A DNA stretch of 64,000 bases from Pilasporangium apinafurcum (taxonomy: Eukaryota > Oomycota > Peronosporomycetes > Pythiales > Pythiaceae): positions 129,194-193,193 of the forward strand of contig BCKE01000072.1 of the NCBI GenBank assembly GCA_001600495.1. Direction: 5' to 3'. Positions 1-64,000 of the stretch are shown piece by piece. Every line of letters begins with the position of its first letter. Within the stretch, counting starts at the first letter, position 1. The notes beneath the pieces are model-generated. The model made no database searches. It had not been told where the DNA came from and was given only the letters and a program-made list of their open reading frames with translations. Made by a program: the position numbers and the translations under genes.

Positions 1-1635
1 CGACGCATATTTGGGAAAAATGACTTGTGTGTAACTGTGACGGTAGGACAAGTTGTTGCTATGTGCTGGAGGCAGTCAATTGCGGTATGACGTTGTCTGT
101 GAGTCTAGACGACGCAGGACAAAGTCATCACATACCGCGGTATCTACAATCTGTCGGTCGATTGATGTCGGGGTGCAATCTATCGGATCCTTGAAGTTGC
201 GACAGCCTGGCTGCCGAAACGTTCTGAACTCTTTCCAACCGTCCGTTTGACAAATTACGGTGTTCTATGAGGTATCAGATAGCAGGTTGGTCAAGTTTAT
301 ATACCTTGTCTTCGTCTAAATAGGAAAAAAATACCTTTTTTTGTGAATTAACAGCTTCTGTCAAGAGAGCTACTTGCTCTTTGAGCACAAACAAGACAGA
401 GGCCAGTGGCTTTTGAAGGTCCTGCGCAGCTTTTCACTCTCAAGATCTCCTTACGACACGGCGTTTCCTTCGTTCTTCCCTTTTTATTTGGTGTTAGTCT
501 ACGTGGCGACAGCTAACAGCACAGCTTCCATTACCACTGTCATGGGATTTTTTTATGTACCTCCATGCGTGGCCATTCACACAAACTGATTTTTCTTTTT
601 TTATGTCTTTCGCTTGGATGTTTCCCGCAAAAAAGTCCAGCCGAAATAACCGAGAACCTGTGAGTGAGACGAACCATAGCGAGTCCATTTCTTGCTATTG
701 ATCACTTGTTAAATCCAAGTACTATTGTCCATAAGCGGGGTGGAGTCTTGAGATGTCTCACTGTTGCCAAACGATACAATTGGTATAACGTAATCCACCC
801 AACTCTTGCAGTGACATGACCTTCGCTCAATGACAGAAGATTTTGAAATACTTTTTTCGATATAACAGGTGCTGAACTCGCAAATGTGTTCGGCTCTGTT
901 CTATTTTAATACGATGTTGCTACTCGTTGCAGTGGCAACATGCGCTACAAAGACAAGGGTGAAAATAAAAAACGCGTAAGTGTCTAGTTGTGATTCACAT
1001 GTAGCACCAGTCGCACAGCTTAGTCGAAACCCATCCGTTTGGGATGAACAGTAACAAAAAAAATAGAAGAAGTCACCGGAACGTGGCTTATAGAATGGAC
1101 GACCGCTGAACGTTCTGAACGGATTTACACACTCAGTACAAATTGTATGGATTGCTCAGAGCTATTAGTTATGTCACGATCACCTTCATTAAAACTAAAA
1201 CCATCTACAGCTCATTAAGACATAGTTATCGTCTGGAACGACACCACTATGCACCTTAGTATCCGTGTTTGCACGCGAAAGTGATATTCAATGTTTCGAA
1301 TAAAAGAAAGAACGAGGATGATCGAATCGAGGCATAAGAGAACAACCCCGGAAAATCCATTTCCAAGCGCCCGAAGCACAAGGAAATGGAAAGAAAGTGA
1401 CATGGTTTCGACAATCCATTCATCCTTCCATTACTTCTGACCACAGAGCTCTTCAGGTCAACAGCAGTTTAGCTTCAACTTCATCAAATTAAGACATTTT
1501 TTAACCAATCAAAATCCTTCACTTGGGTTGAGGTTTTGCATTCACTTATTTCAGTACATAATTGACGTTAATTTTTGACACTTGCTTCATGTTGTCGAAA
1601 ATTGCAAGTATCTGACGGAGAGATCCGCTGTCACG
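1..1635. other. Region without a confident gene
   Basis: I see no gene I can support upstream of the CHID1-like start. The stretch has many stops in all frames and several T-rich and A-rich runs. The only segment that looks protein-like is on the minus strand at 76-264 and is listed separately. The last few hundred bases presumably hold the promoter and 5' leader of the gene starting at 1636. Confidence 0.5.
76..264 (-). other. Possible isolated coding exon
   Basis: On the minus strand an open stretch of 63 codons begins directly after an acceptor-like CTCATAG and ends at a TGA. The translation has balanced, protein-like composition (for example GWKEFRTFRQPGCRNF, then RQIVDTAVCDDFVLRRLDS). 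No family is recognised and no partner exon with a start codon was found upstream, so this may be the last exon of a gene, a relic, or chance. Confidence 0.22.
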
Positions 1636-3435
1636 ATGCGGAAACTGCGAGTGATGCTGTTCTACGTGGTGCTGACGCTGTGTGTGCTGCTAGTTTTCGT
1701 TGATAAAAAAGCAGACGCGTGGATAGACGACAATGATGTTGAAGGCGATGACGACGACGAGGAAGACGAAGAGGAATTTGACTTCTTCTCCACCAAGGTA
1801 GAGCATCGAAAGCATATCTATCCGTGATGCTTTCCAATTGAACTCATGATGAGTATCTGTGTAGTTAGAGAATATGAAAACAAAGCCAACAGAGTACGTG
1901 GAGGTGGAATGCGACGAAGATGGCTGTGCAGCAGACCATACTGACGCATCTGTCATCCTTTCGGTCATCGAACGTGGGCTCGTGACGACGAAACCCAAAG
2001 TGAAAGACATCCTGAAGGTCTGTCCGTCAACTCTACCATATCTTCTCTACCGCATCTTCGTAGTATTAACTATCTTACTACATAAAGGAGCATAGTCGTG
2101 TTGCTACACATCAACAGAAGCGCTTCTCGCAAGAGACACTTGGCTATGTGACGCCCTGGAATAGCCGGGGCTACGACTTGGCAAAGCAATTCCGTGAAAA
2201 GTTCACATACATCTCGCCGGTGTGGCTGCAGATCCGTCAGGACCCACAGACACAGACACCGATCGTCACAGGCACACACGATATCGATGAGAAGTGGGCT
2301 AATGACGTAAAGACAGGAGGTGGTGATGCCAGTAGCAGTAGCAGCGGTCCTCTCATCGTACCACGTGTTGTGTATGAGCGCAACCAACTTGCTTCAACTG
2401 ACGTTCCGTTGATCATCGATCGGCTACTGCAGTTAGCTAATGCACACGACTTTGACGGGTTCGTCTTTGAAGTACGTGCATGACAATAATATCCAGCAAC
2501 TTTTATCTTGGTCATCATGCTTATATCCGCAGCGATTGCGGACTTTGTAGATCCCTGTAGTGGAAGGCACAAAGGATTTGCTGCTTCGAATGGGCAAAGC
2601 GTTCCAGGAGGCCAACAAGTTACTCATTGTCGTTTTGCCGCAAAGCTCCCACGAGGTGGGTAAAGACCATGGGTCGTTGATGTCGGTCTGATGTGATTGT
2701 GTTCCATTTATCTCTGTATGTGACACTTGATGCTTTTGAACTCACATGCAGGCACAATTACCATTCACCCATGACCTCTTTGAGGACTTGGCGCCTGTCG
2801 TACATCGCTTTTCCATGAACGCCTATGATTTCCAAGCTCCTGGTCCAAACGCTCCGTTACTGTGGTTGCAGGCGACCTTGGACGCGTTTACCGATCTTGA
2901 AATAGAGAAGATCATGATGGGCGTGCCATTCTATGGCTACGACAACGCTGGTGAGTCCACAGCTATATCGGTGATGGACTCTTCGGAGGTGTACTCATCA
3001 TTGCTCTTTTGTTTGCAGACGCGATCACTGGACCTACCTATATCTCCTTACTGAAAGATTACGAGATGGTAAAAGTGCGATGGGATGCAAAGGCGCATGT
3101 AAGATAATCGTTGACTTCTGCTAAGCACATCATGCTCTTCATGGCTTCGAATGCTGATGCATATGATGGTATTGAGCGTAGGAATGTCTTCATTCCTATA
3201 TCTCCTCTCGAGACAGCGCTCACCACGCAGTCTTTTACCCGTGTCTCCAATTCCTCCATGATCGTCTGCGGTTGTACGAAGAGTATGGCGTCGGAGCTGT
3301 CATTTGGGAACTCGGACAAGGTAAAAAATGTATATGTCCAACGCAAAGAAAGGGTATAACACAATACTCATGTTGGCTATAAAATTCGCTTTGTCATTAC
3401 ATGTAGGTCTCGATTACTTCTACGATTTGCTGTAA
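1636..3435 (+). CDS. Chitinase domain-containing protein 1-like (GH18 family, probably non-catalytic)
   Basis: Eight exons in frame: 1636-1797, 1871-2017, 2091-2471, 2551-2655, 2752-2950, 3019-3098, 3182-3320 and 3407-3435, giving 413 residues (animal CHID1/SI-CLP is about 390). The N-terminus has a hydrophobic signal-anchor-like stretch (residues 3-23) followed by a strongly acidic run. CHID1 landmarks are clear: LGYVTPWNSRGYDLAK, FTYISPVWLQ, FDGFVFE, PFTHDLFEDLAPVV, VPFYGYD, and the end VGAVIWELGQGLDYFYDLL. The GH18 DGxDxDxE signature is degenerate (DGFVFE, then no catalytic Glu), as in animal CHID1. It is therefore more likely a secreted or lysosomal carbohydrate-binding protein than an active chitinase. 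The gene runs tail to tail into the trehalose gene, 183 bp away. Confidence 0.9.
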
Positions 3436-3618
3436 ACATCAGTAAACGGCCCCGATAATATGAATGCCAATGCAATACATTCGAAAAATACGCATCACAA
3501 TTACTACTTCGCTGGACAACATCTTCACTGCATCACTTCCAGGGCCAGGTACGCTGTCATAATGCGTCTACAATAGATTTGGTGTGACGACAACATCACC
3601 GGATGCTGAAACACGAAG

Positions 3619-6600
3619 TTATTCGTCACTGGTAGCCGTTTTTGCCTCGCCTGTGTCATTACTCAGAAGATTTTGGGAGCTGCTTCCGGCGGAAAAGCTA
3701 GACTTCTTCGTTGGTCCAGCAAATTCTTTCAACACTTTTCGAATGTCTGCCAAAGAATCCACCGCATATGAACAAGCATGACGCCCTCCACTGTGTTTCA
3801 CGTCTTGACCAACAACGACTGTATAAATGGAGACATTTTCAGCCATGCGAACAGGAACTTTATGCAGTCGACTAAAGGCGACTTTGTTGTCTTCATCCAC
3901 GTGGCTCTCATTGTCAAAGTCCTCTTCATCATCAGTATGAGCATGAGACTGTGCTCTATTCAATTGTGGCTTGTTGATATTGCTGCTAGTAGGATTTGCA
4001 CGTGATCCAGTGCTACTTGATCGTTGGATTGCTCCATGCAGTGACGTATTCGATTTGCTCTTTGATATACCTTTATGCTGCTCTCTGAGTTTCTCATGAC
4101 GCTCATTCGATTCCATCACCAACGTGTTAATCGTTTGGAACATTTGATCATCTGTAACATCGTCGCAGACACAAAGCACAAAGTCCACTTCGTGATTATT
4201 TTTCTTGGAGATTTGTTGAGGCAACGACAAATGCTTGAGGATTCCTTCAATGACCCTTGTCTTGGTACAGCCTTCATGCTCGACATACACATAGTTATTA
4301 CCTTGGTAAACTTCTAAGGCAGTTCCAAGAAGCTGTCGTTCCAGTATGATATGGAGATCCTTCGCTTGCCATCCGCCGAAATGAGGGTCTGCATCACCGT
4401 AGTGCCACGTCAGACAGCTTTCCTTGTCTTCAATATAACTACCTGGCGTCCGATCAGTAAAAGCGATCATTGTCGGAAGCACCAAATCCTTCCACGACAT
4501 GTCTTCTTCTTCATGGAATGAATCATCCATAGAGACACCGCTACTACCGATGCCATTCGCGCCACCGTCGCGCCCACTCTCATAGCCTAAAGACATATAG
4601 CTGGGAACGCTGCTAATGCTTGTCCTGCGTCTACTTTGAGCATCCCCAGAAGCTAAGAAATTCGTTTCAACAACTGAGCTGCTGCCGCTAGAAGGAGCCC
4701 CAAGCCGCGCGGAGGCCACATCATAATGAAATTTACTCATTGTCTTCCAGTGCTCACGTTCATTTCGGAGATTCATCCGATAGAAATAGCCATCTTCAGC
4801 TGCCACGCCAACGCAGACTCCATTTAACCACGTCTCCAAAAACTTTCGCTCACGGCCACTAACAATAAACACTGTGTTCCGTTCATCAGCGCTCAATGCA
4901 TCCAGTAATGACTTAAAATTTGGACCGACAGCAGCTAATGGAAGTAATGAGTGCTGTGGAGTGAGAGTGCGGTCGTAGTCCAGGATAATGACACGATTGT
5001 GAGCATTCTGGTAGGCTTGAACAATGTCAGCAGTATCCAGTTTTGGTAGTTGGGTAAAATCTTTGCGGTTTTGCTGGACCGCGTCCTCCAATTCACTCAA
5101 AAACTGCATGCTCCACGATGTTGCAGTATTTGACGACACGTAACGGTACAATTTTTGTTGGCGAAGTTCACGTTCCATGCGGGTCATGCTAAGTGCTTGA
5201 TGAACGCTAAGTGCAAGATCTTCTGTATTCCACGGATTGATCACAATAGCGCCACTTAGAGACTGGGAGCATCCGGCAAATTCACTCAGCACAAGTACAC
5301 CAGGGCCACCTTCTTCACCTTCCCAATCGGTCGGAATCTTCTCCGCAGAATGCTGCGATGACAATATTGGAGCTGTTCGGGGGCTCGAGCGATCCAAAGT
5401 TGTCTTGGAATCAGTAGTGTTACTGCCTGATGCATTGGCTGAGGTAGTATTCGCTGATGCTAACGCGCGTGCTGCTTTTTTACGCTCTTCCTTCCGGCGC
5501 ATGAAATGCTGTTGGCACACGATAAATTCGTGAGCAACCAAGTTCATACCGTCACGGGTTGAGGTCACCATGCAAACATCTGCTAGATCGTAGAGAGCGC
5601 ATAGTTCTTCTTGGGACATAACGTTCTGGTGAATGAAATGGATTGGCTGGTAATCTAGTGTTCCATATGTACCATTGATGCGTCCAACCAATTGGTTGAC
5701 GTGCGAAAGCAAGTTCTGAAAGCCTTGAGAGCTCATTTCCAACTGATGACCGGAATCATGAATCTGGATTCCGCTATGCTTTTTTGCAGACGAAGACGAC
5801 TCGGTCGAGCTCGTATTACTTGAATTACTTGTAGGTGGGGATGTTGACCCTTTCCTTGGAGATGGGCTTGATGCTCTAGTTGTTGCCGGGTTGTTGTCGT
5901 TTCTGTCTTCATTTGAATCTACCGTGGTGGCTCCTGATGAGATTCCGATTTGGATAAGGACCACATTGTGCTGCCATTCTGGAAAGCGATTCAGTAACGC
6001 CTCCATGGCTAGCAACTTATGTGGAATACCCTTGATATTGTCTAATCGATCAACACCGAGAATAATGCGCTTGTTGCCAAATTTTTTGTGAAGTTCATTG
6101 ACGCGATTCAATGTCACAGCGCTGGACGCTGCGCGAGCCAGTGGTTCAATATTTATGCCAATAGGGAACACACCGATCGAAGAGTAATGGTCTCTGTCAG
6201 CGAACGTACTTCGAATCCCTTTATGTGAGCAGTCTACTCCCAGCAAGCGTTGGCACGTCGACACGAAATGACGCTCATAGTCATACGTTTGAAAACCCAC
6301 CAAATCTGCCTGCAACACTCCCGTCAGTAGCTGAGCGCGAACAGGAAGACGAGAGTATACATCCGATGAGGGGAATGGCGTGTGCAAAAACCACCCAATA
6401 TGACACAACGGAATCCGACGACGAAGTAACGATGGAAGTAGCATCAAATGGTAATCGTGGATCCAGACCGAATCACCTTCGTTGTAGATCTCTGCAATGG
6501 CATCGGCAAAACTCTCGTTCGCAGACTCATACGCACGCCAATCCTGTTTACTGAAACGCTTCGCGGATTGGAAAGTGGTTGTCGTTGCCACAGGCTCTGC

Positions 6601-7348
6601 CACGTAGTGGAAGAGCGACCACAACACTTCAGAGGAAAAATTATTGTGACGAGTTGCTGTTTCCGGTGGAATAAATACTGGAAGACAATTGTGTTGCAAC
6701 AACAGCCGACGTACAGATTCGTGCTCGTTCTTGGGGATATTTTGGCCGACCCAGCCCACCCACAGAAAGTTTAGATCACTGCGAACTCCGGTGAGACACA
6801 TGAGTTTATCAAGTCCACCTGTGGTCTTAGTTGCTTTCCACCGTCCAGTCGTTGCATTCCGCTCCAACACCACCGGCAAACTATTAGAGACCACAATCAG
6901 TTGGCCCGAACTATTCCCAGACATGGAATTGGATGATTGTGGTTCATCATCACTGTCTTCATCTTCTTCCGCTCGTAGCTAATATCAGGATCCACAAACG
7001 AGAAGCTCAATAAGCTAAGGTGGAATGAAGTTATTATCAGCAGAAAAAGTATTGTTAACGTCGTACCTGCATAAGTTGCAACTGTAGCTCTTGGATGTTT
7101 GCAAGGATCTCCTGTTCCTCTAGTGATAGTGTGTCGACGCGATTGACTTCAAAATCTGTCGATCGCTGTGACACAAAGAATTCGTTCCGTGGAGATGTGA
7201 CGGTTGCGGTCGACGGTGTGCTGTTGGCGCTCATAGCCGACAGTGCTCCGGTGCTGCTACTGGTCGGTAGATCCGTGGAGATGGTGATGTCCGTCGGAAA
7301 GCGTCCATTGCCACCTCCGAAGGTGGCAGAACTGGAGGACTCGGTCAT
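3619..7348 (-). CDS. Bifunctional trehalose-6-phosphate synthase/phosphatase
   Basis: Two exons (7348-7067 and 6978-3619, 88-nt intron) encode about 1213 residues. The protein should make trehalose 6-phosphate from UDP-glucose and glucose 6-phosphate and then dephosphorylate it to trehalose. After a Ser/Thr-rich N-terminus of about 110 residues comes a GT20 synthase domain with LIVVSNSLPV, WIHDYHLMLLP, GVDRLDNIKG (about residue 405), DGMNLVAHEF and LSEFAG. A HAD-type phosphatase domain follows, with the nucleophile motif LDYDRTLTP near residue 760 and CDDVTDDQMF near 1030. Ser-rich insertions break both domains. The first exon ends in a heptad-like LANIQELQLQLMQ stretch, so start and splice look natural. 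The fused synthase-phosphatase layout is also known in plants and other oomycetes. It is divergent from ERCC1. Confidence 0.96.
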
Positions 7349-7711
7349 GCTTTTACTTCTTCGTCTTCTTCTGCTTCGTCCGCTCGACTGCTCGACTTGA
7401 TTAATGTACGTGTGAGTTGCTTCGACAGGGAAAGATGGCGAATGACGTTCACTCCTGGAGAAAGCTTCAAATTCAGCTATGCGACATTTGGGTATTGTGG
7501 CTCTTTCCGCAATTTTTCATCAAAAATTGTGCTATAATAATATTTTTAATGATATATATTGTCTAGATCTGTTATTTATGAGGCTCGAAGAGCTCTTTTT
7601 TGATGGCTTCTATATCGAACCTAGGAGAGGTTTAATAGCTTCCAGAAAAATCGAACTTAGTGTGGTTTGATGTGACGCGATTGCCGTGGAAGAATCTTAC
7701 AAGTGGCTTGT
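7349..7711. promoter_or_regulatory. Divergent intergenic region, trehalose gene / ERCC1
   Basis: A 363-bp gap separates the two divergent start codons and must carry both promoters. It contains an AT-rich stretch around 7530-7560. No specific operator is recognised. Confidence 0.45.
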
Positions 7712-8617
7712 ATGATGGCAGATGATGGCTCAGCGACTGGTGGTGATGGCACAAGCGACGTCAAGAGTCGATTCGATTCCCGTAAAATTGTCGATAATGG
7801 GAGCAGCAGTACCTATGAGGACGACAAAGATGGGCCGAGAAACACGCCACGGTATTTGACCCATACGAATTCATCATCATCTTCTTCGCATGTGACCTTT
7901 GAGGAAGCGTTTGCACAGATAAAGCAGACTGCATCTTATACGCATCCTCCGAAGATCGAGTTGCCACCAACAGCACCACCCACACGCGATGCTGCAACAG
8001 TTGTGTTTGTGAATCGCTGTCAGACGGGTAATCCACTGCTGAAAGCAGTAAAGAACGTCAGTTTGGAGTTTCGGGATGGGTTGATTCCAGACTATGTTAT
8101 GGGCGATGGAACGTTGTCTTGCTGTGTATTGTTTCTCAGCGTTCGCTATCATTTATTGCATGTGAATTACCTGGAAGAGAGAATACACCGCGTGAAAAAA
8201 GAGGATGTCACTGCCTATCGCACTAAGATCGTACTCTGCTACGTCGACGTTGACGATAACGAAATTGCACTACGTGAGATCAATCGTGTGGCATTACTCA
8301 GTCAGTTTACACTCATCTTGGCCTGGAGTTGGCTAGAAGCTGCGCGGTATTTAGAGACACTGAAGGCATACGAGAACAAATCGGCCACTCTCATCAAGGA
8401 GAAAGTTGAAAATGAATTTCTGCCCATGGCAAACGAAGCGCTCACCTCCATTCGGTCGGTCAACAAAACAGACGTTGTGACATTGTTGTCAACATTTGGG
8501 ACAGTTAAAGGAGTGATGAATGCGTCCATGGAAGAACTCTCGCTCTGTCCTGGAGTGGGAGCCAAGAAAGTCCGGCATTTGCTAGAAACATTCCAGCAAC
8601 CATTCACTAAAAGTTAA
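7712..8617 (+). CDS. ERCC1: DNA excision repair protein ERCC1/Rad10-like
   Basis: A single exon of 301 residues. ERCC1 pairs with XPF as the 5'-side structure-specific nuclease of nucleotide excision repair and interstrand-crosslink repair. ERCC1 itself carries no active site. The central nuclease-like domain is plain: VFVNRCQTGNPLLKAVKNV, GDGTLSCCVLFLSVRYH and HVNYLEERI. The C-terminal helix-hairpin-helix pair follows (TLLSTFGTVKGVMNASMEE, LCPGVGAKKVRHLLETF). The first 90 residues are Ser/Gly/Asp-rich and likely disordered. The first in-frame ATG is at 7712, with a second directly behind it. It is tail to tail with the copper transporter at 8862. Confidence 0.95.
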   Translation: MMADDGSATGGDGTSDVKSRFDSRKIVDNGSSSTYEDDKDGPRNTPRYLTHTNSSSSSSHVTFEEAFAQIKQTASYTHPPKIELPPTAPPTRDAATVVFVNRCQTGNPLLKAVKNVSLEFRDGLIPDYVMGDGTLSCCVLFLSVRYHLLHVNYLEERIHRVKKEDVTAYRTKIVLCYVDVDDNEIALREINRVALLSQFTLILAWSWLEAARYLETLKAYENKSATLIKEKVENEFLPMANEALTSIRSVNKTDVVTLLSTFGTVKGVMNASMEELSLCPGVGAKKVRHLLETFQQPFTKS

Positions 8618-8861
8618 TACGCTGTATTGATTTACATGAAATAATCGAAGAGCCAAAATCCAGAAGCAACGCGTGCGTAAATTCAAAATTTGATCGGGAC
8701 CTTCTCAACAAGAAAGAGCTTGCACGTATGAAGATATGGCGCCTAAATATACTTTTTTCTATGGAAGAACATGAAACAAACACGAAAGCAAACTAGGATG
8801 AGCCCTTCATTTTGCTCCTGCTCTTTCATGCCTATCAAACATATAAGCAGAAAAGACTATC

Positions 8862-10312
8862 TTACACGTTGGAGGACGTCTCGGAGCCATCAATTTCGCC
8901 CGAAAAACCCACACCCTCAATCGCTTCGATCAGTGCAGTCGATGTCGCTGAGCCTGCCACGTACGCCACTTGGTCGCCGAAGTCCACGTAGGCATTTGTT
9001 ACACCAGGTGTGTTCTTCAGCGCGTTCTCTACGGTTGTACCACAGTTGGCCATACAGGACATACCGCCCACGCGAATGCGGATAGTGGACGGATCTGTGT
9101 ATCGCCACACACCGCGCTCATCTGAGACATCCATGTCCAAGTTCTTGAACAAGAGAAACCCGACGCCAAATCCTAGTACTAGAGCGATAAAGAGTCCAGA
9201 CTCGTAGATCATTACTACCAGCATTGCTAGATACGCAATGGTCATCTGGAGCATATACAGAATCGTCAGCACCAACTTGCACTGGTACTTGTGCATTTTG
9301 TCTAGCGGTCGGGTCTTCCGCGCGATGATGAGCTTTTGACGCACTTGTTCACGACATTTGACCAGGTATTCATTCAAGATGGCGATGCCAAAGCACCCAA
9401 AGAAGCCCAGGACGTACTTGAAGGCGCTATTCAGCACCCACGGATGAAAGAAGAGCCGCACACAGGAGCCATTGATGGTAGACTGAAAGCCGTTGAACAT
9501 GACAGAGCCTTCACCAGTGCAAAAATCATCAGATGTATCAGTGGATTCCGTGTTAGTAGCCGCTGATGCACTGGAAGTGGACGAAGAGCTCTCAGTGGTC
9601 GAGGAGCTGCTGGTGGACGAAGACGACAGATCCGGCACCATGGCTTTCGCCGCCGCACTCAGTTCGGTGATCTGCGTGGCGTCTGAACACGTAGCGTCGC
9701 TGCAGATGACCTTATCCACAGCATATCGTGGCTTCTGGTTCACGTTGCTTAAATACTTGTTCTTGCTAGTCTGAGAGGCAAAGTAGATCTTTTGGCCGTT
9801 CGTAAGACAGACGTAGACAAAGTTATCGGTCGTGACGGTGTCGCCCGTGATGGGATCCGTGATCCCATCAGCGCATTCAGGGCATTCATTGGCACATGTG
9901 CTATAGTCTTCCGTATCGGTATGGTTCACCACAAACTCGGCCTACAATTGTACAAAACCAAAGCAAATCACCATCAATTCTTTTCTTTCTATGTCTAATA
10001 GGCTTCTACAGCAGATAATAAACGCACCATGTTTGCTGCCAAGTAAGCCGTATCGGTCGATTTGAACGAGTAGTCTGAAAACGTACGTGCATCCATGCCG
10101 CATGTGTAAATCTTTTGTCCATTAGTCATCTGCACGTAGTTGATGTTATCGTAGCCAAGCGTCGACATGCGGCAAACTGGGCATTTATAGTCGGTTGTGT
10201 CGTCCATGGCGGCCATGTCATGCATGGCATGCATTCCGTGCATGCCATGGCCTTCTACGTGCATCCATAACAGCAGACTTGCGAGCGTAACCAGCAAGGG
10301 AATCTGCGCCAT
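8862..10312 (-). CDS. Ctr-family copper transporter with YHS-like repeats and a C-terminal HMA domain
   Basis: Two exons, 10312 down to 10028 or 10010, then 9941-8862 (the donor is ambiguous: GTGCGT or GTAGAA, both in phase), about 455-460 residues. In order: a signal peptide; a Met/His-rich copper-binding stretch (HGMHGMHAMHDMAAM); two Cys-rich modules of the form CPVC...TNGQKIYTC resembling YHS/TRASH metal sites; a Ser/Thr-rich linker; and the Ctr core starting VMFNGFQ. The core has three TM segments, the MxxxM copper filter (MLVVM in TM2) and the GxxxG packing motif (GFGVG in TM3). Last is a heavy-metal-associated (HMA) ferredoxin-like domain, GGMSCMANCG...VENALKNTPGV. The protein should bring Cu(I) across a membrane, with its own external and cytosolic copper-binding modules. 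Its paralogue lies divergently at 11024. Confidence 0.9.
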
Positions 10313-11023
10313 TATGCTCCGCTTCTTTCTTTCTGCACTTTGAGAAATGAATAACGCAACAGACAGTTTTTGTGGAGAGGTATCATCTGACTGGGTAAAA
10401 GACTGTGCTGAACCCGTATAGCAAGTTATTTATTTATAAATTACGTACAGGGAAACCACGTAGTGTAGGGAAAGGAAAGCTCCACCCACCACTAATTAGC
10501 AATTGCACCCATTGGATTTACATCGAGGTACACGCACCTCCCAAATGCATGGATGTATCTATTTATCCATCAAATACCTCACTTCATTCACTCAACAATA
10601 CCGTGAGGAGAACCAAAGGCGATCTATATTGTTGATTTACAACATATAGACAAGAAGAGCTTCTATTTGTCGTATCAACAATACACCCAAATCAACAATA
10701 GACACACATATCCTCCACCCTTTAGTTATTGTATTCATGCGCTGCAGTGCATGGATGATCTAAGACGATAATGGTCATTCCATCATCGCATTGTCTCGTC
10801 TTGAAGATATCCTTCTGCCCTGTGGCTAAATGCATCACCCAAGTATTCAATGGGGGGATATCTTCCTTTGTGACCAGAACATTTTTACATGATGTTTGCA
10901 ACAATGGAAAGAAAAAAAGCGTACCGTATATTACTGTATTTTACGCGATAAACTTTTAGATTTGTAAGCTATTGTCCCATCCCAAGATGAAAACTTGGAG
11001 AAAGTCATTTACGTAAAAACGCC
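10313..11023. promoter_or_regulatory. Shared divergent promoter of the two copper transporter genes
   Basis: 711 bp lie between the start codons of two paralogous Ctr genes. I find no convincing coding potential. The arrangement suggests common control, for instance by copper status. No copper-response element is identified by eye. Confidence 0.45.
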
Positions 11024-12196
11024 ATGGCCGTCAACAGCATCAGTGCGAAGGGACATCGATCGACGCTGGTGTGGCTGCTGCTGGCGCTTGTCGTCGCTTT
11101 ACTGGCAGCTGTCAGTGATGCCGGACAGAATTTGCGCAAGACTACGTGCCCGCTCTGTGATATGGACGTGAAAGCGAACATCAACGCCTCCATCTTTGGT
11201 ACGCAGTACATCTACGCCTGTGAAATGGCAGGTCACATCGACGCGCTACAGAACGAGCCGGTAGGATGTACTCGATGAGTAAAAGATCCTACTCATTTGT
11301 ATGCTGAATGCGCTCTCTATGGATGTTGCTCATGGTATAGAAAGCAAACTTGGGCTCACCGATTCAAGTGGACATCACGACCGATGTCATCTACAAAGAT
11401 GCCACAGAGATTTCGTGTCCGGTATGCGGAAAACCGTTTTCTGAGCTAAAGTATGCGGTTCCATGGATTTCCAAGGGGTCACAAAAGATCTTTACCTGCT
11501 CTGAAGAGCATGCGCAAATGGTGTTTGACAATCCGGTACGTTACTATAATAATCTGTGGCTAGCTGTTGGCGGATATTCATCATGCTCACGTACTTATAT
11601 TTGGTACTTAGACGGAATACATTGCAGCAGATACACCTTCGACGGGGTTCTGTGACACTGGATCTTCAGCTGATCCGCGTGGCTCTGTGATGTTTGATGG
11701 ATTCCAACTTGCCATTGGCAGCGACACCGTTTGCATGTTGCTGCTCTTCCAGCCATGGATCCTCTCTTCGGGAGTTAAATATGCCTTTGCCTTCATTGGT
11801 GTTGTGCTGCTCTCCATCAGTCTGGAAGCGTTTAGTGAATACCGTGAGCATATACAAAAACAACTCTTCCGTCGGTATGGGATCGTTTTCAGCCAAGCTG
11901 ACTACCTGCAACTAGATACACCGGTCAATCCCACAAATTCGTTCCGTGCCAAGTCGATCGTTGATTCTCCTCGCCTGATGATGATCCGACGGATTCCGTT
12001 CTGGTGCAAGTGTGTGCTGGCGGGACTGTATATGATTAACATCACCATCGCCTATTTCATCATGCTCATCATCATGACCTACGAGAGTCTCATGTTCTTT
12101 GGTGTTATCCTGGGCTTGGGCATCGGCTTCTTTGTCTTCAAAGACACTGAGGCAGACACCCTGACCGGTAGTATTGATCCATGTTGCTCTACATAA
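11024..12196 (+). CDS. Ctr-family copper transporter paralogue with two YHS-like modules, no HMA domain
   Basis: Three exons: 11024-11260, 11341 to 11535 or 11539, and about 11628-12196, roughly 325 residues. There is an N-terminal signal/anchor, then two YHS-like modules (TTCPLCDMDV...YIYACEMAGH and ISCPVCGKPF...KIFTCSEEHAQMVFDNP), then the Ctr core from VMFDGFQL with MLIIM in TM2 and GLGIG in TM3. Unlike the divergent paralogue it stops soon after TM3 and has no HMA domain. The good-looking donor GTACGT at 11536 puts exon 3 out of frame. The next GT, four bases on at 11540, restores frame. Exon 3 could also carry a frameshift. Confidence 0.82.
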
Positions 12197-12354
12197 ACAA
12201 ACAGAATCCCGTAATTACCACTGCGTAACCCTATTAAATATGGAAACGTAACCTTTACTTTTTCATATGGTTATACTGCTGTGTAATCTGCTTGTGCTTC
12301 TAATTTTTCCGGTTGATTGGCATCCGTGAAGAGATCCATCAGATCTAAAGCAAG

Positions 12355-12375
12355 CTTCATTCTCTCTACCGCTAT
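12355..12375 (+). promoter_or_regulatory. Possible oomycete initiator-like element
   Basis: TTCATTCTCTCTACCGC about 45 bp before the LysM start codon resembles the oomycete core-promoter initiator consensus (TCATTYY-type). This is a match by eye only. Confidence 0.28.
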
Positions 12376-12407
12376 TTCTCGTTCGTTCTTATAAATTGAT
12401 CGCAACC

Positions 12408-13436
12408 ATGTATGGAACGGTAGTGAGTAGCGCTTCTTCTTCTAGTAACCGCAGCAGTCGCCTGGACAACCACACACCACCGCAGGTTATCGCGTCGCCA
12501 TTCCGCTACCAGGTGCAAGAGGGAGAGACAATCACAGACATCGCTGAGAAAACAAACACAACCGTCGAGAAGATTTGTGAGTTGAATCCAATGCTCATAC
12601 CCAGTCATTCGAAAAAGCGGCGTGTCAAAGTCTATCCTGGTCAGCAGCTGATTGTAGAGGAAGCGCAACAGGTCTCGCTGCCTCCTCCGCCAGAATGCAT
12701 TGACAACGGATGGGGACAAATGCATGTCGTCCGTGCAGGCGAATCGCTTCGAGAAATCGCCGTGCAGTACAACACTACTGAAGAAATTCTGCGTCAGGAT
12801 AATCGTCAGTATTTCCCCACAGGTGAGCGTGGCATGCTTTTCCCAGGACAATTGCTGCACGTGCGTGTCATCAACACGGGCGAAATGGAACCAGATCATA
12901 ACGAATCCTGTGCACAAAACGACGAAAGACCCGTTCTGACCGCGAATACGACGTATTCCTCTTCATCTGCTGCTTTCTCTAAGTATAAGACCCATTTGGT
13001 GGAGAAGACCGACACGTTCGAGTCTATTTGTCGTGCGTACAACATCACATACCCTCACCTCATCCAGATCAATCGCGGTCGATACCCCGTCGGTGTTCGG
13101 GCGGTACTGGTAGTGGGCGAACGTTTGATCGTTCCTGATCACTACGCTTCGCAGCAAGAGGCCGGTCGGCGCAATATTGCCGAAGTAAAGCTCACCAAGC
13201 AGATCCACATCGTGGAAGCTGACGAGACACCGCATTCGATCGCTGAGAGGTACCACATGACTTACGATGAGCTCCGTGAGTTCAATCGTGCGTACTTCCC
13301 GAAGGGATACAAAGGAGAGATCCGCGAAGGCTACAAACTCGTTGTGAAGCGAGTGGAGCACGATGAATATCACTCTATTGGAGGCGGTGAAGAGGAGGAG
13401 GGATTTGCATCAGGACGTAGTGTTATGACAGCATAA
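12408..13436 (+). CDS. Protein with four LysM domains, no signal peptide
   Basis: A single exon of 342 residues. Four LysM modules are visible near residues 32-85, 104-155, 193-240 and 264-315. Each has the pattern of a V-x-x-G/D-E-T opening, an IA/IC helix, an N-R or N-P turn and a closing P/V-G-Q/E-x-L-x-V strand (for example YQVQEGETITDIAEK, HVVRAGESLREIAVQY, HLVEKTDTFESICRAY, HIVEADETPHSIAERY). LysM domains normally bind chitin or peptidoglycan-type N-acetylglucosamine polymers. Here the N-terminus is Ser-rich with no hydrophobic leader, so the protein looks cytosolic or unconventionally targeted. The first in-frame ATG is at 12408. Confidence 0.9.
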   Translation: MYGTVVSSASSSSNRSSRLDNHTPPQVIASPFRYQVQEGETITDIAEKTNTTVEKICELNPMLIPSHSKKRRVKVYPGQQLIVEEAQQVSLPPPPECIDNGWGQMHVVRAGESLREIAVQYNTTEEILRQDNRQYFPTGERGMLFPGQLLHVRVINTGEMEPDHNESCAQNDERPVLTANTTYSSSSAAFSKYKTHLVEKTDTFESICRAYNITYPHLIQINRGRYPVGVRAVLVVGERLIVPDHYASQQEAGRRNIAEVKLTKQIHIVEADETPHSIAERYHMTYDELREFNRAYFPKGYKGEIREGYKLVVKRVEHDEYHSIGGGEEEEGFASGRSVMTA

Positions 13437-13593
13437 GAGGATATGATCTCTCGCTTTGATTGTGTATTTTATGGAGTCAAACTAATGAATGTAAGAGAAT
13501 GGAGCATCGTGTCATAGCAAATACTACATGTATTTTGCGGTAAACACAACTACGACATGCATCTGTGATATCATTTTCCATCGATTTGATTCA

Positions 13594-16500
13594 TTATTCA
13601 CGTGGTGTGGCTACTTCTCGGAGGCGTGACGAACGACGCACAGACGTATTGTCGGGTGGTGTTTGCTCTGTGACAGTGAGAGATGAGTACGACGATTCCA
13701 CTGTCGTCATGTTATTGGCATCAACAGTCGTTCGAGAACTGGTCGACGAGTACAGGCTTGTCTGAGTGGATTCGATTGCTGCCGATACATGGCGAGCCAC
13801 CGGTCCAAATTCATGTGCTGATGAGAGGTATGACGTTGCCTCCACTGATTCATCTGACTCATACACTTGATCTTCCGCTAAATACTCTTCTGATCCGTCC
13901 TCTGATGCTGCGCTTTCCTCATAGTAATACCCCCGGGCTTCAGGCTCAGGCTCTCCATATGTGGATCCGACTCTGGGCAAATACTCAACTTCTTCGGCAT
14001 CCGTGTCCGATATTTCTGCCGGTCTCTGCCAACGTTTGCGTTGAGGACTAAACGCATTGCGACGTGGTTTTCGCTGCAATAAACGACGGTAGCGGCCGCT
14101 CAAGAAATACGCTGTCATGAGACCCAAAACGACAAATCCCATCGAAAACAGACCCATCTGGAGCACTGTGGAATTTGATACATTACTGATCGATTTTGAA
14201 GCGGTGGACGGAGCCGACACAACATCGACATGTTTTGTATATACATAGTTCAGCTCCACCCTCGGTTTGTTTTCTGTCAAATGAATATCTTCTTGATTAG
14301 AAATTTTTTCACGTGCGCGCTCTTCACCCACCTCTGTTTTGAGGACAACTCTACCTTCCTCCATACGCCCAGCCTGGTCGTGTGATACACTTACACGCTC
14401 CATTTCCAGTCTTGCTGCAGCAGCTAGTTTCTCTTCAGCTTCTTTTCGCTGTGTGCTCAATCTTTCTTCCTCCATCCATGCCTCTTCCCGAAGACGTTCT
14501 TCTTCTGCTTTAATGGCCTCTAATCGAACGCGTGCCTCTTCCAGCTTCTCCAGGCGAGCAAGCTCCTGTTCAGTTCGTTTACGGTCCTCCTCTTGTCGAA
14601 ATTGTTCCCATTTTATTGCTTCAGCTTGCTCTTCTTTGACTTTCATACGTTCTGCAAGAAGTCGCTTCTGTTCAGCCTCAACCTTTGCTGCGAGTTCTTC
14701 TGCTTGTTTACGCTCTGTTTCTAATCGTTGTTCTTCTCTTTTTGCAGCTTCTACTACTTCCTGTTCCGCTTTTTCACGCTCATTTTGCAGTCTCAATTCT
14801 TCTAGTTTGGCTAACAATGCAAGCTCCTCAACAGCATGCACGCGCTCCAGTTTAAGTTGTTCTTCTTCTAGTTCCATAGCTTCCACATTCTGGGCACGCT
14901 GAGCGTTCATCTTTTGTTCTACTAAGTCAGCTGTCTCCCTTAACTCTTCCTCGACTACTCTCCATTCCTCTTCGATAAGAAGCTTTTCTGTTTCTGAAGT
15001 TTGAGATAATTCATCATTACCTTGCTTTTGCGCAGCCATGATTCGCTCTTCTTCTTTCTTCAGCTTGTCTTGTACATCTTTTTCGGCAGTATATAATTGA
15101 CTCTTGACTTGTGCAGCGGTCTCCTTCAGTCTTTCCACCTCCTGGTGGACATGCTCCTGCTCTAACTCATTCAGTACGCGTTCGTATTCGGCCAGCTCGG
15201 TCTGAATGGACTTCATGAACTCCTGAGCTATCTCTTCTGTGTATTTTTCAATGTGCTGAGTAGCAATCAGCTTTGCTTCATGAATACTCTCTAGGATAAC
15301 TGCGCGAGTCTCCACAAGTATCGATTCTGTTACAGTAGTATATGCGGCTCGTCTTTTCTTCATTCGCTTCAGTTCTTCAAGAACCCACGCCTCTTGCTCA
15401 AGAAGTAGTTCTTTAACTTTTACGTTCATTTTCATCTGGTTATCTTCCATGGGAATTAATAGGCGTGCACGAGTGGCTTCGATTACGTCAATCTCCGACT
15501 CAAGATTAGCCGGATATACTGTCGTTGTCCACAGGTGATGAATATGCTTGGTAATATAATTGAGAGCAGAGACAGCACCGTCATACACATTCGCTGCGAT
15601 CTTGGACAGCTCATTGATCAGCTTGTGCAAAAGTGCTTGTAACAATGCAGTAGCGTGCAGAATGACATTGTACACCCATTTACCACTTGATACTAATGTA
15701 TCCTTCCATGGCGCATTGTAGAACGAGCTCACACGTTGCGAGATACGTTGCCACAAATCATTCAAGAACAAAATAATCCAATGCGACTCGTTATTGTCGA
15801 GAAACCACCGTTCAACGACATTCATGGCTCCCATTTTGATTTTCGTAAAATTCGACTGCAGGTAATCAACCACTTGGTTGAATTTTGACTGCAGGGCCAC
15901 AGCAAACGGTAATGAAGGATAGAGAGTGCAAACACTCCAAATGTAAACAGCGCCAATCGTAATCAACGCGATGACACCTAGTAGCGGCTTCTTATAATCG
16001 TGTTTGCTCTTCGACACAGGCGTCTGCTGCCTGCGAGGTGAATGAATCTTCGTATCTGAGTGTTCTGTAGCTGCGCGGACTGGTAAAGGTCTTGAAGGTG
16101 ACGGAAAATCGTCACGATTGTTACCATAAAAATGCTGCATGTCGGTACCTTCGCCAAGTGATAAATATTGAATATCTTCCTTGGAAAGTTCCTCGACCTC
16201 AGTGGCGATCTTCTCCTCAACACACACGGATTCCTCAAGTACGACGTCACTTTCTCCTTGTTCGTGCATTCTCTGATTGTCTTCTAGCTCTTTCCCCTCT
16301 ATTGCGTCTCGCTGAGCTGCGAGAATCGCTGCATCAATTCGAGACGTTAGATCTTGTTCGACAATGTATCTTTCATGGTGCTGGTGGTGATGATGCTGAT
16401 GCTGATAAGGTACCGTGGCTTCACCGTCATCTGTTCCACTGCTCATCTGATCATTTGTATTGTCATGATCCTCCACATTACGCTTCTCAAAATACATCGT

Positions 16501-17169
16501 CCGAAAACGTTCATCAGGAAATCCTATTTCTTCATCACTCGCAACGCTTTGCGTTGTTCCAGTAGTTGGTGTCGGTTCCCCATCTTGGTCAAAATACTCA
16601 GCTTCCATGTCTGTAGATCCAAGGTCGATGTTCCCAAATTGATGGCTTTCTCCTTCAGACTCGGTCGACCCAATTGAATGTCGACTGGCAGTGTCTTCAC
16701 TCATGGGTTCATCCTGCGCCAAGTGCCGATCGACGTCTAGATGCAGTTGTTCATGGAAATGCTGGTGCTGTATGCGTTCACTGTCAACTTTTTCACCATC
16801 ATCATCCTCTTGTTGGTGTTGATAACGATAGTGTTGATGTTGTTCCACTTCTTGATTTTCAAACGCTTCAATCCGAGGAGGAAACTCTATCTGCTGCTGC
16901 TGGTGATCCTGAGAAAGTGAAGTCGCTAACTTGCTGCTCTCCACAACGGCCTTTTTCATTGTCGGTGGCGCCATGTTCGCGCGTCGCTGTCGTAGAATCT
17001 GCTCTTTGCTTCTGGTGGTTGAGTTGCGCTTCTGTGAGGGAGAGACGGGTTGCATTTTCTCCTCTTGTTGTTGCTGCTGTCGCTGCCGCCGTGTCTCCTC
17101 TTGGCGGCGCTTCCACTGCAGCAACTGCTCCTTCCGGAGGTCCCGCTCCTGTGATGCAGCCGTTGGCAT
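13594..17169 (-). CDS. Large two-TM coiled-coil protein, function unknown
   Basis: A single exon of 1191 residues, starting at the first in-frame ATG. It is not recognised as a family. The N-terminal 390 residues are Gln/His/Glu-rich and low complexity, with a basic RKEQLLQWKRRQEE start. A first TM segment lies near residues 393-415 (GVIALITIGAVYIWSV). About 550 residues follow, with long Glu/Lys/Arg-rich heptads (for example EEERLREEAWMEEERLS) typical of a coiled coil. A second TM segment near 1003-1023 (GLFSMGFVVLGLMTAYFL) leads to a basic KPRRN stretch and a Ser/Glu-rich tail. The geometry, with a long coil between two membrane anchors, suggests a tether or spacer in an internal membrane. 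This is inference. Confidence 0.85.
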   Translation of the reverse strand: MPTAASQERDLRKEQLLQWKRRQEETRRQRQQQQQEEKMQPVSPSQKRNSTTRSKEQILRQRRANMAPPTMKKAVVESSKLATSLSQDHQQQQIEFPPRIEAFENQEVEQHQHYRYQHQQEDDDGEKVDSERIQHQHFHEQLHLDVDRHLAQDEPMSEDTASRHSIGSTESEGESHQFGNIDLGSTDMEAEYFDQDGEPTPTTGTTQSVASDEEIGFPDERFRTMYFEKRNVEDHDNTNDQMSSGTDDGEATVPYQHQHHHHQHHERYIVEQDLTSRIDAAILAAQRDAIEGKELEDNQRMHEQGESDVVLEESVCVEEKIATEVEELSKEDIQYLSLGEGTDMQHFYGNNRDDFPSPSRPLPVRAATEHSDTKIHSPRRQQTPVSKSKHDYKKPLLGVIALITIGAVYIWSVCTLYPSLPFAVALQSKFNQVVDYLQSNFTKIKMGAMNVVERWFLDNNESHWIILFLNDLWQRISQRVSSFYNAPWKDTLVSSGKWVYNVILHATALLQALLHKLINELSKIAANVYDGAVSALNYITKHIHHLWTTTVYPANLESEIDVIEATRARLLIPMEDNQMKMNVKVKELLLEQEAWVLEELKRMKKRRAAYTTVTESILVETRAVILESIHEAKLIATQHIEKYTEEIAQEFMKSIQTELAEYERVLNELEQEHVHQEVERLKETAAQVKSQLYTAEKDVQDKLKKEEERIMAAQKQGNDELSQTSETEKLLIEEEWRVVEEELRETADLVEQKMNAQRAQNVEAMELEEEQLKLERVHAVEELALLAKLEELRLQNEREKAEQEVVEAAKREEQRLETERKQAEELAAKVEAEQKRLLAERMKVKEEQAEAIKWEQFRQEEDRKRTEQELARLEKLEEARVRLEAIKAEEERLREEAWMEEERLSTQRKEAEEKLAAAARLEMERVSVSHDQAGRMEEGRVVLKTEVGEERAREKISNQEDIHLTENKPRVELNYVYTKHVDVVSAPSTASKSISNVSNSTVLQMGLFSMGFVVLGLMTAYFLSGRYRRLLQRKPRRNAFSPQRKRWQRPAEISDTDAEEVEYLPRVGSTYGEPEPEARGYYYEESAASEDGSEEYLAEDQVYESDESVEATSYLSSAHEFGPVARHVSAAIESTQTSLYSSTSSRTTVDANNMTTVESSYSSLTVTEQTPPDNTSVRRSSRLREVATPRE

Positions 17170-19221
17170 TGTGCTTTTCTGTGTATATGGAGAGAAAGAA
17201 CACGAATCGGCTCGTCGCAGATGACCTTTTTCCTTTCCGAAGTTTCCTTCTGAGTTTCCTTTCCACCGGCAACTGGTGCAAGTTCGTGAACAATCAAATT
17301 CCTGCCTGCGACCTGACACAGATCACACACTAAAATAGGAGAAATATCCTATTTCATATGGTATTATGTATTCCGACTTCAATTTGGGGACATGGGTTCA
17401 TAGTAACTGTGGCTAATTGTACCCATTGATCCTCTCATTTGCGAAGTTAATCAATTTTGAAGAAGATTGTATTGTCCATTGATATGCTCCCAAGGGGCTA
17501 ATGGTTCTAGAAATGCGTTGGGAGGAATGTATTTGATAAGTAGTAATGGTAAGACGCTTCATGCATGGATATTACTCTCGACGATTGGCATTGTGTGAGC
17601 ACAAGCACCTTCGTTTTACCATTCGATGATTGTCAACTTGATGTTGAAAAAATTTGTTGCATTGCTTTGAACAATGACAAAATACTCTCTAAACGCTCTA
17701 TAAACCAGAATGGTGTGTGCTGTCTCAGTTACACTGTATCTTACTGCTAAGTTGAGATGTTGATTCCATTGCAGACACAATGCTTCTGTTTGCTTCTATA
17801 GAATTGTAGCGATTCTCATCAAGTCTCGTAATCGTTCTAGATACGATGTCTCATATGTTTACTAAAAGCAAAGCTTCAGTTAGCTTCTAAACTTTCCTGT
17901 GCAATGGTGGTCACGAAAGATTCTGTCGTGCGTGTCATCCATGAAGCTTCCGGCAAAGTTGAAGTCCTGTCACAATCGCGCAACGTACTGGATCCAAGGT
18001 CATCGCTGATACCGACAGGCCGTCGCCTTGGGTGCAAATAGCAGGGGCAATATAGGGTGCTAGACGCCGACGTTATGTGCATTTACCATAGATCGGTTCT
18101 TGTCCACCAGTGATTGATGAATCCGCTTTTATAAACTCAAAGGCACTTTGATCAGATTGGTATCATCCCTGCATATCTGACTAAGAAGACGCGATAACCA
18201 CAAAGAAACGTTTCGTGCTGCCACTGTTCGCTGATAGGTGTGTACAGAGATGAGCATTTCGCGTGGAATTTGGAACTATGAATCAACTCTTCGATAAGAA
18301 TAAGGCACACGTGCCAGAGGATGACTAAAAAAGATGGGACTAGTATGACTGAGTCAAATAGCGGATGACTCCACACACATGCATGCATGCGGACTCTCGG
18401 CGAAATCCATTTGTAGTTCCATCAAGTAATCATTAGCAAACAATCGAAACTGTGTTGGGTTATTGACAGGGAGTACTCGGGCTCTCATTTATTGCTCTTT
18501 TGCGTTTCAAACACGTACGTGAAGCCGAGATGTCTCAGCAATACCTTGTGCTTCGTCACGTTTCTCTCCTATAATATCGGAAACGTCATCGAGACAGACG
18601 GAGGTACGTTATTCCACCCAACCACCCGTAAGAACCTTAGGTATTGTACGCTGAAAACGAACGAAGAAGAAGAACATAGTATGACGCCAGTACTACTACA
18701 GTATTCGCGTGCCAAGTATAGATCTTGTTGTTCCATGCAGCACAGCGTGTTCATAGACCTCAAAATGGTGGATATCTACTGCTTCGTGTCCATGTTGCCG
18801 TTTGTACATTCATTCTTCATTACTAAATGACAAATCCTCTATATAGGGAACTTTGAAGTAATTCTTATATGGAGGTTTTAGCTTCAGCCCTGCGACAATT
18901 TGCCTGGCAGCATAGAAACCGGATTATTCCCTTGTAAAGAAGGGAGTTTGATTGGGACAGTCAGCTTCAAACGCACCGCCGACACAAAGAAACACGCGCA
19001 CGCAGAGATGGAGACAGCACAAGTATATTTGGCTGGCGTCTGTTGTGTGTTGAGTGGATGAGGCAGCAGCTGGTGCTGCTGACGGGTCGATGTAGCGACG
19101 CGCTAAAACCGACGTTCATCCAGCTGGAGCGGCTACTTCTCTCGCTGCTTACAATTGATTTTTCTTCCACAAACGCACACGCGTCGACTGCTGTTTTTCT
19201 AGTGGTAGCAAACTAGTAACG
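17170..19221. other. Two-kilobase gap without a confident gene
   Basis: Only short open stretches occur, in competing frames. Minus-strand 17876-18082 and plus-strand 18492-18830 look partly protein-like, but I could not join them into a model with consistent splicing. They may be decayed genes. The last 200 bases before 19222 probably hold the MICAL promoter and leader. Confidence 0.45.
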
Positions 19222-22200
19222 ATGGAAGCTTTGTCGGTTCCCCACACATTAATTGTGGACGAACAAAAGCACATGACGCCTGAGGCAGACGAAGATAACA
19301 ATATTCATGTGGAAAATGACCAACCAGAGGCAAGTTGGCATGACATGGACGCCATTAAAGCGAACCACCACCACCACGCGGAGACAGCGAGCGAAACAAC
19401 CGACGAGAGCCGTTCCAGTACGGGCAGTGGCACGGAAGTAGTGCTAAACGAGAATGAACGAATTGAAGAAACAATGGAGACGCCAGTGGATAACCAGCAA
19501 GCACATGACAATAAGAACGACGCCACCGAAGATGTGGCAACAACTCCTAATGACAACAACGCCAAAGAGGTTGTAGTAGCTTCGCCTGACAAGGGAATCA
19601 TGCGAAAAAATTCCGACGACCCTCGTATGAAGTGGATCGGCGAAGGTCTGCTGGATTTGGGAGGCATGGAAGCCATCGATCGACTCGGTGATATCTCTTC
19701 CTACGCGGAACTGGTGAAACAGAGTCGAGCGAACTCTATCCAAGAAGATGAAGTCAAGTCCAATGATATCACAGAGGAGAAGAAAGAACCAGAGATAATC
19801 ACAACTCCAAGCAAATTAAGTACTTTTCTGTCCCAAACAGCAGGAAACCTGAAGGAAAAGGTGACTGCACCAATGCAACGACCACCTCCACCTCCAGTTC
19901 CGGTGGATTCAGTGCAACAAGAGCGTCATATGGAACGGCGTCGCAGTAAACTGCTGGATTTTCTGGCAAACGATGTGGGTGAACGGTATTTAGAAGGTGT
20001 CTATGAGGCTGAAACAAGAGATGACACGGGATCAGAAGGTGATGAACAGGATAAGGACGAACAAAAACAAGCAAAAGAGGCGGATGAAAGGCGTCAACGG
20101 CGCTCCAAACGTGCCAATAGCAAGCTTTTGGCATTCTTGGAACAAGAGATTGGAGAACGCCTTCATGATGTCGAAGCAGGCAGTGACGATGGGTCACAAC
20201 GACATTCAGTGTCCTCTGCTGGATCGTCAGTTACCAGCGTAGATCTTCAACCAAGGAAGAGTGAGCCAAACGGACTGTTAAACTTTGTCACTAAAGTGAT
20301 CCCAGAGAAGCCGAAGCTTGTGATTTTCAATCCCGAGGATTTTAATCTAGAAAAAGAAAACCGTGAGCAAAAGAAGCGCGATGAAAAAGAGATGGCACGA
20401 CGAAAGGTAATGTCATTACTTGCGGAGGAGAATGCGCATCAATCTATCAAGTCTGTGGATGAGACGAAAGTGCAGCGGGAAACTGTGACGGATCGGTACG
20501 GTACAGTCAAGTTACTGGATTTCTTGGACCGAACGGAAGGAGCGAAGCAGAAGCAGATCCGTCGCATCGTGGCGAACAGTGGACCTCCTTCATATACGTC
20601 TGCTTCACCATCGAGCAGTGATTCAGTGTCACCCAAGTCATGGGGTGATTCAAATGACTCACAGAACTTATCTCCTCAGGCGGCAGCTCCTCCACAACCT
20701 GCGAGTCGCCTAGCAAGATTTTTGCATAAATTTACATCAGGGGTTGCCAACTCTCCGCGCCATCAGGACGGCATTATCTCTCATCCACCAAGAACTTCAA
20801 ATAGCAAGCGCATGCTGCCTCCTTCCTCTTCGTCATCGTCGAGAGCTGGAACACCAAGAGTGCGGACTCCTTCTCATTACCAGCAGCCCCTGATGCAAGC
20901 ACGGGGCACCGAAACGGCTCACAGTGATGCAGGTGCTCATAGTGGTCCCTCCTCCTCCGGCAGCGTAACGATGTCGAATACGGCACAATCAGAATCAACA
21001 CGCCATACTTCGGCTCGGATGAGTGTTTTGCTATCATCTTTGGATCAAATCTCGCAGACATGTACCAAGCATGAGCTGAGTGACGTCTCGATTGCTCGAA
21101 TCTCGACGCTGTTGACATCCATTACTCAAATCGTGAAGGAAGACATGCAGAAAAATATCAATGCGAATAAACTTGCACGTCGCAATTCTAATGGAGGATC
21201 GACAGCGTCGTGGGTAATGCCTGAGCAGGATCTTGCAGCATACGACCGTCGTGCGGCATCATTGATTCGTATCCCCGCTACCGAAGCCACACCAGAACGC
21301 ACAATCGTTGCACACGAGTCTGGGCATGCGCATCACGTCAATGACATGAAGCTGCATGTGACCACGAATGTCGTTGAATCTTTCAAAGCATTTGAGACCG
21401 CTCAGAACTTGGTGGAGATTATTGTTAGCTTTCGCAAGTTGTTGACCGATTGTGGACTCTCCGGGGTGAAGCTGGACGAACCATGGCACGTTTATCATCA
21501 TGTGAGAGCAGCAATCAAGGATAAGCTTGGATTCCGTCAAAAGCAACTATTCAAGCTACTGGACACGAAAATGGAGATGTCCGCATACAAGAAGAAACCA
21601 GCTGCTCACAAGCGTGTGTGCGTCATCGGTGCTGGTCCAGTTGGGCTGCGAGCTGCTGTGGAGTTGGCACTTTTGGGTGCGCAAGTAGTCGTGCTCGAGA
21701 AACGTAAAAACTTTACCCGCGAAAACATTCTGCATCTGTGGCCATGGGTGGTGCAAGATCTTACGAGTTTGGGTGCCAAGGTATTTTTCCCTCCATTTTG
21801 CCACTCAACGGCATATTTCCACGTAGGTACACGGCAAATGCAATGCATTCTTCTCAAAATTGGGTTGTTGCTTGGCATAACCATCTTCCCGTCTACTTCC
21901 TTCCAAGAAGTTATCGCTCCGGATGGTATTGCTAGTGAAGGTCGTCCGTTCTATACAGTCGCAACCAAGCCACAGATCCCGTGGATGGAGTTTACCGCTG
22001 TATTGGGTGCCTCTGGCACGCAGGATAACTTGAGCTCACAAGCTGGGATCACTCGCTTCGTGTTCAGTCGAAAAGAAGCAATTGGTATTGTCTGCTACTT
22101 CCCAAATCACGGTACTGCTGAAGAGAAGCGTGTCCGTGAATTCTCATGGACCGTGCAATTCAAACAACAAATGTTTGCAAAATTACGCGAGATCAACATT

Positions 22201-22767
22201 GATCTGGAGAACGTTGTGTACTACCGTGGGGAAATGCACTATGTGGTAATGACTCCAAAACGTCAAAACCTACTGGACGAAGGTGTGTTCAAGAACAATT
22301 ACCCGATGACGACCGATCTTGTTAAGGATAGCAACATCGACAAGAATGCGCTGCATGAGTACGTAAGCCGATTGGTGACATTCTTGGAGATTCCGAAGAA
22401 GTCACCATTTGCACACACACGCGTGTTTGATTTCAGCACCCGCACGCGCGCAGACAAGGCTGCGAGTGTCATTTCATCCAAGGGTAAGAAGTTGTACGTT
22501 GGGTTGATGGGCGATACATTGATGGAGCCATTCTGGCCAGAAGGTGTGGGCACCTGTCGTGGCTTCCTCGGTGCGCTTGATTCTTGCTGGATGGTGGCAC
22601 AGATCGGTCAAAAGTCCGACGAACAGATTCTTGCAGATCGTGAGTTAGCGTACCGGATCATCCAGCATGTCTCGGGTTTCCGTCGCGATGATCTGCAACT
22701 CAATATCCGCAAGTACAATGCTGACCCCAAGTCCAGATACACCGTCAAATTCCCCACTTTATGTTAA
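19222..22767 (+). CDS. MICAL-type flavin monooxygenase with a long repeat-bearing N-terminus
   Basis: A single exon of 1181 residues. The C-terminal 480 residues match the MICAL monooxygenase domain: a helical lead-in (ETAQNLVEIIVSFRKLL...WHVYHHVRAAI), the FAD-binding CVIGAGPVGLRAAVELALLG near residue 800, the conserved VVLEKRKNFTRENILHLWPW, and the late flavin motif YVGLMGDTLMEPFWPEGVG. MICALs oxidise methionines of actin and cause filament disassembly. Here the CH, LIM and Rab-binding domains of animal MICALs are absent. The first 690 residues are acidic and Ser-rich, with about seven copies of a short SKLLxFLxxxxGER-like motif near residues 194, 238, 297, 348, 395, 427 and 494. Fused partners or actin-binding roles for these motifs are inference. 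Confidence 0.9.
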   Translation: MEALSVPHTLIVDEQKHMTPEADEDNNIHVENDQPEASWHDMDAIKANHHHHAETASETTDESRSSTGSGTEVVLNENERIEETMETPVDNQQAHDNKNDATEDVATTPNDNNAKEVVVASPDKGIMRKNSDDPRMKWIGEGLLDLGGMEAIDRLGDISSYAELVKQSRANSIQEDEVKSNDITEEKKEPEIITTPSKLSTFLSQTAGNLKEKVTAPMQRPPPPPVPVDSVQQERHMERRRSKLLDFLANDVGERYLEGVYEAETRDDTGSEGDEQDKDEQKQAKEADERRQRRSKRANSKLLAFLEQEIGERLHDVEAGSDDGSQRHSVSSAGSSVTSVDLQPRKSEPNGLLNFVTKVIPEKPKLVIFNPEDFNLEKENREQKKRDEKEMARRKVMSLLAEENAHQSIKSVDETKVQRETVTDRYGTVKLLDFLDRTEGAKQKQIRRIVANSGPPSYTSASPSSSDSVSPKSWGDSNDSQNLSPQAAAPPQPASRLARFLHKFTSGVANSPRHQDGIISHPPRTSNSKRMLPPSSSSSSRAGTPRVRTPSHYQQPLMQARGTETAHSDAGAHSGPSSSGSVTMSNTAQSESTRHTSARMSVLLSSLDQISQTCTKHELSDVSIARISTLLTSITQIVKEDMQKNINANKLARRNSNGGSTASWVMPEQDLAAYDRRAASLIRIPATEATPERTIVAHESGHAHHVNDMKLHVTTNVVESFKAFETAQNLVEIIVSFRKLLTDCGLSGVKLDEPWHVYHHVRAAIKDKLGFRQKQLFKLLDTKMEMSAYKKKPAAHKRVCVIGAGPVGLRAAVELALLGAQVVVLEKRKNFTRENILHLWPWVVQDLTSLGAKVFFPPFCHSTAYFHVGTRQMQCILLKIGLLLGITIFPSTSFQEVIAPDGIASEGRPFYTVATKPQIPWMEFTAVLGASGTQDNLSSQAGITRFVFSRKEAIGIVCYFPNHGTAEEKRVREFSWTVQFKQQMFAKLREINIDLENVVYYRGEMHYVVMTPKRQNLLDEGVFKNNYPMTTDLVKDSNIDKNALHEYVSRLVTFLEIPKKSPFAHTRVFDFSTRTRADKAASVISSKGKKLYVGLMGDTLMEPFWPEGVGTCRGFLGALDSCWMVAQIGQKSDEQILADRELAYRIIQHVSGFRRDDLQLNIRKYNADPKSRYTVKFPTLC

Positions 22768-23098
22768 AAGATGACGGCAACGTGTTGTAAATACTTAAGG
22801 AATATATATTATATAAACTATGCTTGCTGCTTTTGTATTTCGTATTGCTGGAGATCGATTTGTATTCCATATCCATCAAATTCATGCATTCGTTATCGCA
22901 TCCTTGGCAGGTGCATGGAAAAAATGAGCGCTTTTTATTTATACCCCATGAAATAGATGCAAAACCATTACCTCTTTTATTTTATTATTCTCTATAAATG
23001 TATATTTTAATAATAATTGATACAATATTTTAAATTTTAAACCTCTTCAAACCGTTGCGCGCGCTACCTGCAAGAGAAGAGGAAATCGTGAATTGAAC
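22768..23098. other. AT-rich intergenic region
   Basis: 331 bp, very AT-rich around 22975-23040. It carries the MICAL 3' end and the promoter of the RING-like gene. No gene seen. Confidence 0.5.
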
Positions 23099-25731
23099 AT
23101 GGAAGAAGAGGACGATACGTACGGCTTTGGATCGTTTGCGGACCTTTTCGACAGCCGCGCGTTGGCGCCAGCCGCCACACCGATGAAAAAGAGGCTGGAC
23201 ATGACCGCGATGAATCGCTTTTGGATGTCGGAGCGGCTATTGACCGAGTTTCAACAACATTCAAAACGCATGAACGCCACCGAGTATCACCACATAGCGG
23301 CGAAATTTGACGGATTGACAATTGAAGGGGGTCTAGGGTCGGTTTTCTTCGTGCCTGTAACGGGTGGATACGGTAGTGAAGGCGACACAGAAGCGATGGG
23401 CGGTGTGATGTGGATTCAGGCGCAACGATCGGATTCCAATGCACAGGAGAAACGCAAGAAAGAACTGCAGGATATCACCAACCACGGGTAAATACAAAAC
23501 CAAAAGAAAAGAAGCAACCAGAGCAATGGACCAGGTGCAGTATTAATATGCGTCTCTATGTTTGTGTTTGCAGATCATCACAGTCGTCCAACAGCTCCGA
23601 GGGGTGTCGTGGGGCAAAATCTTCTGCAGCGTTGCTAATTCGAATGACTGATGTCCTGGAAGTTGTGCCAACGATGGTTCAAAATATTGTGAGGGGTATT
23701 GATTTCAAACTCCGGACGGGGAACCATCTTGAGATTTCGTTTATGCCAGGCAAGCCACTTACTGTTGTGAGTTATCTCTTTGTACCAGTAGTGAATATTG
23801 ATAGTCTTGGTCACCTTGTTCGTTAGGCCCCTTCTCCAATCCAAGACAACGTGATGAACTGTTAGCAATTGTGAGCAGCCATATGGATATAACTGCGCCA
23901 TTCTCCAATGGCACGTCCTCTCAAAATATTGAAACATCAGCAAAGATAAACAAGACGGGAACCGAGACTACTATTGAGAAGAGTGTTGGTAATCGAACAC
24001 CTTTGCGCTCGTTTTCCAAGTCACCCGCTTCTAGAAGCAGGATACACACACCAAACCATGTCAAAATAGGAGCAGATATCACTAGCGAAGACTTCACCAC
24101 GAATGAGCGAACACAGCATGTACCCAACCAAGATGCCATAGATAAAGAGGCACTGAAGGCAATGATTCGCAAGTATGTACAGCTGGATGAGATGAGTGAC
24201 GAAGCCATTAAACTTGCCCGAGATGTACATACACAAACAGGGTACTATCTCGGCCCAACGGCGAAGAAATTTCCTAAATTTTCTGCAGATACGACGTACC
24301 GCAAAAAAACGGTGGGGCTACTTTCCAAATTATTAGATCGAATGAATCAAGCCTGGAAAGCAGCCGATGAGGATCGAGAGCGGGGCACACAGACGACCTG
24401 CATCCGCAATAAAGATGACATGTTTGAGTACAGTGACATGACAACTGGAGAGCATATTTCGATGGATCGCTATCGAGAACGATATTTTCGGTATGTGAAA
24501 GCACACGATGTAGACCCAATCATTCGTCTTTTCCCAGTAATGGAGTATAATGAACACGCGGAACGAGATTCGCCATTGACCACTGAATCAAGAAACTCGA
24601 AGGTGGCTTTGGAACCAACTTTTGAACAAGTAAATTCATCACTTACGAGTTGTTCACATTCAAATTCGTTCATGGCAACACTGGGGATCGACATCACCAA
24701 GAGTTGCATCATTGGCAACGATTTTTTTCGTTCTCTACTATCAAACGTTGCTTGTAAGTGTTTACAACCTTTGCTTTGTCGCCTAATGTGATCCATTTTA
24801 TTGATGATTGTACATTTTCGTGGACATTATCTGTAGATGGCCCAGTTGCAGATTATGACGATGATCAAAACAGTGTGGAGAAAAATTGTACCATGCTTCT
24901 ACAGCGCTGGGCAGCAGAGTACTTTGAGAAGCATAAAGCTGCATTCCAGCAGGCTGAGCAAAAAACTAACCAGCCATTACCAACAAATGAATTTACTCAA
25001 CAACAACAAACTCAAAGTAACTTAAACACTCGCGAAGTGATCACAGGAAAACTTCGCGGAGAAGCTTCTACAGGTAAGAAAGATGCAATCCATGCAGTAT
25101 TCTCTCGATGTAACTTTATTACACGCTTTGAGCTGATGAATTGCTTAACTATCTAGCAATGCGCAAACGTGCTCGGGAGCGACGACGTAGTCTAAACCAG
25201 GCCAGTGCACTGGACGCACTACGTGAGTTTAAAGACCAAGTAATGGAAAAGGGTATGGAGACCCTACAAGCACCACCAACGACTGAAAAAGAGATCGTCA
25301 CGAATTCTAAGCGGAGGAGGTCGGCAGCCGAAAACAGTTCCGAAACCGAGGCTATTATCTCCCAAGGCAGTCGACGAAAAGCACGGCGTCAAAGTATTGT
25401 GGGTGTCGTGAGTTTTATTCACGCTGATGATGTAGCTGAAGAAAAAGAAAGTGAAGTCCCCAAGGATACACCATCAAAAATTCGACGATCTCCGCGTCGT
25501 CGAGCATTATCGCAGCATTCGTCTGCAAGTCAGGGCCATTTAAACCAAGAAAAAGAAGATTCAGACGTGTGCCAGCTGTGTTATGCAAACAAGGCAGTCG
25601 TGCACATGAGCCCCTGTGATCATTCGGTATGTGATACTTGCTGGACTCGACTTGGGACCTGTACCAACAGCAGAAACAATTCCCAGCGCATGTGCCCATG
25701 GGATCGAGTATTAGTAACAAAAAAAGAGTAG
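23099..25731 (+). CDS. C-terminal RING-like zinc-finger protein
   Basis: Five exons: 23099-23487, 23574 to about 23770, 23827-24753, 24837-25073 and 25157-25731, together 774 residues. The C-terminus carries a RING-type finger: VCQLCYANKAVVHMSPCDHSVCDTCWTRL, then MCPWDRVLV, with the C-x2-C, C-x-H, C-x2-C and C-P spacing of small RINGs, so ubiquitin-ligase activity is likely. Ahead of it are basic, Ser-rich and Gln-rich stretches (KIRRSPRRRALS, EFTQQQQTQ). The middle contains a helical block (MIRKYVQLDEMSDEAIKLARDVH). The second donor is odd: the canonical GTGAGT at 23767 puts exon 3 out of frame, and the overlapping GT at 23771 restores it. No family is recognised outside the finger. Confidence 0.8.
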
Positions 25732-25817
25732 GTCGCTGAAAGGGATGAAAGCAAAAATGTGTGCTCACGGCAGAAAACTTGGCGTGATTTCATTATTTTT
25801 AAATCCAGATACTGCCA

Positions 25818-26156
25818 ATTATTAGTATACAAGCTAACCGCGTAGGATGCGTTTGAAAGGTTATTAGCTTTTCCGCTGTCAACGCATACTCCTCCTACAT
25901 TTTATTCGTTTCATCATAACTCTTGTGGTCTTGAAAGTCTTTATAGGAGACACATGGCGAGTGTGAAAATGCTTTTTGACGCATTGATGTCTCTCTCAGG
26001 TGATTCTGCACTTGTTGTTGCAGCGAAGAGCCTGGCTGAAGTCCTGATCTATTGGGTTAGTGTGTGTGCTCGACGCACAACTTGTTGTGAAGCGAGTGGT
26101 GTACTATGATGGTATGGAAGAATATATTTGTGCTATATGACATCATCCATGAGTCT
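25818..26156 (+). repeat. Left arm of a 339-bp inverted repeat
   Basis: This segment is the reverse complement of 28055-28393. I found no mismatch in the stretches compared by eye, and the arm lengths are equal. The outer edge begins at ATTATTAGTATAC and lies in an intron-end-like sequence (AAGCTAACCGCGTAG). The inner edge ends at GAGTCT. The 1.9 kb between the arms holds the coiled-coil gene at 26629-27653. Confidence 0.92.
25846..26109 (+). pseudogene. Orphan coding exon in the repeat arm
   Basis: Directly after a good branch point and acceptor (GCTAACCGCGTAG), 87 codons are open to a TGA. The translation reads DAFERLLAFPL...NSCGLESLYRRHM, then ASVKMLFDALMSLSGDSAL, then VVAAKSLAEVLIYW. A possible donor (GTTAGT) follows the YW. 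A diverged copy at 26365-26640 keeps the same amino acids (SLHRRHMGSVRMFFD) through synonymous changes, so this was once a translated exon. No in-frame start and no upstream exon are found. The family is not recognised. Confidence 0.5.
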
Positions 26157-26364
26157 GTTTTACTTGGTTATTTACCATATCTCACTCAATTCTAGAAAAG
26201 CTGGCAAGTCTAAAGCGCATACACACATGATAATTTGCAATTTTCTGTCAACCATAAATCATCATGAGACGTCATATGTGTATGAATGTTATTATTAGTA
26301 TGTAGTCTGAGTGCTATTGATCGCTACCCGACTCGGACAATCTCTACGAGATTCTAGTTCGCTG

Positions 26365-26640
26365 TCACTCTCTCTGTCGTCGATATCTTTTGTCCTCTGT
26401 ATGTGGTCGTAAATGTGCTAAGTGAGCATTTACTTTGTCAATCCACTCCTGCACTTGTACAGCAGTTGCGAATACTGCTTGCAGTCGAAGAACATTCTTA
26501 CACTCCCCATGTGTCTCCTATGTAGACTTGCATGACCATAAGAGCTACGACAAGGAGAATAGAGTATCCGCGGACAGCAGGGGAGTCTAACAATTCCTCA
26601 AACGCGTTCTACATGGTTAGTCCGTACGCTAGTAACCGCC
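26365..26640 (-). pseudogene. Decayed third copy of the repeat-arm exon
   Basis: Between about 26497 and 26640 the minus strand aligns with the inverted-repeat arms at roughly 70 percent identity, starting after an acceptor-like GACTAACCATGTAG. It encodes NAFEELLDSP and, after a frame-changing indel of about 10 bases, SSYGHASLHRRHMGSVRMFFD. Beyond that the similarity fades. A separate open frame (26517-26365, ending QEWIDKVNAHLAHLRP...) continues for 50 codons. The copy abuts the stop codon of the coiled-coil gene at 26629. Confidence 0.45.
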
Positions 26641-27653
26641 AGTTGTAAGAGCCTTCATGCGTTGTTCTTGCAATTTCAATTCTTGAATCAGTTCATGGAA
26701 ACTCATTTGGTGGGGATGATTGTCAACATTTGAGTTTGTCTTCTTTGTTGGAGTAGTGAGATGCAATTTCTCCAGTCGACGTTGTCGCTTATCATGTTCA
26801 TGTTGTAGAATCTCGTCCATCGTCCTCCGATCAGCGGCAAGCGCCTCGCAGATTGCTTTTGTCCCTTTGGAAAGCATTGGTGTATACGAGAATCCAGACT
26901 GTGTCGCTAACTCCGATAACATCCTCTATAACACGTAGACAAACATGGGCTTACCCAATGCAGCAATGCATCCAAGAATATGGCACTTACTTGGCGTTTT
27001 AAGTGGTCGTCTTCTTGCCGTGCAACAAATGATTTGATCACCGCCGATGAAACTCGCCTACGAGATCTTTTTCTCGCGACTTCATCTGCCTGTTGGCGAC
27101 GTTGTTGCTGGCTTTCTTGACGAGATCGATATTCAGAATAAAGAACTTCAAATACAGATACTTTGGCTTCTCTTCTGCCTTGTGTTGGAACTGTTCCGCC
27201 GTTTTTGCTGCTGCTCCGGTTGCAGTTATGGCTTTTAAATGTGGTAGCGGTTTGTGTTCTTGGAAGAAGATATCGTGACTGAACGTTGGTGCGTTTGCAA
27301 AAAACTCGCGGCCGAAATGTGCATTCTTGTCCTTCTTCCTCAAGCTTCTCCTGTTCTAACACCGTTCTCAACTGAAGTATCTTCCATTGTATCGTACGCG
27401 CGATTTCGTGATTTCGAATCGCTGCAGCATGAATTTGTTCTTCAGGAAGAGACTTGGAAGACAAAAGAAGTTCATTCTCTTCCTCGATCCGTTTATCTTG
27501 TTGCAATTTTGCTTTCATTTCAACTACACAAATGAAAACAGTTTCCAATCAATCATGTCATCGACAGCGAAACATTTATTGATGCTTACATCTTGCAATG
27601 CTGTTCTCCTTCGATTGCAACAATCGATTGGAAGCAGCGCGCGCTGTCTTCAT
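26629..27653 (-). CDS. Small coiled-coil protein, unrecognised
   Basis: Three exons: 27653-27590, 27523-26991 and 26925-26629, all phases consistent, 297 residues. The ATG start gives MKTARAASNRLLQSKEN. The protein is rich in Glu, Gln, Arg and Lys with long helical stretches (QQDKRIEEENELLLSS, SRQESQQQRRQQADEVARKR, ILQHEHDKRQRRLEKLH). It has a CTFRPRV motif of the kind seen in many protist cytoskeletal proteins, but this is too weak to name it. It sits inside the loop of the inverted repeat. Confidence 0.7.
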
Positions 27654-28054
27654 CGAGATCACTTTCTGCAAACTATTGGAGATGATAAAACGTGTTTCAT
27701 AAACTCATTTATGCAGAGTTCTCTTCAGTTTCCCCATCCTCACCTTTCAGTTTCCTTCTTTTGCCCTGTTCGTGGACCACAAGCTATACGTCATTAGGAA
27801 CTGAGTATACTAGCATGGTCAAATGTAAACGAAGAAGATTCAACGTACATGAGCAAGGCTTCGTTTTGACTTCAGTGTTCTTTGCGCCCATTATCTACAC
27901 AGCTTGGCGAATTGAATACTGAACTAACACGCGAAACCACCAACCCATATATATCCACAAATCTCTCTCAGTTCTCATCCATTTCCGCATAAAAATCTTC
28001 CATACTAGAGCCATTTTATTGCTAGAATTCGTTTTCTGAGAAAAATGAGCCAAA
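27654..28054. other. Intergenic region inside the inverted-repeat loop
   Basis: About 400 bp upstream of the coiled-coil gene. No gene seen. It presumably holds its promoter. Confidence 0.45.
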
Positions 28055-28393
28055 AGACTCATGGATGATGTCATATAGCACAAATATATTCTTCCATACC
28101 ATCATAGTACACCACTCGCTTCACAACAAGTTGTGCGTCGAGCACACACACTAACCCAATAGATCAGGACTTCAGCCAGGCTCTTCGCTGCAACAACAAG
28201 TGCAGAATCACCTGAGAGAGACATCAATGCGTCAAAAAGCATTTTCACACTCGCCATGTGTCTCCTATAAAGACTTTCAAGACCACAAGAGTTATGATGA
28301 AACGAATAAAATGTAGGAGGAGTATGCGTTGACAGCGGAAAAGCTAATAACCTTTCAAACGCATCCTACGCGGTTAGCTTGTATACTAATAAT
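28055..28393 (-). repeat. Right arm of the 339-bp inverted repeat
   Basis: Reverse complement of 25818-26156, with no mismatch seen by eye. The near-identity, including non-coding bases, points to a recent inverted duplication or ongoing conversion between the arms. Confidence 0.92.
28102..28365 (-). pseudogene. Orphan coding exon, right-arm copy
   Basis: The mirror copy of the open segment at 25846-26109, on the minus strand, with the same acceptor, 87 open codons and TGA. No upstream exon with a start is visible between 28366 and the SAM synthetase gene. Confidence 0.48.
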
Positions 28394-28696
28394 CAACAGT
28401 AAAATTTCACAAGTCTATGTTGAATGTTGTTTGCTATATTTTGAATGTGAATAACTTGTGATTTGGAATGGGAGCAATCCAGAGCACCAAGCGTGGACAA
28501 TTGATCAAGTGTAGCAGCATCAAAAGTGCAACACTTGGGCTCCAAGATCTCCGAGTCCATTCAACTTCATCCTCATTAAATAAGGAAAAAGCTGACGGGT
28601 GAGGTACTAGCATGCTACTGAATAACGGAAGGCAGAAAAACTAAAAACTTACAAACACAAAGGGAGGATTCCGCCGTCAATCAGCACAAAAACAAT
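28394..28696. other. Intergenic region downstream of SAM synthetase
   Basis: 303 bp between the repeat arm and the SAM synthetase stop codon. No gene or repeat recognised. Confidence 0.45.
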
Positions 28697-29878
28697 CTAG
28701 TGCTCAATCTCCTTCACAGTTTCCCACGTGAAGTCTTCGTCGTCACGGCCAAAGTGACCGTAGGCGGCAGTCTTTTGCATAATGGGACGCTTAAGCTTCA
28801 AGTCACGTTGCAACACACCCGGACGCAAGTCAAAGTTCTTCTTAATGATATCCACAAGGTCATCGTCGGTCAAACCGTTCTTGGCCGTGCCGTACGAGTC
28901 AACGTGGATGCTCAATGGGTATGGCACACCAATAGCATACGAAAGTTGCACCAAAACACGGTGGGCAAGACCCTTGGCAACCAAGGACTTGGCGACCCAA
29001 CGAGCTGCGTAAGCAGCCGAGCGATCAACCTTGGTGGTGTCCTTACCAGAGAAAGCACCGCCACCATGAGCACCCCAGCCACCGTAGGTATCAATAATAA
29101 TCTTACGGCCAGTAAGACCGGCATCACCGTGAGGTCCACCAATGACAAAGCGTCCAGAAGGGTTCAAGTGGTACACAGTTTGGTCATCCAAGTACTTTTC
29201 TGGAATGACGGCCTGAATAACGTGCTTCATCAAATCAGCAGCAATTTGTTCATTAGTGACTTCATCGTGGTGCTGGGTCGAAATGACAACAGTGTGCACA
29301 CGCTGAGGAATCATACGGCCACCTTCCTTCTTGTATTCAACCGTGACCTGAGTCTTGCCATCAGGGCGGATCCAGTCAAGGGTACCGTTCTTGCGCACTT
29401 CGGTAAGTTTGGCACCAAGCTTGGTAGCCAACACATGCGACAATGGCATCAGCTCTTCGGTTTCATCAGAGGCATAGCCAAACATGATACCTTGATCACC
29501 GGCACCAACATCTTCTTCGTTGACGGCATCAACCGATTGGGCAATATCCGGGGATTGCTGTTCAATGGCAACAATGACGTTGACGGTCTTGTAGTCCAAG
29601 CCCTTGGCTGGGTCATCGTATCCAATTTGCTTAATTGTGTCACGAATAATTTTTTCGTAGTTGACAATGGCCTTGGTGGTAATTTCACCAAAGATCATAA
29701 CCATGCCGGTCTTGGCGCAAGTTTCACAAGCCACACGCGAGTGTGGATCTTCGGCAACACAGGCATCCAACACGGCATCGGAAATCTGATCACAAAGCTT
29801 GTCCGGGTGACCTTCGTTCACGGATTCGGACGTGAAAAGAAACGTACGTTCGCTTTGCGCAGCTTGGGTGGCGGTCAT
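28697..29878 (-). CDS. S-adenosylmethionine synthetase
   Basis: A single exon of 393 residues, the usual length of the family. It makes S-adenosylmethionine from methionine and ATP. All signature motifs are present: [20 protein letters not shown] with the catalytic His, [12 protein letters not shown] (ATP-binding hexapeptide region), [19 protein letters not shown], and [19 protein letters not shown] (P-loop-like motif). The codon use is strongly biased compared with neighbours (CTTG- and ACC-type codons), fitting a highly expressed housekeeping gene. Its product feeds the methyltransferase next door and is regenerated through the homocysteine methyltransferases at 59-61 kb. Confidence 0.98.
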
Positions 29879-30722
29879 CTTTGCTGTTTATCTACGTGAG
29901 GACTGGATGTCGAGTTCTCAAATGGGAGCTCCTCACATGTGATTTCTTCTTCTTTGTCTATGGCCACTCAAGGTAAAAAACCTCGTAGTGTTTTTTGTTT
30001 AGTATTTAAAAAACCTCGACTGGCTGGTGGCGCAGAGTATTGAATGGCTGACAAGGGTTTCTCTTGGGGTGCGGCATGTGGACATCAGCCAATGAGATTA
30101 GATGAAGAAAATATTTTAAACCAATCAAGTAACGAATAGAATGAAATAGAACTGCGAGAGGGAGGGGACAAAAGCCAGCTGCAGCGAAAGGGGGAGGAGC
30201 GAACCAATGCGGGAGCGGATCGCAACGTCATCAGCAAAAACGGAGAGAATGTGAGGCAGTTGTGGCGATGAGCTGGCACAATGATGCTTTTATTATTCGT
30301 AGTCGACACACCCGAAACATGCACATATCCAAATGGTGACGTTGGCATAACATGACTATAGTGGCTGATTTGACTACAAATAGGTCCGACAAAGCTATCA
30401 GCAGTGTAACATCAGGAATCAGCTTAAACATTAAAGAATAGAGGCTCTAATTTGCTGTTTAACATTATGAGTACTGTATATTTCAAGCAATTTAGAGAGG
30501 ATATTCATTTACAGATTTATGATTCGAGGTTACAAATCCCTACACCTATGTGATGTTGTCAACACGGCAAAAGGTCCAAACACGCGATTCGGTAACCAGC
30601 GATTTCCAGCCAATCATCAGCAAAAGCAGCCACAATTGTCGAAAATGCTCAAAATTGTTGTCAATAATTCCTTTAAAGCTATTTTTGACATTTATCATCA
30701 GTCAATTTGAAAACTAGCACAG
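29879..30722. promoter_or_regulatory. Divergent intergenic region, SAM synthetase / methyltransferase
   Basis: 844 bp between divergent starts. Pyrimidine-rich on the SAM synthetase strand. No gene seen in it. Confidence 0.4.
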
Positions 30723-32126
30723 ATGAATGGTGTGCTTCCTGCTTGGACATGGGGAACATGGGATGAACACGCTTGGAGCAATGTCCCCACCACCACCACA
30801 GCAGTAGTGCAGACTTCAAGGTCTGCTAGTGATACATATGTCTCCAGAAATCAGGCCAAGAGACAACAGAAAATGAAGAACAAAGGTCTGCGACTGCCCA
30901 CCCAATCTCAGCAGCTTTGGTTTGAAGAGGTTCTTGCAAAAGTGGAAGCCATCGATTGTCAATCGCAAATGCTCTATCACTGTAATCCACTGCATTGCAT
31001 GCATAGTACAAGTACACATTCATCATCTGTGATTCCTTGGGAGGAGCTGCCTGATGGGATCCACCCAAAAGACGGAAATTTACCACAGCGACGTGCACGC
31101 AACAAGCGTTACCAAGTGGAGAATCTCGCCATTTTCTTGCAAAAGCTACTTCAGTACGTCATTTACTTGATAATAATTGAATTGCTTGGTGAAATAACAT
31201 AACGATTGGTCCTGGCTGTGCATATGGATAGACCAGGAGATGTAGTGGTGGAGTTTTGTGCTGGATCGGGGTATGTGGCGTTGCCACTAGCGTGTCTCTT
31301 TCCTCAGTGCACGTTCGTGCTGCTAGACAAAAAGGAACCTTCCTTGGCCATCGGTACGCCATCATAACTTGCATAGAAGTCCAATGGAGGTGGGCTAACT
31401 CTGATTTGTCATGTAGCGAAAGAGCGAGTTGCGACAGCTGGATTGACGAACGTCGAGATCTTTTGTGGTTTCATTGACGGTAAGAATTGAAGTCTGTTGC
31501 TACTCCATTTCACATTTCTTTTCTTCACCGTCTCTGAACGTCTGATCCGCAGACTACGATAAACCGTTTGACGTTGGTATTGCTCTCCACGCTTGCGGAG
31601 AAGTACGACTCTATATTTCATTAGTTCGCAATCGATGATCTGAAAAGTATCTGAACCAATTCACTCGGATGATTATAATTCGTAGGCCACGGATATGGTG
31701 ATGCAGAAATGCCTAGCCGAGCGTGCAGCGTACGTCATGGCACCGTGTTGTGTAGGAAAAGTCAAGCTGAGTGCGCTCGAGTATCCTCGATCCAACACAT
31801 TTCGTGAGCTTCTGACGCGAACCGAGTACCATGTGCTGGCGAAAGCAGCCGATTTCGGACACATGGGGAACGCGATGGCTCGTTCCGATGTCAATATACG
31901 TCGACGGCGATGTAAGAGCATCCTGGAAACTGATCGAAATATGCGTGCCGAGGAGCTGCAATATCGGACGTTCATGTTCGTCATGCACCCGTACAATGCC
32001 ACACCAAAGAATGACGTTATCGTTGGAGTTCCAATGAATGGTGATGGCGAGTCAAGAGCGTTTAAACTTGGATGTAAAGCTGCATTGTCCGAAGAGCAAT
32101 CGCATACAGCTATCTTTGGCGAATAA
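30723..32126 (+). CDS. GSTCD-type SAM-dependent methyltransferase
   Basis: Five exons: 30723-31153, 31232-31353, 31417-31479, 31553-31602 and 31686-32126, all phases consistent, 368 residues. The Rossmann methyltransferase core is split across exons. The SAM-binding loop is VVEFCAGSGYVALPLA, strand 2 is FVLLDKKEPS, then VEIFCGFID, IALHACGE and ATDMVMQKCLAERAAYVMAPCCVGKVKLS. The HACGxATDxV...PCC block is the hallmark of GSTCD-like methyltransferases, putative RNA modifiers. No glutathione-transferase-like domain is visible. It is tail to tail with RMI1 (80 bp). Confidence 0.85.
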
Positions 32127-32206
32127 AATAGTATTCAACATCCGTTCCAGAGTCTATCGACTGTTATTTTGGCCTGCAGACATCATCAACCACAAGCTGA
32201 CTCGTT

Positions 32207-33968
32207 CTATTTCGATATTGATGCTTTCACTCGTTGAAGGAGACCTTTGGCATCCTCGACCTTGAAATCTCGGCAATTGAGTAATGTTAATGCTCCCGAT
32301 GACTCTTGTCGAAATTCCATAACGCCTTCTAGTGTCATCAGTGCAAACTGCATCTGTGCTGCCCATCGATGTGCCACGGGTGGCGTTTTTTGCATGGCTT
32401 GCATGAACTCTGGACACGAGACGCCCATCAAATGTTCTACGAACGTTGGGTCTACTGTGACAGTTTTCGTCTGTGTACAGTCTTCAACCAATACCTGCAG
32501 TTGATAGTATCCAGAATTGAACTGAAATCCTGCTACGGACTTGATAAATGCTCGAATCACAATCGTTTTACTCGATCCATATGGAGTCGCGTTCTTCTCT
32601 CCAGCAGACAAATGCTTTAATCGTGCGTTAAAATATTGGAACGGGTACGAGGGATCCACGAAATGAGCTGCTGTTGACTGCGCAATGTCTGTCGTACTTA
32701 GTAGCGCGAAACCATTCGCCTCCAGGTCTTCCGAGTCGTCATCAGCTTGTATTTCTGTTCGTAGGTTATTTAGGGCCGCATTCTTGCGCTGATTTCGATC
32801 CAACACATTCTCACTGGTGTTTCCATCAAGTGGTCGTGGTCTCTTCTTCGACACCTTGTTTTGCTTCGGCGATGCTACAAGCCTAGGTGTGTTCGGACTA
32901 TAAAACAAATGCTCCACAGTCGGATCTGTCTCATCACTGTCGCAATCTTCACCCGATGACACGACGTCGACAAACACGGATGGAGTCGTTTTGTTGATAG
33001 GCAGCTGTGCTGGTACTGATTTCGTCATCAATGGCACTGTTGCTGCTGTTGGTGGCGGCACAGTGCTCGACAGTGACCTTTCCTGTAATGCTGGATGCGC
33101 AGGCGGCAAGGTCATTACTGCCATTGGTGGCTTCGTTGGTACAATTGTAGGAACGGGTGGCGATGGTCGAAGTGAAGCAGATGCACCACCAGCAGCGGGA
33201 GTCGCGTGATTAGACGATCCTGCTGCAAATTGTGTTGTGATGAGTGCTGCCGAATATGCACCACCAGTCCTGAATGCAGTGCTGTTGTGTACAGTTGCGC
33301 TCTTGCCTGCTAGTTCAAGTGCTGTATTGCCTGAAAGCCCAAGCAGTTGACAATTTCGCGGAGTTAAGAGCAGCATTCCGTGTCGAATATCCACATTATG
33401 AACGACAACCTACAAAGATAAAAGCACAGTAAGTAACCCAATCAATTTCATTCTGCTGCAGTATTTAATGAAGAATAGTAAAACCTCAAATCTATCAAAA
33501 CTCACTTTCGTACCACGCGGAATGGTAACGTTGAAATTCGGCAACCATCGAAACTCAAAGCCAAACGCCAACTGGTGACCATCAGTGAAGCAAATCTTGA
33601 GTGTGCGCGTGGGTCCTTTTGTGTCTTCTGTGCGGTGTTCATAACTCGCCCCAATGTTGACAATGTCCACAATCTACATAAGCAAGCATAATGTATCATC
33701 AAACGTGAATAGCCTAAAGACCAATTACCTCTCCTTCACTCCATACCTGCAGGACGCAGACACCCTGGATGGTTACGCCATGTAGATCCACCATATTCTC
33801 AGGTAGCATCGGCCTACAGCTCACATGTAAATCTTCTTCCAGCAATCGGCCGATGAGAAACTGTGTGTATTCACTGTGCTGATTCTGCTGTTGTTGTGTG
33901 AATATCTGGAACTGACGTTCCTCCCACGCAGTATCGATTCCATCGTAAGGACGGTGGCGAGCTCCCAT
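32207..33968 (-). CDS. RMI1: RecQ-mediated genome instability protein 1 (RMI1)
   Basis: Three exons: 33968-33729, 33673-33506 and 33409-32207, 536 residues. RMI1 is the OB-fold partner of topoisomerase III and the BLM helicase in dissolving double Holliday junctions. The N-terminal OB region is clear: RPMLPENMVDLHGVTIQGVCVLQ, TLKICFTDGHQLAFGFEF, VTIPRGTKV and IRHGMLLLTPRNCQLLG. A long Thr/Pro/Ala/Val-rich linker follows. A C-terminal OB domain (PFQYFNARL, KTIVIRAFIKSV...QLQVLVED, HLMGVSCPEFMQAM, NCRDFKVEDAKGLL) matches the RMI2-binding half. The frame stays open some 60 codons above the chosen ATG after an acceptor-like ATAG, so a further 5' exon is possible. Confidence 0.88.
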
Positions 33969-34746
33969 GGACAGCAGCAACACCTTCTTCGCTGTCTCCC
34001 TACCCCTTTCTAGCCACAGTGAGAGAGTGAAGAGATTGTCCTTTGTATCTGCGCTTACTGCCAATGTGGGCTTCGTCCCATTCCCGCCACAAAACGCGTT
34101 TCCAAAGTGCAACCCGCTCAACAATCGCACATTCGGATAATCCCGAGCACTATACGTTGAAAAGTATACTATCCGGTAATTCTAAGTAGTATACTTTGGA
34201 TTTTTGACAAAAGATGGTCCTAGCAGATGTTTCCTGACTGAAAACGGAGATTAAGACAAAAGATGATGCATACACATAAAAAAAGAACAAAAGTGCAAGA
34301 ATATGGAGATGCAGAACGTCTGCTAGCTTGGCTTCCTACAGATGCCAAAGCCAACCATTCAAGCACACCATCAACGGTGGTGCGAAACTAGGATCAATAC
34401 CTTCCCTTAGAGTTAATTTGGAGAATGACAAGGAGATCATAGATAACTTGGCTTTGTTGTCCTTTTTTCGTGCATGACATCATTTGCTCTTGTTTAGTGT
34501 GCGCTACACAAAATATATAACTTAAATAAGTGCATTTGCATGTTGAAGTGTGAATTAGCTGTAAATTATCTACTCCAATGTAGACTAGACGATCACTCCA
34601 GATGAAAAACAAAAATGTAGTAGGTGATGACATGTATACGCAGCTAATACGCATATCCATAACGTAAACGCCTAACTGAAGCTAGATCCCTATAAAACAA
34701 CAGCAGCAAGGTATATCTCAACAGCATCCTGCGGGTCATTTGCTGC
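33969..34746. other. Gap upstream of RMI1
   Basis: 778 bp. The first 170 bp remain open in the RMI1 frame on the minus strand and could be an N-terminal extension. The rest shows no gene. Confidence 0.4.
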
Positions 34747-35756
34747 CTACATGGGGCTATCCTTTTCTACATCCACTTCAACAATCGATGCAATCGTTGG
34801 GCCGGAGGAGCGGTAATTTGGAACAGGGCGCGCAAACGGGATTGCCTCGGCTGTGGTTGGCATCAAATCCGTGGCGAACTACAAAAAAATCAAAAGATAT
34901 CCCACCACTGTTCGTCAAAAAAGCATTCACAAGCACAAAAACAATCTACAGACTGTTCCTAAGAAATACGGACCTCAGGATGGGCCCGTAGAGCCAACAC
35001 TTGTGGCAGCTCGATGAGATGCATCTTGACAAAACGCAGTACCACTAGCCCACTTGTGAGACTCATTATAAACAGAATCCATATCTGAAGGGTTGAGGTG
35101 TCCTCATTAAACTGTAGTAAAAGTACCACAGATATCAAATACGCAGCGCTAAACAGTAGCAATAGGAAAATACTGCGCCGACGATAGTAGCGTTTGATAT
35201 CAACAGACGACATGGACATCGGAAAGTTGCCGAGGAATTTGTCGATCTTGCGATGATAATAACCCATTATCTTGAGCTGATAGCAATCCTCTGACATCTC
35301 AATCTATGGGATAGATGCATCACTATTTAATCAACAAGCAGAATATGAAAAAAACAAGGCGCATTACCTCATGCCAGTACTCCCACCGTTTCCGTAATCC
35401 CTCTGGCCAAAGGACAAAATAGCGATACTAAAATCGTCAATGACACACGTGTATGAGTAAGTTTTGCCATGAAGTATCCCTATTATCCACTATTAACGTA
35501 CAAAAGCCAGCACGAGCTCCACCATGCAGATAACTGCGATCACTCCAAACACAGGTATATCCATCAACCCTTGTCGTTGATAGTAAATGGTGGCGGCTGG
35601 TAGCAGAAACACGATCATCACACGCGTCACACTCAGTATGAAATACCGCCACTCCTGCGTACGCAGCACTGCATTGCTCAGATGCGGCGCGAAGCTGCGT
35701 ACGATCTTCCGCTGGTGCGCCTTGACGGAATCGAAGTCCACCGCCGCCACATACAT
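34747..35756 (-). CDS. Four-TM membrane protein, unrecognised
   Basis: Four exons, all in phase 0: 35756-35502, 35427-35368, 35303-34974 and 34878-34747, 258 residues. Four hydrophobic segments are evident, in pairs: VTRVMIVFLLPAATIYY and FGVIAVICMVELVLAF, then IFLLLLFSAAYLISVVLLL and IWILFIMSLTSGLVVLRF. Between the pairs is a polar loop with WPEGLRKRWEYWHE (whole second exon) and YYHRKIDKFLGNFPMS. The tail is Pro/Ala-rich (TAEAIPFARPVPNY). I do not recognise the family. The consistent phases and unbroken hydrophobic pattern make the model credible. Confidence 0.75.
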
Positions 35757-36058
35757 ATCAACTCACAGCGGCGTCGTTTCTTCTTGAATGTCACTTCGCT
35801 TGCACTTGCAAAAGTGGTGAGAGTTGCTCATATAGGGGTAGTGATTTCTTAATGTGCAACACGTCTATGGTGGTAGTTTTTATAAAATCAAGGTTCATAT
35901 TGTGTAAATACAGGATAGTTCTACTGGTGGTCTAACTCACCAAAGCATGATTTGTAGCCACATGCGGATAGCCACTCTCTTTTTCAGCACTCTCTCTCGC
36001 TCATTTCTTCCTGGTTTCATGTTCGCATGGCTTGCTATCAAACATATCTTTCTTTGCG
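35757..36058. other. Intergenic region, kinase 3' end / four-TM gene promoter
   Basis: About 300 bp. No gene seen. Confidence 0.45.
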
Positions 36059-37566
36059 TTAAGCCGTCTTTTCCATCTCCACGGCCACAGCCTCCGCAGA
36101 AATTTCATCTTCAGTAGACGGGCGATCTGAGTTATTGGAAGGAGACTTGACTTTGCTGGATGTCTTCTGAAGTGCAAGTGTCGCTTGCACCGTGTTGATA
36201 GCAGCCTTGAACTTACGGCGGGCGTTAAAGCGACGCAATTCTTCCAACGCGCTCGTGAGCTGCACTGTTGCGACTTCGTTACCCGTGACCCAGCGGTGTT
36301 CAAGCAATTGCCCGACCGTAGCTCTACAGATCCGAGCAGCAGCCATCATCAGCAACTAATTGACATGAGTGATATAGCTATTAAAAATGATAAAAACTCG
36401 TACCTTTTCGATGGATCGACTACCAGCATCTTGCTGATCAAGTCCTTGGCGTCATCAGACACATGGTCCCAGTATGGAGAATCGAACTGGAACGTGCCCT
36501 TTTTGATCTTCTTGAAAAGAGCATTGTGGTTGTCATCGTGGAATGGAGGATACCCACAAAGCAAAATGTATGTGATGACACCGATGCTCCAGATGTCCAC
36601 AGCTTTGCCATAAGGATGTCCTTCCAGAATCTCAGGGGCAACATACCCAGGAGTACCGCACGCTGTGACCAATCCTTCGCTATCAAACTCGATCTTCTTC
36701 GCGAAGCCAAAGTCTGCCAGCTTGATGGACGCATCGTCATCCTTGCTGGTTAAGAGCAAGTTCTCTGGTTTCAAGTCACGATGAACAATGTCGGCATCAT
36801 GGCAATACTTGATGGCCTCGAGCAACAACTTGACCAAGTCACGAGCTTCTCTTTCACTGTAGTAAGACTTTAAATGGCATGAAGATACATAATTCAGATG
36901 GGTTAATCTCTTATAGTCAGAATCATTATCACCAAGGGATTTTTTCATATACATACCTTTTGCACAATGCGATCGAACAGCTCGCCACCAGCCATAAACT
37001 CCGTGACAAGGTAGTAGTACTTTTCTTCCGCGAAGAAATCGTGCAAAATCATGATATTGGGATGGTTCATCTACACAAATGTTCGAAAGGCTGAGTATCA
37101 CGTCCCCTCCAGTAAACTGGACAGTTATAATCAGCGACAGACAATCCATACCTGCTTCAAGATGGCCACTTCGGTGGTCAGTGCTTCGATATCTTCGGCG
37201 ACCAAGCCATCACGCTTGATGCATTTGATCGCGTAGCGTTGGGCAGTGGGCTTATGAATCGCGTCACGGACAACCGAGAAAGTCCCCGAACCGATCGTTT
37301 TGCCGAGAGTGTACTGCTCTTCAAAGCTGTTCGGGTTGGGAGCCGTACTCCCACTGTCCACCGACTGCGTGTCGCTCGTCGCCACGCTCCGCTTTTCCAC
37401 ACCATTCACAGTCGGCGTTGGGGTGGGCTCAGAAACAATCACTTCGTCCTGTTAAAATACAACACGGGTACGTACGTCAGTGCCCACCACGCAAGAGAAG
37501 GTGAGATAGATCCAGGGAGCTCGTCAATGGAGACACACTTACGGGTTTGGAATTAGCGCAGCCCAT
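36059..37566 (-). CDS. Calcium/calmodulin-dependent-type protein kinase with N-terminal acylation motif
   Basis: Five exons: 37566-37543, 37448-37152, 37070-36957, 36867-36404 and 36323-36059, all phases consistent, 387 residues. The eight-codon first exon encodes MGCANSKP, a classic N-myristoylation site with an adjacent cysteine for palmitoylation, so membrane anchoring is likely. The Ser/Thr kinase domain is complete: GSGTFSVV loop, AIKCIKRDG lysine, FMAGGELFDRIV, HRDLKPEN catalytic loop, ADFGFAKK, CGTPGYVAPE, IWSIGVITYILLCGYPPF and LLEHRWVTG. A CaMK-like tail follows (RRFNARRKFKAAINTVQA), matching the autoinhibitory/calmodulin-binding position. Confidence 0.94.
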
Positions 37567-37965
37567 GGTGGTTTATTCTCTGTTGGTCTAGTTCGCGTCT
37601 GAGTTTTTGTTTTCCTCGCAAAGCGCTGCTGGTCCCCTTCCTTCCTTGTGAGAACTGCCTTTTCTCCCACACGCGGCAAGAATGTCTCTGTCTCCTCGGC
37701 GTCTGATTGTATCTCTTCACCCTCAAGGAGTAGCTACGCCGGTAAGAAGGAAATAGCATACATCAATGCTAAAATTAGTAAAACAAGAAGTTATTTAAAG
37801 ATGTTTAAAACATCATAGTATATTAAAATCATACGGAGTTTAACCTTTCACACGTCACAGGCGAGGAAGACTGCCAAGACGAGGATGATGAAACGACACA
37901 CCCAAATGGCTAAACTTGGTGAACCAGATGCCAGTGATCCATCTGGTCAACGACTGATGCACGAC
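37567..37965. other. Gap between the kinase start and shugoshin stop
   Basis: About 400 bp. It should hold the kinase promoter and the shugoshin 3' end. A weak two-exon plus-strand open frame crosses it and is discussed under rejected items. Confidence 0.4.
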
Positions 37966-39673
37966 TCAGAGTGTGAACGTGAACTTGTCGCCCTATTTAA
38001 CCACAAAATAACGAGAAGACGAGTCATTATCTGACCCCACGAACAGCATAGCTGACAACTGCAGCATCATCCTAAGGAAAGTACTAAAAAAAGGCATACC
38101 TGACGGAGCTTGGTGTTGAGTTTTGGCTCCACATACGAGATGCGCTTTAGGTGGCGAGTCACACGTTTCTGGAAAGGACTACGTTGTGGGCTCAATACAG
38201 AGATGATATAATTGGAGTGGGTTTGCTTGGTGACTGGCATTATGCAATGGTTGTGTCGGCGGGGTTTGGTTGATTGGCTAGTTCTCTTGAGAAGACCGTA
38301 GTAGTCACCCTGTGATGCAATCCAAAGCAGTAGTTTCACATAGGTGTGCTGTAACCTAGTATGCAGTTGAAGATTGTTTACCCGCCGTATCTTAACATTC
38401 AGCCTTGGCTCAATATAGGATAAAGTCTCATCACGCATGCGTAGCCGCCGTCTAATTTCAATCTGCGCATAAACATACGTCTTTCAAAAGTAGTGTCGAT
38501 TTCGCTACAAGATCGCTTAGACAAACGCACATGGGGAGAAAGACGCTCTGATTGTAGCGTTGCCACTGTTGTTGTTTCATCTTCCTAGTTGCGATAACAC
38601 AATAGCCACGGTCTTAGAAATGGCGGTAAAAAGTGTGTACTATCATACATGGTACCTCTATAATCATCGGTATCGGTCGTACATCAGGTATACCTTCAAA
38701 GTTCCTAGATATGCTTGAATTATTCGCTTTTGGCTTTTCCTGCATTTGCATTTGCTTAGAATTACTGTAGGCAACGACAGTGAGTTCCGGGTAGACACAA
38801 GATTATGCAAACCTTTTTACGTGGCGGTTGCTTCAATGGCGATCTTTTACTACAATATCTATCACCGAGTACCAACTCACGCCTTGCGATATTTACGATT
38901 GGCGAGAGTATTCTGGAATTCTTCTTGCTCTTGGATTTACAAAGAGATTAGATGTGCGTTCAGATACCCTTCCACACAACATAATCGTTTACAGATTTGT
39001 CACTGCGATCAGGAGATAGTTGCGGTTCAACTTGGCGAATGTTTCCCGGCGATAGCTTATCTTGATGAAATTGATTCATGTGCTTGGTGTAGTTTGTGCT
39101 CACTGAATCGCACTGAATTGATCGATCACAAACTGATAGGAATTGAATGATATGAGATTAATTCACCATGATCATATAATGGTAATATATGAGCTGCACC
39201 ATGCCTTTCTTGCTTCTATAATGCGTATTCATCCATGCAATGACTACATTCAGCCAAATCATTTGGTAACATTGGGTAGCGATAATGAGATTGAGTGCTA
39301 CTCATTTCAAAAATGAGCATCACATAACAATGCAACCTTTTTCTGAAAACACCGCAGTTTGTGTTTTCCTCACTAAGCAGAAACGTCAATGTGGCCATCT
39401 AAGAAAGCATGTGTAAAATGTCAGGCGCATTACCTTTGGTTAGCTCCATCTTTGTTGAATTCTTTGAGCAAAAAAGACAAAGGAACGTAACATCATCAGC
39501 GGTTCGTGCACGATTTTGTGATCAAGAATCCATTAAACACAGCAAATTCCTACCAAAGCCTTCGCCAGTTGTCGGTTCTTGTCCGTGAGCGCCTCCACGT
39601 GTGCGCGGAGCTGCTGCAGCTCCTGCATGATTCCATAGACATATCCCGTGCTCTTCTTCCTTCCTTTCACCAT
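37966..39673 (-). CDS. Shugoshin-like protein with two C-terminal SGO motifs
   Basis: Ten short exons with unbroken phase: 39673-39554, 39461-39434, 39372-39337, 39132-38968, 38929-38881, 38764-38656, 38584-38531, 38462-38382, 38309-38100 and 37992-37966, 292 residues. Shugoshins protect centromeric cohesin by recruiting PP2A through an N-terminal coiled coil. They bind phosphorylated histone H2A through a basic C-terminal motif. Here an N-terminal heptad stretch (MQELQQLRAHVEALTDKNRQ, ending LAKALNSTKMELTK) is followed by a polar middle. The SGO motif occurs twice: RRRLRMRDETLSYIEPRLN, VKIRR, GDYY (residues about 192-218) and RHLKRISYVEPKLNTKLRQ, GDKFTF (about 265-290). The reference pattern is YxEPxLxxKLRxGDxFT. 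In both copies an intron splits the motif just before GD. Some middle exons are uncertain. Confidence 0.78.
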
Positions 39674-40894
39674 CACTCTTGCTTTGCATTCGTGCTGTGT
39701 TTCCGTTCGCACTTCAACCTCAATAATCTACTTTGGAAGGGTTTGTGTGCAAGGAGTATCGATTTAGAAAGGGTATATTGACTTAGAAAGGTTTCGGTGG
39801 ATTTGGACAGCTTTCAGTGAATAATCCAAGGACGTTACTGTCTGCACACACTTTCATCAACGCATCCGAACAGTCCACCGCAAGCATTATGCAGTCTACG
39901 GGGATCACTTTTCTCTTAACAAGCAAAGTGACTGTAAGAGAATGTGAGGATAATATCGGGAAAATGACAAGGATGACGGTGAGATGCAGTTGAAGTCGCG
40001 TACTGTTATCACATTAATGCATCCTCACAATACTAAATTACCATAGCCTATCGTTTTCAGCATGTGGAGATAGTACTTCTCCATAGGCATCAGCAATAGT
40101 ATTAATGCTACATATAACCTATCAACGCTTGTGCCAATGTATCAAGGATGTACATATTCAATGGATGACATCAGAAACAATTGTGAAAGTGCAGCTAGCG
40201 TGGCAGTGCCAACTCTAAACGTGGAGCAACAAGATCGATTGGATGGTGAGTAGCGTCTTCAATTATCGGTGTGTCTGTGATGATGATTGCAAAATGATGT
40301 GCTTGTACTAACCACATTCCTCTACCGTACTTGATATTGAAATGGATTTCTCCAGTCAGTTTTGTCGCCAAGAGAGTGGTACGTCATCCCACTTTCAAGA
40401 TTTCGAACGATTTCGATGAATAAAAGTAAATATTCGCATTCTCAAACAGTGATGCGTTCCTGGCGATATTATACCGATGGAGAATGGTGCAATGCACTCA
40501 CTCTCACAAATAAAAAGAGTAGATTGGATAAGAGATAGATTAGTTTTATATGAACTTGGCAAGCGAGACAGGTGATTCCCATCAGATGGGTAAGTGATAC
40601 ACATGGAAAGGGCCGCGTAAAACAGGAAACAGTCTCAGCATAATGGGGATTCATACACATATACGATGTTTAATGAGCTACGCAGAAAAAGGACCGCTTG
40701 CTTTTCGGAGTGCAAGTTGCAGTGTTAAGCAGGACACATCTCTCTGATGATGTGACACTTGTACGAATCACTCTACTCACACATCTAGAAGAGCTTCACC
40801 GGAAAAATCAAGTCTTTGAATCTTCCCATCACTCATTTCCATTTTGCAAGGAGCATGTGATCGTATTTACCTCGACAATCCCAACGCGCACTTT
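39674..40894. other. Gap between shugoshin and the glucocerebrosidase pseudogene
   Basis: 1.2 kb with no gene I can complete. It holds the shugoshin promoter and a possible pair of short plus-strand exons (listed separately). Confidence 0.4.
40161..40388 (+). other. Possible first exons of an unknown plus-strand gene
   Basis: An ATG at 40161 opens MDDIRNNCESAASVAVPTLN... to a donor GTGAGT after GATTGGATG. An acceptor (TTCTCCAG) near 40357 continues in frame with VSFVAKRV to a donor GTACGT at about 40379. The next open segment, near 40451, is out of phase with that donor, and no product can be named. It may be a relic. Confidence 0.2.
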
Positions 40895-41530
40895 GAGAAC
40901 ATGGGTGGTGCTTCTTCCATGTCTTTCATCAGCTGCTACAACTGGTCGAATCGCTACCAGTAATACCTCAAAAGTATCTATGTAACGTCACGCATTGCAT
41001 TACCTTCCCGAACGACTGCCTTGACATCGCCTCTCTCCAGGCGGGCGTGTATTGTACGTCCAGAACCGGTATGTGATTCCAGTACAAGACTGTGACGTTT
41101 ATTCCGGAAGTGATAGTGATAAGGACTTGATCATCGATATTTCCACGTCAAAGGAGCATTCGACACTGAATTACCATATGAAGAGGAATCCTGGCGAATC
41201 GTACTAGGAGGCACTGGCGCTATACTACTCGATGGCCACCAGCGCGTTTGAAGCCGAAAGGATCCTGATATGGGCAATGACTGTTCAGAACGAACCGAAT
41301 GACCCAGGCATTCATCTCAACTCATGGCAGAGTCTTCGTTTCACAACTGACGTCGAGCGAGATTTTATCAAGAAAGATTTGGGTCCGATTCTTGCAGCAA
41401 ACCATCCCGATTTAAAATTAATTATCTTGGATGACAACAAAAACCACCTGCCAGACTGGCACGCAGCGCTTGACGATGCAGATGCTCGTCAGTACATTGA
41501 TGGTATTGGGATTCACTGGTACAACAACTG
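40895..41530 (+). pseudogene. Truncated glucocerebrosidase (GH30) pseudogene
   Basis: This stretch aligns with the intact gene at 42375. Offset is 1570 near 40941 and 1917 after 41161, so about 347 bp are deleted. The 5' part is strongly diverged, has stop codons and frame breaks and lacks the start. Similarity ends soon after 41521, losing the nucleophile half. Inside it, 41271-41521 is identical to the intact gene. Confidence 0.88.
41271..41521 (+). repeat. 251-bp tract identical to 43188-43438
   Basis: Base-for-base identity by eye, with diverged sequence on both sides at the same offset of 1917 bp. It covers the QNEP acid/base region to IGIHWY. Best explained by gene conversion between the pseudogene and the functional copy. 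Confidence 0.92.
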
Positions 41531-42374
41531 GTATGGCACATGTAAAATCCTAGTGATCCCACGTTCGCTTTCAGCAATTTTATCCTTACCACTATAAGCG
41601 CCACGATTTCGCAAATAACTCATCTACGATCTCAAATAGAAATTTGATATATAGTTCTCGTTCGCGTGACATATAATGGACATTCTTGTGATGCAGACTC
41701 CATGGTGCAACACTCGACCTCAACGACGAACCCCTGTGCACCACGAACGACTTGTCATCCGAAATGGCTAAGATGGACAATCTTCCTTGTTCGGGAGTGG
41801 TATACATAACCGACACACAGCCATGTGTCACGTGATAGCTTTCGGCTGGGAAGAAGAATGTGTGGTGCGCTGGAGTCGATGTACAAACAGCGCGAACAGG
41901 AGAAGATAAGTCAGCGCATATTGGGTGAACACCAGGTGCCTTGCTGCCCCAACATCAACTTGAGCTTCCATGTAAATCCACAGAAAACAAGCAAAAGTTT
42001 CTTGATCTTCTTGATGTTGAAGAGAAGCGCTGCCTGGAGAGGATACACTTATGGCATGACGGACTAATCACCAATGAGCATGATCTTGTTTAGTCTGCCT
42101 TCCTACCTAACATCACTCTGACACATCCACTTGGAAGAGTGTACAAGATTGTACACTCTATGGAGTATAGTTGGATCCAGCCAAGCAGAAGAAGCCATGT
42201 CGCTATCCATGATGCAAAATAAGAGTGCAAGTGAGTGCAGCTTCCATCACAACTGAAGTGCAACATCTGAGGACGAAGTCGACGTCAACTATTCAAGATC
42301 TTGGTGGTGATGGATACAAGACACATTCAGTACCATCCATCATCAGGCTGCTCAAAGCTTCTTGAATTTTTTCA
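41531..42374. other. Gap between pseudogene and intact glucocerebrosidase gene
   Basis: 844 bp. Short open frames on both strands (for example 41592-41831 minus) do not join into a gene. The last part serves as promoter of the GH30 gene. Confidence 0.4.
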
Positions 42375-44054
42375 ATGTCCTGTTCTCGACTGATCAACGG
42401 CTATTCACAATTACTTTTGCTTCATCAAATCCATTGGGCCAGTGCGTTGGGAGAACTTGTAGTCAATTGGATGGGGAATAGTGGCTCAACTTCGATGATT
42501 GAGTGTAACAATTGGTCCAATCGATACCAACAGTACCTCGAAGGTGTCTGTGTTTGCAACGCCACCCAGTGTGATACATTTCCGAACAACTACGTCAACC
42601 TCACGTCAACGCAGGCTGGTGTGTATCGCACTTCTAGAACTGGTTATCGATTCCACTATGAAACAACTCCATATCTCACCGGCACTACGAGCGATGCTGA
42701 TTTAATCATGGACGCAACCGCTACGTACCAAACCATTATCGGCTTTGGTGGTGCTTTTACCGATGCAGCGGCGATTAACGTCTACAAGGTCAGCTCCACC
42801 CTTCAACAGATGATCATCGACGCGTACTACTCGGAGAAAGGAATCCAATACACTATTGGTCGAATTCCTATTGCATCCACCGACTTCTCAACGAGCATTT
42901 ACTCGTATGACTCTGTTGTGGATGACCTCACTATGAGCAAATTCTCTATTGCTATTGACAAGGAGCCGACGTCCCAAAAAATCACGCTAATCAAGCGAGC
43001 GCTTTCAACTACGAAACGAACTCTCTCCATCTTTGCATCATCTTGGGCACCACCAGTGTGGATGACCCAAGAAAATTCGACATTGAATTGTCATGTCAAG
43101 GGTAATCCAGGTGATCCATATTGGAAAGCCATGGCTCTTTATTATTCCAAGTTTATCACCGCATACGAAGCCGAAGGTATCAAATTTTGGGCAATGACTG
43201 TTCAGAACGAACCGAATGACCCAGGCATTCATCTCAACTCATGGCAGAGTCTTCGTTTCACAACTGACGTCGAGCGAGATTTTATCAAGAAAGATTTGGG
43301 TCCGATTCTTGCAGCAAACCATCCCGATTTAAAATTAATTATCTTGGATGACAACAAAAACCACCTGCCAGACTGGCACGCAGCGCTTGACGATGCAGAT
43401 GCTCGTCAGTACATTGATGGTATTGGGATTCACTGGTATAACAACATGGATTTCCCTCTCGGCAATGGTGGCAACTTTCAAGAAATGGTTGACTTCCACA
43501 CAGCATACCCGGACGTGTTCATTTTGGCAACTGAAGCTTGCGAAGGATATATTCCTGACGTCGACGTCTTCAGCACTGGCGCGGGCGTGAAGATCAAGGA
43601 TTTCAACGTTGTGTGGTGGCGCGGGCATAATTACGCCAAGGACATCATCAACGATTTGAACAGCTACGCTTCCGGGTGGACGGACTGGAACCTGGTGCTG
43701 GATACCAATGGTGGTCCAAATTGGGCTGGCAATTACGTCGACGCGCCGATTCTTGTGGATGAAGTAGGAGGTGCTGAGTTTTATAAGCAGCCAATGTACT
43801 ACATCATGGGCCATTTCTCCAAATTCTTGACCAAGGGATCGATTCGGATTGGGTTTACAGTCGCCAGCGGCAGTGCATCGCGATTGAGTAATTGCATCTG
43901 GACGGCTTTCAAGACCCCAGAGAATCGTTATGTCGCGATTGTGTACAACTCGGGTGACACCGATCAAACCGTGAAGATCATGATGCCAAATAAAAAACTC
44001 ATCAGTGTGGTTGCCGCAGCGACAGCGATCCAAACCATCGTCTTTAACGTCTAA
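42375..44054 (+). CDS. Glucosylceramidase / acid beta-glucosidase-like (GH30)
   Basis: A single exon of 559 residues. The enzyme would cleave glucose from glucosylceramide or related beta-glucosides. It matches lysosomal glucocerebrosidases along its length: IIGFGGAFTDAAAINVY, YYSEKGIQYTIGRIPIAS, SIFASSWAPPVWM, WAMTVQNEP with the acid/base Glu near residue 278, ILATEACEG with the nucleophile near 386, GWTDWNLVLDTNGGPNW, YKQPMYYIMGHFSKFL. The N-terminus has a short hydrophobic stretch (LLLLHQIHWASALG) that may be a signal peptide, and two Cys-rich segments (CNNWSNRY, CVCNATQCDTF). A shorter decayed copy lies 1.5-1.9 kb upstream. Confidence 0.95.
   Translation: MSCSRLINGYSQLLLLHQIHWASALGELVVNWMGNSGSTSMIECNNWSNRYQQYLEGVCVCNATQCDTFPNNYVNLTSTQAGVYRTSRTGYRFHYETTPYLTGTTSDADLIMDATATYQTIIGFGGAFTDAAAINVYKVSSTLQQMIIDAYYSEKGIQYTIGRIPIASTDFSTSIYSYDSVVDDLTMSKFSIAIDKEPTSQKITLIKRALSTTKRTLSIFASSWAPPVWMTQENSTLNCHVKGNPGDPYWKAMALYYSKFITAYEAEGIKFWAMTVQNEPNDPGIHLNSWQSLRFTTDVERDFIKKDLGPILAANHPDLKLIILDDNKNHLPDWHAALDDADARQYIDGIGIHWYNNMDFPLGNGGNFQEMVDFHTAYPDVFILATEACEGYIPDVDVFSTGAGVKIKDFNVVWWRGHNYAKDIINDLNSYASGWTDWNLVLDTNGGPNWAGNYVDAPILVDEVGGAEFYKQPMYYIMGHFSKFLTKGSIRIGFTVASGSASRLSNCIWTAFKTPENRYVAIVYNSGDTDQTVKIMMPNKKLISVVAAATAIQTIVFNV
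43188..43438 (+). repeat. 251-bp tract identical to 41271-41521
   Basis: Functional-gene partner of the identical tract in the upstream pseudogene. Confidence 0.92.
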
Positions 44055-44373
44055 AGTAGTCGATCTTGCATAGTATCAGCATAACGAGAATGTACATCGT
44101 TTGTCTTAGCATTCACCACCGGTTCTTGCATTCATATCGTCATATCATTCACAGCATTCGTTCATCACCATCAACAATTCCTCCTTCCATGGCATCAACT
44201 TCAACATCAATCATATTTGAAGGGGTTTATCCGTCTCCATGCATCAGTTTTTAGAGGGATAACTTGCAACATCATCACTCTTCCTAATTGTACCGGTTTT
44301 CATACCGGTAGTAATCGGTTGGTGGAGCGTTTGTGGCGTTAATTTTCGGCGGTGCGTCCAATACACAACAGAT
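44055..44373. other. Intergenic region before the PPR gene
   Basis: 319 bp. It contains two ACCGGT palindromes 6 bases apart at about 44292-44309, a possible promoter element for the PPR gene. No gene seen. Confidence 0.35.
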
Positions 44374-47307
44374 ATGAGTGTGCGACTGCAGCGATGTGTA
44401 CGCGCACGTCCACAACGTCGATGGCTATCGAGAGCGTCTACATCCTCTGTATCAGTCCCATGCGTTGATGGAGTAAACGCTCAACGCCTTGCGCACTTCT
44501 ATGAGCAGCCTTGTAGGCCGTTGATTTGTCCACCTGCCCAGCAATTTGTTCGAAGCATGTCAACTGCCAGTAGAAATGCGGGAGGCCTGCCTGTTCCTCA
44601 ACATGTTAGTGTTCCGACGGACGAATTTGACGAGCTCAAACAGTTTCTAATGGATCCAGAAACAGATGGAGACCGGATGGCTCGTGCAAAGGAGATCGTG
44701 ACCAAAATGATGCACCAACATGTGTACGCGTCGATGCCAGGACAGGAAGCAACGGTAATGGTCATGGTCGCAGACGCTATGGAAGACTATCCGTTTGTGC
44801 TGGAAGTCTATACGTGTCTTCGAGACGCATATGTTTCGCCATCACCCATAACATTGGAGTTCGCAGCACTGGCGTGTGCAAAATTGAGCAAATGGCAACT
44901 TGCGATGGAGATTGTGGAAGCGATGCATCAAGCCATCGATATTATGCACCCGTCGGTAGATATTTACGAAAACGCGATTTTGGCATGTTACCATGCGAAG
45001 AAGTGGACGAAGGCGAAGCAATTGCTTGATGAAATGAAGACATACAGGCTCGAGGCTTCACCCGAAATTCATCTCAAATGTATTTCACTTTGTATTCATA
45101 GTAATGAGGCGACAGCGACACGAAAAATGACTGAATCATTCCTGCAAACGTTCGAGCTGGATGAAGCGGAGGTGTGCGAGGCGTTGGAAACGCTATTTCG
45201 TGAAGCTATTAATGCTGGAGTATTGCACCAAGCACTGTTCTTCCGTGACCAATTGCTTGCCGTTGGAGTTGAACTAAGCAAAGAACTGTATACGAACCTG
45301 ATCCACGAATGTGCAGTGCAGCGCAAATGGCATCAAGGTCGACTTTTATTGTCACAATTTTCGAAACAGAAGGCGCCGATGAAACCAGCTAGTTCTATGT
45401 ATACTTCTGATATTGCAACGTTGCTGGATGAGATGCATCAGAATGAAATGGAGATCCCGCTCTCTGTCTATAACGCAGCGTTGCGAAACTACGGGCAGCT
45501 ATCGATGTACAACGAATGTTTAAAATTGTTTGATACGATGAAGCGACGAAACATTAACCCAGATGCAGTCTCGTATGGAGCAGTGCTGTGTTCTTGTGGT
45601 ACAAGGGTTGAAGAATCACATCAATTTTATAAAGAAATGGAAAGCCACGGGTGTAAGCCGACGATGGATGTTTATCACGCTTATTTGCTAGCAGCAAGCC
45701 GAGCCTGCCAGTGGCAAGAAGTACTAAATCGCTATCACTGCATCCCGGAAGGAGATAAGTCGCTGGTGGACATGGATTCACGGATTCTCTCGCTTGTAGC
45801 AGTCGCATATGGTCGGCAACAACAGCACAAGAACATGTTACAGATATTCACGAGCATGAAAGTGAACGGACTGCAGCCTAACCTCTATGTATATGGAGAG
45901 GCAATGTATGCGTACATTCACATGGGACAATGGAGGCATGCTCTGCTGTTGTTCGACCATCTGATGACGGAAGGATTCGAGCAGCGAAAATTAGCCGATT
46001 TTTCTATGATATGGGATGCAGCTGTGCACGCATCCGGTCAAGGTCGAGACACACAACGTGCTGCTATCCTTTATGATACGATAATCAAGCAGCGAGCGAA
46101 GATATCCGTACACTCTGCGAAACATTTGATCGAGATACTTGAAGATATTCCCACCACAACACTATGGGAATCGTTTAAAAGTATGAAGTACTTACACAAG
46201 ACGTTGAGGAGACCATCTCGTTCCAACCCAAAAGTCCTCAACGCCCTACTGAAGCGTGCTGTCGAGGAGAAAAATGTGTATTTAGCCGAAAAGCTCGTTG
46301 AAGAAGCTGAAGAAGACTTAGACATGCTGCTAAACTCGATGTCGTATTCACTGATGTTGCGTTTATACGCCGATCATGAAGATTCATATAATTTTGAAGA
46401 GTGGTGCGGTCGAATGGCTGACGCGAAAGTGAAAGTCACATTGTTCACCTTTCGCGCCCTGTTGTACCATCTCCAGGCTCTGGATGCAGAAGCTGTTGGT
46501 CCTTCATGCCACGCTTCTATTCGGCGGTTGCTCTGTCTCAATGCAACCGAGGCAAAGGATGAACGTAAGGAGACACTTGGCCAGGAGATTCTTGACTCAA
46601 TGATTCAGCGTGGCATTGGCCCAGATGCGTTGTGTCTGCAGTACTATCTATGTCTGTCTCAAGATCCATCGCATACGAGCAAAGTGTTGGCTATGCTGGA
46701 GAAAGATAATGGTGATGTCCAGATGACATCCCGTTTGCTCCATGTAGTGTTTGTTACACTTGGCCACCATCCAGAAGCGCATCGAGTGCGACATTTGTTG
46801 AAAAAATATGCAGATTTCTTGCCGCGCTCACTGATGGATGACGCACTGGCAGCGTACTGTTCAGCGAATGATGCAGAGGAAGCATTCCAATTATTGCAAT
46901 TACTCGTCGACTCGGGATATACATTGGAAGATCAACAGGTTTTGCTCTTCCTGACAAACTGCGTGGCATCACAAGATTCCGGTGACAGTTCGCAAAATAT
47001 TGATCGCGCAAACACCAATATGCTGGTTCCAACGTGCAAATTGTTGAGTGAAAGCGAGACAGAGATTCAATTAGAGTCGTCATCAATGGCGTTTTTGCTT
47101 CAGCGCATCAATGAGTTATCAAATTTGCAGCATGAGGAAAGAGACGTCGCCAATCTCGAAACAGAGATTGAGGCCATGAAACAACTACTGATTCGCGCAT
47201 TGAGCAACTTTCCCAAGAAGCAGGTGCGGCTCTTTCTGAAAGAAGTTGTCGCGGAAGCTGATTTTGGTCACATCGAGAGCGTGCTAGCCTCCATAGAAGA
47301 GGACTGA
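44374..47307 (+). CDS. Pentatricopeptide-repeat (PPR) protein, probably mitochondrial
   Basis: A single exon of 977 residues. The N-terminus is Arg/Ser-rich and nearly free of acidic residues (MSVRLQRCVRARPQRRWLSR), as in mitochondrial targeting peptides. Degenerate 35-residue PPR units run through the middle, for example YNAALRNYGQLSMYNECLK, LFDTMKRRNINPDAVSYGAV, YKEMESHGCKPTMDVYHAYL and MKVNGLQPNLYVYGEAMYAY. PPR proteins bind organellar RNA and act in its processing, stability or translation. The C-terminal 250 residues are helical without clear repeats. No editing or endonuclease domain is visible. Confidence 0.92.
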   Translation: MSVRLQRCVRARPQRRWLSRASTSSVSVPCVDGVNAQRLAHFYEQPCRPLICPPAQQFVRSMSTASRNAGGLPVPQHVSVPTDEFDELKQFLMDPETDGDRMARAKEIVTKMMHQHVYASMPGQEATVMVMVADAMEDYPFVLEVYTCLRDAYVSPSPITLEFAALACAKLSKWQLAMEIVEAMHQAIDIMHPSVDIYENAILACYHAKKWTKAKQLLDEMKTYRLEASPEIHLKCISLCIHSNEATATRKMTESFLQTFELDEAEVCEALETLFREAINAGVLHQALFFRDQLLAVGVELSKELYTNLIHECAVQRKWHQGRLLLSQFSKQKAPMKPASSMYTSDIATLLDEMHQNEMEIPLSVYNAALRNYGQLSMYNECLKLFDTMKRRNINPDAVSYGAVLCSCGTRVEESHQFYKEMESHGCKPTMDVYHAYLLAASRACQWQEVLNRYHCIPEGDKSLVDMDSRILSLVAVAYGRQQQHKNMLQIFTSMKVNGLQPNLYVYGEAMYAYIHMGQWRHALLLFDHLMTEGFEQRKLADFSMIWDAAVHASGQGRDTQRAAILYDTIIKQRAKISVHSAKHLIEILEDIPTTTLWESFKSMKYLHKTLRRPSRSNPKVLNALLKRAVEEKNVYLAEKLVEEAEEDLDMLLNSMSYSLMLRLYADHEDSYNFEEWCGRMADAKVKVTLFTFRALLYHLQALDAEAVGPSCHASIRRLLCLNATEAKDERKETLGQEILDSMIQRGIGPDALCLQYYLCLSQDPSHTSKVLAMLEKDNGDVQMTSRLLHVVFVTLGHHPEAHRVRHLLKKYADFLPRSLMDDALAAYCSANDAEEAFQLLQLLVDSGYTLEDQQVLLFLTNCVASQDSGDSSQNIDRANTNMLVPTCKLLSESETEIQLESSSMAFLLQRINELSNLQHEERDVANLETEIEAMKQLLIRALSNFPKKQVRLFLKEVVAEADFGHIESVLASIEED

Positions 47308-47419
47308 CAAATGAATGTCAACAAATCACTGTGGTATGCTCTGTGTACTTTAAATACTTCCTATGATCTCTCTATTGTAAAGTGCGTGCCGGCTTTGTTT
47401 CCCACAGATGATGCACTCT

Positions 47420-50299
47420 CTAGGCTTTATTCAGTGTGCTAGGTGGGGAGGTTTCCTCGCTTTTCTTTGCTACAGATGGAGGCAGGGCTGCGCCAGCCGA
47501 CGTAGAGGATGTCATTGCTGCACTACTATCGGCATTCACAAAGATCTTTGCCTTGTCCAGTTCTTGCATCAGCCGCGTATACAACTCATCCGCGTTGAAT
47601 GCGAGTGCTTTTGCTGCCTGTCGCTTCTTGTACGAAATGGCGATTCGGAGCATGAATCCGTTCTCCTCGTCATATTCCAACTATGTTGGCAGAAGAGATT
47701 ACGTCAATAGCACGCACTGAAAAGATCAAATTAAATGGATGGCGAAGTATACAAACTGACCTCGATTGTAGGAGCTGTACCACCCCACTCCTTCTTATCT
47801 TTTTCTGTCCAGATGACCTTGGCCACTTTGATACCGCCTTCATAGTGATGCGTCTCATCCTGGTAAGCAACAACACAATTAAAAGCAGAATCGCGACATC
47901 AGCAACACAACGACTTTGAAGGCAGTTGATAGCTGCACGTTATTATCATGAGGAAAACGTACATCCACCATTTTAGATCGAAGATAAGTCGTCAAATTCT
48001 TTAAATGGATTGCTGCCTTGCGCTCGATCTTGATGGAAATCATACCTTTGGATTTGAAGCCAACGTATTGCAAGAGAAAAAACACTGCCACGCCGACAAT
48101 CACCCAACAAAGTAGATTGAAAAAGAACCAGAGCCCGGGATTCGCGTACAGCATCACCTCCATGAAGTCCTTCATCCAGTCGGTGCCTGTGACGGTCCAG
48201 TCGCCAGTGACACGATCCAGAATCTGAAATGCCAGTAGTCCACACAGCATCATTTTGATGATCAACAGCGTTGATGCTACGCGCTCATTGATCTCCTGGA
48301 GCTCGCACAGCGTACGTGTGTGCATGCGGATGGCATCATTCTGCTGGAAACTTCGATCACTGGACACAATTGCGGCCATCTCGTTCAGCACCGCCAACTC
48401 ATGTCGCGCGCCTGCCATGTTCTTGTGCAAGTCTTTGACGCGGCGTTTCAGTTGGTTGCTCAGAACACCGAGTTGCAGGCGCTCGTACAGACTTCTCCCA
48501 GCTTGCTCAGGTGGTTCCGAGGGTACAATGGCTTCATCAAGTGATTCCTTGAGGTAGCTTAGCGTTTCTTCTAAAATGATGATCTCCTTCGATAACACTG
48601 CGAGTCGATCGCGAATTATTCGCAGGCGATTTGGGTCCTGATGGGCCGTGTCGATAAGCTTCCGCACTTGCGCCATGTCATCCACAATTACAAACATGCG
48701 CCCAAAGAAATTTTGCGTGAAGAGATTCATCGATTCGTACTGCAGGAAACTACAGAGCAATGGTTCATGGTGCCGGCTATTTGGACCGGCAATGAGAAGC
48801 CCATAGGCACCAAAGATGAGTGTGTCGTGCTCACTGATATCGAACGCCGCGCGAGTGTCACCGATGACTTGTTTGAGTTCATTTTCGTACTCGCCTTTGT
48901 CCATATACTCTTCCGCCGTGAGATGCGGTGTGATCTCATTCGCAATGATCAAATTGATCTTGTTACGACTCGCTGCCTGGCCTGAGAAGATAAGGTTCAG
49001 CAGCAGTCGCTGATACGCTGAAAGCACGGAGTCAACGATCTTGGACGAGTCCATGTGCACGTCAACAAGCAATCGCGAGAGATGGTCAAGCGAGATGTTG
49101 TCCTTGATCCGGTCCATAATTGCCTCAACCTGCATGCCATAGAAACATGACCCTGCTGCAGTCAACGAGCACCCGAACGTTTCAACCTGCACCACGCCTG
49201 GTGCTTCAGGAAAGTGAATATCAGCCTCAAAGTTCACATGGTTAGTCATGGTGTAATCCAAGATGTTAATCGATGTGAGTCCCGGATCAACTGAGATTTG
49301 TGTGCCACTTGCGTTGTCATCGACGATTGCCGTGAAGAAACCTCCTTGGACGCGCTCAGTAGAGCCGAGGTTGCAATTTAGTTGCACGACCTGGTTCGAA
49401 CCGAACGGAATGTACTCGGACACGATTAGCGATACCGAATTGAGCGTGATGATCTCATCTAGCTGATCGCGGATGCTCGAGTCACTCACACCACACTCGT
49501 GCGCGCGATGTGCATTACTCAACGTCGGCCGGCCACCAAAGCGCAAGCATTGCGGGATATACGCACTGGAGACATATGACACGTCTTCAGTCTCTGTGAC
49601 TGACGAAAGCCGTCGATAACCGCTGGCGTCGTCCACCAGCCAGTACTCTTCGCCGTCCCACTCAATGCGCAGCAAATTCAGCGTTCCAGGCGCGTATGCC
49701 ATGTCATTAACGGCCAATTTATCGGTTTTGCTAATCTTTGCGACAATTTCCAAGCCTTTTTCCGAGATCTGAAAGCATGTGACTGGCTGATAACTCTTGG
49801 AAGAAAGCTTGAGCCCATTTACTAGATCTTCTTCGCGCAAAAAGTCAATGTCGGACTTGCCCTCCTGCGAGATGTTGAAATACTTGCGTTTATTTTCCAC
49901 CAGTTCCGAAGACGGTGCGTAGTCGTAGTCCAAGGCGTTTGAGACGATAGCTTCGTAGAGCAGCACCATGAGCGCCGGCTTGCGAATCCACTCTTCTTTA
50001 TCAGAGGCTCGCACTGCCGGTTTTGAATAGAGCGAGATGAGGTAGAGCAAGCGGTTCTGATTCTCAGTCAGTCCTGTGTCTTCTTCAACATCGTCGTCGT
50101 CCTCGCTATCTTCTTCTTCTTCTTCTTCCTCATCACCGTCATCTTCATCTTCGTCGTCATCGACATGTTTATTTGAAGTAGCAGCATCATCGCGCTTTTT
50201 CTTGTCATCTGGAGCTGCTGGTTTCTAGAATGCGGACAGTTACAATGCATAAGCTGCTGGATACCTGTACGTGAACAAGATGAGACCACGAACCTTCAT
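47420..50299 (-). CDS. Large membrane protein of unknown function
   Basis: Four exons: 50299-50294 (only Met-Lys), 50224-47963, 47859-47761 and 47680-47420, all in phase 0, 875 residues. Residues 3-60 are Lys/Asp/Glu-rich with a long acidic run. A large soluble region follows with YLISLYSKPAVRASDKEEW, beta-rich segments (VSLIVSEYIPFGSNQVVQLN) and helical coils (RDRLAVLSKEIIILEETLSY). Two TM segments lie near the end (LLIIKMMLCGLLAFQIL and FFFNLLCWVIVGV, the latter running on as AVFFLLQYVGF). The two small last exons add KVIWTEKDKKEWGG and a lysine-rich tail. I do not recognise the family. The very short first exon is inferred from the donor GTTCGT and is the least certain part. Confidence 0.75.
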
Positions 50300-50894
50300 G
50301 AGTGCGGGTGTCGCGTAGCTCCAATATTGTCTACTGCAAAGGAAAGTACTTCACGCCCACGTTCTGGTACTGCTTCGGTCGTGATGAGAGATGTATCAAG
50401 GCTAGGTCTTGAAAGGTCATTGCACAACCTTATTCTTGGTTCGACCACTCCAATTTGGGGTTGAGAGTATCGATTGTAGCATTTCACTGTGAAGGTTTAC
50501 CACTTTTGGCTTTGAAAAAAATGATCGTAGCTTCTACTTCGCCATTATTCTTCACCTGTTGAGTGCTCATGCTATGATGTGTTCACGGTCTCGCTTATAA
50601 CAAATTCGGATGTCGATATATGAATACGAACTAAAGACAAATTCACAAAGCTATCATAGTACTTTCAAATGCTACTACAAATTCCCTATACACATATATT
50701 CATATTTTGGCTTCTCATTTATCCTCACATAGTATGATAAATCCTGCTTGAATCTGGCATAAGCCAAGTAATCAGGCTATTCAATAACGCACTAACAATC
50801 ACTGTTAGCAGCGATGAGGATGGAGTATGTTGGAGTGAATCGAACGTGCCGAGAAATGGAGTTAGTTAGGACACACCACACACTGTGTGGTCAT
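50300..50894. other. Gap between the unknown membrane gene and IFT121
   Basis: About 595 bp, AT-rich. No gene seen. It should hold the promoter of the minus-strand membrane-protein gene. Confidence 0.45.
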
Positions 50895-53800
50895 TTACAC
50901 TAGAGCGGCGTGACACAGCGGGCAGTTTTTCCGGTCACGGATCTCTGCTTCGATACATGAGTGGCGGCAAGTCTTGCACATATACGTTCGGTGGTCGAGT
51001 ATAGTAGCACCAGTCATCATGCACGTTGGGAAATGGCAACTGCAGTTAGCGCAGCGTGTATCCCAATCTTTAACATAACTGCGGCACGCAGGACATTCTT
51101 GAGGTCGAGCGTTTGGATCCTGTGGACGCGCATTCGTGAAGATCTTGAGTGCTAGTTCACTTATGGCAGCCATGTCCTTTTCATTCAAGCCAGGCAAAGT
51201 TTCCAACTTGATAAACGCCTTGGAGCATTGCTCATAATGTTTAGTATAAAACGCTGTCAGTGCAATGAGTGAGTAGATTTCGCGTTCGTCCAAGATATCT
51301 TCGTATGCAGTCAGTTTAAGAGCCGTGCGCAGTGACTTCTCCAGGCTTCCTGAATACAATTGGCGATGCGCTAGCAGATACAAATGGTAGGCTTCTGCAC
51401 CACGCCAAGGATTATCTAGCGATCGATTCTCCCCTGTCGCGGCATCATGCTGTACGAGAGTCTCGAGCGTTTGGGCAGTCATCTGTGCTACTGTCGCGGC
51501 CTTGGTGCTTGTCAAGTTTGATACATCTAGCATTTTCTTTCTCATTCGTTCCACTTCGAATGCAGCAAGAACTTGCAGCTTCTTAGCCCGCAACGGGTTT
51601 CGACTTACTTCCTTGGCCAACTTGGCCAGCAGCTTCGCAGCTTCAGTGCTTTTGTTAGCGCGGCGATAGAGTTCAATCGCCTGCATTGTTTTCCCTGTGA
51701 CCATCAAGTGGCTAGCGTACTTGGTGAGCACATTCTCAATCTGGGGGAAATTGTGCTCCTCGGCAAGTGTAACCGCGCGCTCCCATTCATTAAGGAAAAC
51801 GCAAGAATCAATCGCGCTTTTGACATCGCCCATGCGTAGGTAGGCATCTACAGCGGAACTGCATAGCCCTGCCCTTGTGAACTTCAGCGCCACCTCTTTC
51901 AACAATGGGGAACTTTCAGGTATTTCGTGTACAAGCGTCTCCAACTGATTAAAGTCCCCTAATGTATAGTAACATTGCGCTAAGGCACTGACATTATTAG
52001 CTTGCGTGTAATACTTGATCGCTTTCTCCCATTTGTGACGGTCGGAGTAGTATTCACCGATCATGTTCAATGCATGAATGAAGAGAGCATCATTCCCTCC
52101 GCCAGACTGTACGAGTTGTACAACTCGAAACCAATCTCCTAGACGTTGACGAAGATCTATCGCCAAATCTTTGCGATCTATCTTCCTATAGAGTGCCTCT
52201 GCTTCATCAAACTGTTGGAAATATGCCAGCACTTCAGCTTTTTGTTTGACACGGTCGTTCAACAGCTGCAGCCTTTTAACGTACTGAATTCCACTGTAAT
52301 CGGTACATTTTACAAAACCGCGTTCTGCCATCCCAAAATCCAATTGCTCCAGCGCTGCTTCTGCTAAGAGCGACCAGAGTCGTGGATGTGGGTGGTCCTG
52401 AATATACTCGCATGCCTCAGCCAATCCAACATTATCCAGAAGTTCCTTTGCGTCTCTTAGAGACCGTGTTTGGAAATCAATCACCATGCTCTTGTCCGGC
52501 TGCTCAGGATTCGCTAAGATATCATCCAAGAGTACTGCCTTGACTTGTAAATCCTTGTAGTAACATAGATACCCGGACGAGGACACTGGCTCTTCAGGTT
52601 CAAGGCCTCGGTACACGTACATACGGGCTTTTTCCATCATTACAAATAAATCTGGATTGTCTTCAGCCCACATCATATCCCAGGCATCTTTCTTTTCGAA
52701 GTTTAGAGTCTTCGCTTGTGTCGCGTTCAGACTGCCTGCGTTGTCAACCTCAACGATCGTCATTACGCCATTAATGTCGATGACACTTAATAGTGTCGAG
52801 TTACAGTTGAATGCAAGCATTTGTGGACGACAATTCACGATGTACTTCATCTCTAACGAGATGTGTGGCAGGGTAAAACAGTGTATCATCCCACTCGCCC
52901 GTGCAGCCACGATCCAACTATTTGAGGCGCAAATGGCGCAGATTGGATCCTCCAAGTCACGCGGAACATAACGAAACCGATCCACGTCATTTCCTTGGGT
53001 CTCATCTATGTAGAATATCTTTTCTTTTCCACCACCGCGTTGCAACAATTGAGAAATCGTGCCAACATCCATGGCATTTGGATTGTTTGGTGCGTTTCCA
53101 GATACCAGCCCCGTTAATTTAGCGCTTGAATTTCGATACTGCCATGTATAAATGGCGTCAGTGGATGCTGCAATGATATGTCGAGGTGTCATAGTTACAA
53201 AGAGTGGTTCGAAGTCAATAATCTTGGATTCAATCGGAGAGCCAATCGTATCACAAAGAATTAACTGATACTGGATCTCTTTAAATGAACTTTTGTCCTC
53301 GCTTTGAAGATCACCAGTTCCCATGTCTTCATTGTAAACCTTTGTAACTAATACACAGTTGTCCCCAGCAGCTTTGATTCCGAGCAAACCTTTGATATAC
53401 TTTGTGCAGCGATCGTCAGACTTGGTATCCCAAAACACGACGCAGTTCTCGATTTGGTCAGCGCGATTATATGTATAGACGAGCGTGTTAGCATAAAATC
53501 CCCACTTGTATGCTGGTCGGATGTTGGCAAAAAAAATGTGAGAATCCACAGCCAAACAAATTCGCAATCCTGTTCCCTCCCATGCAAGAGCCTCAATTCT
53601 GCTACCTGGAACCCGCAGCGAGCGTAAGTGGCGTCCGAATGGATCATAAAACTGCACAATGTTGCATTCTTTAGAACCCTCTCCGCCACCTCTGGATGGC
53701 ACGTCGTGTTGAGTTCCAGCGAGTGCAAGGACACTGCCATCATTATTCCATCGTACTTGGCTGAGTTCCATCCCAGTATCAATCAAAACAGCATTCTCAT

Positions 53801-54539
53801 CGAACCTTCCTCTTGTAATCTGCACCTTCCCATTGCGGAAGGCTATGGCGAGTGTCGGTGCATCTTGACTGATATGTCCTTCGCACCCATCGTACCAATG
53901 CACGCCTACAATCTTATAATCTCGATCACTACGGTTCTCTACAGCATAAAGCGCCAACGAGCTCACTTTGTTTCCCATCGCGTCATGCACCGCGACTTCT
54001 CCATCTTTCGTCACAAATAAGAGCGATTTTCCGTCAGGTGACCATTCGACAAAGCATAACTGGGTCTTCATTTCTTTCCCCCATAGGCGGTTACCATCCA
54101 CTGATCCGACAATCACTGCACCATCTTCATACGCGATACAAATCTTTTGTCCATCGGTGGTCCATTTCATGTCCTTGACAACGCTCTTGTTGCGGTTGTT
54201 GATCATTTCTTCGTACCACATCCCGCGATGCATGACCCAGACGATGATCAGACCATTTTCGTCGCTTGTGGTGAGTTTCTTGAAATTGGCGTTCCACGTC
54301 GCACACACTACTGCTCCATTGTGGCCCTCGAGCGACTGGTTCATTGTCAGGTTACTGGCCGCCGCGATGCCACGCGGTCCTTTACCATCCGCCTGTGTCG
54401 CAGATTCTAGGCGCAGGACCTTTAGCAATCCATTTTGCCCGCCGCATGCGATCCAGCCCTGCTCTGAATTCCATGCCGCGCACCGTAACTTGAGGTTGTT
54501 GGGGATGGCGATTTTCTTGCTCAAGAAGATAAACATCAC
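50895..54539 (-). CDS. IFT121: Intraflagellar transport protein IFT121 (WDR35)
   Basis: A single exon of 1214 residues (human WDR35 is about 1180). IFT121 is a core subunit of the IFT-A complex that drives retrograde transport and membrane-protein import in cilia. The start MMFIFLSKKIAIPNNLKLRC and the blocks GLLKVLRLE, LTTSDENGLIIVW, MWYEEMINNRNKSVV, KICIAYEDGAVIVGSVDGNR match the family closely. After the WD40 blades comes a long TPR-like helical region (for example YYTQANNVSALAQCYYTLGD). A C-terminal zinc-binding end follows: CPACRSYVKDWDTRCANC, MCKTCRH, CPLCHA. Its presence implies a flagellated zoospore stage. ATG at 54536 is an equally possible start. Confidence 0.97.
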   Translation of the reverse strand: MMFIFLSKKIAIPNNLKLRCAAWNSEQGWIACGGQNGLLKVLRLESATQADGKGPRGIAAASNLTMNQSLEGHNGAVVCATWNANFKKLTTSDENGLIIVWVMHRGMWYEEMINNRNKSVVKDMKWTTDGQKICIAYEDGAVIVGSVDGNRLWGKEMKTQLCFVEWSPDGKSLLFVTKDGEVAVHDAMGNKVSSLALYAVENRSDRDYKIVGVHWYDGCEGHISQDAPTLAIAFRNGKVQITRGRFDENAVLIDTGMELSQVRWNNDGSVLALAGTQHDVPSRGGGEGSKECNIVQFYDPFGRHLRSLRVPGSRIEALAWEGTGLRICLAVDSHIFFANIRPAYKWGFYANTLVYTYNRADQIENCVVFWDTKSDDRCTKYIKGLLGIKAAGDNCVLVTKVYNEDMGTGDLQSEDKSSFKEIQYQLILCDTIGSPIESKIIDFEPLFVTMTPRHIIAASTDAIYTWQYRNSSAKLTGLVSGNAPNNPNAMDVGTISQLLQRGGGKEKIFYIDETQGNDVDRFRYVPRDLEDPICAICASNSWIVAARASGMIHCFTLPHISLEMKYIVNCRPQMLAFNCNSTLLSVIDINGVMTIVEVDNAGSLNATQAKTLNFEKKDAWDMMWAEDNPDLFVMMEKARMYVYRGLEPEEPVSSSGYLCYYKDLQVKAVLLDDILANPEQPDKSMVIDFQTRSLRDAKELLDNVGLAEACEYIQDHPHPRLWSLLAEAALEQLDFGMAERGFVKCTDYSGIQYVKRLQLLNDRVKQKAEVLAYFQQFDEAEALYRKIDRKDLAIDLRQRLGDWFRVVQLVQSGGGNDALFIHALNMIGEYYSDRHKWEKAIKYYTQANNVSALAQCYYTLGDFNQLETLVHEIPESSPLLKEVALKFTRAGLCSSAVDAYLRMGDVKSAIDSCVFLNEWERAVTLAEEHNFPQIENVLTKYASHLMVTGKTMQAIELYRRANKSTEAAKLLAKLAKEVSRNPLRAKKLQVLAAFEVERMRKKMLDVSNLTSTKAATVAQMTAQTLETLVQHDAATGENRSLDNPWRGAEAYHLYLLAHRQLYSGSLEKSLRTALKLTAYEDILDEREIYSLIALTAFYTKHYEQCSKAFIKLETLPGLNEKDMAAISELALKIFTNARPQDPNARPQECPACRSYVKDWDTRCANCSCHFPTCMMTGATILDHRTYMCKTCRHSCIEAEIRDRKNCPLCHAALV

Positions 54540-55867
54540 GCCTCAGTTGCTACGCTTGGGCTATTTCCTATCAGAAGGACTTGTTAATCCCAGCGCTAAT
54601 CTTGAAGGAATACCCACGAAGCGACGCGTTCACTCTGTGTCTCTTGATGGAAACCTCGTTCCTATTCATCGTCCAGATAAACTTCAACTCCCGCAGTGGA
54701 CCTTCACTCTCCCATCACCTCATTATCTGATTTGAAAATAATTTGTTTTGACAGGTATTTCATCGAATGATATGTTGACAAGTGTGAGCTTTATCCGGAT
54801 TTATTCGGATAGATGGTTCATCTCAGATCTATCAATCGTGAAAGCAATGCGTACAAGATTGATGTAAGACCAAGAGCCAAGCGGATCCACAGTGCGTTCA
54901 TCATCTTCAGCAGTAGAAAAAAAAACTGTCACTAGTAGCCTTTTTTGCTGTGGTGGTTAACGGATCCATCAAAACAACGTTCCTAAGCTATCACTGAGAC
55001 GGTTGAGATCGGACGGTGCGTGATTATCAGGCGGTGTGTTTCGCATAACCTTTTTTATCCACCACTGCTGCTGAAACACATCCGCTCACGCTCTTTCGTG
55101 GTTATCATCAACAGCACCAGCAATGGGCATCATCATCATATAAAGCGCAAAATTCTCCATCCAGCAAAAAACCATTTCTCCCTAACCCCAACAGATAGCC
55201 AGCAGCCCTATTATGACCATCTGTTTTTCATAAAAAACTCTCAGTCAAAAATTTTAAGCTTTATATAAATTTCAAAAAGTTGTTTCTTATGATTTTCAAT
55301 TTTTTTAATCGAAAGTATGAAGATTCATTAACAAAGGTATTTAGTTTGCCATATTTTGAATTATGCCCACATGTCTACTGTACATTTATTAATGAGGCGG
55401 GGTAGGGAAAATATGCAGACTCAGTGCTGCTCAAGAAGGTAGAGGTAGGGTTAACGAGTGGTACTGAGTGCCAAGCGAGGAGTGAACCAGAATCATATTA
55501 GCAAAGGGTCAATTGACTTGGAATTTGTATGGAATCTTTTTTGTTGGAGGGTGGCTTGTGTGGTTTTTGCTTTTGCTTTGCTGGCTGTTTTTGGTGTGGC
55601 TCTCTTCCCCAAGAGTGGAAATATTTCCGAATCAGCGCCACACCTCTCATTTCCAAGCTCAACAGCGAGAGGAGAGGAGGAAGAGCGTGCACATTGAACA
55701 AAAGCGAGGGCGGAAGGAAGAAGAAAGATCCGTTTCCCCCTTCATACCACACAAACAGATCGACATCAGCTTCTTGACGTCTCTGTGTGTGTGTGCAAAA
55801 GAAAGAATTTTTTCAGATTAAAAAAGTAGCAGTGAACAACCCAGATAGTTAGTCAGTGGTAGGTGGA
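54540..55867. other. Gap between IFT121 and the cold-shock-like gene
   Basis: 1.3 kb between divergent genes, AT-rich in 55240-55400 and purine-rich near 55670-55720. It must hold both promoters. Apart from a 27-codon minus-strand open frame (listed separately), I see no gene. Confidence 0.42.
54818..54901 (-). CDS. Possible 27-residue hydrophobic micropeptide
   Basis: An ATG-to-TGA frame encodes MNALWIRLALGLTSILYALL, then SRLIDLR. It has one TM-like segment flanked by Arg residues. There is no homology I recognise, and chance is quite possible. Confidence 0.15.
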   Translation of the reverse strand: MNALWIRLALGLTSILYALLSRLIDLR

Positions 55868-56983
55868 ATGGGCAGCTCCGCAAAAGCCCGACGAATGGGA
55901 GCATCCTCTCGGAAGCTCTTGCGCTCAGGTGTCAATACACTTCGCACGATGACCAAGACTGCTGCGACAAAAGCGAGCGGGTACACACAGGCAGTCGTCA
56001 CGAAAAGCACAAAAGCAAGTGTGGCCGTGATTCGACCTGTAGCAATTGGATTGATTTTGCTCGCGCTTATTTGGATTGGGTTGATGTTTTTGGGTAAGTT
56101 TCAACTCTGGATGACCTCAGCAGGTGTGTTTATGATCGCCATGAGTATGGTGAGCGCGTTTCAAGAATTCAAGTACCCAAAGACCGTCCAATCGTACCAA
56201 GATTTTTTGGACGAAGAAATAGAACATTGTGCGGGGAAACTGGTGACGTTGCCGCACTTGTCCCCCGTGAAGGCTTCGATGAACTCCAACGTGAATTCCG
56301 GTGCGCCAGTAGTTGTGCATCACCGCCGAGCGACGCAACCGAGTCATCCACAGCGGCAAAGCAAACCAGTCGTGTCGACATTAACCGAGATCTCAACAAC
56401 AACGGCAACGACTCCAGCTGCAGCAGCTTCTACTCCTGTGTTAACTCCACCTGTATCCTCACCAAGTCCTGCTGAAATGACCAACAAGTTGGTGGTTATG
56501 CATTGTGGAACAGTGATTGATATCCAAGGCTCGCATGGCTTTATCATCCCACACGATTTGAATGTCGGGGGCCAGCGCGATAGTTTATTAACCAGCGGTA
56601 CCAAGAACCATTCGCGATTTTCTGCCCGTCAGATTCGTATCCCGCTTGTCATCCCTTTTGATTTACAAGATGACCAATCGGCCATTCGCCAACAGATCTC
56701 TGTGGGGAAAACGGTTGAGTTTGCCTACTCGGACTGTGGTGCTGATTGCCAGGGTGTCTGTGCACTGAATGTGACACCTGTGCCTTCCAATGACGAAGAA
56801 ATTATCAAGAGCCGCAACGCGTTGCTCTCCTGTAAGCAAGCCCGTGAAGAATCATTCGCCAAGGCTATGGGATCGCTGACGATGATCTCTCCGCGTAATG
56901 AACCTGTGAAACATCACGTCGATTTGATCAAGTATGCCGAACAGCTCGATGACCACGAATTGCCTTTCGATCAGTTTATTTAG
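55868..56983 (+). CDS. Membrane-anchored protein with cold-shock-like domain
   Basis: A single exon of 371 residues from the ATG at 55868. It starts MGSSAKARRMGASSRKLL, with a myristoylation-like Gly-2 and a basic, Ser/Thr/Ala-rich stretch. Two adjacent TM segments follow (VAIGLILLALIWIGLMFL near residue 58 and FQLWMTSAGVFMIAMSMV near 79). After a Thr/Ser/Pro-rich linker comes a 110-residue domain that reads like an OB-fold cold-shock domain: HCGTVIDIQGSHGFIIPHD, then IRQQISVGKTVEFAY and GVCALNVTPV. The classic RNP motifs are only partly kept. It would be an unusual membrane-tethered nucleic-acid or ligand binder. The assignment rests on pattern only. Confidence 0.75.
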   Translation: MGSSAKARRMGASSRKLLRSGVNTLRTMTKTAATKASGYTQAVVTKSTKASVAVIRPVAIGLILLALIWIGLMFLGKFQLWMTSAGVFMIAMSMVSAFQEFKYPKTVQSYQDFLDEEIEHCAGKLVTLPHLSPVKASMNSNVNSGAPVVVHHRRATQPSHPQRQSKPVVSTLTEISTTTATTPAAAASTPVLTPPVSSPSPAEMTNKLVVMHCGTVIDIQGSHGFIIPHDLNVGGQRDSLLTSGTKNHSRFSARQIRIPLVIPFDLQDDQSAIRQQISVGKTVEFAYSDCGADCQGVCALNVTPVPSNDEEIIKSRNALLSCKQAREESFAKAMGSLTMISPRNEPVKHHVDLIKYAEQLDDHELPFDQFI

Positions 56984-57138
56984 AGAGAGGCAACCAATGC
57001 GTTTCTTGCGGTAGTCGTGTATGTACATGTGCGTAGGAAAAAATCCGCAAAAAGCTTCTGTGCCATGGTTGGTTGCTTCGAAGCTGAGCACCAGATTGCA
57101 GGAAAGCAGGAAATAGTAGTTTGTCAGTCTGTAATCTA

Positions 57139-57324
57139 TTAAACGAAGAGAACGCCAAGGCGCTGATAGTCAATTTCTTTGAGTGCAGTGCCAAGCTTGT
57201 TATCTATATATTCATTTAGTAACTGCATTTTCAAGTCGAAGTTACTGCTCATCTCATTATCGATCATTGATCGTGTTACAACACGTAGAAGCAAGCATGA
57301 GGCGGACGGTTTTTCACCCATCAT
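57139..57324 (-). CDS. Small protein, uncertain
   Basis: A 61-codon frame, MMGEKPSASCLLLRVVTRS, then MIDNEMSSNFDLKMQLLNEY and IDNKLGTALKEIDY. Composition and helix pattern look natural. No family is recognised. It could be a stand-alone small gene or a last exon whose partners I could not place upstream (57325-57643 is otherwise empty). It is tail to tail with the cold-shock-like gene. Confidence 0.35.
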   Translation of the reverse strand: MMGEKPSASCLLLRVVTRSMIDNEMSSNFDLKMQLLNEYIDNKLGTALKEIDYQRLGVLFV

Positions 57325-57643
57325 GGAACACTTTCGTCAGTAAAACGGGTTGAAACTCGCCACCACAGATGTCGAAGGATGTTCTGAAGTCCTTTAAAGA
57401 ACCTTCTGCGAAGAGCGCATGTAAATCAAGGAGATGGAGTGATGTTCATGTGGTCAGTCGAAGATGCTTGTGATGTGATTATTGTTTACGCAGACAAGAA
57501 AAACATGATCTGGCGTATGAATTACGCGCTTCTTCTCTTGTTCTTTATCTTCAACCTAAACAAGAACTGACGGCAGCGACTTGACACGAACAAATTACGG
57601 CCTTCTCATGGCAAATTCTAAAGGACGACAACATATTACATTC

Positions 57644-59150
57644 TCAAGAAGAACGAATGGCTTGCAAAACTTCTTCCGATGGAGTATCGCCGTCGTTATC
57701 TTCAATGTCTGGTGAAGCACCATGATCCAGCTGTAATAGCACCATTCATGCACATGCCATTTGTTAGCAGCTTCACCAATGGTTAAGTAAGATACGTTTT
57801 CGTGGCCATTTAACTTATCACTTACAAGGAGCTTTGCTAGCTCAAGGTGCTCGCAGCTGGCGGCGTAGTGCAATGGAGTCATCCCATCTGTGTCCTGTTA
57901 ATGGACATGCAATCCACCAATCACATATGAATATGAAACGAAACGATGGAGGCGTGACGTGGATGATTCTACGCACCTGAACATTGGGAGAGGCTTTGTT
58001 ACTCAAGAGCACTCGTACGATATCTGACTGCTCTCGATCTACCGCCCAATGCAGCATCGTACGCCCTTCGTCGTCCTTCACACAAAATAGTTCGAATAAG
58101 TGAACTGTTGTTTAACTCCCTATCCATTTCAATAGTGGTATGACCTGAGCGTTAATATCGAACCCGCTTTCTAAGGCTTTCGTGACCTTCTCTGCATCAC
58201 CAATGCTGGCGAAATGGAACACATCTTCCTTCACCTTCCACTCCTCTGTTGACCTAACGAATCAACGCAACTAAGCACTTTGGTATTCAAATCGAAGAGG
58301 AAGAGAGAGGATATGAACGTACATGTCGACGGTCGGCATGCTCACAGCGCTAGCTGTGGACATACTACTTTTAGCAACTGATTGTTTTTCACTTCCGGAG
58401 CTGCTCGAACGTCTGTTTCGCTTTCCTCTGACATCAAAATCTTCAAACAAGTCTTGTACCCATTCTAGATACTGTTGCTTGGCCACATCCTGGTCCATGT
58501 CGCCAAGCGCATTCCAGCTCTCCCTGTTAACAAATATACGTACGCCGACAATCACGATAAACATTCGCGAGTGAGATCTAAAAGTCGCACACTTCACACA
58601 CAATAAATAGCAACCATTTTGCACTGCCGATCAAATCAGCGGCAGATGGCTTCTCAATGCTGCATGGACCGAAATGTGCTTGCTTGTAAAAAGCGTACAG
58701 CGTCAATCGCTGGTAAGTTACAAAAAACAGTAAAAGGTCAAATCATCCCATCTAATGCAAACTGGAGCTTTATCTTAATGCATACATCCACGAACCTGTT
58801 CGTTCGACAGCTTATTCCCTCCATATGCCGCAATGAAGTCAACTGCCACTTGAAATTTTGCGTCTAACTCATTCATGCCATGCTACCAACGCGGAATATA
58901 TTATCTATATATATGCAGATCTAGACAGTATTGCAGTAACCAAGGAAGAAGTTACCTGAGTCATGTATTCTTCCAGTGACCCAGAGCCAGCTGAGCTGCC
59001 ATGCCGCACTTTCTTCCGATAGAAAAAGATGCGGTGCAGGATCAATGGGACGAGCACAGCGCTAGTTATTGCTAGTATTACGTGCAACCACGACCATTCC
59101 GGTGGAATCACCGTCAGCGACTGCAGCATGGCGAAGAAGTTGTCGGACAT
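57644..59150 (-). CDS. Membrane-anchored acyl-CoA-binding protein with ankyrin repeats
   Basis: Eight exons: 59150-58956, 58882-58796, 58709-58615, 58523-58323, 58253-58145, 58075-57977, 57894-57826 and 57730-57644, all phases consistent, 313 residues. An N-terminal TM anchor (WLHVILAITSAVLVPLILHR) comes first. The acyl-CoA-binding domain follows: ELDAKFQVAVDFIAAYGGNK, LYAFYKQAHFGPCSIEKPSA, ADLIGSAKWESWNALGDMD. After a Ser-rich linker come ankyrin repeats (DDEGRTMLHWAVDREQSDIV, DTDGMTPLHYAASCEHLELA, LDHGASPDIEDNDGDTPSEE). The order TM-ACBP-ankyrin is that of plant ACBP1/2 and, without the TM, of animal ACBD6. It should bind long-chain acyl-CoA at an ER or similar membrane. Confidence 0.93.
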
Positions 59151-59472
59151 TTTGCTGCTGATGATGACAAGGACAACCCACACACTTCAGTCCCGATGAC
59201 GAGGTAGGCCGTACCCACCAAAAAACGGAACCAGCGAAACAGAATGAATTGCTTTATCAATTCATTTTTGAATCGATAAGATACCACACTACACAATTCA
59301 TGTTGAAGTGAGCAAATGTGGCTGTTGGAAATGGGATCACACGGTTGGGCATTTTGTTGGACGCACTATTGCTGCGTTTTGTCGCAGAGAATTCACATCC
59401 ATTGTAGCTATGATCTAACGCTTCATTATCGAAATAACAACACGTCGATAAAAGCAGGGCAATCGATATACT
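59151..59472. promoter_or_regulatory. Divergent promoter, acyl-CoA-binding / homocysteine methyltransferase
   Basis: 322 bp between divergent starts. A CTTCATTATCGAAAT stretch about 50 bp before the methyltransferase ATG is initiator-like. Nothing else recognised. Confidence 0.35.
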
Positions 59473-60444
59473 ATGAGCAGCAAAACCCATATTGACGTGA
59501 TTGCTAGCGGCACCACAGAGGAGCTGTTCCGCAAAGGGCTGGCAAATGATCGCAATATGCTTTCAGCAAGTGCACTGGTGTCGCCTGCGCATTATGAGCT
59601 GGTCGTGAAGGCACAGGAAGATTTTGTGAAAGCAGGGGCGACGTATTTAGTGAGCAACAACTATTACGTGACACCAGGCATCGGTTTCACTACTGAAGAA
59701 ATTCGAGATCTCACTCGTCTGGCGGCGCGGCTGGCGACCGATGCGCGATCGCGTGCTGGTAAAGACGAAAGTACTGTAAAGGTGTGTGGATCACTTCCAC
59801 CGCTGATGCCAAGTTTCCGATCAGACCGCATGGTTGATCGCGCGGAAGGCTTGGAGACATACAAACTGATCGGAGATGCCCTGCTTCCATTCGTGGATAT
59901 GTTTGTAGCAGAGACCATGTCTTCTCTTGAAGAGGCTAAAATGGCCTATGAAGCTGTAGACTCTCTACACAAACCGATTCTGGTTTCGTTCGCATTAAAT
60001 AGCACTGGCCAATTACGTAGTGGAGAACCTGTGATTGAATCCATTAAGAGTTTGGTGGAATTTTGCACGCATAGAGCCGAAGAAACTTCTGAAGGCGAGT
60101 TTAAGTTGGCGGGAATACTCTTTAACTGCTCGCAGCCTGAAGATATCTCGCAGGCGCTGAAAACGATCCATGATACCGAGGGTTTGGTGGATGAGCTGAA
60201 AGGTAAAGGAATTCGGTTGGGAGCCTATGGCGATCGGATCGCGAAGACATCAAAAGCGGGGCAGATGGAAAGCAAGCTCATGACGGAGGAGATGCGGGGC
60301 GTGTTGGACATGGAGGTGTACAGTAATTTCACCGGTCGCTGGGTTGAGTATGGTGCCGAGATTGTGGGTGGCTGTTGTGGTATTACGTCAGACTATCTGG
60401 AAGCTGCGGTGGAGAAGATCAAAAGTGCAAGTGGGATGCCTTGA
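59473..60444 (+). CDS. Homocysteine S-methyltransferase family protein, copy 1
   Basis: A single exon of 323 residues. Members transfer a methyl group from S-methylmethionine or SAM to homocysteine, giving methionine. Zinc ligands are present: Cys in LFNCSQPEDI near residue 219 and the Cys pair in IVGGCCGIT near 300. Other conserved blocks are SNNYYVTPGIGF, CGSLPPLMPS, FVAETMSSLEEAK and WVEYGAEI. The N-terminal family motif, normally LDGGxGTEL, is here VIASGTTEEL, losing the Asp and one Gly. It is the first of a tandem pair; its partner keeps the motif. Confidence 0.92.
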   Translation: MSSKTHIDVIASGTTEELFRKGLANDRNMLSASALVSPAHYELVVKAQEDFVKAGATYLVSNNYYVTPGIGFTTEEIRDLTRLAARLATDARSRAGKDESTVKVCGSLPPLMPSFRSDRMVDRAEGLETYKLIGDALLPFVDMFVAETMSSLEEAKMAYEAVDSLHKPILVSFALNSTGQLRSGEPVIESIKSLVEFCTHRAEETSEGEFKLAGILFNCSQPEDISQALKTIHDTEGLVDELKGKGIRLGAYGDRIAKTSKAGQMESKLMTEEMRGVLDMEVYSNFTGRWVEYGAEIVGGCCGITSDYLEAAVEKIKSASGMP

Positions 60445-60609
60445 TGAGGGAAAACTGGTTGCGTTTGCATGTTGAACATTTTTAGCAACGTTTTAGTTAG
60501 CCAAACATCCAATATACTTGATTTTCGTATGAGAACTTAGTAACTGGTATGATATTTGATATATCTCATTCTTTCTGTCAAGGTTTAGCATCCAAATTCA
60601 AGCTGTGGG

Positions 60610-61647
60610 ATGCAAAGATTGAAAGCATATTCACTTTGCTTCGTGTTGGGAAGACATCGTTACTACTGCGCCATGTCCACTGCAACAACAACTATAGCCA
60701 ACAAGACATCAATAGAATTGCTGGATGGAGGAACAGGCGAGGAGCTTTTCAAGCGCGGGCTGCCGGACGATCGCAAGATCTGGTCAGCGGCTGCGCTGGT
60801 GCATGAACGCCACCATGAGCTACTCGTTCAAGTGCATCTTTCTTTTTTAAATGCTGGATCTGACTACATTACTTGCAACAACTATGGTGTAACGCCCGGC
60901 GTAGGGTTTTCTGAGATGGATATCGTGCGCTACACTACGATCGCTGGCCAATTGGCACAAGAAGCACGACGCAGAGCTGAAAAACCACTTGCCAAGATCT
61001 GTGGCTCGTTGCCCCCCCTGCTTGAAAGCTACCGTGCAGATAGAGTGGTCGCATATGATGAAGGTGTGCATCTATACTCAGTTATTGGTAGTGCGTTGCT
61101 TCCACACGTCGATTATTATCTCGCAGAGACACTTTCATCGGTCATCGAAAGCAAAATGGCGCTGATCGGGGTGCAAGATTACCAGAAGCCAGTAATGATT
61201 TCGTTCACACTGAATAGTCATGGCGTAATTAGAAGTGGTGAGACAGTGGTGGAGGCAATTAACGAACTCCTTCACTTCACAACATTTACTGCTTCATCGG
61301 CCAAGCTCCATGGGATCCTGTTTAACTGTTCTCAACCTGAGGCAATCACAAAAGCCTTACGAGAAATCTATCAAGCAAATGAGACAGCTGAACGACTTAA
61401 AGAGCGTCAAATTCGTCTTGGTGCGTATGCGAATCGCCTGACAGTCATCCCAGACGACTGGGCATTGGCTGAATCGTCCGAGCCTCAGTCTATGCGAACG
61501 GATTTGTCTGTGAATCAGTACGACACGTTTGTGAAGGAATGGGTGAAGTTGGGGGCTGGACTCGTTGGTGGATGTTGCGGCATTGGGCCTGAGTATATTG
61601 CGAGTATTCACCGCTTGCTGAGGAATGATGAGACTGATAATGCATAG
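60610..61647 (+). CDS. Homocysteine S-methyltransferase family protein, copy 2
   Basis: A single exon, 345 residues from the first ATG or 324 from the Met at 60673 (MSTATTTIANKTS). The extra N-terminus (MQRLKAYSLCFVLGRHRYYC) is basic and hydrophobic and could be a targeting peptide. The N-terminal motif ELLDGGTGEELF is intact. CGSLPPLLESYRADR, LAETLSSVIESK, the zinc Cys in LFNCSQPEAI and LVGGCCGIGPEY are all present. It is a tandem duplicate of the gene 165 bp upstream, clearly diverged, so not recent. Together with SAM synthetase at 28.7 kb it belongs to the methionine cycle. Confidence 0.94.
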   Translation: MQRLKAYSLCFVLGRHRYYCAMSTATTTIANKTSIELLDGGTGEELFKRGLPDDRKIWSAAALVHERHHELLVQVHLSFLNAGSDYITCNNYGVTPGVGFSEMDIVRYTTIAGQLAQEARRRAEKPLAKICGSLPPLLESYRADRVVAYDEGVHLYSVIGSALLPHVDYYLAETLSSVIESKMALIGVQDYQKPVMISFTLNSHGVIRSGETVVEAINELLHFTTFTASSAKLHGILFNCSQPEAITKALREIYQANETAERLKERQIRLGAYANRLTVIPDDWALAESSEPQSMRTDLSVNQYDTFVKEWVKLGAGLVGGCCGIGPEYIASIHRLLRNDETDNA

Positions 61648-61752
61648 GCTGGGACAAAAGTGAGTATATAAAACTGTTTTGGTTTTATGAAAATGAGTTT
61701 TAAGAGCAGTATCTGTTTGTTTGTGTGTAATGCAAACAAGCATTGAATTACA

Positions 61753-62982
61753 TTATGGTACGGTCGTTCCGCTTATTGTATAAGGAGTCAAGTATGCTAC
61801 GATATCAGTGTATTGGAAGCGTTTAGCCAATTCCAGAGGTATTTCGTCGTCATATAACGAAGCTTTCGCGCGTGGATTAGCCCCAGCATCAATGAGCACA
61901 CGGACAAGATCAAGCCGATTCTTCTCGACAGCTTTGTGGAGCGGAGTCATGGTAGTTCGAATGCAAATTTGATCAATGTCAATATTTTCTTTGTGTTTTG
62001 CTAAGTATTCGTTGAGACTGTCGATATCTCCACGTTCAACCAGGTCATGTAAATCGAATTGATTATCGTCGAACTTCGTGATATATTCCGGCTCCGATTT
62101 GACGCTTGGTTCTGCGATTAGCGCGAGTTCTCGAGCAAATGCGATCCGGTAATTCTCTAGCAGTACTTGTTCCTCATACGTATATTCCCGCTGTGGCTGC
62201 ACATCAAGGTCTTCGCTTCGGTTCGATCGAGTTGCCAGTGCGTATGTAACATCATGGCCGACAAAATGCACAAAGTCGCCGCCTGGACCAAACAAACTCG
62301 AGTTGCTGACATCATATCGCTTTCCCTGGAAAGTAATCGTCGGCACATTCTTCAAAGTTGCGACGCGAGAGATGACAGGATCGACTACTCGTGATCCAAA
62401 ACCTAGCGGGCATTTACCGCCCGATCGACCGTGTCCGTGACCAAGAGCTGCTTGCGAAGGAACGAGCTTCTCACGCAGTTTGCTCCACTTCTTTCCAGCA
62501 AACAAATCGTTGATCTCGGCCACAGCCGGGTATCGCGAGTGGAAACGTGTGTACCACTCTTCAAGTAACTTGTAACGACGATGAGATTCCTCGTCGCCTT
62601 CCTCGTCTACACGTTCGATTGCGAGTTCCTTATCAAAATAGCTCGTCATCTTTGCATCATCCGCAGAATCCGGCGACACGCCCATTTTCAGTAACAAGAA
62701 CGTCACGTCATGGCCATTCCACGCCCCGTAAACGCCTTCGTGAAGATCGAAAAATGGATCGTCCGAGACATTAAACACCGTACCACAGAGTCCTACCCAC
62801 GCTTTCAAGTCTGGTACGACTACCTGAGGATTGCACTGCAAGTCCTTCAAAGCGACACGCCGCACACGCTTCTTTCGAGAATCGTATAATTGTCTTTGTA
62901 TCAACAGAGTACCATAGTAAAAGACGCCAGCGAGAGCAGTGCCCACCGCTAGCGCCACTCCAGCGCGTTGCCACTTTCCCAT
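61753..62982 (-). CDS. Protein with two cytochrome-b5-like (MAPR-type) domains and ankyrin repeats
   Basis: A single exon of 409 residues. An N-terminal TM anchor (AGVALAVGTALAGVFYYGTL) precedes two cytochrome-b5/steroid-binding-like domains. The first reads AWVGLCGTVFNVSDDPFFDL...YGAWNGHDVTFLLLKMG. The second reads TITFQGKRYDVSNSSLFGPG...FVHFVGHDVTYALAT. The family (MAPR/PGRMC) binds heme through Tyr rather than paired His. At the C-terminus are ankyrin-type repeats (NQFDLHDLVERGDIDSLNEY, TTMTPLHKAVEKNRLDLVRV). Membrane heme or sterol handling with an ankyrin interaction module is plausible. The start chosen is the first in-frame ATG. Confidence 0.88.
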   Translation of the reverse strand: MGKWQRAGVALAVGTALAGVFYYGTLLIQRQLYDSRKKRVRRVALKDLQCNPQVVVPDLKAWVGLCGTVFNVSDDPFFDLHEGVYGAWNGHDVTFLLLKMGVSPDSADDAKMTSYFDKELAIERVDEEGDEESHRRYKLLEEWYTRFHSRYPAVAEINDLFAGKKWSKLREKLVPSQAALGHGHGRSGGKCPLGFGSRVVDPVISRVATLKNVPTITFQGKRYDVSNSSLFGPGGDFVHFVGHDVTYALATRSNRSEDLDVQPQREYTYEEQVLLENYRIAFARELALIAEPSVKSEPEYITKFDDNQFDLHDLVERGDIDSLNEYLAKHKENIDIDQICIRTTMTPLHKAVEKNRLDLVRVLIDAGANPRAKASLYDDEIPLELAKRFQYTDIVAYLTPYTISGTTVP

Positions 62983-63303
62983 CTGAAAAATGATCGAATG
63001 ACTAACAGTTGAGATGCTTCCATCAACACAAATAATGGGTGGGTTTTTAGAATCAAAACGGTATGTCAACCCTTATCAAACCCGCTACCTTGTCCGACCC
63101 ACAAAAGCATAGGCTTTAAAACGTGATTTTCCCATAAATAATTATATGGGTCTAATGACCCGAGTATACTAAATTAAACGGGCTCAATAGTTTACGACCC
63201 GTTTTCCTTTGATTGACAAAAAAAATAGGGAAAGCGCGCTTGATGCAAGTGAAATGGTATGTACATACTTGCGCAAAAAGACAGCAAAATGATCTTCACA
63301 GTG
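62983..63303. other. Intergenic region with small palindromes
   Basis: 321 bp upstream of the double-cytochrome-b5 gene. It has GGGTCTAATGACCC at about 63150 and an imperfect inverted pair ACGGG...CCCGT at about 63178-63202. No gene. Confidence 0.35.
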
Positions 63304-64000
63304 CTAGGAAGAGCCATTACCCGCAGGAGCCGAGTTGATGTCGGTATTCGTAGCCTCGAGTTGTTCAATGCGCGCCAGTATTTGCTGCATCTGAGCTTCC
63401 AACTTTCCCATCTGATCCTGAATTTCTTGCACGGAACGCACTAAATGCGGTATAATACCGACGTAATTGAGAGATTTCCACCCTTCATGGTCCTCTTCAA
63501 CGAGTTCGGGTATGATTTTCTCCACCTCGTCGGCGAGAAACCCTGGGAACATGCCCAGTGGGAATCGCCGAGCCGGAAATTCGTCGCGTCGCCATTTGTA
63601 TCGCACCTTCACAGCAAACCATACGCGAATAAGGAACAGTGCTGTGAAGTTAATCAGTCCACTCAAGATAAAACAAAACACTTACCGGTCGTAATCGGTT
63701 GATGATATCTACTGAGGATTCCAAATATTGAATTGCAGTTTTGAGTCGCTTATCAGATGATGATGTATGGGCAGTTGCATATGAAGTCCCACCAATTCGC
63801 ACACTACCACCAACTCCGACACCACCGCTAACAACGAGTGCGCCAGTGCTAGTATCACTAGTTGCAGTCGTATCTGATATGGTCACCACTCCACTGGTGA
63901 TGGATACACCACCAGCAACATTCAAGCCACCAGTGACAGAACCTCCACCAGCGATGGATGCACCATTAGCTACGACGCTAAGACCAGTGTCAACAACTTT
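63304..64000 (-). CDS. Peptidase S74 / intramolecular chaperone (ICA) protein, 5' end outside the window
   Basis: Two exons are visible: 64000-63686 (open at the window edge) and 63606-63304, 205 residues in all. The N-terminal part is made of Gly/Ser/Thr-rich beta repeats (GALVVSGGVGVGGSVRIGGT, and above it GASIAGGGSVTGGLNVAGGV). Then comes the self-cleaving chaperone domain: SSSDKRLKTAIQYLESSVDI, where Ser and Lys stand five apart as in the S-K catalytic dyad of endosialidase chaperones and MYRF. RPVRYKWR, FPGFLADEVEKIIPELV and LNYVGIIPHLVRSVQEI follow, then a trimerising coiled coil (GKLEAQMQQILARIEQLEA). Such proteins form trimeric fibres and cut themselves. Long beta-repeat fibres of this kind are common in phage and giant viruses and also occur in oomycetes. 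Confidence 0.9.

Follow-up and report, generated by a model that had tools for sequence, protein, structure and literature searches.

Shugoshin is regarded as a guardian of the glue that joins sister chromosomes. Its C-terminal SGO motif contributes to its positioning on centromeric chromatin and has been described as one short element. In other chromatin proteins tandem reader domains make up multivalent chromatin readers. The cited parts of PMC4301718 and PMC5134366 describe one SGO motif per shugoshin, a generalization based on those papers and not on a eukaryote-wide survey. Two shugoshin genes are present in fission yeast, Arabidopsis and mammals according to an excerpt of PMC5579357.

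The DNA analysed here (the window) is a stretch of 64,000 nucleotides from Pilasporangium apinafurcum. Its minus strand carries a ten-exon gene, running from position 39673 to 37966, which is an oomycete orthologue of Sgo/Mei-S332. Like the single-motif shugoshins it encodes an N-terminal coiled coil, a disordered middle and a basic C-terminal SGO motif. Yet the layout excerpted from PMC4301718 has one motif near the C-terminus, whereas the window protein has two at a distance of about 70 residues. Motif 2 with its GDKFT tail resembles the vertebrate consensus NYKEPTLASKLRRGDPFT, as quoted from PMC5134366. The lineages with two shugoshin genes share with this locus a duplication that was followed by a possible division of labour; there, however, the whole gene was doubled, while here the motif was doubled inside one gene, and the assembly (36.47 Mb, 136 contigs) yielded no other Shugoshin_C locus. 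As in multivalent chromatin readers, two weak binding elements per chain could yield avidity; in contrast to those, the predicted elements are short linear motifs within disordered sequence, and the protein is presumed to be a dimer.

Reading of the minus strand and joining of phase-consistent splice sites gave a model of 322 amino acids (Table 1). Thus a phase-consistent gene of ten exons, as had been predicted, can be built, and we infer that the gene is spliced in this way. Exons 2 and 3 are the least certain part of the model, which leaves the motifs unaffected. The sole phase-consistent donor of exon 3 found by hand, at 39204 on the minus strand, was a GC (AAAG/GCATGG), which suggests a GC-AG intron. 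A first model of 291 amino acids without exon 3 was dropped because the homologues have the missing KVxEWMEAR segment.

Table 1. Features of the shugoshin gene and its downstream neighbour in the window.
Feature	Position	Strand	Description
Exon 1	39554..39673	-	Contains the start codon and the beginning of the N-terminal coiled coil (MVKGRKKSTGYVYGIMQELQQLRAHVEALTDKNRQLAKAL); aligns with homologues
Exon 2	39434..39461	-	NSTKMELTK, more coiled coil; phase-consistent junctions; aligns with TxTKQELTK of homologues
Exon 3	39205..39297	-	Least certain exon; ...WLNVVIAWMNTHYRSKK, like KVxEWMEARxKP of homologues; GC donor required; phase fitted by hand
Exon 4	38993..39132	-	Starts VCDRSIQC, matched by eye to VQHQATQC of homologues; low-conservation sequence after
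Exon 5	38813..38929	-	Central region, low conservation
Exon 6	38656..38754	-	Central region, low conservation
Exon 7	38531..38584	-	Central region, low conservation
Exon 8	38382..38462	-	Basic stretch RRRLRMRD and SGO motif 1 SYIEPRLNVKIRR, up to the intron
Intron 8	38310..38381	-	72 nt, GT-AG, phase 0, between motif 1 and GDYYGL
Exon 9	38100..38309	-	Tail of motif 1 (GDYYGLL), then a basic linker and SGO motif 2 SYVEPKLNTKLRQ
Intron 9	37993..38099	-	107 nt, GT-AG, phase 0, between motif 2 and GDKFTFTL
Exon 10	37966..37992	-	GDKFTFTL and stop; GDKFTFT or a near form ends those homologues whose models reach there
Downstream protein kinase gene	36349..37566	-	Start about 37566, low end from the ORF list; Pkinase 173.8 bits on 36349-37209

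The two C-terminal SGO motifs, SYIEPRLNVKIRR followed by GDYYGL (motif 1) and SYVEPKLNTKLRQ followed by GDKFTFTL (motif 2), are 70 residues apart. Both were present on the minus strand where the original prediction had placed them, each interrupted between R/Q and GD by an intron, and the introns have the predicted common position and are of phase 0 in either copy. The window protein thus combines RR-GDYYGL in motif 1, RQ-GDKFTFT in motif 2 and a phase-0 intron after each R/Q. The Pfam profile Shugoshin_C (PF07557) scored 25.6 bits on the C-terminal piece at a cut-off of 23.3, which bears out the predicted shugoshin identity; the match was motif 2. Motif 1 of the window protein alone gave no Shugoshin_C match. 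Of the expected profile similarity of both copies the part concerning motif 2 stood, while motif 1 was missed in the window protein. Taken alone, this miss is the very outcome that the original prediction had named as speaking against it, but it is countered by a clear motif 1 in homologues (see below). The first full-length model of 291 amino acids scored 19.3 bits with PF07557, i.e. below the cut-off, and at E ≤ 1 the profile matched 18 of 18 members of alignment A1 including this 291-residue model.

The similarity of motif 1 was assessed further with a profile of the motif-2 sequences from 16 homologues, the window protein being left out. It scored 26.7 on motif 1, whereas 5000 shuffles of the window protein gave 20.2 at most. 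Against the vertebrate SGO1 consensus of 19 residues, as printed in the excerpt of PMC5134366, motif 2 scored 60 and motif 1 scored 44 with a shuffle maximum of 40 (5000 shuffles). With the meiotic consensus of 14 residues from the same excerpt (PMC5134366) the scores were 39 for motif 1, reached by 1 of 5000 shuffles, and 40 for motif 2, reached by none of 5000.

Protein searches yielded 29 homologues, with some species represented more than once. All 27 that carry a species name are from oomycetes, namely Phytophthora, Nothophytophthora, Peronospora, Plasmopara, Hyaloperonospora, Pythium and Albugo. Both motifs were present in the window protein and in 24 of the 29 homologues, a departure from the form with one SGO motif per protein; the motif pattern was written after the alignment had been seen, so that this figure is a count and no test. 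The duplication had been predicted from a single genome, and the agreement with other oomycetes extends it to Phytophthora, downy mildews, Pythium and Albugo; it is not peculiar to one genome. The five remaining models were P0016, P0017, P0018 and P0024, which are devoid of motif 1 while keeping the YYGL tail, and P0023, which has motif 1 and lacks motif 2. The retained tail in four of the five makes loss by annotation likely. In P. palmivora, the only species with such a second model, P0018 was without motif 1 and P0022 had both. Among the 25 proteins that have both motifs the spacing was 53 to 74 residues in 23, and 93 and 134 residues in two intron-keeping models. No double-motif protein from outside the oomycetes was among the named matches listed; the search required shared 5-residue words, limited the candidate length and at E ≤ 10 would miss single-motif proteins, and with Saprolegniales and other stramenopiles beyond its reach absence from Saprolegniales, diatoms or brown algae is not implied.

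Ten homologues out of a first set of 20 were scanned with Pfam for Shugoshin_C stretches at E ≤ 1 per stretch; nine had two and P0007 had only one. The better stretch was motif 1 in six of the ten (P0001, P0003, P0004, P0012, P0013 and P0015). Conservation, expressed as the mean share of the commonest residue in 12 homologues of alignment A2, was 0.88 for motif 1, 0.97 for GDYYGL, 0.93 for motif 2, 0.78 for GDKFTFTL, 0.49 for the linker and 0.31 for the central region; residues 10-48 of the N-terminal coiled coil had a mean of 0.74. The lysine of K-[LI]-R was invariant in both motifs over the 13 rows of alignment A2. The motif endings were specific for the copy, with RR in 22 of 26 motifs 1 and RQ in 28 of 29 motifs 2.

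The N-terminal part was examined by AlphaFold2 with homologue P0003 and 12 relatives. The prediction consisted of one helix from residue 6 to 67 with the rest lacking structure and a mean pLDDT of 57.4; the block pLDDT of the helix was 89-96 over residues 11-60. The window protein aligned with this helix over exons 1-2, consistent with an N-terminal coiled coil, the prediction being a single helix and not a pair. The predicted fold of P0003 fits the shugoshin layout given in the excerpt of PMC4301718. In contrast to single-motif shugoshins, the Pfam family Shugoshin_N had no match at E ≤ 1 in the ten homologues tested or in the window model; for the other members of alignment A1 the result covers the 25 of 32 families that were shown. 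The N-terminal domain is undetected in some accepted shugoshins, too, as stated in a part of PMC5134366. A comparison of solved structures with the family profile gave three matches at E ≤ 10, all on the N-terminal helix only, with a best E of 0.16 and no shugoshin among them.

How did the two motifs arise? Stretches of 22 residues, i.e. the motif plus 9 residues before it, were compared in 16 proteins (15 homologues and the window protein). Mean identity was 0.65 within each motif class as opposed to 0.52 between classes. In 15 of 16 proteins motif 1 was nearest to another motif 1, the exception being Albugo; motif 2 was nearest to another motif 2 in 13 of 16, with ties in Albugo and P. brassicae and an exception in Hyaloperonospora, and close relatives among the rows helped these counts. 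As the copies mostly sort by motif and not by species, a single old duplication without much later mixing is the likeliest course. Introns 8 and 9 agree in site and in phase, which fits a duplication of the motif together with its intron. In the homologues the intron positions were deduced from protein models, not from DNA: at the position of intron 9 the reading of the intron-keeping models P0009, P0014, P0016, P0019, P0025 and P0029 continues with Val, as from a GT donor, and at that of intron 8 P0025 and P0029 have a Val and then GDYYGL after 21 and 26 residues that end with Gln, as from a CAG acceptor. Thus one old duplication of the motif and its internal intron would most likely account for the arrangement, and two independent intron insertions at one spot are less likely. 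The duplication probably preceded the split of Albugo and Phytophthora. This dating was drawn from the presence of both motifs in Albugo and of the YYGL tail after its motif 1 and not from the nearest-copy count, in which Albugo, the row that dates the event, was the motif-1 exception and a motif-2 tie. The protein tree was weak, with just 1 of 9 inner branches strongly supported, and gives no more than a hint that the window protein stands outside the group of Phytophthora and downy mildews.

An SGO motif that reads phosphorylated H2A calls for a Bub1 kinase and a suitable H2A. The assembly has a gene with a Mad3/BUB1 homology region (Mad3_BUB1_I, 122.1 bits). An adjoining ORF on the same strand contains a kinase domain (38.4 bits) with HGDIKPDN, which we take to be a kinase motif as in Bub1, and both ORFs appear to belong to one gene. 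Judged from these sequences the genome encodes a Bub1-type kinase. Contig 28 gave a second, weaker match to Mad3_BUB1_I (22.8 bits), which was dropped; by eye its ORF resembled a HAT-repeat splicing factor. On contig 63 the histone search, in which only the top candidates were scored, revealed two divergent H2A genes that encode an identical protein of 139 amino acids ending with PNIHSVLLPKKSASTGKKGKSSASQDY. Its C-terminus has PKKS with the Bub1-site serine (PNIHSVLLPKKS; C-terminal peptide PNIHSVLLPKKSAS). This serine presumably aligns with T120 of human and S121 of yeast H2A. Contig 34 carries at 328098-328298 an H2A variant (L012) with the C-terminus HIHKNLITKQSKKKTPQ and 51.7 bits for Histone_H2A_C, which is H2A.Z-like by eye; one of the motifs may have this variant as a second target. 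Two H3-like sequences were noted in addition. A divergent histone with a long N-terminal tail on contig 29, from 412573 (Histone, 84.8 bits), is by eye a candidate for CENP-A of the Pilasporangium genome, and an H3-like stretch on contig 50, 276769-277146, has one in-frame TAA and is possibly a pseudogene.

We lean towards the view that the protein reads Bub1-marked nucleosomes divalently, through motifs that have diverged and go back to a single old duplication. The N-terminal coiled coil would dimerize and dock PP2A as in other shugoshins, and the disordered C-terminal part would bear both SGO motifs. The H2A serine (PNIHSVLLPKKS) would be a Bub1 substrate in mitosis as well as in meiosis, and two motifs per chain, i.e. 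four per dimer, would bind the marked nucleosomes together. The resulting avidity may hold the protector on pericentromeric chromatin, where it may span both faces of a single nucleosome or link adjacent ones. That either motif binds H2A is, like divalency itself, presumed here. The lysine of K-L-R in the SGO motif is, as we assume, K492 of the human protein. The human K492A mutant has lost H2ApT120 binding according to an excerpt of PMC11182772. Because this lysine is invariant in both motifs, a divalent reader that is tetravalent as a dimer appears to be the likeliest reading. Rather doubtful is the more specific proposal that the motifs diverged to read two nucleosome states, for instance H2A marked by Bub1 together with either another mark or a variant of H2A, and that cohesin protection needs both at once.

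The copy-specific endings, RR versus RQ and YYGL versus KFTF, suggest that the copies are not simply redundant. A division of roles is the main rival, though an unlikely one in our estimate: one motif, probably motif 2 with its vertebrate-like GDxFT tail, would read phosphorylated H2A, and motif 1 (RRGDYYGL) would bind elsewhere, for instance to H2A.Z, to a different histone mark, to the acidic patch or to a partner protein. The distribution of the endings (22 of 26 and 28 of 29), the GDYYGL conservation of 0.97 and the closer similarity of motif 2 to the vertebrate SGO1 consensus (60 versus 44) agree with such a specialization. On the other hand, the core SYxEPxLNxK[LI]R with its lysine is common to both copies, the meiotic consensus hardly discriminates between motif 2 and motif 1 (40 and 39), and in 6 of 10 homologues it was motif 1 that Pfam matched better. 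We consider a splicing switch improbable. In that case exon 8 would be an optional cassette and intron 8 optionally retained, resulting in one- and two-motif shugoshins. With its 81 nt and a phase-0 junction at either end, exon 8 could indeed be skipped without a frameshift, and retention of intron 8, whose 72 nt are a multiple of three without an in-frame stop, would add 24 residues between motif 1 and GDYYGL; in addition, 4 of 29 homologue models omit motif 1. However, the latter models look like errors of gene prediction, and P0025 and P0029, which keep intron 8, are a biased sample because they were noticed for being open.

The failure of Pfam to detect the window copy might mean that motif 1 has decayed and is without function. 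Such a loss is very improbable and already largely refuted by conservation, which in motif 1 nearly equals that of motif 2 (0.88 versus 0.93) and peaks in its GDYYGL tail, the best conserved block measured. There is, finally, a negligible chance that motif 1 does not form part of the shugoshin protein or has arisen by coincidence. The gene model was built on splice-site and homology logic, which leaves room for such an artefact; but under the motif-2 profile motif 1 outscored all 5000 shuffles, and annotations in many species link both motifs to the coiled coil. Taken together we favor the divalent reader.

The conserved tandem arrangement appears to be undescribed in the literature searched. 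In the main texts of open-licence PMC papers we found neither a description of a two-motif shugoshin nor a study of an oomycete shugoshin, and shugoshin is absent from the main text of PMC7082073, a paper on oomycete centromeres. Family membership as such is known, as databases already label most homologues Shugoshin_C. The two copies kept from Albugo to Phytophthora constitute a natural test of whether valency sets the hold of shugoshin, and the two-motif lineage likewise tests whether an SGO motif can be retuned to another mark. Aneuploidy and polyploidy of oomycetes are called understudied in a passage of PMC7082073. With no oomycete shugoshin study found, a defined and dissectable part should therefore be useful.

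The downstream neighbour of the shugoshin gene is a protein kinase gene (Table 1), which appears to be of the CaMK type by its resemblance to annotations of fused homologues. Both genes are on the same strand, and 400 bp lie between the shugoshin stop and the kinase start. The pairing of both genes is conserved, and in eight homologue models (P0017, P0018, P0020, P0022, P0024, P0026, P0027 and P0028) shugoshin and kinase form one fused protein. These fusions are probably prediction errors, with read-through transcripts as a possibility; in six of the eight, KLRQ runs directly into the apparent second exon of the kinase.
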